A stretch of DNA of 64,000 nt. Origin: a virus. The position numbers and the translations under genes are program-made. The DNA lies in IMG/VR virus record IMGVR_UViG_3300034107_000725, positions 124,001 to 188,000 of that record; one strand, 5' to 3'. Below the pieces are notes generated by a model that was not told where the DNA came from, did no database searches, and worked only from the letters and a program-made list of their open reading frames with translations. Shown piece by piece: positions 1 to 64,000 of the stretch. Within the stretch, counting starts at the first letter, position 1. Every line of letters starts with the position of its first letter.

Positions 1-2157
1 GACAGTTCCATCAGTGGTGACTTTACAACGGCACGCTTGCGTGTGATCTCTGGCAGTGGTACTGACGATCAAATCACAGTCACACCTGCCGCAGCAGGGG
101 CAGAAACGACAATTGGTACTCGCGGGTTGACTGTGACCTTCCTCAAATATGGGGGTGGTAACAGCTGTTCGCTTTCCGCGGCTAACGAAGACATCTCTGC
201 CGACGACCTGATTGCCGGGCAGGAATTCCAAGTTGCGGTGTCCCAAGATTTTGATCCGACAACAGTGACGTCCAACACTGGTGGTACTTACACTGGAAGT
301 AACGACACTACGTACATCATAAAGGTTACCAAAGGCGGCAAGTTCGCTGGCGGTGCTCCTGAGATCACAGTCACCACCACCAACGGTGTAGACCAGAGCG
401 GTCCTCACATCGTTACAGGTACTGGTTCTGCAATCGCCATCGGTACCCAAGGCGTCACCATTACGTTTGGTACTTCTGCGGGTCTCGCCCTAGGCGATCG
501 TTTCTACATTGGCGTGACAAGCGTTACGGCTGCCGAAATCAACACCATAGTGCTAGGTCACAACCTAGACCCAGATTTCATAGACGGTGATGAAGTCAGC
601 GTCGAGCTTTACATCCGCAAACCTTTGCTGGAAGTAACAGCTAACCGTACTGGTATGGCTCCGTTAACCAACTGGGAACAGTCGGAAACCGAGATCACTG
701 TCAAGTCCGGTATCGTTGCTTACGACGCCAGTTGGACCGACGAAGGCCAACCACTGCCGCTGGATGTTTACTCCTCCGCGACTCTGGACTACGGTAACCT
801 GTATGTTCAGTATCGTGCCTGGTTGCCAACACTGGCCAGTCAAGTCAACAGCATCATCGACGTCGCAACCATTGACGATATCTCCGGTGCTCTCACACCT
901 GACAACCCGCTGAAGTGGGGCGTGTTCAAGGCTCTCACCAACAGCAACGGCACTCCTGTGCTTTACACAGCTGTGCTCAATCCTGACGACGTCAACACCT
1001 GGGACGAAGTGCTTGAAGTCCTGCTGTCTCGCGACGACGCTTATGGTTTGGTACCACTGACCCGTAATCCAACGGTGATTGGGCTGTACCAGGCTCACGT
1101 GAACAGCTGCTCGTCTCCAACTGAAGGTCTGTGGCGTGTGGCCTGGGTTAACCTGAAGGGTATTCCGGAAATTCCGGTAGTGTCTGCAGGTTCTACCGTG
1201 GCTAACCACTTGATCGCAACAACCACGGACGGACAAGTAGCCTTGGCCGTGTTTGAAGACGACCCACAAACCACCGGTTCACAGTACACCATCTGTCGTG
1301 TACCTACGGCCAACGTCAACTTCCTGACAAACGATGTCATCCCTGGTGACATTGTGCGTGCTCTTTACACCGGCGATGGTTTTGGTAACTACACCTACAG
1401 CGAATTCGTTGTAGATGAAGTGCAGTCAGAAAACCAACTTCGGGTTAAGACTGGCCCAGATGCTCCACAAAGCATTCCGGCAAAGATTGAGATCTGGCGT
1501 AACCTGTCAGCAACTCAAGAAGCCATTGAAATTGGTCAGACTGCTGGTGCTTACTCTAACCGGCGTGTTCGTGCCACCTGGCCCGACCTGATCGAATCTG
1601 ACGGCCTTGTTCAAGAAGGTTACTTCCTGAACGCTGCCTTGGCTGGGCTATCCTCTGGTGTGCTGCCACAACAAGGTTTGACCCACCTGTCCATCTCGGG
1701 CTTCTCCAGTACACAGCGTACGAACGATAAGTTCAACCGCCCACAACTGAATCAAATGGCTCTGGATGGCGTCTGGATTGTAGAGCAAACCATCTCAGGT
1801 CAGATCTACACCCGACACGCTCTGACCACTGGCGTCTACAGTGACATCAACCAACGTGAAGAAATGCTGACCCGTAACGTGGACAGCATCAGCTACCGCT
1901 TCAAGGATTTCTTTGCCCCATACATTGGTGTTACCAACGTGACTCCAAGCATGGAAGCTCAAATTCGTCTAGGATTAGGTGCATTGATTTCCACTCTGCA
2001 AATTGAGCGTTACACTCAAAATTTGGGTGGTCAGCTTATCGGTGCTACAGTCGAGCGGTTCTCTGTTTCCGCAATATTTAAAGATCGTTACGTTGCCTTC
2101 ATTAACTTGCAGGTTCCGTACGCTCTAAACAACATCGAACTACACCTCGTAGTCTGA
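1..2157 (+). CDS. Contractile tail sheath protein (5' end outside window)
   Basis: Forms the contractile outer tube of the phage tail. The reading frame is open from base 1 with no convincing start (the first in-frame start-like codon is a TTG at 37), so the gene begins upstream of the window and about 718 residues are visible. The C-terminal 160 residues have the hallmark sheath pattern: a QGLTHLSISGF motif, then a region with conserved aromatic and Asn residues ending in a beta-strand that closes on ALNNIELHLVV. The N-terminal part is beta-rich and Ser/Thr/Gly-rich, as expected for surface-exposed sheath domains. It is followed by the tail tube gene, the usual sheath-tube order. Family call is firm; the missing N-terminus prevents a length comparison. 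Confidence 0.9.
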   Translation, partial: DSSISGDFTTARLRVISGSGTDDQITVTPAAAGAETTIGTRGLTVTFLKYGGGNSCSLSAANEDISADDLIAGQEFQVAVSQDFDPTTVTSNTGGTYTGSNDTTYIIKVTKGGKFAGGAPEITVTTTNGVDQSGPHIVTGTGSAIAIGTQGVTITFGTSAGLALGDRFYIGVTSVTAAEINTIVLGHNLDPDFIDGDEVSVELYIRKPLLEVTANRTGMAPLTNWEQSETEITVKSGIVAYDASWTDEGQPLPLDVYSSATLDYGNLYVQYRAWLPTLASQVNSIIDVATIDDISGALTPDNPLKWGVFKALTNSNGTPVLYTAVLNPDDVNTWDEVLEVLLSRDDAYGLVPLTRNPTVIGLYQAHVNSCSSPTEGLWRVAWVNLKGIPEIPVVSAGSTVANHLIATTTDGQVALAVFEDDPQTTGSQYTICRVPTANVNFLTNDVIPGDIVRALYTGDGFGNYTYSEFVVDEVQSENQLRVKTGPDAPQSIPAKIEIWRNLSATQEAIEIGQTAGAYSNRRVRATWPDLIESDGLVQEGYFLNAALAGLSSGVLPQQGLTHLSISGFSSTQRTNDKFNRPQLNQMALDGVWIVEQTISGQIYTRHALTTGVYSDINQREEMLTRNVDSISYRFKDFFAPYIGVTNVTPSMEAQIRLGLGALISTLQIERYTQNLGGQLIGATVERFSVSAIFKDRYVAFINLQVPYALNNIELHLVV

Positions 2158-2166
2158 TGATGCCAA

Positions 2167-2192
2167 TACCCGGGGCTAGCCAGCCCCGGGTA
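2167..2192 (+). terminator. Strong hairpin between sheath and tube genes
   Basis: An 11-bp perfect stem (TACCCGGGGCT and AGCCCCGGGTA) closes a 4-base loop 10 bases after the sheath stop. The downstream tract (CCTTTCCTTCG) is pyrimidine-rich but lacks a real U-run, so it may be a weak terminator or an mRNA-stabilising or processing hairpin that sets different sheath and tube expression. Confidence 0.5.
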
Positions 2193-2257
2193 CCTTTCCT
2201 TCGCGACTAAACGTCACGGGTGGCATCGTGACTTTCCTGAATCAAGGAGTGATTCCA

Positions 2258-2734
2258 ATGGCAGGTGTATACGCAAAGCAAGACACACAGCACCTCGGTT
2301 CCTTTTCTTCAGACAGTGCAGTACTGACTGTAGACAAAGTCAAACTAGGTATTGTGCAAAATGCTCAAGTTCAATTTGCACAATCAATTGCCCGCGTTTA
2401 TGACGTCGGCAACGGCGGAGGCCAGGCTGCCAAAGGCAGTGTACCTGTCTGGTACGTCGGTGGTCGTACTCAAGGGCAGGCCACGCTTGCTCGTATTCTA
2501 GGACCGCAAGGCGATGCCCTAGCAGGCTTCTACCTAGCAATAGGTGATGTCTGTGCTCCACAAGACCTGACCTTTACGTTCAAAGCAGGTTGTTCTGGTG
2601 CGGGAACTTCTAAAGACACAGTTTACACCCTTAAAGCGGCTGTAGCGGTGAATATTGGGATCTCCGTCAGTGCTCAAGACATGATCGTGAACGAAAACGT
2701 ATCACTCATGTTTGCTAATCTTGACTTGACCTGA
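2258..2734 (+). CDS. Tail tube protein
   Basis: Likely the inner tail tube subunit (158 residues), which polymerises around the tape measure inside the sheath. Evidence is position directly after the sheath gene, a size typical of tube proteins, and a beta-rich composition ending in a VNENVSLMFANLDL strand. The ATG at 2258 is preferred over an in-frame GTG at 2228 because AAGGAG lies at 2244-2249 with normal spacing. A perfect terminator follows, as is common for this highly expressed gene. Confidence 0.8.
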   Translation: MAGVYAKQDTQHLGSFSSDSAVLTVDKVKLGIVQNAQVQFAQSIARVYDVGNGGGQAAKGSVPVWYVGGRTQGQATLARILGPQGDALAGFYLAIGDVCAPQDLTFTFKAGCSGAGTSKDTVYTLKAAVAVNIGISVSAQDMIVNENVSLMFANLDLT

Positions 2735-2783
2735 TAAAGTTACTGCCACTAATAAATCCGGCTTTAATTCCGGATTTTAACGA

Positions 2784-2817
2784 GGCTGGCCCGTCCTATT
2801 CCGGGCCAGCCTTTTTT
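2784..2817 (+). terminator. Rho-independent terminator after tail tube gene
   Basis: Perfect 10-bp GC-rich stem (GGCTGGCCCG and CGGGCCAGCC) around a 7-base loop, followed directly by six T residues at 2812-2817. This separates the sheath/tube transcript from the baseplate transcript. Confidence 0.95.
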
Positions 2818-2856
2818 CGAGCCTCGGCTCCAAACGCACCGTAAGGTGAGATATAT

Positions 2857-5637
2857 ATGATTCTGCCTCCTAATGCGGACAGCAAGCCTGCGGTTTATAA
2901 CGAACGCAGTACGGGTATCAGCTACGGCGATACCGGGTTAATTTCCGACATTCAGGCGATACAAGAATCGCAGCATCTTTGGATGCAACAACAAGACGGT
3001 CGTCAAGGTAGTGACACCAAGCAGACGGCAGTCAACCAATCTAATACTTTAGCCGACGACACACCGTTACGGGTCGGTCGTGTTTTGTTAGCTATGCCTT
3101 ACGTGCATTGTTATAAAGTTCAGCTTAGCGGTCGCCAAGGTACTTGTATTGCCACAGCCACAGCACGAGCATCCCATTCTCCGTTAGGTGTTCGTAGTGG
3201 TGATGTTATTCCACCCAACTCAAACGTGTTGTTGTGGAAACCACAAGCCTCGCAGATGGCCTACATTATTGCCGTACTGCCGATGGCCACGATGCACGAC
3301 AACTTCAACGCTTCTGACTTTATTCAACAGGGCGGTAACTCAGGTCCTAAGAAGATTGAAGCCTATCGAAATATTCCTAGAACCGCCACGATGGCCCATG
3401 GTTGGGTACCGCAGTCCTGTGGGCGACCTATGGACGGTACGATTGGCGAATACGTTCGCATGTCCGAGACCGGGATTGGTCTGCTGATTGATTCGTTCCA
3501 GACCTACCTTCGAGTTAATGAAGTCTGTGGTCTCTGGCTTAACTACTTTGACAACTATGCCAAGCTGGCCGGACTGTCTTTGAATATCATGTCGTACTGC
3601 GAGCACAACTTGCAGTACTACGACGAAGGCGAACTGTTCTCCGTGAAGGGGTACGCCACGTATCCCTGGGAATCCACTGGCATGTATGCGTCCGGTGAGA
3701 AGTTTTCAAAGACGAATTCTGCCGAATCTGTGCAGTTGGACAAGCAGTTTCCATTTGCGTTAGAAGATATCGAAGATCAAAGCCAGACACCGGTGTACCG
3801 TTTGACGGATTACACAGGCTACATGGGTCAAGGTTTCAACCGCACGTTGATGAAACCTGCCAAGGATTCTGGCAAGCGACTCATGACGCAGGCGGAAGCG
3901 GATAAGGATGTAGGGCTGTTTCAAGAGCTGTTGTCTTTAGACGGCGGTTACTCGATACGTTCAGCCAAGCAGGTAACGATTGCCAAGTATCCGTTGATCC
4001 CTAATCCACGTCGCAAACGATTAGTCGAAGACGCGTTGGGTGACGACTTAACCGAGTCTAACGACTACAAGTTTAGTGGCAAATTTGGGGAAGGCGAAGA
4101 ACACAAAGTTCTGGAATGGCAAGACGATAGCGTTGTCGATCTGCCTAACATGCTGCGTCCGACGGGCGTGTTGGATATGATTACCCGCCACTACAACTGG
4201 AAATCCACACATCCGTTTCACTATCACCGTAAGGACTATCACTATCCAGAAGAAGGCGATAGTAATAGCCCTTTAACGCAGGTTAGATTTTATCGCGGTA
4301 CGATGGGTAAAGCATACGAAACTGTGGAACCGGTGCAGCTTAAGATTGATGACCGTTACAAGGATGTGAATTACTACAACACCGCGTCATTTTTCAGCCT
4401 GGCCGAAGACGGCAGCGTGGTTATCGGTGACGGCTACGGCTCTCAAATCTTAATGGGCGGCGGGCAAATTCGACTGGAGACGGGTGGCGACATCATGCTG
4501 ATGTCAGGAGCTCGTGTGGTTACGTTAGCCAAAGAAGCTATTATCCGGGCTAAGAACAGTGTAGATATCTCATCAAGCGACAAAGACGTTCGCATCAAAT
4601 CAGAGCGTAATATGCAGTTGCTGGCAGGTAACAGCGGCTATGGCGGCATGTTACTAGAGTCCAAAGGGCAGGGAGCGTATCAACTCTATGACGGTAAAAT
4701 AGGTGAAGAGGTTGATGCAACCGGAATTACTTTGCTTAGCCGCGGTGGCTCAATAAACGCCATGACCAAGACTATGTACCTGAGAACGGGCGTAGACGAG
4801 AACAAAGCAGACAGTACAGGAGATCTAATTATTGACTGTGCTAATGGCCGATCAAACGTGGTGACTTATGCCCTTTCCAACATTTTCTTCAATTCACAAG
4901 GTATGGGGATCTGGCATTCGCCTGTAGGGCAAGACTCCATTACGATTGATCAATCACACTTCTTTGGGCCAAACTACTCCAAGATTCACGGACCGATGGT
5001 GATCGATGAAACGGTTTGTATCGTGAAGGGCGGTAGCCTGGGTGTAGACGGCAGTATCCTGGCAACAAGTGACATCATCGCGTTGAAGTACATGGGATGT
5101 CGTAAGGGTCTTATGGGATTGGGCGACAGTTCAACCAACGGGATTCCGGAAGCCGTATACAAGTTTATCGAAGACTTCACAACCTTTTCAAACGATCTGA
5201 CCGCGGTCGGCGAGCCAGTCATAGCTGCTTTCTATACCGATAATGTTTGGGCAGCTTTTCAGCCCGGCAACACCGACCTGCTGGAAGACCAGATTGGATT
5301 TTCGTATCGAGATCGCGATACCTACGATTACGAACCAGGTAACTTCTTCTTACTGGAAAGCCGCTGGCAGCAGATGGAACGCATGGGACTCATAGCCGGA
5401 TCAGGTGAAACCTGGACGGAACAGTTTGTCTCGTATCAGGGGCGTGAACTTTATCCTTGGCCGGGCAAAATCAATTGGAAGACTGAGCCCACCTTTTTAG
5501 GGTATAGTGCAGAGGATCGATTCAAACTATTTGAAAACGATCGAGCACGCCCGCGTGAAGCGTCTCAATCTGACTACGAGCAGCCACGGTTTGAAGACTG
5601 GAAAAAACGTGTCTGCGATGGTAACTACAGCCTTTAA
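2857..5637 (+). CDS. Baseplate central spike protein, gp5/VgrG-like
   Basis: A 926-residue protein predicted to form the membrane-piercing spike at the tail tip. After a short N-terminal segment, residues about 70-145 look like the OB-fold of gp5/gpV spikes (GRVLLAMPYVHCYKVQL, then GDVIPPNSNVLLW and an IIAVLP strand). Residues about 525-640 carry short repeated beta-strand motifs (VVIGDGYGSQILMGGG, IRLETGGDIMLMSGA, VDISSSDKDVRIKSE) typical of an intertwined spike beta-helix. I see no lysozyme domain. The region between the OB fold and beta-helix, and the last 250 residues, are not recognised. The ATG follows AAGGTGAG. It starts the transcript after the tube terminator. Confidence 0.75.
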   Translation: MILPPNADSKPAVYNERSTGISYGDTGLISDIQAIQESQHLWMQQQDGRQGSDTKQTAVNQSNTLADDTPLRVGRVLLAMPYVHCYKVQLSGRQGTCIATATARASHSPLGVRSGDVIPPNSNVLLWKPQASQMAYIIAVLPMATMHDNFNASDFIQQGGNSGPKKIEAYRNIPRTATMAHGWVPQSCGRPMDGTIGEYVRMSETGIGLLIDSFQTYLRVNEVCGLWLNYFDNYAKLAGLSLNIMSYCEHNLQYYDEGELFSVKGYATYPWESTGMYASGEKFSKTNSAESVQLDKQFPFALEDIEDQSQTPVYRLTDYTGYMGQGFNRTLMKPAKDSGKRLMTQAEADKDVGLFQELLSLDGGYSIRSAKQVTIAKYPLIPNPRRKRLVEDALGDDLTESNDYKFSGKFGEGEEHKVLEWQDDSVVDLPNMLRPTGVLDMITRHYNWKSTHPFHYHRKDYHYPEEGDSNSPLTQVRFYRGTMGKAYETVEPVQLKIDDRYKDVNYYNTASFFSLAEDGSVVIGDGYGSQILMGGGQIRLETGGDIMLMSGARVVTLAKEAIIRAKNSVDISSSDKDVRIKSERNMQLLAGNSGYGGMLLESKGQGAYQLYDGKIGEEVDATGITLLSRGGSINAMTKTMYLRTGVDENKADSTGDLIIDCANGRSNVVTYALSNIFFNSQGMGIWHSPVGQDSITIDQSHFFGPNYSKIHGPMVIDETVCIVKGGSLGVDGSILATSDIIALKYMGCRKGLMGLGDSSTNGIPEAVYKFIEDFTTFSNDLTAVGEPVIAAFYTDNVWAAFQPGNTDLLEDQIGFSYRDRDTYDYEPGNFFLLESRWQQMERMGLIAGSGETWTEQFVSYQGRELYPWPGKINWKTEPTFLGYSAEDRFKLFENDRARPREASQSDYEQPRFEDWKKRVCDGNYSL

Positions 5638-5646
5638 GGAATCCTG

Positions 5647-6567
5647 ATGCTCGACCCAGCTAAACTCTCAATTGAAGAGAAAAAACTACTCGAAGAAATT
5701 GCCAAGTCCAAGGGGCAGACGATAGAGGAAACTCTGGTTGACCTCGGTTACGGTACTACCCCTGCCCCGGTAGTGACACTTGAAGGTCCGGCAGTGGTAG
5801 AACCTGTTTTGACGCTAATGCCTGCACCAGAATTAACTCCAGCTGCGGAAATTCCAACACAGCCGGAGTTTAATCCTCAAGTCGTTCCTGACTTTGATCC
5901 ACCCCCTGCCGATGAGCCCGCGGCACCCCCATTTGCAGACGATCCGGAAGTCGTAGCAGACAGCACAGTAGGCTCGCTTAAGCAGATTTGCGTGCAATGC
6001 GGTTGGGATCAAGACGTGCCTACGATTCCAGAACCAGAGTATCAGGATAAAATTGCCTTCCTGCATTGCGTGTTAGGGCACAAAGTCTTCAGCAAGAAGT
6101 ACGCACTGTTTGGTAACAACCTAAAAGCCACATTCCGGACGCTGACGATTCGTGAAATCGACATGCTGTATCAGGAAACTTTTAAAGCCCAGAAACTGGG
6201 TTTGATTCAAACTACCGCGGACTACTACGAATACTTAAACCGCCAAAGACTGTACTTGCAGTTGGTTGGTTTGGTGTCACAGCAGACTGCCATGCATATC
6301 AGGTTGCCGGATGGTTTGGACCGCTCTACTCATCCCGATGCCGATCTCTACTGGGAAGACTTCTTGCGAAGCGAAAACGCGTACAAGGAAGATGGCGGGT
6401 CTCTGCTGATGCAGATCCAAGACTACGTCATCGCAAAAGTCTTGCGTACAGAACATCTTCAGCGAGCCGTGACACACACCTGTAACAAGTTCAATCGACT
6501 TGTTGCTAAGCTGGAATCATGTGTAGACGACCCAAATTTTTGGAACGAGACCGAGCCGCAGTCCTGA
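5647..6567 (+). CDS. Tail assembly chaperone (G-like, zero-frame product)
   Basis: A 306-residue protein between the spike and the tape measure, the standard place for tail assembly chaperones that hold the tape measure during tail polymerisation. The first ~115 residues are acidic, Pro-rich and low complexity; residues 115-300 are helical (EIDMLYQETFKAQKLGLI, DYYEYLNRQRLYLQLVGLV). The last codons overlap the next frame, and a slippery sequence lies at 6531-6540 just before the stop, the organisation of lambda G/GT and its many analogues. No direct sequence similarity to gpG is claimed; the call rests on position, overlap and slippery site. Confidence 0.7.
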   Translation: MLDPAKLSIEEKKLLEEIAKSKGQTIEETLVDLGYGTTPAPVVTLEGPAVVEPVLTLMPAPELTPAAEIPTQPEFNPQVVPDFDPPPADEPAAPPFADDPEVVADSTVGSLKQICVQCGWDQDVPTIPEPEYQDKIAFLHCVLGHKVFSKKYALFGNNLKATFRTLTIREIDMLYQETFKAQKLGLIQTTADYYEYLNRQRLYLQLVGLVSQQTAMHIRLPDGLDRSTHPDADLYWEDFLRSENAYKEDGGSLLMQIQDYVIAKVLRTEHLQRAVTHTCNKFNRLVAKLESCVDDPNFWNETEPQS

Positions 6568-7073
6568 CACTGAGAGCGGCTGTGCAAGGAGTGGTCGATT
6601 ACCGCAAGGCCGACCCGCACAATCCGATCTGGTGGAAGCACTGGAGATACCTGGTTAAGGCTATGGACGAGAAAGCTCATGAAACGCTACTCCACCATGC
6701 CTTGGAATTCCAGCTGGCTTTGGTCTCCAATTCACGTATCTCATCTGATGATTTTACCAAAGTACAACGCGAGGCAAAGGAACTGTTCGGCGACATCGAA
6801 GGCAGCTTGAGGCCTTGGCTTGGGCGAACCAAACAAGATCGCCAGACAAGGGATGTTGAAGATTTTCGAGCAATGTGGAAAGAAGCCGCTGGATTTGATC
6901 TTGATGACGTCGAGGCACGGGAAGCCTGGGAAGATCAGGTCAGGGGCTTGGTAAACGACAGTACGGTAAAACGCGAGGCTAGAGAACACGAAGAGCAGGA
7001 AAAGGAACGCAAGTTCGCGGCTACGATTGAAGCTATACGACAGAAACGACTCCGACAGCAAGGACGCAAGTAA
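6519..7073 (+). CDS. Tail assembly chaperone frameshift extension (GT-like T domain)
   Basis: This frame is -1 relative to the preceding gene and overlaps its last 49 bases. It has no Shine-Dalgarno before its ATG at 6519, so it is probably made only as the C-terminal ~178 residues of a fusion starting at 5647 (about 475 residues in all). The encoded part is highly charged and helical, with a Trp-rich patch (IWWKHWRYLVKAMDEK) and a basic-acidic coiled tail (EHEEQEKERKFAATIEAIRQK). Its stop TAA overlaps the ATG of the tape measure gene, as expected for a T domain that binds the tape measure. Confidence 0.7.
   Translation: MCRRPKFLERDRAAVLTLRAAVQGVVDYRKADPHNPIWWKHWRYLVKAMDEKAHETLLHHALEFQLALVSNSRISSDDFTKVQREAKELFGDIEGSLRPWLGRTKQDRQTRDVEDFRAMWKEAAGFDLDDVEAREAWEDQVRGLVNDSTVKREAREHEEQEKERKFAATIEAIRQKRLRQQGRK
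6531..6540 (+). other. Programmed -1 frameshift slippery site
   Basis: CCCAAATTTT contains two overlapping X-XXY-YYZ heptamers in the upstream frame: C-CCA-AAT (6531-6537) and A-AAT-TTT (6534-6540). A -1 slip on either joins the chaperone to the downstream frame. A possible 6-bp stem (AGCCGC at 6554-6559 with GCGGCT at 6576-6581) lies 13-16 bases downstream and could stimulate slipping. Confidence 0.7.
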
Positions 7074-10000
7074 TGGAAATGGATCCGAATCAGCTATACA
7101 TGATGCAGGACTTGGCCCCGGAGCTGATACACGCAGTTCCTGGCATGCTTTCAGCAGGCAGCCGGGGCGGAGCTCAACGCTTGTCGGCTCTTTCGGATCC
7201 CTCCAATCCGACTTATGCTTCACCTATGGCAGGAACCCCTGTTCCAGATTTGTCGCCCATGGCTCCGCTTGGGTTGCAGAATTTTGGTATTGGCGGGCAG
7301 CTTGCGGGCATGGCTGGCAACCTATATCTGGCACAGACAATGACCCAGTCAGGGTCACTTCCGACTGGAAATTCCGGTTCCTATATGCAGGCGTACAGGA
7401 ACCGTAACCTTCAAAACCAACAAGCTCAGTTAGCGTCAAAAGTGGCGTCGCAGGATGCGGAAAGCTATTACCGCACGCTGCGTGGTGCTGCGGCTATGGT
7501 GGGGTTACCGTTCAACCAGGCACAACAACAAGCTGCTCGAGGTTTTGCTCAAACTATCGCCAATGCAGGCCCTACACTGGCCGCTGTCGCTCCTGAACTT
7601 ATGGACGCCATGACAGGAGAGCGTGGCAGCGTTCAGGCAATGGCCTCACAGATGATGGACGCGAATCGCTACAAGCTAGACCCTGTCTCTGGAAAAATGG
7701 GTTATGCGGTTTCAGCCAATGCAGATCTGGTCAACAACGTGTTTCAAAACATGTTCACTGAAGACTCCACAGCTCAACGTCAGGGTATACGTGCCGGAGA
7801 TATCGGTCAGCTTTACAAAGGCTTAGCTGCGGAGGGTTTGGCAGGACCTCGTGGCAGTATGCGAGATCGTACGATTCAGGCATTACAAGAGGCTCGACAG
7901 GAAGGCGTAGACCTGCAAAAGGTTGGAGCTGCTCAGGGTATTGGTGTGGGAGCCAATATGAACCTGGAGTCTCTGTCTAACATGGATTTGACTTCTTTAC
8001 GCCAAGATAAAGGAGTACAGGCTCGCTTATCAAAATCAGACGCTAAGCAGGTTTCAGATCAGTTGAGTGGTTATGTCAGTTCACTTTCCGCAATGCGTGA
8101 AGTGTTTGGGGAGAATGGTGATCCCAATGCCCCTGTTCCTAAACTGATCAACGCGTTGAAGGGCTTAACCTCAGGTCAGATGCAGCGGTTTGACCCAGCA
8201 CAACTTAACACAATGGTGAGGGACATGCAGGCATTGTCCCAGGTATCTGGTAAAAGCGTTGACCAGCTGTTGGCCATGACGGAAACAGCCAACGCACTTA
8301 ATACTCGGATGCTACGTGGTAACGGTGTCAGCTTTAACCCTACGTCAACGAACGTGGGCGTAACTACCGGAATGGCGTTTGCCCAAGAAGGCGGGGCTAC
8401 TGGCTTTGGTGCTCTAAACCGAGAGCAAGCCGAACAGTCGGCTATGGGGCTATTCAGCCGCGGGTTGGCTTCTGAGATGGGCAATGCGATGGGAACTTTG
8501 ACCCGCATTGAAAAGGCAGGGGGTTTTGCCGACAACCAGGCCGGACGTCAGATGAAGGCGGCCATGGACGCAGCAGATGCCGGAGCTAAAACATACGCGT
8601 TTAAAGCCGATGACGGACAAACTATTACGCGAAATGTCCCAACACGTGAGATGGAATTCATGTCGATGGCTCGTAACGGAGCTGTCAGCGGTATGGATGC
8701 CTCTGGGTTTAGTATGATGCTAGGTGATCGAACTTCAAATCTGCGGGCTCTTTCTACCAACCCAGAACGACAACAGGCAGCTATGCGGCAGCAAGGTTTT
8801 GAGATTGACCGCGAGATTGCTCGCGTTGCAGGCAATCGCCTTGGATCAGATCAGGCTCTGATGTCGGGGATTGCGGATCCTCGACTGCGAGCAGAGGCAG
8901 GTATGGCGATGGGACAAGCTGCAACCAACGCCTTAACCAGCTTGGATATGACTCAGCTACAGAGCGACCCGGCCCGTAATCGGGCAATTGCAGATGCTTT
9001 GAAGGTTGAAGCATCCAACCAGGGTGTCGTGCTGGATGACAAAGCCGCACTGACGATGGCCGCTGGAGTTTTTGGGCAAGCGGAAACAACAGTACGACGT
9101 TTTGGTTTTGATGCTTTTACGGCAAAACAACAGGTCTTAGGTCAAGGGGTTTCGGAAAGCCGAGACTCACAACAAGCTGTAGCTTCTGCTCGTGCAGGAC
9201 TAAACCAAGCCATGTCTGGCCTTGGCCCTAAGGGCAGTCCGCTGGCTCGTGTGTTGTCTGCGTTACAGAAACAAGGCGACCGGGGTGCCGATGCAAACAT
9301 CAGTACGATGCTTGGGGATATATTTGCAGGCAGTGCAGACATGGACGCCACCACACTGAGTGGCCCTATCAAAGAAGTTCAGGCACGTAAGGTGGCTGTT
9401 GAAGAGCTGACTGGTCGCTTAAACGGAGCTACGCCGGAGCAACGTCAACAGTTGCAGGCTCAAATCAAAGATCAGGTTGGGATGTTAGACAAAGCCGTAC
9501 AGGCAACGCTCAAAGCAGCAGAGCCCATGGGGCTGGTCGGACAGGAAGGCACGTTTAACAAAGAAGATTTAATTCGAGGGCAGCAGGCAACAAGAGAGAT
9601 GGGACACATTAACAGAATGTCTCAGGTACAGACTTTGGCACTCTCTAGTACCGTTACGGATGTTGATCGCCAAGCCGCGAGTGCTACAACATTAAATCAA
9701 CGAGACTTGCAGGCGGTAGCCTCAAGGCTGGCTCAGCTTAAAGGTGACCAGATTGACGCAACGTCGTTTGACAAATTGCTGAAAGAAAATGAAGATGCCC
9801 AGGAACATTACGATCAACTGGTTAAAGAGGTAGGTGTAGTCCCAGCAGAAGCAGAGAAGATAGTGCGACAAAACCTACGCAACGAGATGGATACACCGGA
9901 TGCCGAGGATTTGAAAGAACTTTACGGTGACCAGATGACGTTAGGTAAGCTGGATACAGCGACACAGGACGCGGTCATCCGAGCTCGTCGCACTGCCCTT

Positions 10001-12076
10001 GCTAAGTTGCCTGATGATCAAGCTGTCCTGGCTCGCCGAGACCTGATGCGAGGTAACGCCAAGTTAACAGTTGATCAGGATCGCAACCTACTCAAGCAGG
10101 CTGAAGACCAGCTCATCGCAGAAAACCAATTAAAGGCAGTTGGGCAGCTTAAAGACAATCAGACATTGATGGCAGGAAAAACCGAGCTAGACGGCTATAC
10201 GTTGGACTCAGCTTTAAAGACAGAGCTGGCCGCTGCTGATCCAAAAGACCGGGCTCAAGTTGTCAACAAGTATTTGGATTCCCAATTAAGTTACAGCGAT
10301 AATGCCCGTAAGACTGCGGTAGCTTACAGTCACACGGCAGAGGGGCGGCAGGCTGCGGCAGATGTAGAGCAAAACGTCGGAGCTATCTCAGATCTTCGTC
10401 GCGAATTTATGCAGGATACTGGTGCGTTTGCTCGCGGTGGCCTTCGAGGTCAGTTGGCCGTAAAACAAAGTCAAGCTGCAGAAGACACACTTCAAACTTT
10501 GGCCAACGATTACTTTGAAGGTGATCGCGGTCGGATGATAAACTCTGCCGGATTGGCTATGAGTGATCGCGGACGTACAAAGGCAACAGCTCAACTTGCG
10601 GCTATGCCTGCTGAAGAGAAGGCGGCTATAGCTGCTCGACTTGGTATTGAAGTTAAAGCTCTCGACGTAAATCAATTTCAACGGTTCATAGGGCTACAAG
10701 CCAAAGACGCTGTTGGCACAATGGCCGGAGCCATGGACGCATTTACCGGTGCCGCCGATAAGACCTATGCAGATTTGATCAAACCAACAGAAGCGACTAC
10801 AGCACTGGCCACGCAATTGCTAGGAACCGAGGCTACCAAAGAGCAGGCTGCGGGGATGCAGGCGTTAAGTTCTGCAGCAGCTCTAAAAGGTACAGACGTA
10901 GCCGGAATCACTAAGGGGTTGGATCTGGCAAATATTACAAAGCAGATCGCAGCCGGAGAACAGATCGATACCCAAGGTATGAGTGCTGAACAAAAATCTC
11001 TAGTTGAGATGGCCAGTGGCATGAAGAGCCTAAGCAAACTGGACGAAGAAAAGCTAAAGGCTTTAGCCAGCGTGGCTGAAATCGGCACGGTTGATGCCAA
11101 AGCCAAAGCAAAAGAGTTAGGGATGACTGAAGCGGAGTATATGAAGATCCGTCAAGGCGGTAAGGCTGACCGCAATGTTGTAATGGACAAGCCTGCCGTG
11201 GATGCCGCTCTCGCCGACGAGGCTCAGCTACAAACTTTAACACGAAGACTGAACCGAACTGGCATGAGCGAAGAAGCTCGGTCAAACTTCACAAGGCAGT
11301 CCGATGAAATCAAAACCCGCCGAAACGAACGAATGGTTGAGGCCGGGCTTAAGCCTGGCGACGCAGAAGACGAGTTGAAGTACAAAGCTCAGCTGACTCA
11401 CCAAGGTGATATCAAAAAGTTGATGACTGAAGGCGAGCGGTATAAGAAAGATTCCGAGCAGCTATCCGTTTCAATGGGTACGGCAGATTTTGAATCCGCC
11501 AAATCTGCTTTGGTTTCTGTCAATAAGCAAGCCAAAGAAGACGCCGCAAAGTTGGCTGCCCGAGATCTAGGCAGTGAGTCGCTGAATACGTTGGCAGATG
11601 CTTTTGGGCAGGAAGATCCCGAAAAACGAACAGCGTTCCGGCAAATGGTCGGGTCTCGTGGTACAAATACGGAACGCAACAACCTGCTTGTCTCGAATGT
11701 GCTGAAAGATCTGAAGCTCACTTCAGACAAAGATGGCACGGCAATCAACAAGCTGGATACATTGGTGGATAAATATAAGGCAGCCACGGACACAGAAAAG
11801 ACAGACATAGCCAAAACTATGGGCATATCGCCAGAAGCCTTGGCAAAGGGCATGCGAAGTACTGAGTTTCTGGAGATGGACAAGATTGCAGGAAAGTACA
11901 CAGAAGCCAACTACGAGTCTGCCTTGAAGCGAAAAGCTGGAGTCGATGTGGCTAAAGAAGTAGAGCAGTCAGAGCCCCGTTCGATGCGAATTGATGGCGG
12001 GGTGATTGAAATCAAAGGTGACATCACGGGTACCGGTACTCCGCATAATGTCATCGTCACTGGTGGCCAACGCTAA
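7073..12076 (+). CDS. Tape measure protein
   Basis: The longest gene in the window (1667 residues) follows the chaperone pair. It is Ala/Gln/Met/Asp-rich, almost wholly helical by composition and has few aromatic residues outside the N-terminus, as expected for a protein stretched inside the tail tube. It has no recognisable lytic or peptidase domain and no clear transmembrane helix, which many tape measures do carry. The first ~90 residues are Gly/Met/Pro-rich, and the C-terminus ends in a short beta-like segment (VIEIKGDITGTG). At roughly 0.15 nm per residue it would predict a tail near 250 nm. The start overlaps the upstream stop (TAATG). Confidence 0.85.
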   Translation: MEMDPNQLYMMQDLAPELIHAVPGMLSAGSRGGAQRLSALSDPSNPTYASPMAGTPVPDLSPMAPLGLQNFGIGGQLAGMAGNLYLAQTMTQSGSLPTGNSGSYMQAYRNRNLQNQQAQLASKVASQDAESYYRTLRGAAAMVGLPFNQAQQQAARGFAQTIANAGPTLAAVAPELMDAMTGERGSVQAMASQMMDANRYKLDPVSGKMGYAVSANADLVNNVFQNMFTEDSTAQRQGIRAGDIGQLYKGLAAEGLAGPRGSMRDRTIQALQEARQEGVDLQKVGAAQGIGVGANMNLESLSNMDLTSLRQDKGVQARLSKSDAKQVSDQLSGYVSSLSAMREVFGENGDPNAPVPKLINALKGLTSGQMQRFDPAQLNTMVRDMQALSQVSGKSVDQLLAMTETANALNTRMLRGNGVSFNPTSTNVGVTTGMAFAQEGGATGFGALNREQAEQSAMGLFSRGLASEMGNAMGTLTRIEKAGGFADNQAGRQMKAAMDAADAGAKTYAFKADDGQTITRNVPTREMEFMSMARNGAVSGMDASGFSMMLGDRTSNLRALSTNPERQQAAMRQQGFEIDREIARVAGNRLGSDQALMSGIADPRLRAEAGMAMGQAATNALTSLDMTQLQSDPARNRAIADALKVEASNQGVVLDDKAALTMAAGVFGQAETTVRRFGFDAFTAKQQVLGQGVSESRDSQQAVASARAGLNQAMSGLGPKGSPLARVLSALQKQGDRGADANISTMLGDIFAGSADMDATTLSGPIKEVQARKVAVEELTGRLNGATPEQRQQLQAQIKDQVGMLDKAVQATLKAAEPMGLVGQEGTFNKEDLIRGQQATREMGHINRMSQVQTLALSSTVTDVDRQAASATTLNQRDLQAVASRLAQLKGDQIDATSFDKLLKENEDAQEHYDQLVKEVGVVPAEAEKIVRQNLRNEMDTPDAEDLKELYGDQMTLGKLDTATQDAVIRARRTALAKLPDDQAVLARRDLMRGNAKLTVDQDRNLLKQAEDQLIAENQLKAVGQLKDNQTLMAGKTELDGYTLDSALKTELAAADPKDRAQVVNKYLDSQLSYSDNARKTAVAYSHTAEGRQAAADVEQNVGAISDLRREFMQDTGAFARGGLRGQLAVKQSQAAEDTLQTLANDYFEGDRGRMINSAGLAMSDRGRTKATAQLAAMPAEEKAAIAARLGIEVKALDVNQFQRFIGLQAKDAVGTMAGAMDAFTGAADKTYADLIKPTEATTALATQLLGTEATKEQAAGMQALSSAAALKGTDVAGITKGLDLANITKQIAAGEQIDTQGMSAEQKSLVEMASGMKSLSKLDEEKLKALASVAEIGTVDAKAKAKELGMTEAEYMKIRQGGKADRNVVMDKPAVDAALADEAQLQTLTRRLNRTGMSEEARSNFTRQSDEIKTRRNERMVEAGLKPGDAEDELKYKAQLTHQGDIKKLMTEGERYKKDSEQLSVSMGTADFESAKSALVSVNKQAKEDAAKLAARDLGSESLNTLADAFGQEDPEKRTAFRQMVGSRGTNTERNNLLVSNVLKDLKLTSDKDGTAINKLDTLVDKYKAATDTEKTDIAKTMGISPEALAKGMRSTEFLEMDKIAGKYTEANYESALKRKAGVDVAKEVEQSEPRSMRIDGGVIEIKGDITGTGTPHNVIVTGGQR

Positions 12077-12087
12077 AGGACTATTCT

Positions 12088-12570
12088 ATGCCAGTTGTCT
12101 TTTCCACAAATACCGGACGTGTCTTAGCTGTTACAGACGAGGTTGCTGCGGGAGCAATTTCACTCGTAGGTGTAACCGGCGATACACAAATCAGTTTTAA
12201 TACCCACCGAACTATCATCACACGATTGGGTGTTTCTGCTGCAGGCAATTACCAATTCCTGCACACCATCGGCAATGATGTTTACGTCTATGTCTTTGGC
12301 GATCGCATGGGGCAAATTGTGGTCCACGGTATAAGTTTCGCACAGGACTGCAACGGTAGCACTGATCACGGGTTTGAAAGGCTGTTGGGTTGGTATGAGC
12401 AAAATCGAATCGCAGTGCGTAAAGCTCCAGTCACTGTGACCATCGGAAGCAATAAAGCGTTTAAGGGGTTTTTGACCGCGTTATCTGGCGACGTTCAAGA
12501 CGCCCTACATCGTACAATTCAGTTTCAGCTAACGATTTCACTGCTGCCAGATACCCTGGCAACGCCGTAA
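12088..12570 (+). CDS. Putative baseplate or tail-tip protein
   Basis: A 160-residue beta-rich protein between the tape measure and hub genes. The C-terminal strand pair (KAFKGFLTALSGDVQDAL, then TIQFQLTISLLP) resembles tail-tube-fold proteins, which often cap the hub/tube junction, but I cannot assign a family. It follows the tape measure stop by 11 bases with an AAAGGA Shine-Dalgarno. Role as a tail structural protein is inferred from position. Confidence 0.6.
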   Translation: MPVVFSTNTGRVLAVTDEVAAGAISLVGVTGDTQISFNTHRTIITRLGVSAAGNYQFLHTIGNDVYVYVFGDRMGQIVVHGISFAQDCNGSTDHGFERLLGWYEQNRIAVRKAPVTVTIGSNKAFKGFLTALSGDVQDALHRTIQFQLTISLLPDTLATP

Positions 12571-12579
12571 GGGAACCTC

Positions 12580-13380
12580 ATGTTCAATCACGCTCGAACT
12601 CTGCTGATGAACTTATCCGGAAATACCGGAGATCTCTACATATCCGATTATCCTGGGGATGAGATGATCCCTGCGGGTTATCGGGCTGTGGCGTTGCCAA
12701 CTTACTTGCAGGTTGTGCGTTCGCGATTGTTTGGCGTAACACCTGATCGAGCCATGCTGAATTACAGAGTAGCTCAACTTTTGCAGCTGATTGAGGCAAC
12801 GGAGCTTCAGTCCCATATCTTGGCCTTAGACTCCAGGATTACTTACAGTAGTTATCCCAGACAGCTGGCTTTAGATTCAACCTTCCAACCAACGGTTCGA
12901 AGGTTTGGCGGTTTACCTACTGACATCTTATCTGTGATAGGTAACGCAACTCGCCCAGACTTTAGCGGCAAGGCTTACTACAACTATCAAGTCACTGTGG
13001 TGGATGAGTCTACGCTTGGTGTTCAACGGCTGACCTTCCCGCTGGCGTATGCGGAATACGAACTTACCTACTCACAAGAGTTAAGCCCGCAGTATGCTTT
13101 GCCGTTCTCTGACTACAAAGTGCAGATCACTCGGCCTTCAACAAATTTGACATGGAATGTTCGCGGCTGCATGCGACCTCAGTTAAGTCTGGATGCGATT
13201 GACACCAACTTGCGGTCTATCGGTGAGCCTTACTTGCTTCAGCTTTTTGGAGCAGCTCCTGTTGAACCTTTTACCACTTTTCGTAACTGCTGGAAAAATC
13301 ATCCAGAATTTGCGTATCGACTTGGCGGTATAGTACTAGCTCTGATCTACCGCACCGAGGAGATATACCGTGGCAAATAA
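12580..13380 (+). CDS. Putative baseplate structural protein
   Basis: A 266-residue protein of unrecognised family with mixed alpha/beta composition, many Tyr residues and no signal peptide or membrane segment. It starts 9 bases after the previous stop (GGGAACC before ATG) and its end overlaps the hub gene start by 11 bases, implying translational coupling. Position in the tape measure-hub block suggests a baseplate component. Confidence 0.6.
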   Translation: MFNHARTLLMNLSGNTGDLYISDYPGDEMIPAGYRAVALPTYLQVVRSRLFGVTPDRAMLNYRVAQLLQLIEATELQSHILALDSRITYSSYPRQLALDSTFQPTVRRFGGLPTDILSVIGNATRPDFSGKAYYNYQVTVVDESTLGVQRLTFPLAYAEYELTYSQELSPQYALPFSDYKVQITRPSTNLTWNVRGCMRPQLSLDAIDTNLRSIGEPYLLQLFGAAPVEPFTTFRNCWKNHPEFAYRLGGIVLALIYRTEEIYRGK

Positions 13381-15067
13381 ATCAAAAAACTGGGCTCTTG
13401 TCGATTTCTCTGGGGCGTTGCAATCCGCTAAACTGCGGCTGTACGTCGCAGGTGTTGAGCTGCCAGTGGCTCAATTTTCCATGACCTACGGGTTGAATGC
13501 CATACCATCGGCTACGGCTTTGATTGCGTTGGGCCGAAATGCTCAAACGCTAGAAGAGTCAACGGTTTATCAGGTAATCGATAAGATTAAGCAGATGGCT
13601 AAAGTGCGTGTGATAATTGAAGGGCCTTTAGGTGACTGGTCTACGGCAGCCGGTACGCAATTCCCAAGTGGCTACTCTGTAATATTTGTGGGGTACGTTG
13701 CAGGAATCAGCTATCGCAGATCCGCGGGTCGCGTCAGCATGGTGTTAAACATGCTCAACCGGCTGATTGACATGGACATGTCCGCAGGCGGTAGTAAGGA
13801 TGTCGTGCCTGGGGCTCCGCATGAACTGCTATTGCCAACGCTGGTACAAGGGGCAGGCAGTGAATCAGCCGGGGCTGCGGGTACTAAGTTTGTGTTAGGT
13901 CTTAACTCTGACTTAACAACTGACTTCAGCCAGGGCATTTTGAATACACTTCTCCATCTGGGCAAAAATAACCAGATACAGCTCCACGAGGGTGGTATCT
14001 GGTGTCAGGGTGGGGAACCAAAACAACTCCAGCTGCGAGAAGCAAACACCCGTGTGCTGGAGACCATTGAAGGCGTAGGTGACTGGGAAGGAATCGCAAA
14101 CAGCTCCGCAGTTGTCGCAAATGTCATGTCCGCCACGTACCCTTTAAAAGTACATGCAGCGGGAATAGAAAAAGCGGCCTACACGATTGGCGAGATCGTT
14201 GCGTCTTCTCTGACCGGTACGAGTATGTGGAACATGCTGATCGGTTCACTTCTACCTGTTTTTGGTTGCGGCGTAGTACCAACAGCCACCGGAGCAATCA
14301 TTGCTCCAATTTTAAACAATGCCCGTGAACACCAAGTCGCAATCCTCCCTGATGAGTATGCTGACTTTGATATGACGACGTTGTCAAAACGTCCGTTATA
14401 TGGTGTGGGGGTTTCAGGTAATTACCAGTTTGGCTCTATCGGGGTTGGTGAAAATAAGATGTGCGTGGGAGCAACTTTTGATGCTTTTGCGGAAGGCGAT
14501 ATATCTGGACCTGATGGTATGTGGTTGTTTGTACCTGCCCCTAGTTGGATGGATGATTGGGTCAATCTGGATCCGCAGGCTCTGAAGGGGGAAGCGGCTA
14601 TTAATCAAATGTTAAATAAACCTTCCCACGACAGCGTGGGAGTTAACGCGACTGCAACTAGCCGAAATCCAGATTCAGAGGTGTCGGGTTGGAACGATGT
14701 CATGCAGAAGTATGCTCGACTGGTTTACGCTAATAACGCTTTACACGGTCGACAAGGTACACTGGTAGGTAAACTCAGATTCGATATTGCTCCCGGGACA
14801 ACAGTCAAGGTTGGGGTCAAAGATGATCTGATGTCTGCGGGTGTGGATCAGTTAGCCTGTGACATGTTTGGATTTGTGGCAAGAGTAACAATCACAATCA
14901 ACGCAGAGCAAGCGGCAGCCGCTACTACTTTGGAACTCACCAACTTAAGGACTAGCTCTGAGAATCAAATGACTCGCTTCTCCATGACTACGCACCCATT
15001 CTTTGACTCAAATTATTTCAAGTACGCTTCCATCGTTCCCGGACTTTCACTACCTCCGAGCAAATAA
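13370..15067 (+). CDS. Putative baseplate hub protein (gp27/gpD-like)
   Basis: A 565-residue protein. The N-terminal ~135 residues have the pattern of phage hub/late-control proteins: a strand describing a property (LRLYVAGVELPV), a segment NAIPSATALIAL, then KVRVIIEG, and a VIFVGYVAGISY strand followed by RVSMVLNMLNRLIDMD. This is the gp27/gpD-type ring-forming domain that connects tube and spike. The rest is not recognised in detail. It starts at GTG with GAGGAGAT upstream, overlapping the previous gene. Family-level assignment is moderate. Confidence 0.6.
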   Translation: MANKSKNWALVDFSGALQSAKLRLYVAGVELPVAQFSMTYGLNAIPSATALIALGRNAQTLEESTVYQVIDKIKQMAKVRVIIEGPLGDWSTAAGTQFPSGYSVIFVGYVAGISYRRSAGRVSMVLNMLNRLIDMDMSAGGSKDVVPGAPHELLLPTLVQGAGSESAGAAGTKFVLGLNSDLTTDFSQGILNTLLHLGKNNQIQLHEGGIWCQGGEPKQLQLREANTRVLETIEGVGDWEGIANSSAVVANVMSATYPLKVHAAGIEKAAYTIGEIVASSLTGTSMWNMLIGSLLPVFGCGVVPTATGAIIAPILNNAREHQVAILPDEYADFDMTTLSKRPLYGVGVSGNYQFGSIGVGENKMCVGATFDAFAEGDISGPDGMWLFVPAPSWMDDWVNLDPQALKGEAAINQMLNKPSHDSVGVNATATSRNPDSEVSGWNDVMQKYARLVYANNALHGRQGTLVGKLRFDIAPGTTVKVGVKDDLMSAGVDQLACDMFGFVARVTITINAEQAAAATTLELTNLRTSSENQMTRFSMTTHPFFDSNYFKYASIVPGLSLPPSK

Positions 15068-15069
15068 AC

Positions 15070-15804
15070 ATGAACAGCTATCTTGAAGAAGAGTATAAGC
15101 CCGCATACGACGCCTGGAAGCTAGACCAGACACCACCCGGCAACGCTGCCTTCCTGGAAGCGATTCATCCAATCGTGCAGAAGGGTGTGCAGATGTACGG
15201 AGGCGACAGTCCGTTATCCGCAAGTCGCGGACGTTTGATGGCTTTGGATGCTGTACGGAAGTACGATCCCTCCCGTTCGCGTTTGCAGTCTCACCTGCTA
15301 AACCAGATGCAAGGCTTACGCCGAGTCACGCAGCAGCAAAGTCAGGTTATGCGGGTACCCGAGCGAGTGCTATTGGAAAACCAGCAACTGCATAGGCAAA
15401 CGCAGGAACTTATGGATGACCTGGGTCGTGAACCTACGGATGCCGAGTTGGCTGACCGTATGGGCCTCTCCATGCCTCGCCTGACGCGTATTCGTAAATT
15501 CCAGCCCGGTATGAGCTCTGGACAAATTGAAGAACAAAATCCAATGGCAGGTGGCGGTGCCGGGCAAATTCCTGGGCAAAGGGACGCCGCAGATCTGTGG
15601 GCTGAGGTTGTGTATCAGGATCTAAGCCCGATGGATCAAGCCATCATGGAACGTACACTAGGCATGCGTGGCCATAAAAAAATGTCCAATCAAGATTTGG
15701 CTCGGCATTTGAGTCGCAGCCCTGGAGCAATCACTCAGCGTAAGATGAAAATCCAGCAGTTACTGGATCAGGAACGTGAGCTTTCCCCTTTTATTGCGGA
15801 GTAA
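15070..15804 (+). CDS. Sigma-70-family-like protein inside the baseplate cluster
   Basis: A 244-residue protein that aligns by eye with RNA polymerase sigma factors. Residues ~50-85 match region 2 (LMALDAVRKYDPSRS), ~92-145 match region 3 (VMRVPERV, then DLGREPTDAELADRMGLS), and ~205-232 form a region-4-like helix-turn-helix (SNQDLARHLSRSPGAITQRK). In region 2.3 the aromatic residues that melt the -10 element in canonical sigmas are replaced by RLQSHLLNQMQGL, so it may not open promoters in the usual way. It could direct late transcription, act as an anti- or pseudo-sigma, or be a structural protein derived from a sigma factor. It lies 2 bases after the hub gene. Confidence 0.7.
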   Translation: MNSYLEEEYKPAYDAWKLDQTPPGNAAFLEAIHPIVQKGVQMYGGDSPLSASRGRLMALDAVRKYDPSRSRLQSHLLNQMQGLRRVTQQQSQVMRVPERVLLENQQLHRQTQELMDDLGREPTDAELADRMGLSMPRLTRIRKFQPGMSSGQIEEQNPMAGGGAGQIPGQRDAADLWAEVVYQDLSPMDQAIMERTLGMRGHKKMSNQDLARHLSRSPGAITQRKMKIQQLLDQERELSPFIAE

Positions 15805-15807
15805 CCT

Positions 15808-16275
15808 ATGGCACAGAAGGGGCTAGTCGATCCTCACTTGGAAATTATGCTTCAGCATTTTACCAAGTCTAAGAAGGAATCGTATTCCAAGCGGACAACC
15901 AACGATGCAGTGCCCTGGTTTCGCCCACCCCTTGAAGGTTGGGACGGTGATCTGCAAACCGAAGAAGGTTTGATCACGATCCATGATGCCTTCAACACGG
16001 ACAAAGCCGAAGCAGCTTTGATTGAAGCCTATCAGCCAGGCTCTCCGGGCAACACTTCAGATGGTGTCGTACTCAGCTTGCAGATCGATTACGCGGCTCA
16101 GGCTGAGCGAGCTTTTCGAGCCCGTACAACTCAAACCTTTCCAAGGGCGTTGGCTCACTTGTCTACAAGAGAAAAAGGCCACGGCCAAGACACAGGTGCG
16201 TTTACCGGGCAGGCGTTGAACTACTTCACCGCAATCATTAAACAAGGATCTGAAGGCAAGGGGGGAGCGATATGA
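15808..16275 (+). CDS. Unknown protein in baseplate operon
   Basis: A 155-residue soluble protein, hydrophilic and basic at the N-terminus (FTKSKKESYSKRTTND), with an alpha-helical middle (YAAQAERAFRARTTQTF). No family is recognised. It is 3 bases from the sigma-like gene and overlaps the gp25-like gene by 4 bases (ATGA), so it is co-translated with baseplate genes. Confidence 0.6.
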   Translation: MAQKGLVDPHLEIMLQHFTKSKKESYSKRTTNDAVPWFRPPLEGWDGDLQTEEGLITIHDAFNTDKAEAALIEAYQPGSPGNTSDGVVLSLQIDYAAQAERAFRARTTQTFPRALAHLSTREKGHGQDTGAFTGQALNYFTAIIKQGSEGKGGAI

Positions 16276-16760
16276 CCCAGCTATCAGGCACACTACATCA
16301 GTACATTGGACGTACAGTGGACGTGCTGGCGTTTGACGACGCTAAAGCTACTGGGGATGCCTTGCTGACTCAAACTCTGGTTCAACCAGGGCAAAGTGGA
16401 GCACTCATTACCGGTATCGAAAAGCTGGTGCAGCGTTTCCTGCTTGAGCTACTGACCGAGCAAGGTTCCATGCCGTATGCTTTGGCTCGTGGTACGTTTT
16501 TCATGACGCAGATCCGTGCCGGAATGCTGAGTACATCTCAAGATCTGTTTGCAGCTTTTGGAGCCGCAGAGCTGGAAATCCGAACCAATCTGCGAACAGA
16601 AGAAGATGTTGCAACAAACCCCGCAGATGAGCGATACAAGTCAGCCTCTCTGCTTGCTGCGTCATTACAGGGAGATCTGGCGGTGCTTACCATTCAGGTT
16701 ATGAGCGTCGCTGACGTTTCGCGAACCGTGATCTACCCACTGAGAGTTTCTATATCTTGA
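16272..16760 (+). CDS. Putative baseplate wedge protein, gp25/gpW-like
   Basis: A 162-residue protein directly before the J-like gene, where gp25/W genes sit in contractile tails. ITGIEKLVQRFLLELLTEQGSM matches the family pattern of a helix ending in a 'LLT-x-GS/E' turn, followed by a region with an aromatic-Gly motif. The C-terminal VIYPLRVSI strand also fits. Role: wedge subunit joining the hub to J-like proteins. Confidence 0.65.
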   Translation: MTQLSGTLHQYIGRTVDVLAFDDAKATGDALLTQTLVQPGQSGALITGIEKLVQRFLLELLTEQGSMPYALARGTFFMTQIRAGMLSTSQDLFAAFGAAELEIRTNLRTEEDVATNPADERYKSASLLAASLQGDLAVLTIQVMSVADVSRTVIYPLRVSIS

Positions 16761-16767
16761 GGATGCC

Positions 16768-18438
16768 ATGAGCCTGACCGTATCAAACTTTGAATTGTCC
16801 AACCTGACAGACCTCGACAACGCCGATGTCCAACAGGTGTTGGAACAGTTGACGACTCAGCTGCAGGAACTCAACCCTTCGTTAGATCTTAAACGAGGGG
16901 TTTTTAAAGATATCGTGGCGTACTATCACGCCGTGCTTGAGACGGCAATTCGTACAAATTTGGAACGCTACCAGTCTGCTCGCAGTCTACAGCAGATTAA
17001 CGCCAACGCCGTTGCCGCAGATTCCACAGTCGTAGATGAGGTTCTTTCTAATTGGGGCATAACCCGTAAGACAGGAACCAGAGCAATAGGTTCGGTCACT
17101 ATCGAGATCAGTCAGGCTCGCTCAGTAACCATACCGGCTAACTTCACTTTCTCTGTAAACGGATTAACCTACGTCGCGACTCAGACCTTCACCTCGAGAA
17201 CAAGTGAAGGACAGATTTCTAATCCTGTCACTGACCGCTTACTGGTACAACTGAGTAACGGAAACTGGGCCTTCACTATTGAGGTGGAAGCTGAAGACGT
17301 AGGTTCAAAATATAAGCTAAACGCCGGGGATACGTTAAACCCGGATCGAACCGTCGTATCCTTTGTCGCCAGTTACGCGACCTCTACATTTAATGACGGT
17401 TTAGACGCAGAGACCAACGAACAATTAATCGCTGAACTACAGTTGGGCCTGGCGGCCAAGGCGTTGTCTAACCGCACTAACATGCGATCTTATCTGCGAT
17501 CCATACCTGCTTTGAATCTTATAACAAATCAATCCATTGTCGGTTACGGTGACGCCGAGATGTTGCGGGATCAACATACCATTTTTCCGGTCAGCTACGG
17601 TGGCAGAGTGGATTGGTACATTCGCGGCCAAGAAACCCTACAGCGGTTGGCTGTCACGGTAACCGCAACTTGTATCAGCATCGCGGGCAGTACCAGCACA
17701 TGGCAATTTGCACTAAACAAGAACGCATCGCCCGGATTTTACGAAGTCACTAAGATTCGACGACAACTTGACGCAAATTTAAATTCCGGATTTGAAATCA
17801 TTCTAGACAGTCGATCCAACGACCTGACAGGTGACGGGTTTATTCCGGACATTACTACAATAGCAGAAGGGGCGTACACCGCGTTTCAAACTGCGATCAT
17901 ACAGTTCGTAGATACTGTGACGCTTGTATCCGGGCTGGCTGTAGGGCAGACTGCTCTATACACTTGCGAGCTGATCGGCACTCCACTGATTCAAGAAATC
18001 CAAACACTGGTATCGAGCCGCGATGTCCGCAGTTATGCCGCAGATGCTTTGGTTAAAGCTCCGGTACCTTGTTTTGTACAGGTGACTCTTACCCTAAACA
18101 AGACAACAGGAACTATGGTCGACGCGGATATGATTGACAAGATCAAGCTCGCCATCATCGGTGTAGTCAATCGCACAGACTTCGTAGGCAGGTTGGACGG
18201 TTCCTATATCATTGAAGCCGTGCACGGTCTGATTACAGATAACATAAGCATAACTCAATTGGATCTTCTGGGACGTATACGTAGACCAGACGGTACATTA
18301 CAATATTTACGAGACCCGGATTCAATTGTGATCCCGGAGCAACCGGTTAAGATGGTGACAGCAAAAACGGTTCAATTTTTTGCAGAGGTTGCAGATGTGT
18401 CCGTTAACGTAGCATCTACGATTCCTACGGCAAACTAA
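16768..18438 (+). CDS. Baseplate J-like wedge protein
   Basis: A 556-residue protein with the baseplate J (gp47/gpJ) organisation. The N-terminal helical part includes a conserved 'RGVFKDIVAYYHAVLETAI' type helix and a SxNxA region (QQINANAVAADSTVVDEVLSNWGI). This precedes a beta-barrel segment (IPANFTFSVNGLTYVATQTF). A C-terminal region around VTLTLNKTTGTMVDADMIDKIKLAIIG resembles the J-like ferredoxin-type repeat. It follows the gp25-like gene, and the protease cassette starts right after it. Confidence 0.75.
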   Translation: MSLTVSNFELSNLTDLDNADVQQVLEQLTTQLQELNPSLDLKRGVFKDIVAYYHAVLETAIRTNLERYQSARSLQQINANAVAADSTVVDEVLSNWGITRKTGTRAIGSVTIEISQARSVTIPANFTFSVNGLTYVATQTFTSRTSEGQISNPVTDRLLVQLSNGNWAFTIEVEAEDVGSKYKLNAGDTLNPDRTVVSFVASYATSTFNDGLDAETNEQLIAELQLGLAAKALSNRTNMRSYLRSIPALNLITNQSIVGYGDAEMLRDQHTIFPVSYGGRVDWYIRGQETLQRLAVTVTATCISIAGSTSTWQFALNKNASPGFYEVTKIRRQLDANLNSGFEIILDSRSNDLTGDGFIPDITTIAEGAYTAFQTAIIQFVDTVTLVSGLAVGQTALYTCELIGTPLIQEIQTLVSSRDVRSYAADALVKAPVPCFVQVTLTLNKTTGTMVDADMIDKIKLAIIGVVNRTDFVGRLDGSYIIEAVHGLITDNISITQLDLLGRIRRPDGTLQYLRDPDSIVIPEQPVKMVTAKTVQFFAEVADVSVNVASTIPTAN

Positions 18439-18453
18439 CAGGAGGTTACTTGC

Positions 18454-19368
18454 GTGGCAAAACGAGCAAGCGGACGAGCAGAAGCTATTCGATTGTTGAA
18501 GCAAGACGGTGGTGAAGATCAACGCACCCCGCAACAGATGACGTTTGCCGTGAACTACTTGACGTTCTTTGGCTACATTGCAGTACACTTGCTGCAAAAC
18601 CTGGAACTCAAAGATATCAAGGCAGCGATCAAGGCTTTTCAAAAAATCTTTGGCCTAAAAGAGGACGGCACACTCACGCCGCAAACTTTACGTGCCATGG
18701 AAGGACCTCGATGTGGTTGTCCTGACCACATTGACGCGGACAATAAAAACCACCTTCAATTCATGCGGGCTCAAGAGATCTCAATCGAGAAACGAGATCG
18801 CTGGAACAAGCAAGGATTGAAGTACTTTATCGAGAAGTATCCGACGACCAAGATTCACAAAGACGAGCAGTCGCTTATCTTTGCGTCTGCCTTCCGGGCG
18901 TGGGATGACGTGTGTGGTCTAAATATTTTAGAGTGCAAGAAGGCTGCCGATGCGGATATCATTGTATCTGTAGGCAGTGGGCCTCAGCACAACTTTGACG
19001 GTGTCGGTGGTACGCTAGCCTGGGCCTATCTACCCACGGGAACAGATCAGCAGCTTACGATGCGATTTGACCTCGAAGAAACTTGGGTAGCTAAACCAAA
19101 AGATCGTGGTGTCTTGCTGCACAACGTGGCCTGCCACGAGTTTGGACATCTTTTGGGACTAACCCATTCAAAGCGACCTAGTGCTTTGATGGCTCCATAC
19201 TACAACCCATTTGTCGCTGTCCCGCAAGAGGACGATGACATCACACGAATTGAAAAACTTTACGGCAAAAACAACCAAATTGCCGCAATTCATGAAGTCA
19301 GTAAAGTTGGCTCTAACCTGACAGTGGAACTGCAGCCGGGCCAAAAACTTACGGTTGTTTGCAAATAA
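18454..19368 (+). CDS. Matrix metalloprotease (matrixin, M10A-like) with cysteine switch
   Basis: A 304-residue zinc metalloprotease. Residues ~33-83 form a peptidoglycan-binding-like prodomain (KAFQKIFGLKEDGTLTPQTL), followed by PRCGCPD at 85-91, the 'cysteine switch' that keeps animal matrix metalloproteases latent by binding the zinc through Cys87. The catalytic domain follows: a QHNFDGVGGTLAWAY segment (residues 178-192) as in matrixins, the zinc site HEFGHLLGLTH (His228, Glu229, His232, His238), and the Met-turn with Met246 (SALMAPYY). There is no signal peptide. GTG start with a strong AGGAGGT. The neighbours are small membrane proteins and a papain-like protease, suggesting envelope degradation at lysis or entry. 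Substrate unknown. Confidence 0.9.
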   Translation: MAKRASGRAEAIRLLKQDGGEDQRTPQQMTFAVNYLTFFGYIAVHLLQNLELKDIKAAIKAFQKIFGLKEDGTLTPQTLRAMEGPRCGCPDHIDADNKNHLQFMRAQEISIEKRDRWNKQGLKYFIEKYPTTKIHKDEQSLIFASAFRAWDDVCGLNILECKKAADADIIVSVGSGPQHNFDGVGGTLAWAYLPTGTDQQLTMRFDLEETWVAKPKDRGVLLHNVACHEFGHLLGLTHSKRPSALMAPYYNPFVAVPQEDDDITRIEKLYGKNNQIAAIHEVSKVGSNLTVELQPGQKLTVVCK

Positions 19369-19379
19369 GGAGATCGATC

Positions 19380-19781
19380 ATGCCGATGACACAGCTCACT
19401 TTGGATCTGGGTACTTTCGTGACTGCGATCAAGTACCTACTCGCTGCCTGTCTAGTAGCAGTCTGCGTGTTCACGTTTGTCATTCCCTGGATACGTGACT
19501 TGCTAACCAAGGAAGCCGAAGTTGTTGCAAACCCACGAGCGTCAGGGTTGCCTCGCTTTCGGCGTCGTGACGAAAATCACTGTAGCGACACCCCACCTCC
19601 ATCCGGATTCGCTGACCACTTGAAGGTCATTGAAGCCACGGCTCCCAACGCAGATCCAAAAATCTGGTGGGAATACGCCAAGGCTGAAATGACCGAGGCC
19701 GAAGTTGCAATCGCTGAAGCCAAGTTGGCTCGGGTTTGCAGCGATGTGACCGCAACTGTGGTGCCAGGGGGGACGATATGA
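19380..19781 (+). CDS. Small membrane protein, holin-like candidate
   Basis: A 133-residue protein with one transmembrane segment at about residues 14-37 (AIKYLLAACLVAVCVFTF), a short charged stretch, then a soluble region rich in Ala/Glu (EMTEAEVAIAEAKLARV). ATG at 19380 is chosen because AAGGAG sits at 19367-19372; an in-frame ATG at 19359 lies inside the protease gene. Its stop overlaps the next ATG (ATGA). Lysis role (holin or spanin-like anchor) is inferred from the cassette only. Confidence 0.65.
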   Translation: MPMTQLTLDLGTFVTAIKYLLAACLVAVCVFTFVIPWIRDLLTKEAEVVANPRASGLPRFRRRDENHCSDTPPPSGFADHLKVIEATAPNADPKIWWEYAKAEMTEAEVAIAEAKLARVCSDVTATVVPGGTI

Positions 19782-20143
19782 AACCCAAATACACGGGGTT
19801 GTTCTGTGGTGTTGCGGGGGTCCTGCTTCTGCTTTGGCCTTCGCAACAGAGTTCACGGCCTACCCCGCCGCCCCCTCCACCGGTAGTTTTGGATTTGCCG
19901 GGTAAGGCTTTTGCCACATATGAAAAGCTGTGGCGAAAGCATACCCAAGATGCCGCTGATAAAATTGTCAGCGGTACGTTAAAAGACGAAAAATCTGTGT
20001 GGGACTTCTTGGCCGCTGGCCAAGAACCTGCACGTAAGGTTGCGTTTGACGAGCTGGCCAAATCTGAGCAGGACTATTTCATCAAGCAAGGTGGCTGGTC
20101 CGCTGCTGCTCATGAGAAGCTATTAAGGAGCTATGCGAAATGA
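19778..20143 (+). CDS. Small N-terminally anchored protein
   Basis: A 121-residue protein with an N-terminal hydrophobic segment (residues 7-20, GLFCGVAGVLLLLW), a run of prolines (residues 28-35), and a helical charged C-terminal domain. The layout is that of an inner-membrane-anchored protein with a rigid linker, as in i-spanins, but no spanin homology is evident. ATG at 19778 overlaps the upstream TGA and follows GGGGGGA. Its end overlaps the papain-like protease start by 4 bases. Confidence 0.65.
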   Translation: MKPKYTGLFCGVAGVLLLLWPSQQSSRPTPPPPPPVVLDLPGKAFATYEKLWRKHTQDAADKIVSGTLKDEKSVWDFLAAGQEPARKVAFDELAKSEQDYFIKQGGWSAAAHEKLLRSYAK

Positions 20144-20961
20144 GCGAATCGCAAACACCTTACGACTACAACTGGGAACTAGAAGATCATGGTTACCTTC
20201 AGGCCTTGCCTGAGGCTCCCATGACTACTGATGCCTGGCAAGTCTTTTCGCGTCCGTCAGAGGTTGATGCCAGTTGGCACAACAACGAAAACCAAGGTCA
20301 AATTGGAAGCTGTCAAGGTAACGGGCTGAGCTCGGTCCTGGAACGTCTTGCCTTTGTACAGGGCAAGACTGTTCAACTATCTCGGATCTTCGCTTACTTG
20401 GCAACTCAGAAAATTGACGGGCTGTTGGGAGCGGACAACGGATCTACTATCGCAGGTGGTTGCAAACTTGCAGTAGAGTCTGGTTGTCCGCTTGAGGCTG
20501 CCACAGGGTATCCTTCACGGTATCCGAATGCGACAGAGCGAATTCAAATTCTCAGCCAGGCCAATTACAGTGCCGGGGCTCCTTACAAAGCTAAATCTGC
20601 CTGGCAAGTACCTAAAGATCATAATCAACTTCTAGATTTTATCGGAGGCGGTGGCGGCATCACTTTCGGGGTCCGCTGGTACAATGGGCTTATCCCACAG
20701 GACCGGATTGTTCGCTCTTTCCGGCCTGCCCGTTGCAGTGGCGGGCATGCCATGTGCGTGCTTGGCTACGACACAGATGGAAACTTACGAGCTTACAATT
20801 CCTGGGGTGACGGTTTGTACACAATCACCCCGGAAGCCTGGGTTCAAATGCTGTCAGATAGTTCTACCGCGGCGATCGGGTTAATGGGCAACGTAAACGC
20901 CGAGCCGATTGACTGGTATCGTAACTCTCCCTACTTCAAGCTAAGGATGAAACCAGAGTGA
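20140..20961 (+). CDS. Papain-like cysteine protease (C1 family)
   Basis: A 273-residue protein with the C1 peptidase signature. NQGQIGSCQGN supplies the oxyanion Gln52 and nucleophile Cys58; GGHAMCVLGY supplies His203, and AYNSWGDGLYTI supplies Asn220 in the conserved N-S-W-G. A central DNGSTIAGGCKLAVESGCPLE segment also fits the fold. There is no prodomain or signal peptide, so the enzyme is likely active in the cytoplasm or exported by another route. It lies in the same overlapping gene string as the matrixin, so both proteases are probably made together late in infection. Confidence 0.85.
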   Translation: MSESQTPYDYNWELEDHGYLQALPEAPMTTDAWQVFSRPSEVDASWHNNENQGQIGSCQGNGLSSVLERLAFVQGKTVQLSRIFAYLATQKIDGLLGADNGSTIAGGCKLAVESGCPLEAATGYPSRYPNATERIQILSQANYSAGAPYKAKSAWQVPKDHNQLLDFIGGGGGITFGVRWYNGLIPQDRIVRSFRPARCSGGHAMCVLGYDTDGNLRAYNSWGDGLYTITPEAWVQMLSDSSTAAIGLMGNVNAEPIDWYRNSPYFKLRMKPE

Positions 20962-21674
20962 ATCGTACTACGTTTAGTGTAAAACACCTGCAGTTCGTAG
21001 CTGCGGGTGTTGCCTGTGTAGGTTTACTGGGATTGGGCTTCATGCTATCCCTTGTCTCTGCCGAGGCAGTTGCAGCTCCTCCACAGATAGTCATGGCGAC
21101 CGCGGATGATACTCTTGTCAGTAAGTTTGATGAGGAAGTCAAATCTGCGTTGGTAGACAACCATCAGAAGCAGATGGCTGCGTTGTCTGACCAAAAAACC
21201 ATGCTGCAGAAACTAGATCAATCCGTTCAGCAGTTGTTGGTAAAATCAAAAGAACAGCCAACGCCGCCTCCGGCTCCTCAAGCAGAGACCAAACCCAAAG
21301 TTCAGCCGACTCCAAAGCCTGAACCTGCAAAGGCAATAGCTCCAGCACCTGTAGCTACCACAACTTTGCCAAACCCTGTTCGTCGTTCCAGCATCATTTG
21401 GAATTTGAACAATCGTTGGGACTATTCCACGGAAGAGCTGACGGCCCACTTACTGGCCGAACACAATTTTGAGGCAGCTTCCTACGATCGAGAACAACTT
21501 CAAACGGTACACGACAACCTGCATAACGGGTACACCGCTCTAGGTGACACGGTCGTGCAAGCTCCTGTAGCTCAATCACCTGCGGTACACTATCACTATA
21601 CAGCACCTCAGCGACGTGGCTGGGGACTGCGAAGTGTTGCTTCTTGCCCTGGAGGGACTTGTCCAACGCCATGA
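20958..21674 (+). CDS. Anchored protein with coiled coil and Pro/Lys-rich stalk
   Basis: A 238-residue protein. A hydrophobic segment at residues 13-36 ends in SAEAVAA, so it is either a signal peptide or an anchor. A coiled coil follows (residues ~52-95), then a Pro/Lys/Ala-rich stalk, then a helical domain (STEELTAHLLAEHNFEAASY) and a His/Tyr-rich tail ending in CPGGTCPTP. The architecture suggests an envelope-spanning protein. GTG start overlapping the protease stop. No family recognised. Confidence 0.6.
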   Translation: MNRTTFSVKHLQFVAAGVACVGLLGLGFMLSLVSAEAVAAPPQIVMATADDTLVSKFDEEVKSALVDNHQKQMAALSDQKTMLQKLDQSVQQLLVKSKEQPTPPPAPQAETKPKVQPTPKPEPAKAIAPAPVATTTLPNPVRRSSIIWNLNNRWDYSTEELTAHLLAEHNFEAASYDREQLQTVHDNLHNGYTALGDTVVQAPVAQSPAVHYHYTAPQRRGWGLRSVASCPGGTCPTP

Positions 21675-21985
21675 GTAACGAACCTAAGCCAGAAGCCATA
21701 AGCTACGACTATCCTGTTGTGATTCCAGCTTCAGTCTATGGACTGCTGGAAAGCCTGCTTAACACAGGTAAGATCTCGCAATCCGGTGTAGAGTTGGATT
21801 TTTCACCGGTGCAGGAGATTAAGATCTCCAACGGCACAGCTCGACTGAACCCGCCTGCCCGCGTATCTCTAGGGTATGGTGGTGTGGCAATTCGCACAAC
21901 TGTGTCTGCCTTAGTCGCTCAAGCAGGTGGGGTGAAGATAGAGATCGACAACTCGCCCATTAATGTTGAGGTACGTCCTGGATGA
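21671..21985 (+). CDS. Unknown small beta-rich protein
   Basis: A 104-residue soluble protein, beta-rich and without Cys, in the middle of the membrane-protein cassette. ATG at 21671 overlaps the previous TGA (ATGA), and its own stop overlaps the next ATG. An in-frame ATG 27 bases upstream lies inside the previous gene and is less likely. No family recognised. Confidence 0.6.
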   Translation: MSNEPKPEAISYDYPVVIPASVYGLLESLLNTGKISQSGVELDFSPVQEIKISNGTARLNPPARVSLGYGGVAIRTTVSALVAQAGGVKIEIDNSPINVEVRPG

Positions 21986-22341
21986 ACTGGGACGCCTTAA
22001 CCTTAGAATGTTGCCGAGAGCATGGATGCTCTGACCAGCATATCGATATGGCAATGGCTGGTCCGTATTCTCGAACAATCGTTCAAGATATGCGGCGAAA
22101 ACAAATTGACGTACGCACTGCTTCAGATGCCGTACGCCGAGCCTATCTGGCTAATCCACAGGCTAGCCGAGAAGAGATGCGACGGCAGTCGTATAAATTC
22201 ATTCTTGGTGGCATCCTTCTTACGATACTACTGCAAGCTCTATTATCCGCCGTAGCCAAGATGGCTATCGAGTGGTTTTTAGATCACGTCTTCAACAAGC
22301 AGGAAACCCGCAATGGCGGTATATCGCTACCCCCAGAATAA
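21982..22341 (+). CDS. Small C-terminally membrane-anchored protein
   Basis: A 119-residue protein with a soluble helical N-terminal part containing CCREHGC and a C-terminal transmembrane helix (about residues 72-96, FILGGILLTILLQALLSAVA) followed by a short tail. It ends the overlapping protease/membrane cassette; its end overlaps the next tail gene by 29 bases. It could be a holin or anti-holin, but a single TM segment is weak evidence. Confidence 0.6.
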   Translation: MNWDALTLECCREHGCSDQHIDMAMAGPYSRTIVQDMRRKQIDVRTASDAVRRAYLANPQASREEMRRQSYKFILGGILLTILLQALLSAVAKMAIEWFLDHVFNKQETRNGGISLPPE

Positions 22342-23887
22342 TTTCGACACACCGGAACTATTGCTGGACCTATTGGGCAGTTTCTGGGCTAACACCTACC
22401 AAGGCACTGCTTTGGTAGGTGATTTAACAAGTACTGCCGGGCAAATCGCCCAGCAGACTTATCTGCACCTGCTGGAATTGATAAACAGCGTATCTCGGTT
22501 TGATGTGCCCGTCTACCATCAGGACAATTGGTACGGATTAACCATACGTGAGTCTGAGTTAAACACGGACCCGTCTCTGCTGCCGCAACATACAACACCG
22601 TCCAGCTATCAGTTCCTTAGTGACGCAACTCTGAGTTATAGCACAGATCCTCAAACAGTAAGACAAAGCCTACAACTATTTGTTGTCACCAAACCGACTG
22701 GCCTTGAGAACGTCAAACTGATTTTTAACCGGCTGACGTCACCGACAGTTGAGCTCCAGAATGGTTTGGACTACTGGATCACAGACTCTGTGATTGTCTT
22801 CCGAGACAATCCATTCAATAATCCGCTGATTGCCCGTCGAGATCTGCTCAATAACTCCGGGCAGATTGTTGACCGCGAGCTCGTCCTTTGGTTGTACCGT
22901 GGTTTATGGGACTGGAATACAGTTTATGAGCAGTTTGGTTACGCCTTACAGCTTCAGTTGAAGTCGAGTGAAGGTTATAAGTCATTTTTAAACGCCATTT
23001 TTGATGCACTTGTAGAAGGTACCAGCCTCCGCACCCAGCAGTTTGCGTTGGCTGCCGTCTACGGTGTGCCGCTAATTATCGAAGCGACTGAAACGGTCGA
23101 GACGATTGCAAAAGATGCGGATAAGCTGAACATCATTACAGATAGTCACGCTTACCAGTTCCCAGTGACTGCGATACCTCTCGTACAGGTCGGGGACGTT
23201 GTACGTGCTGGTGACTCGATAACGAACCTGTTGCAAGTATTTGAGCTCAACCGAGGAGCTGAGATCTCTCCAGCAGACATACAGGCATTAACTATCGGTA
23301 CAGGTGTGCTGGCCTGGGGCTTCTGGGGCGATTTGACGTTTGAAAATAAACAAGTACCCGTCATAGTCGAATCAGATACGGCTGGTCGCACCAAAGTCTC
23401 ATGGGCACTTGGTGGATTTCCGTTTGACGTGGAAAACTTCTGGGACGAAGTACACGCAGCAGGAGTTCAGAAAGGGCAGACGCTTGCCAACTTACTGGAC
23501 ACACGGGAAAATCCTGTAGGGCAGCCCACCGCAGGTATGTTGCCAACCACCATAAATCCATTCCAGTTCCTGACAAATAACCTTTTACGGAATAACGCCT
23601 ACCTGGTTAAAGTGCGGCCAGGCAGTGAACTTACCGATCGACTGGACTTCATGCCGGTAGAGCAGTTGCGTAAGATTCAACCGCCGCATACTCTAATGTT
23701 GCTGATTGTTGAATTGGTTCACAGGGATAGTCCTGTTATCATGGAAAATCCAGGAACCGAGACCGATCCGGGCTACGTAGAAACCTTGAGCGGATTTCCT
23801 TGCATGGTCAACTCAGATGATATGGACCCTGCAGTGTACGTGGCCGAGCGGGTTAGAACCAGCGTCATTGGCGGTCGGTGCGTCTAA
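22313..23887 (+). CDS. Putative tail/baseplate protein
   Basis: A 524-residue protein resuming the structural operon after the protease cassette. The N-terminus is helical and Leu-rich (TPELLLDLLGSFWANTYQG); the rest is mixed, with beta-strands around residues 270-330 (VVRAGDSITNLLQVFEL). The ATG follows CAGGAAA within the end of the previous gene. No family is recognised; a wedge or tail-completion role is inferred from place and size. Confidence 0.55.
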   Translation: MAVYRYPQNNFDTPELLLDLLGSFWANTYQGTALVGDLTSTAGQIAQQTYLHLLELINSVSRFDVPVYHQDNWYGLTIRESELNTDPSLLPQHTTPSSYQFLSDATLSYSTDPQTVRQSLQLFVVTKPTGLENVKLIFNRLTSPTVELQNGLDYWITDSVIVFRDNPFNNPLIARRDLLNNSGQIVDRELVLWLYRGLWDWNTVYEQFGYALQLQLKSSEGYKSFLNAIFDALVEGTSLRTQQFALAAVYGVPLIIEATETVETIAKDADKLNIITDSHAYQFPVTAIPLVQVGDVVRAGDSITNLLQVFELNRGAEISPADIQALTIGTGVLAWGFWGDLTFENKQVPVIVESDTAGRTKVSWALGGFPFDVENFWDEVHAAGVQKGQTLANLLDTRENPVGQPTAGMLPTTINPFQFLTNNLLRNNAYLVKVRPGSELTDRLDFMPVEQLRKIQPPHTLMLLIVELVHRDSPVIMENPGTETDPGYVETLSGFPCMVNSDDMDPAVYVAERVRTSVIGGRCV

Positions 23888-23902
23888 TAAGGACAGTACA
23901 AC

Positions 23903-24481
23903 ATGGATTTGATCGGACTCCAAAACATTCGCGGGCAGGTTCGGGCTTACCAGGTCGACGGTGAGCAGTGGACTCCTCGCACAGAGTTAAAATCCAACCT
24001 GGTGCTATATGACTGGGCAAACATCCTATCCAAGCTGCTGACAATTGGTGATGCCCGCTACCGGATTGGCGGCGTCTACTTGGAGTTCGAGAACACAACG
24101 AGCCCCGGTGATACGGTCAGCCCGCCGACTTTCGATCGCACTCGAAGTATCACATACTATGACGAACTCGTAGCCAACTCTAACCGAGATTACTTGCGGG
24201 TGCCGCTTACAGCGAGCTCGGTTCAATCTACTGGCTCAGGTTTAACGAACAACGAGTTGTTGTTTTTCGCTCGTAGCAGTGGACTAACTGGAGTACACGG
24301 TAAAGATTTTTCCTACGCAGCAAACTCTGTTGTGTTTGGAGCTTCGCTTGTCGCCTTCATCGACTCGACAGATGCTACACAGGATATACTCTTTAGCAGT
24401 TTTTACTTCAACCTTGCTGACCAACAACAAAAGCTCGCGTCTAGCCAAGTTGGGTTGGAATGGCAGCTGACACTCCAGTGA
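23903..24481 (+). CDS. Putative tail structural protein
   Basis: A 192-residue beta-rich protein with a Tyr/Asn/Ser-rich composition typical of tail fibres or their adaptors. It begins with AAGGACAG before the ATG, 15 bases after the previous gene. No family recognised. The 50-base gap that follows holds no clear site. Confidence 0.55.
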   Translation: MDLIGLQNIRGQVRAYQVDGEQWTPRTELKSNLVLYDWANILSKLLTIGDARYRIGGVYLEFENTTSPGDTVSPPTFDRTRSITYYDELVANSNRDYLRVPLTASSVQSTGSGLTNNELLFFARSSGLTGVHGKDFSYAANSVVFGASLVAFIDSTDATQDILFSSFYFNLADQQQKLASSQVGLEWQLTLQ

Positions 24482-24531
24482 TATGCTGAAACCCGGTTTG
24501 CACCACTCAACTCGTAGGGAGATGCTCAAGG

Positions 24532-26370
24532 ATGAGTCTGGAACGCTTTATCAAGTTCATCAAGGAAGGTGAGCCGGTTTCACCGGGTACACCTAACCGT
24601 CCGTTACAGCAACTCGACCAGAACATCCGCTATTTGTGGGATGTCATCCAGGCAGCAGAACTCGGATCTACCGTGTATGCCCGGTCACAGCCTGTGGCTT
24701 CTACGCTGCAAGTAGGCCAGCCAGTTTACTTCAATGCAACCACCGGTCAGTTTGAAGCGGCATATGCCGCAACTGCCACGGATACGCTTACGGGCTATCT
24801 TGTGTTGCCGGATCAGGCACAAGTCTGGGGTATTGTAGCTACAAAGCTACATGCCACACTGGCAGATATCTTACTGTTCGGTTTCGCCCCAATTGATATC
24901 TCTGCCGCGGTTGGTACAGATTTAAACGGAGATGGCAGTGTGCCTGCAGGCACCTGGTATCTTTCAGGGGCCAGCGTAGGCAAGCTAACTCGACAAATGC
25001 CGCCAGTGTCTATTCCGGTTCTTAAAACAAACGCCAACGGCGGCGTATTTGTGAACCCATCGTTTGTAGACTTCCTGGAAAACCACCGTCACTACGTGTT
25101 TGAGCTGACGATGCTGCCTGCGGGCGATGTCACTCCGCCGGATCAGGGTGATCCACATGTTATTACCAACGTCGATCCGGATAAACCTGGCTGGCTACCA
25201 GCCGACCACGTCAGCTTCGGTGGTCTTGCTCCTGCCAATGCCGTGTTCGGTTATAACTTCTCACAAGACTTATCACTTAAAAACGTCTACCCTCCAATAC
25301 CGTTACAGTCTGCGTGCATTCAGATGCAGCGACCTAACATTTGGAATACAGAGCTGGAACGCCGCTGGTACGGACAGCAGCTCATGGAAGACATGGTGAT
25401 TATCGACCGTAACGGCATTTGGTGGATGTCAGATCTGTATGACACCGTCCCGTGGCCAACACTGCTCGATACGACGATACCGCCGCCAACGCCTGCCCCC
25501 TACACTCCAGGGCAAGAAGAATTCTTCCTGAAGTTCTACTTCACTAAAGTAGGGTTTGCTACGGACAACGCAGTCGTCAGTAGCTTACGATCTACCGACA
25601 ACCGCATTAATGTCTACTGTGCGGATACGACTACGCCTGCAACTACAGGTGCGTTGGATATCAGCCTCGATCTTTCGTTGATGCTTGGGGCCTCAAACCT
25701 GACAGGCTCTACAGTATTCAAAAACTTCAACGCGACAACCAGTACGTTCGACCGCGGTCCCGTGGCTGAAGGGCTGTATACCACCTCACCAAACGTACTG
25801 CTGTCTAGCAATATCACTACTCCATACGGTAGCGGTCTGCTGTACCACGGAGTTGTAGGTATAAACGTCTTGCCACAACCGACACAAGAACTGGCAAGCC
25901 AGCTTGTGCGGTTGGATGGGGTTACGGAAGAAAATTATCCAGTGCTCTATCTGGGAATGCCTAACACCTCATCTACGAGTTATGTGGTTAAATTTGAAAT
26001 ACCTGCTGCTTTGGGTACGCCCCTAAGCCAATTTGACTTCAAATTTAGGGCTCGCGTATTGGCACGGGCCGCAGGCACTCTACCAAACCTGACTGTTTCC
26101 TACTACAAAACTGCAAGGCCTGTAGGTTTGACAGGACCCGTAACTGTGTCGCCGCCGGGCTACACAGCATTACCGATCGATCTTAACTCTACTGAAGTGA
26201 CGACGAGCTTCACAAATCAGGCCTTTGAGACGATTAGCAGTGCGATTAACGTCGTAGCAGGAGATATCGTTTACGTCAGGGTACAGCGGTTTCCGGGAAC
26301 CTCAGACGATTCGTATGCCGGTGAACTTGGTATCATGCAGCAGTCAGGTGTCTTGACGGCACCGGAATAA
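24532..26370 (+). CDS. Putative tail fibre or baseplate-fibre protein
   Basis: A 612-residue protein. A helical N-terminus (MSLERFIKFIKEGEPVSPG, then QQLDQNIRYLWDVIQAAE) looks like a trimeric attachment segment; the rest is beta-rich with Pro/Thr/Ser/Asn. Residues ~325-490 and 490-612 look like two beta-sandwich domains. It precedes the cysteine-rich adhesins but has few cysteines itself. No enzymatic motif seen. Confidence 0.6.
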   Translation: MSLERFIKFIKEGEPVSPGTPNRPLQQLDQNIRYLWDVIQAAELGSTVYARSQPVASTLQVGQPVYFNATTGQFEAAYAATATDTLTGYLVLPDQAQVWGIVATKLHATLADILLFGFAPIDISAAVGTDLNGDGSVPAGTWYLSGASVGKLTRQMPPVSIPVLKTNANGGVFVNPSFVDFLENHRHYVFELTMLPAGDVTPPDQGDPHVITNVDPDKPGWLPADHVSFGGLAPANAVFGYNFSQDLSLKNVYPPIPLQSACIQMQRPNIWNTELERRWYGQQLMEDMVIIDRNGIWWMSDLYDTVPWPTLLDTTIPPPTPAPYTPGQEEFFLKFYFTKVGFATDNAVVSSLRSTDNRINVYCADTTTPATTGALDISLDLSLMLGASNLTGSTVFKNFNATTSTFDRGPVAEGLYTTSPNVLLSSNITTPYGSGLLYHGVVGINVLPQPTQELASQLVRLDGVTEENYPVLYLGMPNTSSTSYVVKFEIPAALGTPLSQFDFKFRARVLARAAGTLPNLTVSYYKTARPVGLTGPVTVSPPGYTALPIDLNSTEVTTSFTNQAFETISSAINVVAGDIVYVRVQRFPGTSDDSYAGELGIMQQSGVLTAPE

Positions 26371-26383
26371 GAGAGGACCAAGG

Positions 26384-27337
26384 ATGGCACTGTCTCAATG
26401 GAACCTTGAGTTTCTAAATCATAACGCCCAGCGGAGCTATCCGCTGGTTGCGGAAGCGACTAAAACAGATACCACAGGATCATTCGTAATCCCTACTGAC
26501 TTCTTGGTGGGCATGGATATTCCTATCTCCACTACGATGAATATGGAGACTGGGCGATTCTTTATCCGTCAGCTTGGTGTGTTCGCTTCTGGCATTCAAA
26601 TCATCGTAGCCTACGACACCGGGACTGAAATTAACGACGTTGGTGCTGCGTTGATTCCTTCGACCAGTACCGCACGTAACCGCGTGTTTGTGTTAGGTGG
26701 GCTGGCCCCTTACGACGACGTTGTTGGAAAAGTTGTGATCGGTCGCACGGACACAATTCAACAACAACCCAGCGGATTGTTTAACTTCAATTTAAATGGC
26801 TCCGCAATTGAACCTCAAGTGGTTCGCCCGATGATTAAGGGCATCTCTTCTATTCGCATATCTAACGCGACTGGAACTGTAAGCGATCGGCTTTACGGTG
26901 ATATTGAACTGGTAGCTGGTGCAAATATCCAGCTATCAACTGTACAGACACCCTCAGCCACTCAGATCGTTATCAGTGCTCTGGACGGAGCTGGGACTGT
27001 ATCGCAGTGCGTTTGCGAAGGTGATGCCAGTATCCTGCCGTGTATCAAAACCATCAACGGTATCGCACCGGCAACAGATGGTAACTTCAACTTTATCGGC
27101 GATGACTGCCTAGCTTTTACCGAGATCTCTAATGGGCTCAGAGTGACGGATTCTTGCTGTGCCCCGTGCTGTGGTTGTGCCGAGCTGGAAGCCATCACGC
27201 GAGACCTGGAACGCTTTGCAGCCCAAAGGTCGTACCTGGAGCTGTTCGTCAATCGATTGGCAGCTGAAACCGCAACTTTCGATACTACAGTGCTCGGAGC
27301 TCGCCTTGGCGACCGTCGCTGTTTAACATGCCAGTGA
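26384..27337 (+). CDS. Cysteine-rich tail adhesin, member A
   Basis: A 317-residue protein of a family that occurs in several copies here. The N-terminus has the shared motif F-L-N-H-N-A-Q-R-S-Y-P-L. After a beta-rich domain comes CIKTINGIAPATDGNFNFIG, then a cluster SCCAPCCGC and a helical end (ELEAITRDLERFAAQRSYLELF). The same ING-loop, Cys-cluster and helix module recurs in the next gene. Multiple Cys suggest disulfide or metal cross-linking. AGGACCAAGG precedes the ATG. Confidence 0.6.
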   Translation: MALSQWNLEFLNHNAQRSYPLVAEATKTDTTGSFVIPTDFLVGMDIPISTTMNMETGRFFIRQLGVFASGIQIIVAYDTGTEINDVGAALIPSTSTARNRVFVLGGLAPYDDVVGKVVIGRTDTIQQQPSGLFNFNLNGSAIEPQVVRPMIKGISSIRISNATGTVSDRLYGDIELVAGANIQLSTVQTPSATQIVISALDGAGTVSQCVCEGDASILPCIKTINGIAPATDGNFNFIGDDCLAFTEISNGLRVTDSCCAPCCGCAELEAITRDLERFAAQRSYLELFVNRLAAETATFDTTVLGARLGDRRCLTCQ

Positions 27338-27341
27338 CCCT

Positions 27342-29021
27342 ATGCCACCATTCCTAAGCGGTCCACAGCCTGAACAAAATCGACTAGCGGTTGGATTTAA
27401 CCAACCACCGGGTAGCGGTGATCTATACCCGTTTGTTGCTCCGTCTTCAGATATTACACAGCTGTTAGGTGATCTTTTTGTTTCGTTTGACGACGTGAAG
27501 GATGAAGTTGTTTATCCTTTGAGGGTTGCTTGGATGGCGGGTTTTGGCACTGTCGCTGTGTCCAGGCCAACCGACTGGCCTGTGCCAACGCATGATTACG
27601 ACCTTGTCATAGTGGATGCCAACGATCTGGTAGTTTTTGATTCTACTACCGCCTCATTCAAGGCAACCACCTGGTGTGACCGACTCTTGATCATGGAGTG
27701 GACCAACGGACACAATGTCTGTCGTTGTACAAAGTATTTGGTCTGGTCACCTGCGGATGTTGCCAACAGCCAGACACGAACATACGAGAGCTTCATCCTA
27801 CCAGTTAACGGAGAATTGCAGGGGGATGCTTGGTATAAGTTACCTAGACGCGTCACCTCACTCTTGGTAGCCGGGACTACGATAGAGCACACGAATGTTG
27901 AACTGGTAGAGGGCTATAACATGGGTATAGCCAAGGCGACGGCTGCGGTTGCTCCTACGTTTCAACTGCCCAGCCTGGTAAGCACCAGCCCGCTAAAGAT
28001 AGGGGCACGAGTTAACCACCGAATCGGGTTGAACGCAACACCCGGCTTGGGCTTGGGTGTATTTCCTGGCTGTGAGAACGCGAAAGCTGAACAGGCAATT
28101 CGTACGATAAACCACATCGCAGGTAATAGTTATCAAAACTTTAACTACGACAGTGAAGGGTGCATCCGAACACAACGTCCGGTTGGATTGACTCAACCTA
28201 GCCCACGCGAGTTTGAATATGCGGATTTTGTTTTGACCCAGGCTGAGTCTGCCGCAGCTCTTAAGCTCAGCAATGACTGTGTAAACTGCTGTGATTGCAC
28301 GCGTTTTGCCCAGACTTATCAAGGGTTGAAACGACAGTGGTTTTTATTCCAAGACCTGGCTCACGCCGCTGAAGACGTCCGGGATACCTACAGTAAAAAT
28401 CGAGATCGCTGGTTAGTGCAAAAGCAAATTCGCGAAGAGGATATGCTGCGAGTCCGGCTAGTATCCGAGGGTAACTGCAAATACGCGTGGGGAATTTCTT
28501 TTTGTAACTCCAGCAAATGCTGTCTATCTCAGGTCGAAGTCTATCTGACATGGGTACAGTATTACAACGGTGTTCCACAGGCACCTACGCTCGCACAATA
28601 TTCCTGTCCTCCTGCGTATCTGGAAGGCTCTGCTCAGTGTGATGGTAGTGCCGCGGTGATACCTTACAAGCTGGACGCCAAAGGGCAGTCATTAAAATTT
28701 GCCTGGGACTACAGCGATCCGCAAAGCGTGACGACAGTATACGGACGGCACTGCCTTCCCGACTGTAAACAAGTTGCCGCCGGGTCGTTAAAAGTTAAAC
28801 TACATGTATACATCCGCTGGGCGGGGGTAGCCCCTAATCCAGACACTGGACTTGAGTGTGAATTTCCACTTCTAGATCCTTTGGATATTCCGATAGAAGT
28901 TCGAAATGTCTGGACAACCAACGGTGTTGCAATTCCGGCAGATTTCTACGGGCAAAAGCTCACCTCGCTTTCGGTTGCCAGTGCAGCCAATCCATTCTGC
29001 CAGACTTGTGCGTGCGATTAA
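27342..29021 (+). CDS. Cysteine-rich tail adhesin, member B
   Basis: A 559-residue protein with over 25 cysteines. It repeats the module of the previous gene around residues 250-350: AIRTINHIAGNSYQNFNYDSEGC, then NDCVNCCDCTRFAQTYQGLKR and a helix. The C-terminal ~180 residues form a further Cys-rich beta domain ending in FCQTCACD. Closely follows member A (4 bases). Likely a host-binding or baseplate appendage protein; no enzymatic motif. Confidence 0.6.
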   Translation: MPPFLSGPQPEQNRLAVGFNQPPGSGDLYPFVAPSSDITQLLGDLFVSFDDVKDEVVYPLRVAWMAGFGTVAVSRPTDWPVPTHDYDLVIVDANDLVVFDSTTASFKATTWCDRLLIMEWTNGHNVCRCTKYLVWSPADVANSQTRTYESFILPVNGELQGDAWYKLPRRVTSLLVAGTTIEHTNVELVEGYNMGIAKATAAVAPTFQLPSLVSTSPLKIGARVNHRIGLNATPGLGLGVFPGCENAKAEQAIRTINHIAGNSYQNFNYDSEGCIRTQRPVGLTQPSPREFEYADFVLTQAESAAALKLSNDCVNCCDCTRFAQTYQGLKRQWFLFQDLAHAAEDVRDTYSKNRDRWLVQKQIREEDMLRVRLVSEGNCKYAWGISFCNSSKCCLSQVEVYLTWVQYYNGVPQAPTLAQYSCPPAYLEGSAQCDGSAAVIPYKLDAKGQSLKFAWDYSDPQSVTTVYGRHCLPDCKQVAAGSLKVKLHVYIRWAGVAPNPDTGLECEFPLLDPLDIPIEVRNVWTTNGVAIPADFYGQKLTSLSVASAANPFCQTCACD

Positions 29022-29050
29022 GGGTTGCTCCCTAGACAGGCTCCTGATTC

Positions 29051-30805
29051 ATGGCCATACGTAATAACCACTGGTACAACCTCAACGAACAACATTACTA
29101 CCCGCTGGACGATACCGCATCTGCCATATCTGATGCGGGAGAGCTGTTACCCTCAGCTCTGATAGCCGATCTAAGACTACGATGGCCTATCACCTACGGA
29201 AAGTACGCGTTCATCAGTGCTGCTGCGGTTACGCCTTACCTGGTAACCGTGTTGATTGAGGCCACTGACGATCTGGATAACAACCCAAGCAGCTCAACGC
29301 TGATCGCGGGTGTTACCCTGCCCAAGACCAACCTAACTGTGGGACGTACCTACACGCTAACCCCGTTTCAACCGGGAGTGGGTGGTTATATCGTTATCGG
29401 ATCTGGGATAGCTCAGATCTATAGTGGAAAGTTCAGCACACCACGCCAAGGATTGTTGACACCCCGTGCTGCCCGTGCCAGCCGCCGTCCGCCTGTGCCT
29501 ACAATCGCAATTGAAAATGCGGCCAACTCGCTGAAGAACCTGGTAAACCTGGTTGCAGTACCTCCTCTGTACTTAACTACAGAGACGCGAGTAATCGACG
29601 GTGTCACGTACGACAACGTCATCGTATTTCGACTGTCGCAGGACGATACGAGTCCACTTACGACCGCCACAACTGACTCTATATTTGCTCAGTTTGCCGG
29701 ACCCTGTGGTCGCAGAGTTGGTTCAAACTCATGTCCTGATCCGCAGCCTATTCAGACAATAAATGGTGTGGCAGCCGACTGCGAGGGTGTCATTACTTTA
29801 GACTTCCGCGGTTGTGCTTTGGTGGGGCGTAATACGATAGACTGCGGCGTAGTTATTGACTGTGAGCTTGGGTTATCCGCCAGCTGTGAGCCACCTTATC
29901 TACCTAACCTGACCACTGGCGAGTTGCCAAGTGAATCGCCTCCCGTTGTTATAACTCCTCCGGTGCCGCCGCAACCACCAATTTTTCCCGACTTCAGCAT
30001 CAGCGAGTCTGTGACTACGCTGTTAGCCCTGCCTTACTGTGATACGTTTGATGACGCGACAGCCCACGGCTTCTCTCCTCTTGGTGATTCTCTGTTTGCG
30101 TTCATTTCGGATGATAGTCCTGCCGAACTGTTTTGCTGTGACGGGCCACCGCCTGCCTCTTTGGAATTTCAGTACGGGTGTCAGGATGTTTCGATATCCG
30201 TAAGTGAGTCCGTAAGCATGTCTAACAGTATGGTTGTAGACCACTACTTAGTTAAATATAAAGTCAAAGTGCCGGAGGTCGCCAGCAGCTACGGCACGAT
30301 CGTCCCGGATGCTCAGTCACGTACAAACATATCTCTATTCACGTCAGACGCTCAGTCTTTATATCGAGTGTTTACAACTGACGTTAAGATCGTAGCAGGG
30401 CAGACCGGCAGCTACAAAAACGCTGGGCTGATCATGAACTATCAGCTCAATAACTTTGGGGCTCCTAACTACGTGTTGGCGTTACTGGATCTCGATACCA
30501 GCATCTTTGGCGTTTACTTCTTTAACGGACTGAATTTATTGTCGCTGTCCTCGATTGCGGTAACTGGTGTAAAAGCTGATGATTGGTATCGCATTCAACT
30601 TTCAGCCGTGCCAGATCCGACAACATATACCAGCGTTAAGCTGACTGCGGTTTTGACTGGTGTCACCAACCCAGGCATTTCAGCAACTATAAATACGTAT
30701 CTAGCGTCTAGTCTTTGGAATACCGATGCGGCAAATTCTGGATTTTACGCTCGTAGATCTAAGAGCTACTTCTCTTACTGGCGAATTGATGAGGTGACAC
30801 CGTGA
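29051..30805 (+). CDS. Cysteine-rich adhesin with LamG/ConA-like domain
   Basis: A 584-residue protein. The N-terminus (YNLNEQHYYPLDD) is a variant of the shared family motif. Around residues 235-300 is an ING-type module (IQTINGVAADCEGVITLDF), then a Pro-rich linker and a Ser-rich stretch (SISVSESVSMSNS). The last ~200 residues look like a concanavalin-type jelly roll (KNAGLIMNYQ, FGVYFFNGLNLLSLS, DDWYRIQLSAV, SGFYARRSKSYFSYWRID). Such domains commonly bind glycans, suggesting a receptor-binding role. Stop overlaps the next GTG. Confidence 0.65.
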   Translation: MAIRNNHWYNLNEQHYYPLDDTASAISDAGELLPSALIADLRLRWPITYGKYAFISAAAVTPYLVTVLIEATDDLDNNPSSSTLIAGVTLPKTNLTVGRTYTLTPFQPGVGGYIVIGSGIAQIYSGKFSTPRQGLLTPRAARASRRPPVPTIAIENAANSLKNLVNLVAVPPLYLTTETRVIDGVTYDNVIVFRLSQDDTSPLTTATTDSIFAQFAGPCGRRVGSNSCPDPQPIQTINGVAADCEGVITLDFRGCALVGRNTIDCGVVIDCELGLSASCEPPYLPNLTTGELPSESPPVVITPPVPPQPPIFPDFSISESVTTLLALPYCDTFDDATAHGFSPLGDSLFAFISDDSPAELFCCDGPPPASLEFQYGCQDVSISVSESVSMSNSMVVDHYLVKYKVKVPEVASSYGTIVPDAQSRTNISLFTSDAQSLYRVFTTDVKIVAGQTGSYKNAGLIMNYQLNNFGAPNYVLALLDLDTSIFGVYFFNGLNLLSLSSIAVTGVKADDWYRIQLSAVPDPTTYTSVKLTAVLTGVTNPGISATINTYLASSLWNTDAANSGFYARRSKSYFSYWRIDEVTP

Positions 30806-31605
30806 GTGAAATTCGTTTTGCTGAGTTTCTCCCCTCGCTGGAGAACACGCCTTATCCGTTCACTCCAGCCTCCTCGCTTTCTAACGGACAAGTAGCATTC
30901 CTTGAAGGTACTTTTCTGGATGCTCATATCTATGCGATCGAAGGCACAAATCGCTACTACATTTCTAAAGTGGAAGTCACCTCCAGCCAGTTTAATATCA
31001 TAATTGGAGACGCCACAACGGCCTCTCGGTTGACCGGTACTATCTCACTGCCTATCGAAGATTCAGTTGTCCGGCTGGTTGACAATACGGGTCGATCGGG
31101 TGGAGTACTGGTTTCCGAACCGTCTCGTCTGGCCTTGATGGCTGCATGGGGCGTCGGAACCTATACCTTTGAGCGGACTCAAGCAGAGTTTTGTGTCACC
31201 TGTCAGATGCCTGTTCCAGACCCGGGTGTAACAAGTTTCCGCCTGGAGTCCGGTAATGTGTTTAGCGGGCAGGTTTGGTGGGTTGGTGAAGACGGCGTCG
31301 TGCTGTCGGTAGAGACTGCGACAGACAAGCAAGGCGACCCCTATGACGTGGTCCGCGTTGACGTGGTAGGTGACCCACTCTTTCTTCAACGGCTATGCTT
31401 CCCTCGAGATCTGTTCAAACCGATTCTACCTATCCGAAAGATTCGTGTAGTTAACGGTTCAAACATTCGAGACTGTACTCCAGACGAGCAGGGTAACTTC
31501 AGTCTGCAAATGAACGACGCCCTGGCCGCTGATGCGGCTTTGCGAGTACGCACTACGACTGAAGGTATTGTGATTGAAGTCGCAGGATCTACGCCCACTA
31601 TCTGA
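30802..31605 (+). CDS. Cysteine-containing adhesin family member C
   Basis: A 267-residue protein with the N-terminal family motif (FLPSLENTPYPFT) and a C-terminal ING-type module (IRKIRVVNGSNIRDCTPDEQGNF in two pieces). Beta-rich, no membrane segment. GTG start overlaps the previous TGA (GTGA), so it is coupled to the LamG-like protein. Probably assembles with the neighbouring adhesins. Confidence 0.55.
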   Translation: MSEIRFAEFLPSLENTPYPFTPASSLSNGQVAFLEGTFLDAHIYAIEGTNRYYISKVEVTSSQFNIIIGDATTASRLTGTISLPIEDSVVRLVDNTGRSGGVLVSEPSRLALMAAWGVGTYTFERTQAEFCVTCQMPVPDPGVTSFRLESGNVFSGQVWWVGEDGVVLSVETATDKQGDPYDVVRVDVVGDPLFLQRLCFPRDLFKPILPIRKIRVVNGSNIRDCTPDEQGNFSLQMNDALAADAALRVRTTTEGIVIEVAGSTPTI

Positions 31606-31620
31606 TTTTGAAGGATTGCT

Positions 31621-32586
31621 ATGCCACGTCCAGATTTCTTCAACGATAACATCAACCGATCATTCCCGTTTCGCGTCGGTACGGTTGGAATAAATGTACC
31701 GGATGTCGCTACTGATGCTGTGACAATGCTGCAGTTGCCCGATCAATTCATAGCTGACTGCGGATTTATTATGGGACCAGAATCCGGATTTGACGAAAGC
31801 CTACACCACGTTTTTCTGTATGAGATCACAGCATTAGGTGGGGGTTTGATTACTTTTGAATTCCGGTCTGATGTGGATCGCACCCCTCCGTTAAGTTTGA
31901 CATTTACACGGACACTGGAAGACCCACTCTATACAACTGAATTTGTTGAAGCAGAGCCCGAGTTTGAGTGCGATGAACCACCTTGGTCTGGGTATCTGGT
32001 GACTGGAGATATGTTAAAGGTGGCGGACAGGCTCTTCTCGGTCAGTTACATTCGAAGATCTGCAGACACTCAAACAATTGTCGAACCTGCTTTGATTCAA
32101 AATTTGAATGAAAATCAAGTCGTGTCGCTGAATCTTGCAAACGCGGATCGAACAAGGGCAACAACTCCCGAAGACTGTCCCGATTATGCTTGGTCTTTTA
32201 CTCCACAACCAATCTACGTATACCGTAAATGTCTGCAAGGCGATCTACGCTTACGTGCAGGCTATAACGTGTCCATCAGCCAAAACACTTTGAGTAACAC
32301 CATCCAGTTTTCAGCAATTTTACGGGCTGGGTTGGGCGAGCCTTGTGAAGAAGTTAAACTGTTTCCAGAAGAAACATCTCCAATCGGGTCTACGAATGGA
32401 TTGTTGGAGGGTGACTTTTACTGCAATGAAGTGTTGCGTTCGATCAACGGTGTTCAAGGCCCTGCACTGACTATCTTTGCCGGTTCAGGAGTTACGATCA
32501 CGCCGGACTTCGGCTACGGTATAATTATCGTAGACGTTGACTTGGCCGATTTGTCCCTATGCACATATTCTGCGGTGTCAGTCTAA
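31621..32586 (+). CDS. Cysteine-containing adhesin family member D
   Basis: A 321-residue protein with the clearest copy of the N-terminal motif (FFNDNINRSFPFRVG). The C-terminal ~60 residues hold VLRSINGVQGPALTIFAGSG and GVTITPDFGYGIIIVDVDL, the same ING-beta module as its neighbours. Starts with AAGGATTGCT before the ATG. Likely a tail appendage. Confidence 0.6.
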   Translation: MPRPDFFNDNINRSFPFRVGTVGINVPDVATDAVTMLQLPDQFIADCGFIMGPESGFDESLHHVFLYEITALGGGLITFEFRSDVDRTPPLSLTFTRTLEDPLYTTEFVEAEPEFECDEPPWSGYLVTGDMLKVADRLFSVSYIRRSADTQTIVEPALIQNLNENQVVSLNLANADRTRATTPEDCPDYAWSFTPQPIYVYRKCLQGDLRLRAGYNVSISQNTLSNTIQFSAILRAGLGEPCEEVKLFPEETSPIGSTNGLLEGDFYCNEVLRSINGVQGPALTIFAGSGVTITPDFGYGIIIVDVDLADLSLCTYSAVSV

Positions 32587-35130
<2,544 letters not shown>

Positions 35131-35155
35131 CTGCCATACCTGAAGAAGGCTAGCG

Positions 35156-35518
35156 ATGTCCGGTAACGACTATATCTCGTTTTATGTGGCTATGGAAGAT
35201 CCGGAGAACACGGAACCCGTCATCTCGGCGTACTGTGTTCTCACGGAAACTCATATGAATTACGAAACCCAAGCACTGATTATCGTGTATCAATGCTGGC
35301 GTACCAAAGAAGCCTACCTGGCCAAGCGTAAACCGTTTAACAAAATTCAAGTCAACCTGGCTCCAGATGAAGGGGGTAAAGAATTTTTCAACGGCACGGA
35401 TACACGCGAGGCCAGTCACAAGTTTGGCAATCTTCTGCGTAATTGGTGTCTCAGTGTGAGCAAAGATTTGAGACAGGCAGTCTGTGCTAACACAGAAGAG
35501 CTGAACACCGATGGCTAA
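35156..35518 (+). CDS. Unknown protein between fibre and glycosyltransferase
   Basis: A 120-residue soluble protein, mixed alpha/beta, with no recognised family. It lies 25 bases after the fibre and overlaps the glycosyltransferase start by 8 bases, so it is made with the latter. A chaperone or adaptor role for the fibre or its modification is possible but unsupported. Confidence 0.55.
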   Translation: MSGNDYISFYVAMEDPENTEPVISAYCVLTETHMNYETQALIIVYQCWRTKEAYLAKRKPFNKIQVNLAPDEGGKEFFNGTDTREASHKFGNLLRNWCLSVSKDLRQAVCANTEELNTDG

Positions 35519-37508
35519 GACTCGATTAATACTCCGGCATAAGTGGGCACTGGGTGACACGATCCTGCTGACCGCACTGGTTCGTGATATTCACAGAGCT
35601 TACCCTGATCAATATGAAATCATGGTAGACACCCACTGGACCAATGTCTGGTGGAATAACCCATACGTCACCAAGTTTGATCCGGCTAGCCTGCCTAAAC
35701 CGATACAAGTAGAGGTTGGCTGGGGTGACGCCATTCGCTGGAACAGCTATGCTCGCTATGGTGAGCGGCGTGAGATGAAACACATTCTGGCGTGGTACCA
35801 CTACAACTTTGGACTTAAGACTGGGATCGACGTTCCAGTTACAGATCCTCGCCCTGACCTGCACATGGACGAGCAGGAGAAAGTTCGTAGAGTTGAAGGC
35901 CGCTATTGGGTGATTATGTCTGGCGGTAAGTTAGACATGACAGTAAAGCACTGGCATGCCCACAGAGCTCAAGAGGTTGTCGATAAACTCGCAGCTCGTG
36001 GTATTGTCTGCGTTCAGGTAGGTGCAGCCCATACCAGCCACGTACACCCGCCGCTACAGAACACACTTAACCTGCTGGGCAAGACTGAGAATGTTCGCGA
36101 CCTTTGGAATATTATCATGTATTCTGACGGTGTGATCTGTGGTGTGACTGGGCCTATGCACATTGCCGCCGCGTTTGAAAAGCCTTGCGTGGTTTACGCG
36201 GGCGGACGCGAAGAGCCTTGGTTTGAAGCCTATACAAATTCGTTTAACGCATTTGGTCCGGAAGCTCGGCCAGTCAGAGTCGAGCACAAGTTTTTGCATA
36301 CGATAGGGCTGCTTGAATGTTGTGATAAGCAGGGATGCTGGAAAAAACGGATCATACCGTTAGACCCGCAGGATCTAACAAGGCAAGCTCATACACTTTG
36401 TCGCCAGCCTATCCGCCCTGAACACTCTCACCCGGTAGCTCGATGTCAGGACCTGATTACCTCGGACCATGTTGTGGAGGCTGTGATGGACTACTACGAT
36501 AAACGAATCCTTCCCCCGATCTCAGTCAAACCAAATGATCTGCAAAATCCGGAATTGAACAACGGTATTCAGATACCTACGGTGGAATTGATTCAGGTCG
36601 GCCCTGAGTTTATCTCCGAGCTACCTAAGGTTGTGCGTGAACCTTCCACGGAAATACGGGAACAGAAACCGTTTCAGAAGGTACACCCACAGGAGTTGGT
36701 CGAATCTCGAATTGCTACCCTGATTAAACCTGCAGACATATTTGACAATCCAATCATCGGTGGAAAACTTACGGTCTGCGTCCTGTGCTACGGCGAGTAT
36801 ACAGATCTGGCCCGCAGGTGCTTGTCAGGTATCCTGAAAACCATACCAGAAGATCGCTTGGATCTCCGCATCGCTACTAACGAGGTATCATCAAACACGT
36901 TGGCTTACCTTCGCAAGTTGCCTGCAACCAAGATCTACGTTAATACCACCAATCGCTACAAGTACCCGGTCATGCGAGAAATGCTTTGGGACGAACAACG
37001 CCCAATTACGTCTAACTACATGGTCTGGTTTGATGACGATACCTGGGTTGCAGATCCTAGCTGGGCCGTCAATCTGTGTCACACCATCGTAGATAATCAT
37101 TCTCAGAATTTCCGTATGTACGGCGACATCCTTTACCACGACTTGTCTATTTATAGCAGTCAAGGTGGGCGACCAGACACGTGGTTCCGGCAAGCTGACT
37201 GGTGGCAGGGTCGAAACTTTAAGTCACGCCACCAGGGACAAGAAACCCCTAATGGCAGTGTCATAGACTTTGCGGTAGGTTGGTGCTGGGCCGCGTCGAT
37301 GGAAGCTATCAGGGTTGCAAACATCCCGGACGTTCGCCTCCGGCATAACGGTGGTGACTGTACGATTGGAGAACAGATCCATCAGGCGGGGTTTGAGATT
37401 AAACAATGGAACAGGAAAAAAAGTCTTATCGCATGTCCCACTCGCCAAAACGGTGGTCGCCGCGGTTACTCTGAAAAATTTCCCTGGGATCCCAACCGCC
37501 CAGCGTAA
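35511..37508 (+). CDS. Bifunctional glycosyltransferase, GT9-like plus GT2-like (GT-A)
   Basis: A 665-residue fusion. Residues ~1-300 resemble GT9 heptosyltransferases: GDTILLTALVRDI near the N-terminus and the donor-binding motif GVTGPMHIAAAFEKPCVV. Residues ~415-655 look like a GT-A glycosyltransferase: LTVCVLCYGEYTDLARRCL at the start, a WFDDDTW metal-binding acidic motif near residue 507, and a later WCWAAS acceptor-side segment. A ~100-residue linker joins them. Placed right after the collagen-like fibre, it probably glycosylates that fibre or other virion proteins. Host surface modification is the alternative. A perfect TATAAT lies just after the stop but has no -35. Confidence 0.8.
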   Translation: MAKTRLILRHKWALGDTILLTALVRDIHRAYPDQYEIMVDTHWTNVWWNNPYVTKFDPASLPKPIQVEVGWGDAIRWNSYARYGERREMKHILAWYHYNFGLKTGIDVPVTDPRPDLHMDEQEKVRRVEGRYWVIMSGGKLDMTVKHWHAHRAQEVVDKLAARGIVCVQVGAAHTSHVHPPLQNTLNLLGKTENVRDLWNIIMYSDGVICGVTGPMHIAAAFEKPCVVYAGGREEPWFEAYTNSFNAFGPEARPVRVEHKFLHTIGLLECCDKQGCWKKRIIPLDPQDLTRQAHTLCRQPIRPEHSHPVARCQDLITSDHVVEAVMDYYDKRILPPISVKPNDLQNPELNNGIQIPTVELIQVGPEFISELPKVVREPSTEIREQKPFQKVHPQELVESRIATLIKPADIFDNPIIGGKLTVCVLCYGEYTDLARRCLSGILKTIPEDRLDLRIATNEVSSNTLAYLRKLPATKIYVNTTNRYKYPVMREMLWDEQRPITSNYMVWFDDDTWVADPSWAVNLCHTIVDNHSQNFRMYGDILYHDLSIYSSQGGRPDTWFRQADWWQGRNFKSRHQGQETPNGSVIDFAVGWCWAASMEAIRVANIPDVRLRHNGGDCTIGEQIHQAGFEIKQWNRKKSLIACPTRQNGGRRGYSEKFPWDPNRPA

Positions 37509-37547
37509 TACAGCACGGTATAATGAGCCTAACCCTGAGGACCTACT

Positions 37548-37997
37548 ATGTCTCGACGCATCCGTCTAACCCGCTATGCCGCTACGATTGTCACTTCCAA
37601 TAATTACGGGGCCTACCGGCTTCGAATCGAAGTTACTGCTGTGGAAGGTCCGGATCTTGACGAAAACATTTTCATCTATCGTCGTAATCCTCCCAGTGCT
37701 TACACAACACAAAGTTGTGATGTCTTTGAAGCTGTCGCCGGACCGCCTCAATTGGCCGCAACACCTGCCGGGGAACCCGACCCGGATATGAACTGGCCGT
37801 ACTACAGGCTTAACTATGTTGAACTGGACGTAGCTTCAGTCGCTCAGGCCGATGCTATCTGGCAAGAGATACTGGACGAAGTCAACGCTCTTGTATTTGC
37901 CATGGATCGGTTGTCCGCGTTGCAAGCCATCCAGGACGTTTGGTGTCCCGACCCGCCCGGTTCATTATCTGTATCTGTGTCGCAGTCTCAAAACTAA
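37548..37997 (+). CDS. Unknown protein with Ser-rich tail
   Basis: A 149-residue protein, beta-rich at the N-terminus and helical in the middle (VAQADAIWQEILDEVNALVF), ending in SLSVSVSQSQN, a Ser/Val repeat like one seen in the LamG adhesin. This similarity hints that it belongs with the tail adhesins. TGAGGACC precedes the ATG. Confidence 0.55.
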   Translation: MSRRIRLTRYAATIVTSNNYGAYRLRIEVTAVEGPDLDENIFIYRRNPPSAYTTQSCDVFEAVAGPPQLAATPAGEPDPDMNWPYYRLNYVELDVASVAQADAIWQEILDEVNALVFAMDRLSALQAIQDVWCPDPPGSLSVSVSQSQN

Positions 37998-38006
37998 GGA
38001 GCAGTC

Positions 38007-38321
38007 ATGGCCGACTTATCTAAGCTGGTAATTCTGGAAGAATCTGTCATCCTCAACTTGGCAGCCAACCCAAACTTCGTACAAGAGTTTCCTTTCCTGA
38101 GCAGTATGTTAAACAACATACCAACCGGGGGTACTGCGGGTTCTGGTTGTAGCCGGTGTAATCGCACAGCGGCTCGACGTATCAACGCAATCAACGGTGT
38201 GAAGCAGTCTTTCCTGTCTATGGGTGCCGAGAAGAAGCAACGACTCAAACAGTTGCTTAATACAGAAAAGATTCGGTTACGTTTGGTAGCTGGTGGCAAG
38301 GTTATGGAGTATACCTTCTGA
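38007..38321 (+). CDS. Unknown small protein with CxxC motif
   Basis: A 104-residue, mostly helical protein with a Gly-rich loop carrying CSRCNR, and a basic C-terminal half (KKQRLKQLLNTEKIRLRL). AAGGAGCAG precedes the ATG. It is the last gene of the structural operon; the duplicated RNA element and terminator follow at once. Confidence 0.6.
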   Translation: MADLSKLVILEESVILNLAANPNFVQEFPFLSSMLNNIPTGGTAGSGCSRCNRTAARRINAINGVKQSFLSMGAEKKQRLKQLLNTEKIRLRLVAGGKVMEYTF

Positions 38322-38377
38322 CCTAAATAAATGCCCATTTGGTGTCATTATTACTTGAGGAAACCTTAGCGTTTCCA
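38320..38377 (+). repeat. RNA hairpin element, copy 1
   Basis: Shares with copy 2 the start GACCTAAATAA and the end ATTATTACTTGAGGAAACC plus TTAGCGTTTCCA. The end folds as GGAAAC-CTTAGC-GTTTCC. The variable middle here can pair imperfectly (AATAAATG with CATTATT; CCA with TGG). Confidence 0.75.
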
Positions 38378-38410
38378 TGCCTTACCTGTCTTCTGGTTGT
38401 CGCAACCAAA

Positions 38411-38468
38411 GACCTAAATAATCCACGATTCCGTGGCATTATTACTTGAGGAAACCTTAGCGTTTCCA
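38411..38468 (+). repeat. RNA hairpin element, copy 2
   Basis: Second copy, 91 bases downstream of the first. The ends are identical to copy 1; the middle differs but again folds (AATAAT-CCACG with CGTGG-C-ATTATT). Compensatory change in the variable stem suggests a selected RNA structure. A small hairpin (GGTTG-TCG-CAACC, 38395-38407) lies between the copies. Confidence 0.75.
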
Positions 38469-38479
38469 CCACTCACTTA

Positions 38480-38515
38480 CCCCTGGGGTTGCCGGTATCG
38501 GCCCCAGGGGTTTTT
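38480..38515 (+). terminator. Rho-independent terminator ending the structural operon
   Basis: Perfect 9-bp stem CCCCTGGGG with CCCCAGGGG around a 13-base loop, followed by five T residues. Confidence 0.95.
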
Positions 38516-38542
38516 CCATAGATACCAAGGAGATAGAGTTCG

Positions 38543-38857
38543 ATGTATATGAATCGTCAGCCAGAAAATACCCTGCGTCAAATCGTGTCCAAGTATTTGA
38601 TGATCGGGTTCATGGTAGGATCTTCAGCCCATCTGGTGCTGTGTTCTTATCAAGACTGTAAAACCCAACAAGCCGCGGCTCAGGCAAGCACGGCATTGGG
38701 TGATCGTTATGCCTTGGATGGGTTCAAGCCTCACGTTCGGCAGTTGATTGCCGTAGAAGATGTGGCAACATACTTGAACGCCGCACAAAACAAACCAAAA
38801 ACCAAGCTGCAACAGCTTGAGGAAAACATTCAGGTGATGAACCGTTTGTTTGATTGA
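38543..38857 (+). CDS. Small membrane-associated protein
   Basis: A 104-residue protein with a hydrophobic segment at residues 18-35 (YLMIGFMVGSSAHLVLCS) and a helical, Gln/Ala-rich soluble part. AAGGAG at 38527-38532 supports the ATG at 38543. First gene after the operon terminator. Function unknown. Confidence 0.6.
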   Translation: MYMNRQPENTLRQIVSKYLMIGFMVGSSAHLVLCSYQDCKTQQAAAQASTALGDRYALDGFKPHVRQLIAVEDVATYLNAAQNKPKTKLQQLEENIQVMNRLFD

Positions 38858-38917
38858 TGACAGTTGCGGTGAGTTGACATCTATTCGGATGGATCCATAC
38901 GTACAGAAGGAACTACA

Positions 38918-39103
38918 ATGCGTACGATTTTGATTGCTCTGTTGGTTTTTGGTTGCGTTGGTTGTAAGCACACAAACAAACGCAACCAGCAGGCGGTGTA
39001 TGTGCCAGTGGTCAAGGAGGAAAAGGTGGATGAGAAGGAGCGTACGCGTTCAATCTCAATCCAAATTATGCCTATCAACAACTTGACCATAAAGGCCATA
39101 TAA
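38918..39103 (+). CDS. Small lipoprotein
   Basis: A 61-residue protein with a short signal peptide (MRTILIALLVFGCVGCKH). Either FGC or VGC could be the lipobox cysteine, followed by a Lys/Glu-rich mature peptide. GAAGGAAC precedes the ATG. Phage lipoproteins of this size often mediate superinfection exclusion or act as o-spanins, but neither is shown here. Confidence 0.65.
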   Translation: MRTILIALLVFGCVGCKHTNKRNQQAVYVPVVKEEKVDEKERTRSISIQIMPINNLTIKAI

Positions 39104-39187
39104 ATCGGGCTCCGGCAACGTCGTCGCGGCCCAGTCAGTATTCCGGTAGCGGCATTGTGCCACTATCACAACTTGGAGGGATCCCCC

Positions 39188-39445
39188 ATGTCTTGGAATC
39201 AAGCTGCGTTTACCACTGACCACGAAGCCCGCCGAGCAATTCGGCAGTGGACTGAGAAGAGTCAACAGTTAAAACAAGAACTGAAAACACTTAAAGATAG
39301 TTTTCAGCCTGAGCCCCTCCGTCCCGAGCTTGTCGGGATGGATGCGGCCACCGACGAATACAGTCCAGAAGAGCTTATCGCTCTGTACACCTGTCGCCGT
39401 CCGCCCCGTGTGGTGGACTGGGACACCGTTGATCAATACAGATAA
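39188..39445 (+). CDS. Unknown small helical protein
   Basis: An 85-residue protein with a charged helix (RAIRQWTEKSQQLKQELKTL) and an acidic C-terminal half. ATG at 39188 is chosen over a TTG at 39155 because GGAGGG lies just upstream. No family recognised. Confidence 0.55.
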   Translation: MSWNQAAFTTDHEARRAIRQWTEKSQQLKQELKTLKDSFQPEPLRPELVGMDAATDEYSPEELIALYTCRRPPRVVDWDTVDQYR

Positions 39446-39470
39446 GTCACACATTCAAGGATAGAATTCC

Positions 39471-39668
39471 ATGCTAGCAATTACACGCAAGTGCCAAGAA
39501 AAAGTTACGCTCACACTTCCAAACGGTGAGACAATCGTGGTTATGCTGATTGAAGTACACCGCGGTAACGTACGATTGGGGATTGATGCCCCTCGTAATG
39601 TTGTCATTTCCCGCAACTCGTTGCTGGAAAACAGATCCCGGGATATGGGATCTTATCAGGCTCGTTAA
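39471..39668 (+). CDS. csrA: CsrA/RsmA-family RNA-binding regulator
   Basis: A 65-residue homologue of the translational regulator CsrA, which binds GGA motifs in mRNA leaders. The family pattern is clear: M-L-x-I-T-R-K at the N-terminus, a beta-strand VVMLIEVHRGNVRLGIDAP, and the VVISR segment, where Arg48 corresponds to the RNA-contacting Arg44 of E. coli CsrA. CAAGGATAG precedes the ATG. In a phage it may reprogram host mRNAs or control its own transcripts. A 60-base hairpin follows immediately. Confidence 0.9.
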   Translation: MLAITRKCQEKVTLTLPNGETIVVMLIEVHRGNVRLGIDAPRNVVISRNSLLENRSRDMGSYQAR

Positions 39669-39675
39669 CGAGCCG

Positions 39676-39735
39676 GTCACATTATGTGGCTAGTTACTAT
39701 GTCTAATTGACAAAGTAACTACCGCATAATGTGAC
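39676..39735 (+). repeat. Long inverted repeat downstream of csrA
   Basis: Arms GTCACATTATGTGG-C-TAGTTACT and AGTAACTA-CCGCATAATGTGAC form a 22-bp stem with one bulged C (and one T-G pair) and a 15-base loop. There is no adjacent T-run, so it is not a normal terminator. It could be an operator, an RNA-stability element or a small structured RNA. Confidence 0.8.
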
Positions 39736-39815
39736 TGTATTCTCTTTGCTTAGTCCTTGGTACAATACGCTTCTCTTTAGCTATTGAAGAATAACTCCCA
39801 GCAGAAGGACAACAA

Positions 39816-40145
39816 ATGGCTGTTGCATCGTTGAAAGTCGAGTTGTACGGAGACGGTAGTCGGGGCAGTGTACTGATCGAAAGCGATCTGCCTCAGTTCA
39901 GCTTTCAAATCGAAGAGCTGACTTCCGCCAAAGCCCGTGAGTTCGTACTGGCTTCTACGGTAAAAGCCGGAATTAAAGGTTTGCCCGGGATCAGTCGAAT
40001 GATTGATTCTCCATACCCAGTCAATTCCAAAGGCGAGACCATCGAAAACCTGAAAGACGAAGCCGGTAATCCGATACCTCCGCAAAGTCCTCGAGCACAA
40101 CCGGTAGCTTACCGAGCCTGCTACGAGGTGACAGCGAGGCAGTGA
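39816..40145 (+). CDS. Unknown protein
   Basis: A 109-residue soluble, beta-rich protein (KVELYGDGSRGSVLIES) with a Pro-rich C-terminal part. AGAAGGACAAC precedes the ATG. Its TGA overlaps the next ATG. A TACAAT at 39761 could be a -10 element for this gene, but no matching -35 is visible. No family recognised. Confidence 0.55.
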   Translation: MAVASLKVELYGDGSRGSVLIESDLPQFSFQIEELTSAKAREFVLASTVKAGIKGLPGISRMIDSPYPVNSKGETIENLKDEAGNPIPPQSPRAQPVAYRACYEVTARQ

Positions 40146-40564
40146 TGTCATCAGGCTTAATCCTGTTGGATGAGCCAGCTACCAAGCGATTGATCAAGGC
40201 GATCGAAACCGATCTCGATCTCTTGATCCATCTCGGTGACTGGTTGCTGCATCTGAATATGTTCTCGGATGCTCAGATTTATGATATTCTGAGATTTGCT
40301 CGTTCGGAGATTGAATTGTTTGCTGGAATGGCAAATAAAGGGTTCATACCTGAGATGACACTCTGTGTGAGCGACTCTCGCTGGGTATCCATATACAAAA
40401 AACCCAGATTTCTGGACACTCAGATTTCCGAAGAAGTTGAAGAGTTACCGCAACCAGCAGTCACTCATATCTTCTGCAATCTATCGGCCCTTTGGGACCG
40501 AATGAAGTTACGTCAAAACCGAGGACGGCCAATTGACACGGGCGGTGTCGTTGAACCTGCCTAG
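40145..40564 (+). CDS. Unknown protein
   Basis: A 139-residue, Leu-rich, mostly helical protein (LIKAIETDLDLLIHLGDWLL) with no recognised family. ATG at 40145 overlaps the previous stop (TGATG); a GTG one codon upstream is the alternative. Confidence 0.55.
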   Translation: MSSGLILLDEPATKRLIKAIETDLDLLIHLGDWLLHLNMFSDAQIYDILRFARSEIELFAGMANKGFIPEMTLCVSDSRWVSIYKKPRFLDTQISEEVEELPQPAVTHIFCNLSALWDRMKLRQNRGRPIDTGGVVEPA

Positions 40565-40582
40565 CGTTTCACGGAGAGATCC

Positions 40583-41362
40583 ATGCAAACTGAACAAGCG
40601 GCAAAGCAGCTGCTCCAGTTGTATATAAAGCAGGCCAGCTCGGGGCAGCTCTCGCACGCTATTGCCCCAAAGGCAATTCAGCGAACGCTGCTGCTTACAG
40701 ATGAGGCCTATGCTACGCCTTTGCTGTTACTGGTCTTGGACCGGTATGGCATGGAAGCCCTGCAATGGGCACCCGAAACAATACGAATGGAGCTGGAGCA
40801 AGACTTCCAGCTCAGATTGTCAAAGACTACGCTCGACAAGATCATGGCAGCAATTACCGTGGTTACTACGAATTACTTCTACAAAGACGTAACTCGATTT
40901 ATTGAGCTGTGTAACATCTTGTCTGGAGATGATTTTCAACCAGATGAGTTTGAACCGGCAGATGCTGAAGAGATGCTTATTGCCATCACGGAAGCCATGC
41001 TACTCTGGCCGCCAAACGACGATCCAGAAGACACTGAGTTCTCTCTTGAGATTCGGGAATACATCAGTCAAATACTTGGGGAGCAAGGTATCCTCAAACC
41101 GTTTGACGTGCTTCGCCTGGCTTTCAGCGGAGACCAGTCGTCTCGTGTAGATGTTGAGTACGCGGATGATCCAGAGATGTACTCTGCGATCTACGCGAAT
41201 CAACAAAGTAAAACAGATGAATTGCGTGAGATTTATCTGGAAAATGTTGCTGCATTGGAGCAGCAACTGAATCTGCTCCCGCTGGAGCACGGTTCAACTG
41301 CCGCTGCTGTTCAACAGTTGCAGAGTCTACTTCACCGTACGGGTATCACCCCGTCCTCTTGA
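40583..41362 (+). CDS. Unknown helical acidic protein
   Basis: A 259-residue, almost wholly helical, acidic protein with a possible coiled C-terminus (LREIYLENVAALEQQLNLL). No cysteine pattern beyond a single Cys, no membrane segment and no recognised family. GGAGAG precedes the ATG. Its size and composition resemble phage internal or regulatory proteins, but that is not evidence of function. Confidence 0.55.
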   Translation: MQTEQAAKQLLQLYIKQASSGQLSHAIAPKAIQRTLLLTDEAYATPLLLLVLDRYGMEALQWAPETIRMELEQDFQLRLSKTTLDKIMAAITVVTTNYFYKDVTRFIELCNILSGDDFQPDEFEPADAEEMLIAITEAMLLWPPNDDPEDTEFSLEIREYISQILGEQGILKPFDVLRLAFSGDQSSRVDVEYADDPEMYSAIYANQQSKTDELREIYLENVAALEQQLNLLPLEHGSTAAAVQQLQSLLHRTGITPSS

Positions 41363-41373
41363 AAGTCCCTACC

Positions 41374-41808
41374 ATGCGTAATCTAATCCTCGCTGCCTTT
41401 GCTTTCGCCAGCCTCTGTAGTGGCGTTACATTCAGCAAAGTTGTAGCCGAAGAACAGACTGCTTCCACTGTCCTGTGGGTCAGCCCGGCTTGTATCGAAG
41501 GTACTTGCTTCTGCCTGTTCCACAATCGTGGCGGTGTCCACAAACCTTTGTCTGTTATCTCAGGCGGGCAATCCACGATTGTCATTTCTACACTGCCCAA
41601 AACCAAAGTGCAGTTTGTAGAAGTTCCTGTGCTTAAGCCGCTGGCTCCAGCTCCCTTGGTGTTCACAGAAGTGCAACCACTCGGCAAGTCAGAGTGCACC
41701 TGCCAGTCGCCTCAGTACGTGGTCGAGCATACTCACAAGCGTGGGTTGTTTGGTCCCAAGTCCGTGACTAAGGTCTTCGGCGTCAACGGATGCACATGCG
41801 GTAAGTAA
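41374..41808 (+). CDS. Secreted cysteine-containing protein
   Basis: A 144-residue protein with an N-terminal signal peptide (MRNLILAAFAFASLCSGV) and a mature part with several Cys (CIEGTCFC, CTCQS, GCTCGK), implying export and disulfides. ATG at 41374 gives a clean signal peptide; the TTG at 41359 would add five residues before it. A terminator follows. Could act at the host surface during infection. Confidence 0.65.
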   Translation: MRNLILAAFAFASLCSGVTFSKVVAEEQTASTVLWVSPACIEGTCFCLFHNRGGVHKPLSVISGGQSTIVISTLPKTKVQFVEVPVLKPLAPAPLVFTEVQPLGKSECTCQSPQYVVEHTHKRGLFGPKSVTKVFGVNGCTCGK

Positions 41809-41834
41809 GGCTATAACGTCTTCTGTATTTCTTG

Positions 41835-41865
41835 AAAGACCGACACGCAAGTGCCGGTCTTTTTT
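41835..41865 (+). terminator. Rho-independent terminator
   Basis: Stem AAAGACCG with CGGTCTTT, extended inside by CAC-GCAA-GTG, followed by a T-run to 41865. Separates the secreted-protein gene from the ATPase triad. Confidence 0.95.
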
Positions 41866-41884
41866 CGTTCTCGAAAGGAACAAA

Positions 41885-42586
41885 ATGTCTCACTTAGAAT
41901 CCGGATTTTGCGTGACTGACGTCGAGGCTCTGGCTCAGATTGTCAAAGAGAATTGTCCTACCCTTGAGCTCGTTAAGCGATCTACTTATCGGACCTGGGC
42001 TACAGATCACGGTACGCTAGCTGGCGACTACCCGTTGCCCGCAGTCTATCAGCTGAAGATGCTGGGGTGGATGGTCACTCAGAATCATAAGGTGTTTGAC
42101 TTGGCCCAAGAAGCCGGTGTGTTTCTTCCTAAAGATTTAAGGAAGTTGGAAACAGAACCCTGGACTCTTGATATGCAGCACAGGCTCTTGAAGGTTCCCG
42201 AGTTCAACCAAGCCTACCAGCATATTTGCAGTAAGGTAATTGGTAACGACGCAGAGTTCGTTATCAAACCCAAAGACGATCAGCCCGAGATAGGTTACGC
42301 CTATCAGATCGGAGTTGTGCCACACCCGTGGCGTGCGGGTGAGTATCAACTGATGTGTGATTTCTACTCTCAAGGCAAGGGACTGTTACTAGCCAAAGGC
42401 GTAGGGCAACACAAGGCGGTAGGAGAGACCAACAGCTGGGGTGGTGAACTCAAGCAGGCTTACGCTGTGCGAGCTGCTGAGCGAGCTATCGTAACTCAGA
42501 TGCGGGCCGGTAACCCTGAGTATGGCGGATACAACAAAGTCGTCTTACCCGACGGTCGCATCAAGTTAGAAGTTTTTCCTCGCTGA
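41885..42586 (+). CDS. DUF1257 (Ycf35)-like protein
   Basis: A 233-residue protein whose ends resemble the DUF1257/Ycf35 family: MSHLESGFCVTDVEALAQ at the start, and YAVRAAERAIVTQMRAGN followed by NKVVLPDGRIKLEV at the end. The middle is longer than in the short bacterial members. The next two genes are DUF2997-like and an AAA ATPase resembling Ycf46; these three families are commonly encoded together in cyanobacteria and other bacteria. Biochemical function unknown. AAAGGAAC precedes the ATG. Confidence 0.65.
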   Translation: MSHLESGFCVTDVEALAQIVKENCPTLELVKRSTYRTWATDHGTLAGDYPLPAVYQLKMLGWMVTQNHKVFDLAQEAGVFLPKDLRKLETEPWTLDMQHRLLKVPEFNQAYQHICSKVIGNDAEFVIKPKDDQPEIGYAYQIGVVPHPWRAGEYQLMCDFYSQGKGLLLAKGVGQHKAVGETNSWGGELKQAYAVRAAERAIVTQMRAGNPEYGGYNKVVLPDGRIKLEVFPR

Positions 42587-42613
42587 CATTTCGTATCCAG
42601 ATAAGGACCAGTC

Positions 42614-42814
42614 ATGAGCCAGAAAAAGATCGTTGTCACTGTAGATCTATCCGGTGAAGTCCAGGTAGAAGCTATCGGCCACCGCGGTGGCACTTGTGTT
42701 AAAGCCACAGCTCCACTTACCAAAACCCTGGTAGGTGGAACTCCGACGTCCAGCGTCAAAAAACCTGAATTCTTTCAGGGAGATATTGCTCCCAGAGTTC
42801 AACAGTCAGAGTAA
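42614..42814 (+). CDS. DUF2997-like small protein
   Basis: A 66-residue protein matching the DUF2997 pattern: KKIVVTVDLSGEVQVEAIG, then RGGTC-x-KATAPLTKTLVGG, then a short tail with KKPEFF. The Gly-x-x-C followed by a helix and a 'LG/LV' end is typical. AAGGACCAG precedes the ATG. It sits between the DUF1257-like and AAA genes. Confidence 0.65.
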   Translation: MSQKKIVVTVDLSGEVQVEAIGHRGGTCVKATAPLTKTLVGGTPTSSVKKPEFFQGDIAPRVQQSE

Positions 42815-42849
42815 CCTGTTCCAGTTTCCCACTTAACGAAGGAAGACAC

Positions 42850-44703
42850 ATGAGCGTCATTGAAAAGCTGTCCGGCTATTTTGCAGCAGGTCAGGCGGGC
42901 TTGATCCTCACCAGCGTCGAGCCTGAAGAATGCCTACGCGAGCTTGCTGAATTTTCCCGAGACTCACAGCAAACAGACTTCCCTATGGAGGTCATGTTCT
43001 GGGATGCAGCTGACGGATTAACCGACATCTATGGAGCGGCGGTATCAGATTCTGAGGCATCCAACGATGCTCTGGGTCTAGGGTTTGCTCCTAAAAAATC
43101 TCAGATTGGACTGCACGACACCTTCAATCTGGTGTTGGCTACGTGCCGTGACCGCAGGTTCCGCGAGGAATCAGAAACACCGGGGGCTGATGACGACAAG
43201 ATGCGAATCCTGTGCGTTCGTAACTTTGATCGGCATCTTTATCCCGCTGGAGTACAAGGCCCTGTGGATGGTGTTCTCCTGATGCAGGCACAGAAGATCA
43301 TCAACGAGGGTCAAACTGCTAAGGTATACTTAATACTTCAAACGACCCCAGAATTTGAATTGCCTACTGAGCTCACAGTGCACTGTGAGTATGTAAACCA
43401 CGACTTGCCAAACAGTGATGAGCGTACCACGCTTATCGTGGACATTGGTGTAGACGAGGCAGCAGTCACACCGCAAGTGCTCAACGCAACTGCGGGGTTG
43501 TCTCGAGCCAAGACTGCTCAGTACACCGCGGAAGCTATCTCTGCTTATGGCTATCTAAACCCGGTGGCTATTTTCCAGAAGAAGGCCAGTCACCTGGCTC
43601 GAAGTAGCAAACTCGATGTCTGGTCTCCTGAGTTTGTTTCCCAGGTCAAGCTCTGGCCTGTGCCAACACTGGAGCAACTACGAGACGCCAGTGACGTCAC
43701 GATGTTGCAGGAAGAAACTCATGTCAACAACAAGCAACTGGGTCCGGATGAGGTACGGGTGAGAATCCGATACGTGCAGCCTGGCCTAAACAAGAAGCTG
43801 GAAAAATGGCTTGACCCCATGCCAAAAGACCAGTTTGAAAAGGAGTATCGCCCTGAACGCGACTTCTATTCACTCAAGTCAGTCGTCGGACTTTCCGGTC
43901 TTAAGGAATTTCTTCGTAAGGGTTTTCGTCCGGATGTTCCGGACCGTGCTCGTATGAAGCATGTTCTGATGCTTGGCATGCCAGGTACTGGAAAGTCATT
44001 CACCATGCAGTGCTGCTCTGGTGAGTTCAACACACCACTCAGTTCCATGCAAGCCAGTAATCTGTATTCAAAATGGTTGGGTGACACCGACAAGATCCTG
44101 GCTCGTATGCTCCAGACGGTTGAGGCTATCGGTGGCATCCTTGCGATTGATGAGTTTCAACGCTTCCTGCCCCAGGGTGGGAGCGGCGGTGAGAGTGGTG
44201 GTGTCGAGAGCCGACTGCTTGGTACGTTGCTGACCTGGTTTAACAATCAGCAAAGCAACCTGGTGCTGTCTGCCGCAAACAACATCAGCAATCTACCTGA
44301 CGAGATCACGCGATCTGGTCGTGTCGATGCTCTGATGTTCGTTGGCTTCCCCAGTCGTGCGTCTAAGGACGCAGCCTGGCAGATGTACCTGAAGCGGCAT
44401 GAGCTGGAAAAGCAAGAGCTACCTAAGGACGAACACTGGGTGCCAGCGGACATCATGTCCTGCTGCCGCTTGGCTGAACTTCAGCAAGTCTCGATCCAGC
44501 ACGCCAGTCGTTGGATTACACCGTCGTATGAGAAGAGTCAGAAGCAAATGGATGACTTGATGCAGTGGGCAGAGTCCGCTGGCTGCATCTGTGCGGAAAC
44601 CGGCGAACGGTTCCAGCACCCCCGCAATCAACAATCAGCTCCCGTGGCAGCTAAAGTCACTCGTAAGATCCGAACACGTTCAGAATCAGGAGATATAGTA
44701 TGA
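42850..44703 (+). CDS. AAA ATPase, Ycf46-like
   Basis: A 617-residue protein. The N-terminal ~330 residues form a domain seen before the AAA core in Ycf46-type proteins (FAAGQAGLILTSVEPEECL, then MRILCVRNFDRHL). The AAA core starts near residue 350: Walker A GMPGTGKS (~376), Walker B GGILAIDEF (~430), sensor-1 Asn in VLSAANN (~475), and an arginine-containing LPDEITRSGRVD typical of classical AAA proteins. It likely remodels a protein partner using ATP. GAAGGAAG precedes the ATG; the next gene overlaps its end by 4 bases. Confidence 0.8.
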   Translation: MSVIEKLSGYFAAGQAGLILTSVEPEECLRELAEFSRDSQQTDFPMEVMFWDAADGLTDIYGAAVSDSEASNDALGLGFAPKKSQIGLHDTFNLVLATCRDRRFREESETPGADDDKMRILCVRNFDRHLYPAGVQGPVDGVLLMQAQKIINEGQTAKVYLILQTTPEFELPTELTVHCEYVNHDLPNSDERTTLIVDIGVDEAAVTPQVLNATAGLSRAKTAQYTAEAISAYGYLNPVAIFQKKASHLARSSKLDVWSPEFVSQVKLWPVPTLEQLRDASDVTMLQEETHVNNKQLGPDEVRVRIRYVQPGLNKKLEKWLDPMPKDQFEKEYRPERDFYSLKSVVGLSGLKEFLRKGFRPDVPDRARMKHVLMLGMPGTGKSFTMQCCSGEFNTPLSSMQASNLYSKWLGDTDKILARMLQTVEAIGGILAIDEFQRFLPQGGSGGESGGVESRLLGTLLTWFNNQQSNLVLSAANNISNLPDEITRSGRVDALMFVGFPSRASKDAAWQMYLKRHELEKQELPKDEHWVPADIMSCCRLAELQQVSIQHASRWITPSYEKSQKQMDDLMQWAESAGCICAETGERFQHPRNQQSAPVAAKVTRKIRTRSESGDIV

Positions 44704-45242
44704 GAATTGAAATCAAAACCGCCGCCGCTGCTTGGCACCTGAATAGGCTACGCAACGAACTGACAGACCTGTGGGACACTCTGCGAACGGAGCTGCAAAT
44801 CAGTATCCTCGACTCAGATGCGGTCAGCCAGTTGATTGGCGATACCAACGCCATTGCCTGGAAGATCGACGTGTTTGAAACCGACGTGATGGTTTTGCTT
44901 GTGGAGGAAGCTGGGGTTAAGTACCGGTTCCAATTCCAAGCCTCAGGCGAGCAGGACGAGGAAAAGATGATGTATGGCGATAAGATCAAAGGGGAAGGGA
45001 CTGTGATCGTGTACAACAACAGGCTGGTGATGTTAAACCTGACGGCGACATTGGTGGAACCTCCAGATGAGCGTGACGGCGAAGAGGAAGCCATCAACAA
45101 TTGTGAGCCTGAAGACGATCACGAGCCTGAAGACGGACCAGACGAAGACGAATATGAGCGTGACGGCGAAGAGGAAGCCATCAACAATTGTGAGCCTGAA
45201 GACGATCACGAGCCTGAAGACGGACCAGACGAAGATGAGTAA
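44700..45242 (+). CDS. Protein with duplicated acidic tail
   Basis: A 180-residue protein. Residues ~1-122 are a mixed alpha/beta domain of unknown family; the C-terminal 58 residues are two copies of a 29-residue acidic unit (ERDGEEEAINNCEPEDDHEP plus EDGPDEDEY). The acidic tail resembles DNA-mimic or nucleic-acid-displacing tails, but this is only compositional. Overlaps the AAA gene by 4 bases, so may belong to that system. Confidence 0.65.
   Translation: MRIEIKTAAAAWHLNRLRNELTDLWDTLRTELQISILDSDAVSQLIGDTNAIAWKIDVFETDVMVLLVEEAGVKYRFQFQASGEQDEEKMMYGDKIKGEGTVIVYNNRLVMLNLTATLVEPPDERDGEEEAINNCEPEDDHEPEDGPDEDEYERDGEEEAINNCEPEDDHEPEDGPDEDE
45067..45240 (+). repeat. 87-bp tandem duplication
   Basis: Two head-to-tail copies (45067-45153 and 45154-45240) that differ at only a few bases near the end. 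Being a multiple of three, the repeat keeps the frame. The terminal TAT of copy 1 is replaced by the stop TAA after copy 2, and the start of the next gene lies in the last bases of copy 2. Confidence 0.95.
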
Positions 45243-45459
45243 AGCGAAACAGCCGCCGCTCAACCCTCGTCGTGTTTTGAAAACCGCAGCAGCAGCCGTC
45301 AAATGGCATCGACTCAATTGTCCTTGTGACGAGTGGAACGATTACATCGACATCGAGCTGACGTTGGAAGCTCTGGCCGGAAAGGTCAGAGCTTATGAGC
45401 TGAAAAGTCAACCCAAGAAGGAACCAACAGATGATCACTGCAGCACAAGGACAACTTGA
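45235..45459 (+). CDS. Unknown small basic protein
   Basis: A 74-residue, basic protein starting at the ATG inside the end of the duplicated region (ATGAGTAA contains this start and the previous stop). Its N-terminus RVLKTAAAAVKWHRL resembles the start of the upstream protein (IEIKTAAAAWHLNRL), suggesting the two are paralogues. The frame is open further upstream through the repeat, giving a longer 130-residue alternative that would overprint the acidic tail. Confidence 0.55.
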   Translation: MSKAKQPPLNPRRVLKTAAAAVKWHRLNCPCDEWNDYIDIELTLEALAGKVRAYELKSQPKKEPTDDHCSTRTT

Positions 45460-46750
45460 ATTGTTTAACGAAACCACACCAGACTATGGAACTGTGGACG
45501 CTCCGAAAGTTACCTACTGTACGGTGAAGTTCACTGTCGGCTGGTTACCAGGAGCTCTAGGCTTTACCGAGCAGGCCAAGATGGCACTGGCAGATACGCT
45601 TGGCGTCGATAAGAAAATCATCCGAGGATCTTATGCAATTCTCGGAGCCGGTCGTGATCCATTGATTCAGGAAGGAGCAGCTCTCAAGCGACTGCTTCTT
45701 TCGGTACGCGATGCGTTCACAATCCCTGAGTATACACTGCTGTCTTCTGCTGCCGACGATAACAACCTGAAACCAGATAAGGTCAAAGGTAGTTATCTGA
45801 TCGAGGCCTGTAAGGTGGAGGAGTTCTTGACGCGGTTTAACCAGATCCGCGAACAGTATCTCCAGTGGGGTAAGCGTGTCGCCGATCCGGATAACTATTT
45901 CCGAATCCGTGAAGCCGATCGGCTTGGGCTGGCTCAGGACTGGCACGTGGTCGCCAGTAAGTATCCAACTGCGGAAGCGTTGGCAGACAGCGTTACCTGT
46001 GACATCCCACGTATCGAGCCTTTTGATGCCAGCTTTACGCTGTCGGATGTGGCTCCAGCTACAGCCAAGATGCTGCGAGAGCAAGCTGAGGCTCGGTTGG
46101 CTGCTTCAATTGGTGGTGCTACGGATGAGCTTGTCCTCGAGTTCAAGTCCATGGTGGAAGCCGTGGCCAGGAATTGTGGCAAGCGTATTCGACTGATGCC
46201 ACCCGAAGATCACGCTCGTGCTGATTTGCGGAATGCCGAGGTTCAGCAAATCCAGGTGCCTTCTGCCAACGAAGACATCCCCGTCGACAAGTTCCTGATC
46301 ACCGTGCAGCGTTACCGCACTGCCGCTAACGATAAGCTGGTGCAGCACGGAAAGTCAGAAGATATCCTACTGCTAAAATCAGAGTACATGGAACTGCGAC
46401 CGTATGAGACTGACGAGTATCGTTCGCTCATGCAAAGCTCGTTCGAGAATCTGATGTGGCTGGCAGAGAAGATCAACTCTGTAAAGTCCATGCTGGGCAG
46501 TAGCGAAACCGCGGACAGCCTGACAAATCTGGCTACGCAGGTTTCCAATACTCTAAGTAATCTTGGTGGTTCTGCTTCTGAGATTACGAAACAACTGCGG
46601 AATTCAAATTACGCTCGAACTATGGCTCGGGCGTCGTTTGATGATCTCCTGCATAAGATCACAACGCAGGAAATGGAAGTCCGATTGAAGTCTAAAACGC
46701 CACGGCGAAAGATCCGTTTTGCTGGAGCCGTGAGCGAAGAACAAGCGTAA
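45431..46750 (+). CDS. Unknown 439-residue protein
   Basis: A mostly helical, soluble protein with no recognised catalytic motif. The C-terminal ~150 residues are rich in Ser/Asn/Leu helices (FENLMWLAEKINSVKSML) and end in a basic stretch. Overlaps the preceding gene by 29 bases. It lies in the same run as the AAA triad, and a substrate or partner role is possible, but only by position. Confidence 0.6.
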   Translation: MITAAQGQLELFNETTPDYGTVDAPKVTYCTVKFTVGWLPGALGFTEQAKMALADTLGVDKKIIRGSYAILGAGRDPLIQEGAALKRLLLSVRDAFTIPEYTLLSSAADDNNLKPDKVKGSYLIEACKVEEFLTRFNQIREQYLQWGKRVADPDNYFRIREADRLGLAQDWHVVASKYPTAEALADSVTCDIPRIEPFDASFTLSDVAPATAKMLREQAEARLAASIGGATDELVLEFKSMVEAVARNCGKRIRLMPPEDHARADLRNAEVQQIQVPSANEDIPVDKFLITVQRYRTAANDKLVQHGKSEDILLLKSEYMELRPYETDEYRSLMQSSFENLMWLAEKINSVKSMLGSSETADSLTNLATQVSNTLSNLGGSASEITKQLRNSNYARTMARASFDDLLHKITTQEMEVRLKSKTPRRKIRFAGAVSEEQA

Positions 46751-46763
46751 TACGGAGTTCACA

Positions 46764-47093
46764 ATGCCAACTATCTTCATCGACGAAGATGGTTTGACTG
46801 AGGGCATCGCCAGTTCGTTGACTCAACTTTTGAGGATGAGTAAACGACGGCGAGCCAGTCACATCGAACCAGTTAATCCAACCCTTCGTCGAATCTTTCA
46901 CTTCATCCGCCACCGTGTGTCGGATGAATCTCGGCTTGCCTGCTGGACCCGCAGTTGGCGGTGTCAGTGGCAAGCTCGTATTGTGGGTGGTCCTGTGTTA
47001 GGACCATTCCATCGGCGGCACAACGCAGTTGCCGCTGAAGTTTTCTGGATCAATGCCTGGCTCGAAAAAGAAAGAAAGAATCAAAATGTCTAA
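46764..47093 (+). CDS. Unknown basic protein
   Basis: A 109-residue basic protein with a conserved-looking core: RRASHIEPVNPTLRRIFHFI, then RSWRCQWQARIVGGPVLGPF. Looks like a family of small phage and bacterial hypotheticals; function unknown. Overlaps the next gene by 8 bases. Confidence 0.6.
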   Translation: MPTIFIDEDGLTEGIASSLTQLLRMSKRRRASHIEPVNPTLRRIFHFIRHRVSDESRLACWTRSWRCQWQARIVGGPVLGPFHRRHNAVAAEVFWINAWLEKERKNQNV

Positions 47094-47589
47094 GTCTCTC
47101 ACAATCGTAGAAGCTACTGGACTCGCTAAGTTAGCTGAAAAAGAGCTCAAGCGGCTCAAAGAAGACGGTGCTAACCTGGACCCCGGCAGCTACAAGTTTG
47201 ACTTCACTGTCACCGTAGACGGTGGGTTGGGTCGTGGTGACGACACTAAGGTCACACCATCCTTCAGCCTGGACAAGTTTCTGAAACCGATGCTGCTTCG
47301 GTATATCAGTAAGCTCAGCAAAAAAGAACAGACCGAATGGATGCAAAATCTGATGTCCAGTAAGGGGGCTTTAGGTGCTGTCATCGAATTAGGTGCAGAC
47401 AAAGTGCTACGCTCTGTCGATCCCGGCTTAACTTCTTTGTGGGATAAGGCCGAGGCAGAAGCCAAGACAAAATTTCAATCAGTTACTCCAAAGACTGATC
47501 GTACGGGTAACACCACCGTATTCGGTGTTTTAGAGAAGCAGTCGGCTACGTCTGTAGTCTCTGCCAAAAAGAAACCAGGGCTAAAGTAA
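47086..47589 (+). CDS. Unknown protein
   Basis: A 167-residue, Lys-rich, soluble protein (LAKLAEKELKRLKEDGANL, then beta-strands and helices). ATG at 47086 is preceded by AAAGAAAGAA and overlaps the previous gene end. Early ATG candidates in the same frame lie inside the upstream gene. No family recognised. Confidence 0.6.
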   Translation: MSKSLTIVEATGLAKLAEKELKRLKEDGANLDPGSYKFDFTVTVDGGLGRGDDTKVTPSFSLDKFLKPMLLRYISKLSKKEQTEWMQNLMSSKGALGAVIELGADKVLRSVDPGLTSLWDKAEAEAKTKFQSVTPKTDRTGNTTVFGVLEKQSATSVVSAKKKPGLK

Positions 47590-47593
47590 TTCC

Positions 47594-47857
47594 ATGTTAC
47601 CAGCCGATGTGGCTCGCTGCACCGGAACGGATTGTCCGTTCCGGGAGCACTGTCAACGCTTCACCTGTCCGCCTGTACCGAACCATCCACGTCAAGTGAT
47701 GATGGCTCCACCAGAGGGCGTTTCCTCTGGTGAAAAATGCGACTACTTTTTCAGTGGGACTAACTATGGTACGTCCTGTTACATGCCCAGAAGAGATACT
47801 GAGCCGTCTGACCCGGCGATACAAGCAAACAAAGATGATGCAGCTGGCTGTTTATGA
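47594..47857 (+). CDS. Small cysteine-rich protein
   Basis: An 87-residue protein with a regular Cys pattern near the start (CTGTDCPFREHCQRFTC, spacing C-x4-C-x4-C-x4-C) that could bind zinc or an Fe-S cluster. It overlaps the next candidate gene by 92 bases, so its C-terminal third may be partly non-functional, or one of the two is not real. Confidence 0.55.
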   Translation: MLPADVARCTGTDCPFREHCQRFTCPPVPNHPRQVMMAPPEGVSSGEKCDYFFSGTNYGTSCYMPRRDTEPSDPAIQANKDDAAGCL

Positions 47858-47990
47858 CAGCATGTATGAATCCAGGGATGACCCGGCTAGCTACCGGGTG
47901 CTTTCTCGAGATGAATACAGTATTTTACAACGCTGTACCGGGTACGATCCTACGCGATACGAGGTTGTTGCCTCGTCAGGCGTACAGTAA
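47766..47990 (+). CDS. Unknown small protein
   Basis: A 74-residue, basic N-terminal, acidic C-terminal protein (MVRPVTCPEEILSRLTRR). The ATG at 47766 lies inside the preceding Cys-rich gene in another frame. Overlap of 92 bases is unusual in this tightly but shortly overlapping operon. Confidence 0.5.
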   Translation: MVRPVTCPEEILSRLTRRYKQTKMMQLAVYDSMYESRDDPASYRVLSRDEYSILQRCTGYDPTRYEVVASSGVQ

Positions 47991-48008
47991 ACAAGAAAGT
48001 GACTGAGT

Positions 48009-48353
48009 ATGGATAATTCAGCAAGTCTTGAATTCCGGATTTTACAGCTGGAAAAAGCCGCACAAGCCGCCTCTGGTGGCTTGTGGGTTTACGACAAACG
48101 CTGGGGTTGTATCTCTCAAAACTCCACAAACGGTAAGCTAATCGCTGACGTGTTTGAAGGTGAGTTTGAACACGAAAAAAATGATGCCAACGGCAAATAC
48201 ATTGTCGAGGCTCGCCCTGCTGTGATCTTAAATTTGATACAGCAGTTACGACAGGTGCTGAAACAACTAAAGGAAACCGGATTACAACCAGTGGAGGTTG
48301 TGCTTCCGGTGGAAGAAGTCATAGAAGACGATTCGACATCGGAAGAGGAATAA
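48009..48353 (+). CDS. Unknown small protein
   Basis: A 114-residue protein with a helical C-terminal half ending in an acidic run (EEVIEDDSTSEEE). No family recognised. It is one base from the next ATG region and part of the small-gene operon. Confidence 0.55.
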   Translation: MDNSASLEFRILQLEKAAQAASGGLWVYDKRWGCISQNSTNGKLIADVFEGEFEHEKNDANGKYIVEARPAVILNLIQQLRQVLKQLKETGLQPVEVVLPVEEVIEDDSTSEEE

Positions 48354-48354
48354 C

Positions 48355-48831
48355 ATGGCTGTCTATCTTCACCTGTTTCACGGGCGTGATGCTATCGACG
48401 AGCAGCTGAGTGATTGGGGACAAGACGGACCTGTATTGGGTCCGTTGCCGTACGTGCACGTCACGTATCACTCTGAAATCAAAATTGGAGATGACTACGA
48501 ACCGTTGAGGATCATCAGAGATCTGGTGGTTTACAAAGGCAAGTACTACGGTGACTGGTCCATTTTTGACGAAGCTACTTTGCGTACAGACGGCTTCACG
48601 CCAGAAAAACCAGAGCCTCGCGATACTGGCTACATCGTGAAGTACACAACAGCAGAAGGTGTTCAAATCACAATTCGCGATCAAGCCGTTGTGAACATGA
48701 TTTCATGCCTGAAGAAGTTGATCCACGAAAACACTGGGGGCTATATCGCATCAGATAAGACCATCCAGGAGGCTCAGGCCATCATCGAAAAAACCAGACC
48801 ACTACCACAAATGTCACAGGAGATTTCATGA
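48355..48831 (+). CDS. Unknown protein
   Basis: A 158-residue mixed alpha/beta protein (VYLHLFHGRDAIDEQLSDWG). No recognised family. Starts right after the previous stop (GAAGAGGAATAAC then ATG) and overlaps the next gene by 4 bases (ATGA). Confidence 0.55.
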   Translation: MAVYLHLFHGRDAIDEQLSDWGQDGPVLGPLPYVHVTYHSEIKIGDDYEPLRIIRDLVVYKGKYYGDWSIFDEATLRTDGFTPEKPEPRDTGYIVKYTTAEGVQITIRDQAVVNMISCLKKLIHENTGGYIASDKTIQEAQAIIEKTRPLPQMSQEIS

Positions 48832-49064
48832 GTCAGCAACTAACTAAAGAGCAACTAGGCTGGCTGTGTTTGGCTGTCAGTCAACTCCAAGTCAATCTGG
48901 ATGACACGCTCGCAACATTTGACGATTGTAGTATGGAAGACTACTACCCTTCCTCTGACAATCAAGTTGTAGCTCTGCCGACTGAAGCTCAGTTGGCAGA
49001 GCTACACGCCCAGCTGGTAAACCTGTTCGTAACGGCTTTGCCTTTGGAGTTACCCAATGAGTGA
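48828..49064 (+). CDS. Unknown small acidic protein
   Basis: A 78-residue acidic, helical protein with no recognised family. Overlaps its neighbours at both ends by 4-8 bases (ATGA and ATGAGTGA), implying coupled translation. Confidence 0.55.
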   Translation: MSQQLTKEQLGWLCLAVSQLQVNLDDTLATFDDCSMEDYYPSSDNQVVALPTEAQLAELHAQLVNLFVTALPLELPNE

Positions 49065-49329
49065 AGCCAAGCAAATCTTACCGATGCGACCGCCTTCAAC
49101 TGACGTGAAATTTCATATCACGCAGTCGGAAAATATCATCATGATTGAGGCGGAAGGTTACGGTAACTGCTACTCGGAAGGTCCGGCTGGCGGCGGATCA
49201 CAGACTATCCTGCTGTTGGAATACTACGAAGGCAAGTTACAAGCACTTGCTTGGACTGATATCAACGAGCAAGATCCAACCCATATCCTCAATTTTGAAG
49301 ATGCAAAGGAGGACAAACGACGTGACTGA
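49057..49329 (+). CDS. Unknown small protein
   Basis: A 90-residue protein, beta-rich, with a Gly-rich loop (GPAGGGSQTILLLEYYEGK). No family recognised. Overlaps the next gene by 8 bases. Confidence 0.55.
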   Translation: MSEAKQILPMRPPSTDVKFHITQSENIIMIEAEGYGNCYSEGPAGGGSQTILLLEYYEGKLQALAWTDINEQDPTHILNFEDAKEDKRRD

Positions 49330-49534
49330 TAACCCGTCAGCTCAAAGAAGAGAGTTAGATTCCCCGTTCGCTCAAAAACTTACTGAGCTTGCTCAGGAGA
49401 CCTATCAATCTGACGACTGTGCCGTAGACCCGGTCAAGTATGAATCGGACATCTCGGTAGCAGACGGCGGGATCTGGGTTTCGGCCTGGGTCTGGATATC
49501 TCGAGAGCGTTTGGAGTCGGAGGAACAGAAGTGA
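49322..49534 (+). CDS. Unknown small protein
   Basis: A 70-residue protein from a GTG at 49322, preceded by GGAGGACAAACGAC inside the previous gene. The frame is open further upstream, but that part reads as a shadow of the previous gene. Trp-rich C-terminus (GGIWVSAWVWISRE). No family recognised. Confidence 0.55.
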   Translation: MTDNPSAQRRELDSPFAQKLTELAQETYQSDDCAVDPVKYESDISVADGGIWVSAWVWISRERLESEEQK

Positions 49535-49755
49535 GCACAAAACAAATAGTCGAGATTAATGTCGAAGTACGGCAAATCACAGAAAAGGCTTACCTTGTTG
49601 TGATTACTGGCCCAAACGCTAAACCCGTGAAGACCTGGCTACCTAAGAGCCAGGTCAAAGAAACAGATTGCTTCGCAGAAGGCGATGAAGGCACGATGAC
49701 TATCACTTACTGGATTGCCAAACAAAAAGGCCTAATTGAGGAGGAAGATGAATGA
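49531..49755 (+). CDS. Unknown small beta-rich protein
   Basis: A 74-residue protein starting at GTG (GTGAGC overlaps the previous stop). The pattern of alternating strands (AYLVVITGPNAKPVKTWLPK) and an acidic tail suggests a small single-domain protein. No function assigned. Confidence 0.55.
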   Translation: MSTKQIVEINVEVRQITEKAYLVVITGPNAKPVKTWLPKSQVKETDCFAEGDEGTMTITYWIAKQKGLIEEEDE

Positions 49756-50039
49756 CTGAATTTGATGCAAAGCTCGCAGAGATTCGCAAACGTGCTGAAC
49801 GTGCTTCCCCGCTTTACACGCTAAGTCGGGATGTCTGCCAGCAGGATCCGCTGAAAGACGGAGCAATACGTGCGGAGATGGTACCTTACCTGCAAGAAGT
49901 CAGTGATCCGGTATTCATGCTGCAGTTTATAAAGTTCCATTACGAAACAGTCCGCAAGCTAGAGCGAACGGATTCTGTTTTGCAAAAGCTCTTAGATGTG
50001 ACAACGGAGTATAAAAGAGATGCCGCTACGTCCAGGTAA
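49752..50039 (+). CDS. Unknown small helical protein
   Basis: A 95-residue helical protein (FDAKLAEIRKRAERAS). Begins with an ATGA overlap and ends 20 bases inside the next gene. No family recognised. Confidence 0.55.
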   Translation: MTEFDAKLAEIRKRAERASPLYTLSRDVCQQDPLKDGAIRAEMVPYLQEVSDPVFMLQFIKFHYETVRKLERTDSVLQKLLDVTTEYKRDAATSR

Positions 50040-50715
50040 CACCAAACTTGGACCACTGGTGCACCAGTGGTCCATTCCATCCGGATTACAGCATATTTGC
50101 GTCGGGGCCACGGCACTTTGCCTGGCCCTTTGTTATGCCATGCGGCAACACTACTGCCGCAGCACTGTCAAAAACGCCATGGAGGTCAACTACGACCTTT
50201 CACTCCGCTTAGACTTTGCAATACCGATGGGCAAGTGGATTCGCTCTGTATTTGCCCGTGTAGTCCGTGTACACGCCAGCGGAGAATTCTATGACGTAGA
50301 CTATGTCCAAAAGTGGATTGAGATTTCAACACGAAATCCCAATGTTATGTTCTATGCCTACACCCGGAGCTGGCGTAGCAAGGCTCTTCTGCCCGCTCTC
50401 AAAGAGCTGGCCCGTCAACCCAACTTCCTGCTCTGGTTCAGCTGTGACAAGGAGTCCGGTGCTCCGCCGGTGTATAAACACGTCCGTCGGGCTTACCTGA
50501 TGGTGGACGATACCGATCTACCCAGTTACCGGGTCGACCTGATCTTTCGCCACCGGACCTCCACGGTACGTAAGTGGGTCAAGAATACGCTGGTGTGTCC
50601 TGCGGAGAACGGAGTGACCTCTGTGACCTGCAGCAAATGCCAGCTCTGCTTCAAGTACAAACCTATTCCACAAAGGAAACAAAATGTCCAATATCCCGAG
50701 CTCAGTCGAGCATGA
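50020..50715 (+). CDS. GP88-like phage protein
   Basis: A 231-residue protein resembling the phage 'gene product 88' family: an N-terminal GNTKLGPLVHQWSIPSG, a segment with ALCYAMRQHYC, a core with ARVVRVHASGEFYDVDYVQKW (in two parts), and LLWFSCDKESGAPP. A C-terminal CSKCQLC motif suggests a metal site. The family is widespread in phages and its function is not known to me. Overlaps the next gene by 32 bases. Confidence 0.65.
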   Translation: MPLRPGNTKLGPLVHQWSIPSGLQHICVGATALCLALCYAMRQHYCRSTVKNAMEVNYDLSLRLDFAIPMGKWIRSVFARVVRVHASGEFYDVDYVQKWIEISTRNPNVMFYAYTRSWRSKALLPALKELARQPNFLLWFSCDKESGAPPVYKHVRRAYLMVDDTDLPSYRVDLIFRHRTSTVRKWVKNTLVCPAENGVTSVTCSKCQLCFKYKPIPQRKQNVQYPELSRA

Positions 50716-51139
50716 CCGCAAAATGATTTGTCAGTGCCGCATGTGTCAGCAGTACCACGTAATCTTAGTAGCAGAGAACGATTTTACGGCCTGGAGAGAT
50801 GGTAAATTCGTTCAAGACGCTTTCCCTTATCTTTCAAAAGAAGATCGCGAATTGCTGGTTTCCCAGACCTGCAACGAGTGTTGGTATGAGATGTTTGGTG
50901 ACTGCTGCAAACAAGAAGAATCAGATGAAGAGCTGGAGGAGTATGCCACGGTCAGCTGGACCCGTAACGATGTAACAGGTCTTGCCGAGTGGAATCCTGC
51001 TTGGTCTCCAGAAGTGGCTGATCGGTTTCTAGAGCAACACGCCAAAGTGCTTCGAGATCAACTTCTTTATCAGGGTAATCTTGTGCTGCTGGAGTTGCTC
51101 AGCACTTGGGAAGACTTTGAAGATAAACCAAATAAGTAA
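50684..51139 (+). CDS. Zinc-ribbon-like protein
   Basis: A 151-residue protein with two metal-binding-like pairs in the N-terminal half (ICQCRMCQQYHV and CNECWYEMF), then an acidic linker and a helical tail. Last plus-strand gene before the convergent terminator. Confidence 0.6.
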   Translation: MSNIPSSVEHDRKMICQCRMCQQYHVILVAENDFTAWRDGKFVQDAFPYLSKEDRELLVSQTCNECWYEMFGDCCKQEESDEELEEYATVSWTRNDVTGLAEWNPAWSPEVADRFLEQHAKVLRDQLLYQGNLVLLELLSTWEDFEDKPNK

Positions 51140-51144
51140 AACAA

Positions 51145-51174
51145 AAAGCCACCCAGCATGACTTAGGTGGCTTT
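51145..51174. terminator. Bidirectional Rho-independent terminator
   Basis: Stem AAAGCCACC with GGTGGCTTT and a 12-base loop. The minus strand reads into a T-run complementary to ACAAAAA; the plus strand has CTTTCT. It lies between convergent genes ending at 51139 (plus) and 51213 (minus). Confidence 0.9.
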
Positions 51175-51212
51175 CTGCTAGCTTGACCGAACCAATGAGC
51201 TGACAATATACC

Positions 51213-52385
51213 TTAACGATAGGCGGCTGACAAGGCCTCTAAAGTTTTATTGTCAATTGGTTCAAACTCGGCAGCCTTACTCATCTGCGGACGTTGACCT
51301 GCTTCGCCCAGCAGATGCTCCAACAGTTCCGCATCTGGTCGAGGTAGTGTGTGAGCTACCTCGGCAATTTTCTCTGGGTCAATTTCTAGCCCAGTACAGA
51401 CTTCGTTTGCGAAGTCGTTACCAAACAGCCCGGCAACATCTTCACGAGCGAGCTTGGCAAGCTGAGCTTTCTCGTAGATGTTACCTGTCGTGAATGCACA
51501 AAGTTTCCCGTGGTCGGAAGCGGCCTTGGTGTAACTCACTTTAAAGATCACGTCTTCTGGTCGTGGCAAGATGTCCGTGTACTTGCCTTTGAGTCCGATT
51601 GAGTGATCAATCAGGTCAACGGTTGCGGCCAACTTGATCAGCTCGTTTGGTTGCAGAGCAACGCGAGGCGTAGTTTTGATGGCACTGGCCAGTTTCAGAA
51701 TCGCTTCGCGATGCTCTGATTTGTGGGCCAAAGCTGCTCTGCGTTCCAGCATCGTGTATAATTCAGGAGGATCGGGTATGCCGCGTCCTGCCTGCTTCTC
51801 GATAAAGTCAGTCAGATTTTCGCCGAGTCCGGCTCCGTATCTGGCAGCCTTTTCAAGAATCTTGGTACCGATAACATTACGATCCGCAAAAGGAATTCGA
51901 TCCTGGTTGTCACGTAACCACTCAGCAGCGGTTTTGACTTCCAGAGCATTCGTCATCGGATAGTAGCGTTCTTTTTGACCGTCTTTGGCCTGCCATACAT
52001 AAGCATAACTGCTGTCTGGTAACTGATCAGAACCTCGAAGAGTTTCAGCTCGTTTAACCAGAGTGTCGTAGGCTGGGCGAATGCCAAAGTAGTTGGCAAA
52101 CTTTTCAAAGCGTTCACAAATACGTTCACGCTGTTTAGGATGGTACTCTGCAGACTTCTCGTGGAAGTAGGCGGCAGACAACCAAGTAGCAGCCGCAGAG
52201 TGACATGCGTACTTCTTTTGCGTCGGATCTGCGTACGCTGTGACTGCGATACGGTCAGGGTCCATGGTAGCGTCAATATCAGCAGCACGGACAAAAGTTG
52301 GGAAGTCATACCGTTGAGCAAGTTTGGTAAGCTCTGTACGGTTCTTGTCAGCTGCGGGATCTATTACAACGGAAGGTGAAGGCAT
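51213..52385 (-). CDS. Unknown protein, possibly virion-associated
   Basis: A 390-residue, mostly helical protein on the minus strand, convergent with the small-gene operon. ATG at 52385 (MPSPSVV) is preferred because AGGAG lies 8 bases upstream on the minus strand; a 405-residue version would start at 52430. No family is recognised, and no catalytic motif is seen. As its only same-strand neighbour is the large terminase gene, a head or packaging role is possible. Confidence 0.6.
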   Translation of the reverse strand: MPSPSVVIDPAADKNRTELTKLAQRYDFPTFVRAADIDATMDPDRIAVTAYADPTQKKYACHSAAATWLSAAYFHEKSAEYHPKQRERICERFEKFANYFGIRPAYDTLVKRAETLRGSDQLPDSSYAYVWQAKDGQKERYYPMTNALEVKTAAEWLRDNQDRIPFADRNVIGTKILEKAARYGAGLGENLTDFIEKQAGRGIPDPPELYTMLERRAALAHKSEHREAILKLASAIKTTPRVALQPNELIKLAATVDLIDHSIGLKGKYTDILPRPEDVIFKVSYTKAASDHGKLCAFTTGNIYEKAQLAKLAREDVAGLFGNDFANEVCTGLEIDPEKIAEVAHTLPRPDAELLEHLLGEAGQRPQMSKAAEFEPIDNKTLEALSAAYR

Positions 52386-52386
52386 T

Positions 52387-54639
52387 GTGAGTCTCCTAGA
52401 CATCCATGCAGGGTTAACATTTTCGGCCATAGCTCCTTACATCGGACTTGAACCGACTGCAAAGCATACGGTGGCAGCGAAGTGTCCATACTGCGGGGCA
52501 CACGCGTGGGCCATTCATCAGGATAGCAGAAATCTGGAAGAGTGGCACTATTGTTCCCAGTGTAAGGCAACTGGCAGTATTCTGGCAATGGCAGCTGACC
52601 GTCTTGAAATGCCTCAACACGAGGCAATGCAGTATCTTGCAGAACGCCTAAATCAGACGTTGTTGGATTCTGATTTAGAGATCTATGCCCGGTCAAAGAA
52701 ATACGATTCTTTCTTTACGATGTTGTGGCAAGCGGCTCAGCATAATATGCTACGGCCTTCCGCTGATCAGCTGCAACTCATACAGCAGTTAGGTTGGCAG
52801 TGCACACATCAAATGAGTCCGGAACGTAAGATGGCTGGCCCTGATCAATTATACGGTGTCGTGCCTAATAAAATAGCACAGACCTACATTCACCACGACC
52901 TCCAGTCACGAGAGAAACAGATCGTTACGGTTCCGTTCTACAAATCACCGACCCAGATTGGATCGTTTGTTTGTGTGACGAATCGTCGAGAGATGTTTGT
53001 AAGTCCACCGTGTGAAGGAATTTACTCTTTTCATGCTGGTGATCTTGGGTTTGCTGGTTTGCCTTTCCTCTGGAAGAGTCAATCAAATACCGTTGTTGTG
53101 ACATCTATGTTGAGCAACATGATTCAAATGCAGATGCACAATTTTTCCTCAAGCGATTTACCACTGCCTTTGCTTTCCTGGCGTCAACCTTTGACACCTG
53201 GACCGCAGAAGCAGTGGTCAATTCTTTCAGGGCGACAAATTGTGCTGTGGGAACGTGGGCCCACCGCAGCCCTGCTACATCAAGCCATAATGATAAACGC
53301 TTCTCTGTCGTTCGTTGGTCCTGACATCACACGACAGCAGGCTCAAGAGATCAGTGGGCCGCGTTGGCGTTCGTGGATACACCACGACCCGTCGATTGAT
53401 GTCTGGCAGCGAATTGTAAGATCGTCTCGTCCGTACGAACAGGCGTTGCAGAATTGGGCTCGGTCTGCCGACTCGCTGGCTAAGATCAAATTGATGCAGG
53501 ATGCTGAGCAGTACAACACAGAGGTAGCAACCCTGGTTCGTTCGGTTGTGAGTCCAGCACTTCGTACAGATCTAGGACGGCGTGTTAACGTCGCTACCAA
53601 AGGACAAGGCAGCACCAGTGGCAGCCACGGTCACACCGTAGTGATTGAGCGTAACGGTAAGTGGTACAACCTGTCAGGCAACGTGCGGTTCCCTGGAATT
53701 GTGCGGGTTACGCATCTGGTTGTGCGACCAGACAAAACGAAAGAGTACGTTGGATATTTGCAGGCAGCTGACCAGAAGATACCGTTTCATGTGCCAACCA
53801 CAAAAGCCAACATGGCTTGGCTGCGGGACTTTGGATTAGCGAACGGTGTCTTTATGCAGACCGAGCCGTTCGTTAACATACATCGCAACCACAAAACCGA
53901 AGGGTTTGATCCGTTTGAAGCTGCCTGTCGTTTTGAACAACCTGAGGTTGTGACTGGGCTGGAACGCATCGGCTGGGATGGTGGAGGATTCCAGTTCCGG
54001 GGAGCTCGATTGGCCAATGGAATGTTTCAGCAAAATCCAGAATTTAAACTTCCAATCGATGCCCCTGGACCTCGTCAAGGGTATTGTCGTTTGCGAGATG
54101 AGGTCAAATCCGCCTTGCAAAAAGACGGTCCAGAGATGGAAGTAACCTGGGCAGTAGCGATTGCGTTGTGTGCTCAGGTCACGGCACCTGTTGTTGGGTT
54201 ACAACCCTGCGGCATTTGGCTTCACCGTGCTGAGCATGATTCCTTCCTTCAGACAATCTACAACCGGTTTGAGATCCGTAAAGGACCTTATACCGGCTGG
54301 GTTCATCGCTGGCCTCGCCGACTGGAGTGTTGGAGAACAGCCAGTACAAAAGATGAGACCGGGTTCTTTATGATACGAGCTTCTGAAGCTCAGATCACTC
54401 GGCTGAGTGACGTGATCCAGATAGAAATGGCGGAAGCAGACCTCGAACCCCGCATGGTAACTCACAGTGCGGACAAGATTGTGCTGAACTACTTACGCCA
54501 CTTCACCCAACACAAACACAAAACCCCAAAAGACTGGGAAACGTGGCTGGAGTATACGGTAACCCAAATGAAACTGCCGTTTGATTTTGTGTCAACGGCT
54601 GCGTTTCAAAACAGCTCCCGCCGCGTATTGGTACATTAA
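52387..54639 (+). CDS. Primase-like zinc-ribbon protein
   Basis: A 750-residue protein starting at GTG 52387 (GAAGGTGAAGG upstream). Residues 33-59 form a CHC2-like zinc ribbon (Cys33/Cys36 and Cys56/Cys59) followed by GSILAMAADRLEMPQHEAMQYL, as in DnaG-type primases. The next ~250 residues have a TOPRIM-like alternation (TVVVTSMLSNMIQMQ, then QIVLWERGPTAALLHQ), but the expected Glu and the Asp pair are absent. The C-terminal part resembles an ATPase core lacking a recognisable Walker A. It is likely a diverged replication protein, perhaps an inactive or specialised primase. Lies between two minus-strand genes with touching ends. Confidence 0.6.
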   Translation: MSLLDIHAGLTFSAIAPYIGLEPTAKHTVAAKCPYCGAHAWAIHQDSRNLEEWHYCSQCKATGSILAMAADRLEMPQHEAMQYLAERLNQTLLDSDLEIYARSKKYDSFFTMLWQAAQHNMLRPSADQLQLIQQLGWQCTHQMSPERKMAGPDQLYGVVPNKIAQTYIHHDLQSREKQIVTVPFYKSPTQIGSFVCVTNRREMFVSPPCEGIYSFHAGDLGFAGLPFLWKSQSNTVVVTSMLSNMIQMQMHNFSSSDLPLPLLSWRQPLTPGPQKQWSILSGRQIVLWERGPTAALLHQAIMINASLSFVGPDITRQQAQEISGPRWRSWIHHDPSIDVWQRIVRSSRPYEQALQNWARSADSLAKIKLMQDAEQYNTEVATLVRSVVSPALRTDLGRRVNVATKGQGSTSGSHGHTVVIERNGKWYNLSGNVRFPGIVRVTHLVVRPDKTKEYVGYLQAADQKIPFHVPTTKANMAWLRDFGLANGVFMQTEPFVNIHRNHKTEGFDPFEAACRFEQPEVVTGLERIGWDGGGFQFRGARLANGMFQQNPEFKLPIDAPGPRQGYCRLRDEVKSALQKDGPEMEVTWAVAIALCAQVTAPVVGLQPCGIWLHRAEHDSFLQTIYNRFEIRKGPYTGWVHRWPRRLECWRTASTKDETGFFMIRASEAQITRLSDVIQIEMAEADLEPRMVTHSADKIVLNYLRHFTQHKHKTPKDWETWLEYTVTQMKLPFDFVSTAAFQNSSRRVLVH

Positions 54640-56600
54640 TCCCAGTCCAGTACGGTGTGCCCCCGCGTGGATGCCGCCACATCTTTGCTGATGTGAACAT
54701 CTTCGTAGGCTGAGAGATCCGGCCACTGCCCTCGCATTTGGAAAAGCATCATCGTGCCCATGGTTACGGCTTGAGCAAAATCGTCCGGACCCGATGGGTC
54801 TCGCAGGATCTTGTAACTGTCTCGACCGGAACCTGATGCAGCTTTATCTTCGATCAAGTTCAAAAAGTCATGCAAGAGCCCGACATCTTCAGTCCCCTTG
54901 TAGTCGTACTGAAAGAACCGGATTACGTTGGACTTGATGAACTGGCAGCAGTAATTCAACGCCCTGTTCCTGTCCATAGCGTAGTAGTTACGCGGGTGAT
55001 CTTCCGTAGCGGGCTTAAACACAATCAAACCACTCTTGGCTGGGCCGGTATAGGCCACTGGCAAGATGTTGTTCGGGTCTAGGCCTGCTTGTACCAGGAT
55101 CGTTTCACGTACAGTTCCAGCCCCTGTGTAGTCGTGAACGACGTGGCTACAGCGAAAGGTATGCATGATTCCAAGGATTAAGCGGGCTTCTCTTACGTGG
55201 TCGTGCGGGTTCAAACTGCGGAACCCGTAGATAACATCTACGTGACCATCCGGAGCTAAACCCAACACGGCGATTGACGTGTAAGACTGTAGAGCCAGAT
55301 CGCTCTTACTCTTGCTGACACCACCGCCGCCCCAGTCAACTGCTACAAATCGATACAAATACTGATCAATGTGCAGTTTGGCTTCCTCGGCCCTACAAGG
55401 CCAAGGCAGGCAGGCAGCTTTCTTGATGTCAGTCACGGTAACCAGCTTGGATCCTGAGTCCCAACTTTCACCACAGACTTCGTTGTAGAAAATGTGTATA
55501 GGCACATTACCTTTACCCTTAAACTTGTCCACCAGCTTCTGCCACTTTTCAGAACTGGCGTAGTGCATAGGCATGATGATCTGTGGCACATGATAACCAG
55601 CGAACGACCAGCGACGTTCTGGAATCCTGTGAATCCATCGTCCGGTACCGCCTTGATACGCCGGGCGTGGATTGATTGGTTTCATACACTTGGCACAGAT
55701 GACTCCGGGACAACTCTCGCTGACATTGGCATGGGCCGGGCCAATCATCTGAAGTAAATCACGGTCCAGGGACGGAATGTTCCAGTGACCGCAGCCGCCG
55801 TGATGACATTTGATCACCCATTCCGCCATAGAGGAATCACTCCACAGGCGTTCAATTGTGTTGTCAAGTGTTTTGGGTGTGCCTGCATATTGAATCAAAC
55901 CCCAGTCTTTCGATGCCGAAATGGTTTCGTGGATGATAGGCAGAAACGAGATATCCATATCCTGGATTTCGTCGATTACGTTTTTGTCTGCACTGATACC
56001 CCGAGTACGTTCCGCATCCAGATAAGCAAATGAGAACACCATTTGACTGCGATTCTTAAACGACCGCTGCAACACGTTGTTGACGGTAGACTCGCCAGAG
56101 AACAGGCGACCGACCGGGCTGGTTTCGATGAATGGTGCTACGTAGTTTTGAGAAAAACGGCGTACCTGTTCAAACAAAGGTGTGAGAAACAGCGTCGAGA
56201 AGTATGGAATGCAGTTACTGAACAACACCCCTTGAGCTGCCAACGACGTAGACTTGGAAACCTGGCGACCGGTTTTCAACAGCGTCTTTGTCGGCATCCT
56301 TGTACGGAAGAAAGGAGCAAACGGGAAGTGGTCGTGAAGGTGATACGGTTTACCCCGTATCGAAAGCAACAATGGCAGTAACGGTTTCAAAGTCAGGTAG
56401 CCTGACTGAGCCATAACGTACTTAGCCATGTGTAATCGTTGGATTACAGGATCTTCGCTGTCCGTGGGGCGATAGCCCCGCATGATCGGCGATTCCAACA
56501 TTGACCGGATATCAATGTCATACGGATCGTTGTCCTGTTGTTCGGCCAGAACCTCCGCGGAGGTTTGTCTGGCCTTTCTGATTTCGTCGTAAACACTCAT
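54636..56600 (-). CDS. terL: Terminase large subunit
   Basis: A 654-residue DNA-packaging motor protein. The ATPase domain shows a Walker A variant GRQVSKST (residues 111-118), Walker B NVIDEIQD (Asp210, Glu211) and a GTPKT coupling motif (240-244). The nuclease domain shows FVAVDWGGGG, HDYTGAG and a late DDFAQAV with the third acidic cluster. Between them is a zinc-finger-like insertion (CHHGGCGHW and CAKCMKPI). Its stop overlaps that of the plus-strand primase-like gene in TTAA. Lying on the minus strand far from any visible capsid genes is unusual but not rare in large phages. Confidence 0.9.
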   Translation of the reverse strand: MSVYDEIRKARQTSAEVLAEQQDNDPYDIDIRSMLESPIMRGYRPTDSEDPVIQRLHMAKYVMAQSGYLTLKPLLPLLLSIRGKPYHLHDHFPFAPFFRTRMPTKTLLKTGRQVSKSTSLAAQGVLFSNCIPYFSTLFLTPLFEQVRRFSQNYVAPFIETSPVGRLFSGESTVNNVLQRSFKNRSQMVFSFAYLDAERTRGISADKNVIDEIQDMDISFLPIIHETISASKDWGLIQYAGTPKTLDNTIERLWSDSSMAEWVIKCHHGGCGHWNIPSLDRDLLQMIGPAHANVSESCPGVICAKCMKPINPRPAYQGGTGRWIHRIPERRWSFAGYHVPQIIMPMHYASSEKWQKLVDKFKGKGNVPIHIFYNEVCGESWDSGSKLVTVTDIKKAACLPWPCRAEEAKLHIDQYLYRFVAVDWGGGGVSKSKSDLALQSYTSIAVLGLAPDGHVDVIYGFRSLNPHDHVREARLILGIMHTFRCSHVVHDYTGAGTVRETILVQAGLDPNNILPVAYTGPAKSGLIVFKPATEDHPRNYYAMDRNRALNYCCQFIKSNVIRFFQYDYKGTEDVGLLHDFLNLIEDKAASGSGRDSYKILRDPSGPDDFAQAVTMGTMMLFQMRGQWPDLSAYEDVHISKDVAASTRGHTVLDWD

Positions 56601-56612
56601 ATGGAGATTTCC

Positions 56613-56777
56613 GTGTCCTTGGAGAAACCCAGCAATATACCGCTAGCTATTCTACTGGGCGTTGCACTAGCTTGCAGCAACCTGTTTAAGTTTGCGGGGA
56701 GCTTACTCTGGCTCGTCGGTGACGGCATAGCTAGAATAGTATCCAGCATTGTGCGGTCAGATCGCGATACGGAATAA
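56613..56777 (+). CDS. Small membrane protein
   Basis: A 54-residue protein with one hydrophobic segment (IPLAILLGVALACSNLFKFA) and a second weaker one. GTG at 56613 is chosen since GGAG at 56603-56606 is correctly spaced. The in-frame ATG at 56601 abuts the terminase start (CATATG) and lacks a Shine-Dalgarno. Divergent from terL. Confidence 0.5.
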   Translation: MSLEKPSNIPLAILLGVALACSNLFKFAGSLLWLVGDGIARIVSSIVRSDRDTE

Positions 56778-56802
56778 CACTTTAACCAGGGGGAGGCCTT
56801 AG

Positions 56803-57015
56803 ATGCCATCTCGAAGCCCTTACGCCTACCAGCGGAGAAAACAAATGCGACCGCTCAACTGGCCGTCGTCGACGTTTTCTCCTGGGCAGATGCTTGTTCA
56901 CCAATATCCGGATCCGTCTGGAAAATCTTTGAGCGAGCTTATTGCCGGTGAAGGTGCACCCCCTGCCGATCGTGTCATTCTGAATTCGTGGTCTCCCCCG
57001 GAGACTGCGGGGTAA
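56803..57015 (+). CDS. Unknown small Pro-rich protein
   Basis: A 70-residue protein, basic at the N-terminus (RSPYAYQRRKQMR) and Pro/Ser-rich. GGGGGAGG precedes the ATG. No family recognised. Confidence 0.5.
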   Translation: MPSRSPYAYQRRKQMRPLNWPSSTFSPGQMLVHQYPDPSGKSLSELIAGEGAPPADRVILNSWSPPETAG

Positions 57016-57019
57016 GCTG

Positions 57020-57154
57020 GTGGGCACTACCATAGCTCAGTTCATATTGTGTACATTAATTGCCACCCTGGCCGCCTTCATTGGCGGCCATTTTTTGATA
57101 GGATTGTTTGGACTATTTCTAGTCTACGTCCAACTCAAGATTGTCGGGGAATAA
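57020..57154 (+). CDS. Very small hydrophobic protein
   Basis: A 44-residue, almost wholly hydrophobic ORF from a GTG (FILCTLIATLAAFIGGHFL then LIGLFGLFLVYV), likely two short membrane helices. It starts 4 bases after the previous stop. A hairpin with a T-run lies inside it, so either the ORF or the terminator may not be functional. Confidence 0.4.
   Translation: MGTTIAQFILCTLIATLAAFIGGHFLIGLFGLFLVYVQLKIVGE
57069..57096 (+). terminator. Terminator-like hairpin
   Basis: TGGCCGCC and GGCGGCCA form an 8-bp stem with a 6-base loop, followed by TTTTTT. It overlaps the small hydrophobic ORF, and could be an attenuator. Confidence 0.6.
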
Positions 57155-57165
57155 GGGCAAGTAAC

Positions 57166-57558
57166 ATGGAATTGATCGTTGCCGCGTTAGCCACTTGGCA
57201 AATTGTAGAGATCTGGCATCACTCATTGTTGATGGCACCTCTGCGTTCCCGTACTGAGATGTGGGATAACAAGCTGGGAGAACTCCTGGTTTGTCCGTTC
57301 TGCCTGTCTGTGTGGGTCGGGTTGTTTTGTACCGCGGGATTATACTGTGCTTACCTCGGTACGCCAGCACAAGTCCTCAGTGTCGTGATTCATGCTTTTG
57401 CCGTTTCCCGGCTGGCTAATCTCGGCAACGACTATTTCAAACCGTGCTGCCTCACTCCTAAAGCCGGTGCAGACTTTGGGGAGTGGGTAGATTCAATGTT
57501 TACCGAACAGTTTGAACAAACTGATTCGTCTTCCTTACCAGGAGAACTTGATGACTGA
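57166..57558 (+). CDS. DUF1360-like membrane protein
   Basis: A 130-residue protein resembling DUF1360: an N-terminal helix (MELIVAALATWQIVEIWHHS), an R-x-x-x-E-x-W region, then CPFCLSVWVGLFCTAGLYC with the conserved C-P-x-C-x-S-V-W, and a later hydrophobic segment. Two to three membrane helices. ATG at 57166; AAGGGCAAG upstream. Function unknown. Confidence 0.65.
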   Translation: MELIVAALATWQIVEIWHHSLLMAPLRSRTEMWDNKLGELLVCPFCLSVWVGLFCTAGLYCAYLGTPAQVLSVVIHAFAVSRLANLGNDYFKPCCLTPKAGADFGEWVDSMFTEQFEQTDSSSLPGELDD

Positions 57559-57928
57559 AGAAGATCAGAAGTCTCTCATGTTTGATGAGAAACTCAATCA
57601 ACGGTTTCGCGATGCCGCTCATGTGGCATTTCTGGAAGTTCCAGAATTGCGGAGTGTGGTCGTGGTGTACGACTACTATCGCAACTTAAACGATATGCCC
57701 GATATCAGTAAAGGGCTATGGCTTACTGCTGACGGTGGAGCAGCCAAGCCTATTGACTCAGTTGTAGGTTCTTTGGGATCGTTGCTGCAAAGCTCGGCCC
57801 ACGTGCTGGACGAACTGTTCCAACAGCATCAGCAGATTCAAACACAGTTGGTTGAGCTCTCCAAGCAGCTCTTGGCAAAACGGCGTGAGTTTGATCAACT
57901 CACGGAAACACTTAACCCTTCTGAGTAA
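57551..57928 (+). CDS. Unknown protein with C-terminal coiled coil
   Basis: A 125-residue protein; residues ~70-118 form a coiled coil (LDELFQQHQQIQTQLVELSK). CCAGGAGAAC precedes the ATG, which overlaps the previous stop region. Sits just before the 2OG oxygenase. Confidence 0.6.
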   Translation: MTEEDQKSLMFDEKLNQRFRDAAHVAFLEVPELRSVVVVYDYYRNLNDMPDISKGLWLTADGGAAKPIDSVVGSLGSLLQSSAHVLDELFQQHQQIQTQLVELSKQLLAKRREFDQLTETLNPSE

Positions 57929-57931
57929 CTC

Positions 57932-58510
57932 ATGACGCAGTGGTGGCAATACTGGCCTAGGCATTTCAGTGACGCGGAGTGCGACAAAATTGTATCCTTG
58001 GCTGAAACGATTCCACCTACTGAGGGGAAGATCGGCCACGGTGGCGGCAATATCAAAGACGATGTGATCCGACGAAGTACCATTCGCTGGATCAATCGAT
58101 ACGATGGGCGTTTCTTCTCGTTCTTGGGCAACATGGAGCTGCTGCTCCACCAAGGCAATAAAAACGCTTTCGGGTTTGATCTGACGATGTTTCATGAGAT
58201 TCAGTTCACTGAATACCATGCAACCAATGAAGGTCACTACGCCTGGCACCACGATACGCACTGGGAAGGCCCTCAGTTGATTCAACGTAAGTTGAGTATG
58301 GTAATTCAACTGAGCAACCCTGCGGATTACGAAGGTGGACGTTTTGAATTAAGCAAAGACGTCTGCAGAGAAGTACCCAATCCCGATGCTATTCTGCCTC
58401 GCGGTACTGTCATCATATTCCCGTCGTTTCTACTTCACCGCGTAACCCCTGTTACAAGTGGAATTAGAAGATCGCTAGTTACATGGATGGAAGGCCCTTG
58501 CTTCAGATAA
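57932..58510 (+). CDS. 2OG-Fe(II) oxygenase, prolyl 4-hydroxylase-like (PKHD type)
   Basis: A 192-residue enzyme that likely uses 2-oxoglutarate, Fe(II) and O2 to hydroxylate a substrate. The iron facial triad is visible: H-x-D at His106/Asp108 (WHHDTHWE) and the distal His169 in IIFPSFLLHRVTPV, followed by the 2OG-binding Arg179/180 (SGIRRSLVTWMEG). NPADYEGGRFEL matches the prolyl-hydroxylase-type 'Y-x-G-G-x-F/L' segment. Substrate is unknown. The collagen-like fibre in the same genome, with many Y-position prolines, is an attractive candidate. Phages often carry such enzymes with unknown targets. Confidence 0.85.
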   Translation: MTQWWQYWPRHFSDAECDKIVSLAETIPPTEGKIGHGGGNIKDDVIRRSTIRWINRYDGRFFSFLGNMELLLHQGNKNAFGFDLTMFHEIQFTEYHATNEGHYAWHHDTHWEGPQLIQRKLSMVIQLSNPADYEGGRFELSKDVCREVPNPDAILPRGTVIIFPSFLLHRVTPVTSGIRRSLVTWMEGPCFR

Positions 58511-58519
58511 GAGGAATTC

Positions 58520-58948
58520 GTGAGCAACTGTAACATCGATCTGTCGACTGGCATTCACTACGGCGTAATTCGTTGGAATGACGCTGCTGGCTTGCTTTTT
58601 AACTGGTGTGATCGTTCCACTGCATACGCCAAAAATTGCAAGTGTCGTAAAAACTGCCGTTGTGAAAACGACGGCAGTTACTATCAAGATCACGAGTATC
58701 TTTGCCATGCAAACAATTGTGGCGAGATACTTGTATTGAAGAGTCCGTACTACACTTTGTGTGGCCCGTGCTCTCCTTGTGTGCCCAACGCAGGCGACTT
58801 GACATCTACCAACGGTGTTCTTCCGTCGTACTGTCTTGGGCCGGAGTGGTTTGATATGGATGAAACACCTTACGCTGTTCTTGCTGTCGCAAACAAACAA
58901 CTTGGTGTTCCTTACAAACGTAAAAGACAGAACCCAGTTAGACGCTAG
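58520..58948 (+). CDS. Cysteine-rich protein
   Basis: A 142-residue protein with about 15 cysteines (CKCRKNCRC, CHANNC, CGPCSPC), suggesting metal clusters or disulfides. GTG start with AAGAGGAA upstream, 10 bases after the oxygenase stop, so possibly co-expressed with it. The C-terminus is basic (KRKRQNPVRR). No family recognised. Confidence 0.6.
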   Translation: MSNCNIDLSTGIHYGVIRWNDAAGLLFNWCDRSTAYAKNCKCRKNCRCENDGSYYQDHEYLCHANNCGEILVLKSPYYTLCGPCSPCVPNAGDLTSTNGVLPSYCLGPEWFDMDETPYAVLAVANKQLGVPYKRKRQNPVRR

Positions 58949-58963
58949 CCGGAGGTCTACGCT

Positions 58964-59272
58964 ATGCCAGATCTTGATGATCTAATTAACGAAATCTTGA
59001 AACCCCCCAAGCAACCTCGGCCCAAAAAAGCTGGGGTTGCTTTGTCTACGAAGCATCCAGTGGAAGAAATACTGGATCTCCACTACAAACCCGTGACTCC
59101 CAGAAAAACCCTACCGACGTGTACCGCCTGTCTTCGCAAGCTCGAAGCCGGGCAAAAGCATTGGTACTACCACGACAACAGTTCGCTGTATTGGTGGTGT
59201 GTAACCTGTATGCAAACACAGTGCGGTCTCTATCCTCCAGAGGAACGCAAGTATGTCAAAGCAAATCCCTGA
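58964..59272 (+). CDS. Zinc-ribbon-like protein
   Basis: A 102-residue protein with a basic N-terminal half and a CxxC pair set (CTACLRKL and CVTCMQTQC) separated by a Trp/Tyr-rich region. Probably a small zinc-binding protein. CCGGAGGT precedes the ATG. Confidence 0.6.
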   Translation: MPDLDDLINEILKPPKQPRPKKAGVALSTKHPVEEILDLHYKPVTPRKTLPTCTACLRKLEAGQKHWYYHDNSSLYWWCVTCMQTQCGLYPPEERKYVKANP

Positions 59273-59465
59273 CTTTATCGTTCGCAACGAAGTGAACGAT
59301 ACAAGTACACAGCTTCGAATTCAAAAGATTGGCAACGGCTTTGTTGTAAAAGCCGGAATTGAACCAATCTTTTACCCAACCATTGAAGACGCTGCGGACG
59401 CCATATATCACGGCGTTCTGGCTATTGAATGGGAAGTGCCCTCTAAGACAAGGAAACCAAGATGA
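59253..59465 (+). CDS. Unknown small protein
   Basis: A 70-residue protein (MSKQIPDFIVRNEVND), mostly beta, with a basic end (SKTRKPR). AGAGGAACG precedes the ATG inside the upstream gene. No family recognised. Confidence 0.55.
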   Translation: MSKQIPDFIVRNEVNDTSTQLRIQKIGNGFVVKAGIEPIFYPTIEDAADAIYHGVLAIEWEVPSKTRKPR

Positions 59466-59980
59466 CAGACGAAACAAGCATTCCAAACATGCCAAATGAT
59501 GATGCTGAACGTGCCGAAATATTCCTCAGGTACCGGCAAAAAGAGGCAGAGGATAGAATCGCTGCCAAGAAAAAGCTGCAGAAAATTCTCGTCTTTCTGC
59601 GAGAACACCAAGTAGTGTCTTTCGGGATGACCTATAAAGGCGAAAGCGATAGCGGTTGTATAGAAAAAGCCAATCTCTACGATAGAACATTTTCAGCCGA
59701 TGATCTGAGTGAAGTGGAATACGAGGAGGTTGACGGTGAGAAAGAAAAAGAAATTCAGAAAGCTCTCATCAATCGTATGAGTCAGTCACTCTTGGATGAT
59801 CTGGCAGATATCTTGATAGATCTGCTTGTACCTTTAGGGTATGAGATTAACGATGGTGGTCAGGGTGTCATTGTTTTGAATGTGGCTTCCGGCGAAGTGA
59901 TCGGTGAGCACGGTTCAAACTATGTAGAGTTTACTTCACTCGAAATCAATCTTGATACGGAGGCTTCAGATGAAGTTTGA
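59462..59980 (+). CDS. Unknown acidic protein
   Basis: A 172-residue acidic, soluble protein; the C-terminal half is beta-rich (GVIVLNVASGEVIGEHGSNY). ATGA overlap with the previous gene. No family recognised. Confidence 0.55.
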   Translation: MTDETSIPNMPNDDAERAEIFLRYRQKEAEDRIAAKKKLQKILVFLREHQVVSFGMTYKGESDSGCIEKANLYDRTFSADDLSEVEYEEVDGEKEKEIQKALINRMSQSLLDDLADILIDLLVPLGYEINDGGQGVIVLNVASGEVIGEHGSNYVEFTSLEINLDTEASDEV

Positions 59981-60239
59981 AAGAACGATGTACATAGCCA
60001 GCGTGCCAGTGCTTGACCCAGATTCAAAACTCTGGGTTCACGTGGAGATTCGTAAGTGTCAAGACTCAGGTGCGATGGTGGGGATTGATGAATCTTTTCT
60101 GGAAGATACAGACAAGCTAGTTCGCAATCCCTACAAACGCGGCTACCTCACGACCGAATTTGATTACAAAAGCCGGGAAGACTGCGACAAGCCTGGCGAC
60201 AACCAGCCGCCCGGGGACTTGACATGTTCTACGTCGTGA
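59970..60239 (+). CDS. Unknown small protein
   Basis: An 89-residue protein starting at ATG 59970, where GGAGG lies at 59959-59963. No family recognised. Its end overlaps the next small gene by 16 bases. Confidence 0.5.
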   Translation: MKFERTMYIASVPVLDPDSKLWVHVEIRKCQDSGAMVGIDESFLEDTDKLVRNPYKRGYLTTEFDYKSREDCDKPGDNQPPGDLTCSTS

Positions 60240-60367
60240 TCGACAGCGAGGACGGCACACCCTATCTCACCTGCGAACCCGGTCCGGACGATACGGTCGT
60301 GTTCCAGTCGGAATCGCAGGCAGAGGCCGAGCGATGGTTGTGTGGTGAGTGCCAACGTGGAGACTAA
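60224..60367 (+). CDS. Small acidic protein in a GC-rich island
   Basis: A 47-residue ORF (MFYVVIDSEDGTPYLTC ... WLCGECQRGD). It is visibly more GC-rich than its neighbours, which hints at separate origin. GGGGAC lies upstream of the ATG. Looks like a common type of small phage hypothetical. Confidence 0.5.
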   Translation: MFYVVIDSEDGTPYLTCEPGPDDTVVFQSESQAEAERWLCGECQRGD

Positions 60368-60391
60368 CCCTAACAAGATCAGGAGTAAGTA

Positions 60392-60805
60392 ATGCCGACA
60401 TTCAAGATTGAATACGGGATGGATGTGCCTGCCTACGGTCAAACCTTGATTCATGCTCGTAGCGTGAAACAAGCTGAAGCTCAGGCTCGTAAGCTACATA
60501 GGGAAGGCAATTTGATTGACGCCTGGAAGCCAATCGGCGAGATAAGCAAAAACCACGAAGTCCTTGCCATCTCTCGTGATTGCGACAAGGAATGGAAGCG
60601 AGTCTCTGACGGCTTTCCGCTTGACGAAGTTGAAGTCAAAGAAGTTGAAGCATCTCCCGGTTTATCGATCTGGATTGCCTATGACCCAGATCAAGGTCGG
60701 ATTGTTGGCCACTCCGACAACGCAGCAGGAGCCGTTTTGCTGCGTGGCCGATACCCGTATTTGCTAATGGGCCAAGTTCGCCTACCGTTGAACACCGAGG
60801 AATAA
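60392..60805 (+). CDS. Unknown protein
   Basis: A 137-residue protein with an N-terminal beta-alpha unit (VKQAEAQARKLHREGNL) often seen in small phage proteins and a beta-rich C-terminal half. AGGAGTAAGTA precedes the ATG. No firm family. Confidence 0.55.
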   Translation: MPTFKIEYGMDVPAYGQTLIHARSVKQAEAQARKLHREGNLIDAWKPIGEISKNHEVLAISRDCDKEWKRVSDGFPLDEVEVKEVEASPGLSIWIAYDPDQGRIVGHSDNAAGAVLLRGRYPYLLMGQVRLPLNTEE

Positions 60806-60806
60806 C

Positions 60807-61220
60807 ATGGCTCACCCTTATCACCACGCTTTGAGTAGCGTCAAGAAATATGGTGGATCTGCCCAGGACTACCTGGCAATCCATGAGTTCTTCGACGAAA
60901 GCAAATCCCACTTTGCCGACTTCCGGCATCGAGCCCTTCGACATCACTCGGAGGGTATCTTTATGGCTGAACGCCTGTTTGGTAGCACGATTACCAACAG
61001 CGACGGTCGTGTTGTCCCTGTGCGGTTCATTGCAGAACAGCACGTAATAGAAGATTGTGGGTTTATTCCAACCCTTGCGGACTGGCTAAAAACCATTCAG
61101 GCAGAACCGTGGATGCGGCGTGTAGGGAAAAAACTTGGGATAAGTTCTTTTGAATCCCCATCCAGTGAACCCGTACCGCCTTTTGACCCGACCCCTGTAG
61201 ACTTCGTACTTACTCAGTGA
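60807..61220 (+). CDS. DUF6915-like protein
   Basis: A 137-residue protein with a highly conserved-looking core: HPYHHALSSVKKYGG, then FFDESKSHFADFRHRALRHH, RVVPVRFIAEQHVIEDCG and PTLADWL. This matches a family of bacterial and phage proteins (DUF6915 as I recall it) rich in His/Arg and of unknown function. The many conserved His/Glu could form a metal site. Starts 1 base after the previous stop. Confidence 0.7.
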   Translation: MAHPYHHALSSVKKYGGSAQDYLAIHEFFDESKSHFADFRHRALRHHSEGIFMAERLFGSTITNSDGRVVPVRFIAEQHVIEDCGFIPTLADWLKTIQAEPWMRRVGKKLGISSFESPSSEPVPPFDPTPVDFVLTQ

Positions 61221-61244
61221 TTCTCAAACCGAAGGAAACTTTCC

Positions 61245-61721
61245 ATGTCCGGATACGAAACCCCAATTGATATCATGCCGTCGGTTCGTCCAAGTAGCGG
61301 CAATCTGGATAAGTCGCACTACATGCGACGTTTAATCCTGGACAACCCAAATATCACCGCAGAAGAGGCATCTGCCGCTTTTGCGTTTTACGATGAAACC
61401 GTATCTCGCTGCACGTACAATCTCGTGCGTGCTCAGATTTACGGACCAAAGTTCACTAAAAGGAAGTCTCGCAAGAGAAAGGCTGCAAAAATTGTAATCG
61501 CCTCTGTTGAACCCAAGCCAGCACCGGCTAAATCAAATCTGGAGCAATCAAAGCCAGCAGCCGTGCAGCTGATAGGCATAGACGCAGCTCCTGTTCTACT
61601 GGGATCGGCTAGAGTGATCATAGCTCGATTAATACAGTTAGTCCAAAGCAGAGACATGGCTAGCTTATCGGATATTTCATCCGAGCTGCATGTTCTCGCG
61701 ACGAAGCTAGCCTATCAGTGA
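61245..61721 (+). CDS. Unknown protein
   Basis: A 158-residue protein with a helical N-terminal part resembling a small DNA-binding helical region (NPNITAEEASAAFAFYDE), a basic linker (KFTKRKSRKRKAAK) and a helical C-terminus. Possibly nucleic-acid binding, from charge alone. The 109-base gap that follows has no convincing gene, but one frame is open into the next gene. Confidence 0.5.
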   Translation: MSGYETPIDIMPSVRPSSGNLDKSHYMRRLILDNPNITAEEASAAFAFYDETVSRCTYNLVRAQIYGPKFTKRKSRKRKAAKIVIASVEPKPAPAKSNLEQSKPAAVQLIGIDAAPVLLGSARVIIARLIQLVQSRDMASLSDISSELHVLATKLAYQ

Positions 61722-61830
61722 CCGTGTAGAAGTAGACCAAGTCCTGGTTGAGTGTTGGTGTAACACCGGTTTCCGTGTATTCTTTTGCTGTTACTCACTC
61801 ACGTGTAATGGCAAGCAAAAAGGTACAAAC

Positions 61831-62370
61831 GTGATTCTCACTGGAAGCAAGATACTTCAAGCGGTTTTAGAAGGCAAGATTCAAATCTCGCCGTTTGTCG
61901 CCGCTCAACTGAATCCTAACAGCTACGACTTAAGGTTGTCGCCGCATGTTATGGAATATACCGACACTGTGCTGGACGCTGCTCGTGAACCCACTGTTCA
62001 CGCCTATCAAATTCCAGCGGAAGGTTTGGTGCTACAGCCAGGCCGCCTCTACTTGATGGCAACTATTGAGCAGACCGGTACAAAACACTATGTCCCAGGA
62101 ATTGAAGGCCGCTCTTCAGTAGGTCGACTGGGTATCAGTGTGCACGCAACCGCGGGGTTTGGTGACGTCGGATTTGACGGCACCTGGACTCTGGAGGTTT
62201 CTGTTATCAAACCAGTCCGCGTCTATGCCCAGATGCGGATTTGCCAGGTCTATTTTATGTCCTGTGCAGAACCTACTGCTGACGATCTATACGTTGGTAA
62301 GTACCTGCACCAAGAACTACCCAAACCAACCCGGATTTGGACCGAAAAAGAAGAATGGCTGCGTAGCTAA
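61831..62370 (+). CDS. dcd: dCTP deaminase
   Basis: A 179-residue nucleotide-metabolism enzyme converting dCTP to dUTP (or dUMP) for thymidylate synthesis. MILTGSKILQAVLEGKI at the start, LNPNSYDLRL, EGRSSVGRLGISVHATAGF and DVGFDGTWTLE are the family motifs; Glu122 in TLE is the expected catalytic base. GTG start with AAAAAGG upstream. A terminator follows. Confidence 0.9.
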   Translation: MILTGSKILQAVLEGKIQISPFVAAQLNPNSYDLRLSPHVMEYTDTVLDAAREPTVHAYQIPAEGLVLQPGRLYLMATIEQTGTKHYVPGIEGRSSVGRLGISVHATAGFGDVGFDGTWTLEVSVIKPVRVYAQMRICQVYFMSCAEPTADDLYVGKYLHQELPKPTRIWTEKEEWLRS

Positions 62371-62421
62371 CTTCTTAAAATCCGGAATTATGCAGGCGAC
62401 AATGTGTTTCCTGCACCCACT

Positions 62422-62453
62422 AAACCCGTAGCCAATGTGGTTGCGGGTTTTTT
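62422..62453 (+). terminator. Rho-independent terminator
   Basis: AAACCCG with CGGGTTT form the stem base, with inner AGCCA-ATG-TGGTT pairing, followed by a T-run. Ends the dCTP deaminase transcript. Confidence 0.9.
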
Positions 62454-62471
62454 CATAGATGGAGTGATTCG

Positions 62472-63455
62472 ATGTCCAAGAAAATCGCAAACCTGCACAC
62501 ACCAATGGAACAATATGCCCTTGATTCGGGAATTCATGTAGAGTCTAACTACATGGATTGCTTGCAGGGTAAGGTTATAAACTTGGCACTGGAGTGGCTG
62601 ATCCCGCACCCAGAGCAACAACGTAAAATCATACCTACTCTAGTGAACGCCATTAGGTTGAATTTTACGTGGTCTCTGTTTGGTATGCCTACCGTCATAG
62701 TTAGTGAGTGTGCACCCTATCACTACGTAGTAGATGGAAACCATAGAGTCACAACGGCCAAAACAATCTATCCGCAAGGTATAGACGAAAATGGTAACCC
62801 CATCATAATTGGCTGTATCGTACCAACTGGAGCCACGCTTCTTAATGCGTGGCAGCAATTTGTCGGACTCAATGGCGGTATAGACGGCAGGACTCGGAAG
62901 TCCGTAAATAGGGATCAGGTGTTTGAAGCCATGTACCGAGCCCAGCAACCTGTGCAGGTTAGAGTGACTACACTCATACGCAGTATAGGTCTGGACATAC
63001 ACTGGCCTAGCCAAGGTACTCCCAGGATAAGATCTGACACTGTGTCTACACCTTCGACCTTTGGCGAATGGTATAGGCTGATGCAGGATAAACGATTCCG
63101 TGAAGCATTACGCATTCTGCGTATGTTCTTGCGTGCGGATGACGCCGCAGCGGACTGCCTGTGGACAAAAACACTTACGCGAGATTTTCTTGTGCCCCTA
63201 GGCAAGGCGGTCCACAGCTGCCCATATCCCGTTGAAGTCATAATGGGAAATGTAGATTTCTACGCAAAAAGGGCTCATGAAATCATAGCCTACGCAGGCA
63301 CTCAAGAAGCTAGAGAAAAGTACGGACAAGATGCCCGTTCTGGCTATGGCTTTAGAGAAATTGTCAAGTGCTTACTTCTAGAGATCTTTAACCGCACCGC
63401 GGTAAAAGAAGTCAAGACGTTTACTGTTCGCAGTGCCAAGTCAAAAAGCAAGTAA
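62472..63455 (+). CDS. ParB-like nuclease-domain protein
   Basis: A 327-residue protein. A ParB/sulfiredoxin-like motif is seen near residues 88-96 (YVVDGNHRVTTAK), preceded by a beta-strand with PTVIVSE. The C-terminal ~150 residues are helical and basic. Family members include plasmid partition proteins and phage regulators with CTPase or nuclease activity; which applies here is not clear. GGAGTGATTCG precedes the ATG. Confidence 0.6.
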   Translation: MSKKIANLHTPMEQYALDSGIHVESNYMDCLQGKVINLALEWLIPHPEQQRKIIPTLVNAIRLNFTWSLFGMPTVIVSECAPYHYVVDGNHRVTTAKTIYPQGIDENGNPIIIGCIVPTGATLLNAWQQFVGLNGGIDGRTRKSVNRDQVFEAMYRAQQPVQVRVTTLIRSIGLDIHWPSQGTPRIRSDTVSTPSTFGEWYRLMQDKRFREALRILRMFLRADDAAADCLWTKTLTRDFLVPLGKAVHSCPYPVEVIMGNVDFYAKRAHEIIAYAGTQEAREKYGQDARSGYGFREIVKCLLLEIFNRTAVKEVKTFTVRSAKSKSK

Positions 63456-63482
63456 TAACCCTTGCAAAAGGATGGAACCTGC

Positions 63483-63596
63483 ATGAGTCAAGATGAAGAC
63501 GAAACACTGCACACAATTGTTGCAGTGTTTGTCTTACTGTGCGTAAGCGTATGTGGTATTGAACTTCTTGCCACATACTGGTTTCAAGTTCCGTAA
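63483..63596 (+). CDS. Very small membrane protein
   Basis: A 37-residue ORF (MSQDEDETLHTIVAVFVLLC ...) with one hydrophobic helix and an acidic N-terminus. AAAGGA lies upstream. Too short for a family assignment. Confidence 0.5.
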   Translation: MSQDEDETLHTIVAVFVLLCVSVCGIELLATYWFQVP

Positions 63597-63613
63597 TCTA
63601 AAAGGAAAACACA

Positions 63614-64000
63614 ATGAGTGATTCACCCGTCGTAAAAGAAGCCCGCTCAATGGACTTCATTGAAGAGTGTCTGTACCAGCATATCGGGGCCTGGCCACAA
63701 CGCTGGAAGTATCGGCTATATCTTTCGGAGACTGGGGCTAGTCGTATAGCCTCTATCGCCGGGTATATCGTCGGACTTAAACACGGTGGAAATGACAAGC
63801 TGGCAGAAGCTCTGTCTTTGGATTTTACCCGCTGTCTGGAATACCTTTGCCCTCCAGACAATGTAAAAATCATTGATTTGAGCACAGGCCTGTTTCAAGA
63901 CTCCGAAGTAGAACTGAACCCAAATTCACAAGTGATAAAGGTTCCGGCAACCAAGGTCATCTTGTTTGATGACGGTTGTCTGCACAGCTTCGGTTTTAAG
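63614..64000 (+). CDS. Unknown protein (3' end outside window)
   Basis: An ORF that begins at the ATG at 63614 (AAAAGGAAAAC upstream) and stays open to the window edge, giving 129 visible residues. Mixed alpha/beta (DNVKIIDLSTGLFQD, VPATKVILFDDG). No family recognised from the visible part. Confidence 0.6.
   Translation, partial: MSDSPVVKEARSMDFIEECLYQHIGAWPQRWKYRLYLSETGASRIASIAGYIVGLKHGGNDKLAEALSLDFTRCLEYLCPPDNVKIIDLSTGLFQDSEVELNPNSQVIKVPATKVILFDDGCLHSFGFK

Follow-up and report, generated by a model that had tools for sequence, protein, structure and literature searches.

The window, a 64,000-nucleotide stretch of DNA, is part of a 193,990-base IMG/VR virus record that encodes a contractile sheath, a baseplate J protein, and TerL, and judged from this gene content the source is a large contractile-tailed phage. 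Within its tail region lies a gene whose predicted product has the layout of a matrix metalloprotease (MMP) in zymogen form:

18454..19368, plus strand: predicted matrixin zymogen gene (304 aa, GTG start; N-terminus not signal-peptide-like)
18440..18445, plus strand: Shine-Dalgarno-like AGGAGG, 8 bases 5' of the GTG start, recognized from the sequence
18541..18705, plus strand: helical prodomain, residues 30-84, containing a PG_binding_1 match at residues 53-82
18706..18726, plus strand: cysteine switch PRCGCPD, residues 85-91, with the Cys87 codon at 18712-18714
18799..19266, plus strand: catalytic domain, residues 116-271 (Pfam Peptidase_M10)
19135..19167, plus strand: zinc site HEFGHLLGLTH, residues 228-238, with Cys227 just before it
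19189..19191, plus strand: Met-turn methionine Met246, within ALMAPYY
19294..19359, plus strand: C-terminal beta element of the predicted model, residues 281-302

The Peptidase_M10 match is strong (E 2.9e-33; 115.4 bits against a curated cut-off of 24), the PG_binding_1 match in the prodomain has an E value of 1.2e-7, and in a phmmer search of the PDB human proMMP-9 aligned to residues 31-271, prodomain included (E 6.8e-28). We are therefore close to certain that the protein is a matrixin zymogen (proMMP). The sequence-only reading had described a canonical switch at residues 85-91, a prodomain resembling those of vertebrate MMPs, and a zinc site and Met-turn downstream, and the translation, with Cys87, residues 228-238, and Met246 in place, together with the proMMP-9 alignment, agrees with it on each of these. 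A hydropathy scan, the one method used for this feature, revealed no signal-like N-terminus and low N-terminal hydropathy in both the window protein and its family.

That reading had, however, treated a latent phage MMP as a single unexpected case, whereas it belongs to a conserved phage family. Seed members were obtained from IMG/VR with a DNA pattern for the zinc site, and the family was searched with patterns for the zinc site (HExxH) and the Met-turn, leaving the switch out; 79 loci were examined among 106 related IMG/VR stretches, many of them on 100-200 kb contigs. The motif RC[GAS]xx[DEN] lies at the right distance upstream of the zinc site in 75/79 homologous loci, a proportion that may be somewhat high because the query-alignment seeds were picked for having the motif and the ranking favors full-length relatives. 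Among 42 aligned members, which share 30-60% identity, Arg86, Cys87, His228, Glu229, His232, His238, and Met246 are invariant, Asp91 is kept in 41, and Cys227, beside the first zinc histidine, in 40. With the motif kept in 75/79 loci and Arg86 and Cys87 in all 42 members, a chance origin of the switch is excluded. The four exceptions (L147, L156, L159, and L162) are shorter proteins without the motif and without the helical prodomain, and the three read completely still have cysteines in a short prosegment, so that loss of the switch in exported relatives is at most a possibility. The family was not apparent from single-protein searches: tblastn of the window MMP against 50,697 named phage records gave no match, and a scan of IMG/VR with the single protein gave no close relatives. 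We note that L143, L147, L156, and L159, which are nested inside the phage group, encode short matrixins with twin-arginine-like or hydrophobic N-termini, in which a cysteine-bearing short prosegment replaces the helical prodomain. Elsewhere, one phage contig carries tandem MMP genes (L141:8264-10729), of which one has a KRCGVAD switch and the other lacks a canonical switch and has a signal-like N-terminus.

The predicted structure places the prodomain where a latent enzyme would have it. With 42 phage homologues as input, AlphaFold gave a model (pLDDT 86.4, pTM 0.82) that superseded one from nine sequences only (pLDDT 72.6). Compared with the PDB using Foldseek, it superposes on the whole zymogens of proMMP-9, proMMP-3, and proMMP-10 with target-normalized TM scores of 0.80-0.83 over about 250 columns; therefore, the prodomain is predicted to be positioned as in latent MMPs. 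Similarly, a profile of the 42 phage enzymes matches proMMP-1 in the PDB with an E value of 1.4e-51, covering prodomain and catalytic domain. A different account of the same region is that PRCGCPD has no role in latency and that the prodomain is simply a peptidoglycan-binding targeting module, as its Pfam label and a weak PHROG endolysin match across the same stretch could imply. However, PG_binding_1 is also the usual Pfam match of animal proMMP prodomains, the modeled docking follows that in proMMP crystal structures, and the conservation of Arg86, Cys87, and Asp91 persists despite the low overall identity, so that we regard a pure targeting role as very improbable. We conclude that cysteine-switch latency of the phage enzyme is highly probable, on the strength of sequence and model; because the invariant Cys87 sits in a canonical switch and the prodomain is, in the model, docked on an intact metzincin active site, the freshly made enzyme should be silent.

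Full cysteine-switch MMPs are usually associated with animals (and plants), and the resemblance of the phage protein to animal proMMPs (MEROPS M10A; proMMP-1, -3, -9, and -10) is considerable, extending to the prodomain fold, PRCGxPD, HExxHxxGxxH, the Met-turn, and a full-length structural match. It differs from them in lacking a signal peptide and a hemopexin domain, and the near-invariant Cys227 of the phage enzymes is an alanine in the compared animal MMPs. The structural-zinc ligands (His/Asp/His/His) are also replaced (GPQH...LAW...TMRFD in the window protein versus HGD...LAH...DAHFD in MMP-9), and these positions are not conserved as ligands in the 42 members. A catalytic-domain tree unites the phage enzymes with the planctomycete prophage-like copies (97/95) and sets apart, as a second group (100/98), the three human MMPs that represent animals; with only three animal sequences, we make no claim about deep branching order or rooting. 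That a phage had recently captured an animal MMP might have been expected from the architecture, which is strongly similar to that of vertebrate proMMPs, but with all phage and planctomycete-prophage copies in a single group that leaves the animal MMPs outside, and with structural-zinc ligands replaced across the whole family, we consider such a capture extremely unlikely and reject it on the catalytic-domain tree, sampled with three human MMPs. A Chloroflexota metagenome-assembled genome (MAG) protein further weighs against it, having both PRCGFPD and the structural-zinc motifs, and the zymogen plan therefore exists in bacteria beyond the phage family. Secretory-looking N-termini are present in three matrixins encoded on planctomycete chromosomes (L410-L412), which lack the switch motif and keep FDGPGGVLAH and GD[VIL]HFD. 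The description of the enzyme as animal-type thus holds for its architecture and not for recent ancestry, the signal peptide, or the structural-zinc ligands. The broader proposal that the phage encodes a full cysteine-switch MMP zymogen stands in its architecture and its predicted docked prodomain; what falls away is that it is a single case and recently animal.

Other matrixins and metzincins offer partial parallels. Karilysin of Tannerella forsythia likewise has an MMP-like catalytic domain in a prokaryotic protein, and its latency depends on a short prosegment with an aspartate, not on a cysteine switch. The MMPs of insect viruses (iridovirus, nudivirus, granulovirus, ascovirus, and entomopoxvirus) are also virus-encoded matrixins, but their viruses infect insects and about 25% or fewer of their residues match the phage enzyme; in a viral structure library the full-length match to the model is the iridovirus protein G0T5G2 (271 columns), and phage matches are weak. 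Among the latter, Maribacter phage Colly_1 and Lactobacillus phage 3-521 encode annotated matrixin-like zinc proteases with a related catalytic fold, although the matches (E 5e-3 and 1.7e-5, respectively) are weak and short, and the comparison is one of catalytic fold. Cysteine-switch latency has been shown in bacterial mirolysin (a pappalysin) and myroilysin (an astacin), as described in PMC6949598 (cited in PMC9848320); these belong to other metzincin families and do not have the MMP prodomain or PRCGxPD. A phage-derived metzincin pair is known in Listeria (PMC8235301), and a 2025 phylogeny of MMPs covers bacterial and archaeal members and is silent on phages and the switch (PMC12587646). 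In the open-access papers that we searched, with subscription papers outside that scope, we came across no description of a phage cysteine-switch MMP. If our broadest interpretation is correct, cysteine-switch MMP zymogens would have, beyond eukaryotes and the viruses that infect them, a previously unseen reservoir in phage and prophage lineages. That so widespread a phage family keeps the switch invariant implies that selection acts on this latency mechanism in bacterial viruses. The family is also relevant to the contested question of how MMPs originated, and it supplies a compact zymogen lacking the structural-zinc site.

The genomic setting indicates that the MMP gene is accessory cargo in a tail operon. 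The following plus-strand genes surround it:

16768..18438, plus strand: baseplate J-like protein, the upstream border of the accessory slot
19380..19781, plus strand: small protein with one N-terminal hydrophobic stretch, from the first ATG of the 19359-19781 ORF
19778..20143, plus strand: small protein with a hydrophobic N-terminus and 4-base overlaps with its neighbors, from the first ATG of the 19736-20143 ORF
20140..20961, plus strand: papain-like cysteine protease with Cys, His, and Asn-Ser-Trp-Gly motifs, related to PDB 3ois
20958..21674, plus strand: protein with an N-terminal hydrophobic segment, overlapping the papain-like gene by 4 bases and not always conserved
22313..23887, plus strand: conserved tail gene, the downstream border of the slot, which adjoins baseplate J in MMP-less relatives

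The MMP gene is directly 3' of baseplate J in the window's lineage, where the late tail operon is syntenic in 12 related loci, and it is always immediately after baseplate J in clade I. We compared these with relatives found through their terminase that have no detectable MMP. In three of them (L406, L408, and L409) baseplate J and the 22313-type tail gene are adjacent with nothing between, and in two others (L405 and L407) the slot holds other membrane and secreted cargo; the MMP therefore belongs to an accessory module. The module in the window has the order MMP, two small proteins with hydrophobic stretches, and papain-like protease, and a like order is seen in the largest clade, where the MMP gene and genes for small hydrophobic proteins precede one for a 341-aa protein with GDCVSW, HAM, and QNSWG; there the MMP gene is within a few kb of an RNA polymerase gene. 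We note that at L152:15553-19953 and other clade III loci a 1467-aa ORF a few genes past the MMP fuses Rpb2_6 (beta) and Rpb1_2 (beta-prime) domains.

The sequence-only reading had suggested the adjacent papain-like protease as an activator of the MMP. Constant pairing of the MMP with this gene is rejected, since the window-type papain gene is present in 5/38 other MMP-phage records. The pairing is partly restored by the second cysteine-protease-like family, that of the largest clade (for example at L152:11998-13020), which is assigned by motif order alone given that profile comparison did not link the two families and a PDB search with the second gave no match. Counting either family, 58 loci have a cysteine-protease-like gene 0.6-1.4 kb downstream of the MMP, and the combination of MMP, small hydrophobic proteins, and cysteine-protease-like gene occurs in two separate phage clades; clades Ib and II lack such a gene, and one relative has it but no MMP. 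Activation of the MMP by the papain-like protease is possible, though less likely than not. Clades Ib and II have, in place of the cysteine-protease-like gene, a gene for a secreted protein with an invariant CxxCH, a possible heme c site, for which Pfam, NCBIfam, and PDB searches gave no match. The protein is about 430-640 aa long and is encoded directly 3' of the MMP at L201:10814-12112 and at L206, L203, L130, L131, L133, and L136-L138. At yet another locus, an Emcibacter MAG contig with phage genes (L202:8391-10849), an MMP with PRCGRPD comes after genes for a membrane protein resembling holins and for a product with a weak match to phospholipase A2.

Several observations bear on the host. 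In a Planctomycetota MAG (L206), an MMP copy has TerL and portal genes next to it, and in the complete chromosome of Limnoglobus roseus (L204) a copy neighbors a tape-measure gene, downstream of it. The CxxCH family neighboring the MMP in clades Ib and II is present in five planctomycete genomes, in up to six copies, and absent from both non-planctomycete genomes searched (Emcibacter and Dehalococcoidia). As a host gene the MMP is rare: a search at E 1e-20 added four matches among 246 Planctomycetota genomes, and the other 248 Pseudomonadota genomes gave none. From this indirect evidence we conclude that the phages with this MMP family probably infect Planctomycetota, with a planctomycete host likely for several clades; it is plausible for the phage of the window, whose own record is without the planctomycete-type CxxCH partner gene.

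The interpretation that we favor, and judge to be reasonably probable overall, is of a cytoplasmic proMMP that would be held inactive while virions assemble and switched on at release, probably to act on a planctomycete envelope. The enzyme would be made late, along with the tail genes, and would, for lack of a signal peptide, stay in the reducing cytoplasm, where the Cys-Zn bond could shield phage and host proteins. It would leave the cell through the membrane proteins of the module or by lysis, and its prodomain might be removed outside by thiol oxidation, self-cleavage, or the co-encoded papain-like protease where present. The freed MMP could then cut host envelope proteins and aid release or spread. 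A protease would suit planctomycete envelopes, for which a protein-rich composition has been described. Taken separately, the role in release or envelope cleavage is a serious possibility that falls somewhat short of probable. The presence of a silenced enzyme in related phages points to a protease that is kept under tight control and directed at the host. Among the best 25 Pfam families of 115 sampled ORFs there was no canonical endolysin.

The position of the gene could equally signify a virion protein, namely, an entry protease carried as a zymogen in the baseplate or tail, activated on contact or ejection, and cutting the host surface protein layer. The invariable position after baseplate J within the tail operon of clade I and the location of the Limnoglobus roseus copy fit this, and the short C-terminal tail common to family members, comparable to residues 281-302, is a possible anchor. 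However, baseplate J adjoins the next tail gene without an MMP in the three relatives with an empty slot, and the MMP genes of the largest clade (near the RNA polymerase gene) and of L202 and L206 (near terminase genes) lie outside a baseplate operon; we think it unlikely that the enzyme is such a virion-borne entry protease. More broadly, and tentatively, the latent MMP, small membrane proteins, and (in two clades) cysteine protease of planctomycete phages might together serve as a proteolytic apparatus for leaving or entering through a protein-rich envelope, the switch safeguarding the cytoplasm. In either case, the family hints at how phages might handle the poorly understood planctomycete envelopes.

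A role directed at the phage itself was also considered: collagen-like fibers of the virus would be trimmed or set free by its MMP, as a viral counterpart to collagen turnover. A 3030-aa ORF in the record contains 531 Gly-X-Y triplets, the window has a tail fiber with collagen repeats, and among records of at least 100 kb collagen repeats are found in 28/36 with an MMP and 5/17 without (Fisher p 0.002, the samples being non-random and non-independent). Within the window's terminase lineage, however, the association has p = 0.09; several MMP phages (such as G007, at 208 kb, G014, and G018) have no collagen matches and some MMP-less phages do, and collagen-like tail fibers are common in phages (PHROG matches). 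We therefore consider self-directed processing a decidedly unlikely alternative to action on the host envelope. The 3030-aa ORF (G000 C1:105906-114995; L293:5906-14995) is nearly proline-free, and the second collagen-like fiber is at 32602-35130 in the window. Beyond the window, G000 also has genes for several glycosyltransferases and a 2OG-Fe(II) oxygenase, enzymes that might modify collagen-like fibers. Finally, the baseplate operon of the window includes a Sigma-70 region 3-like protein (15070-15804), which reaches up to 68% identity in relatives and is conserved like the flanking structural genes.
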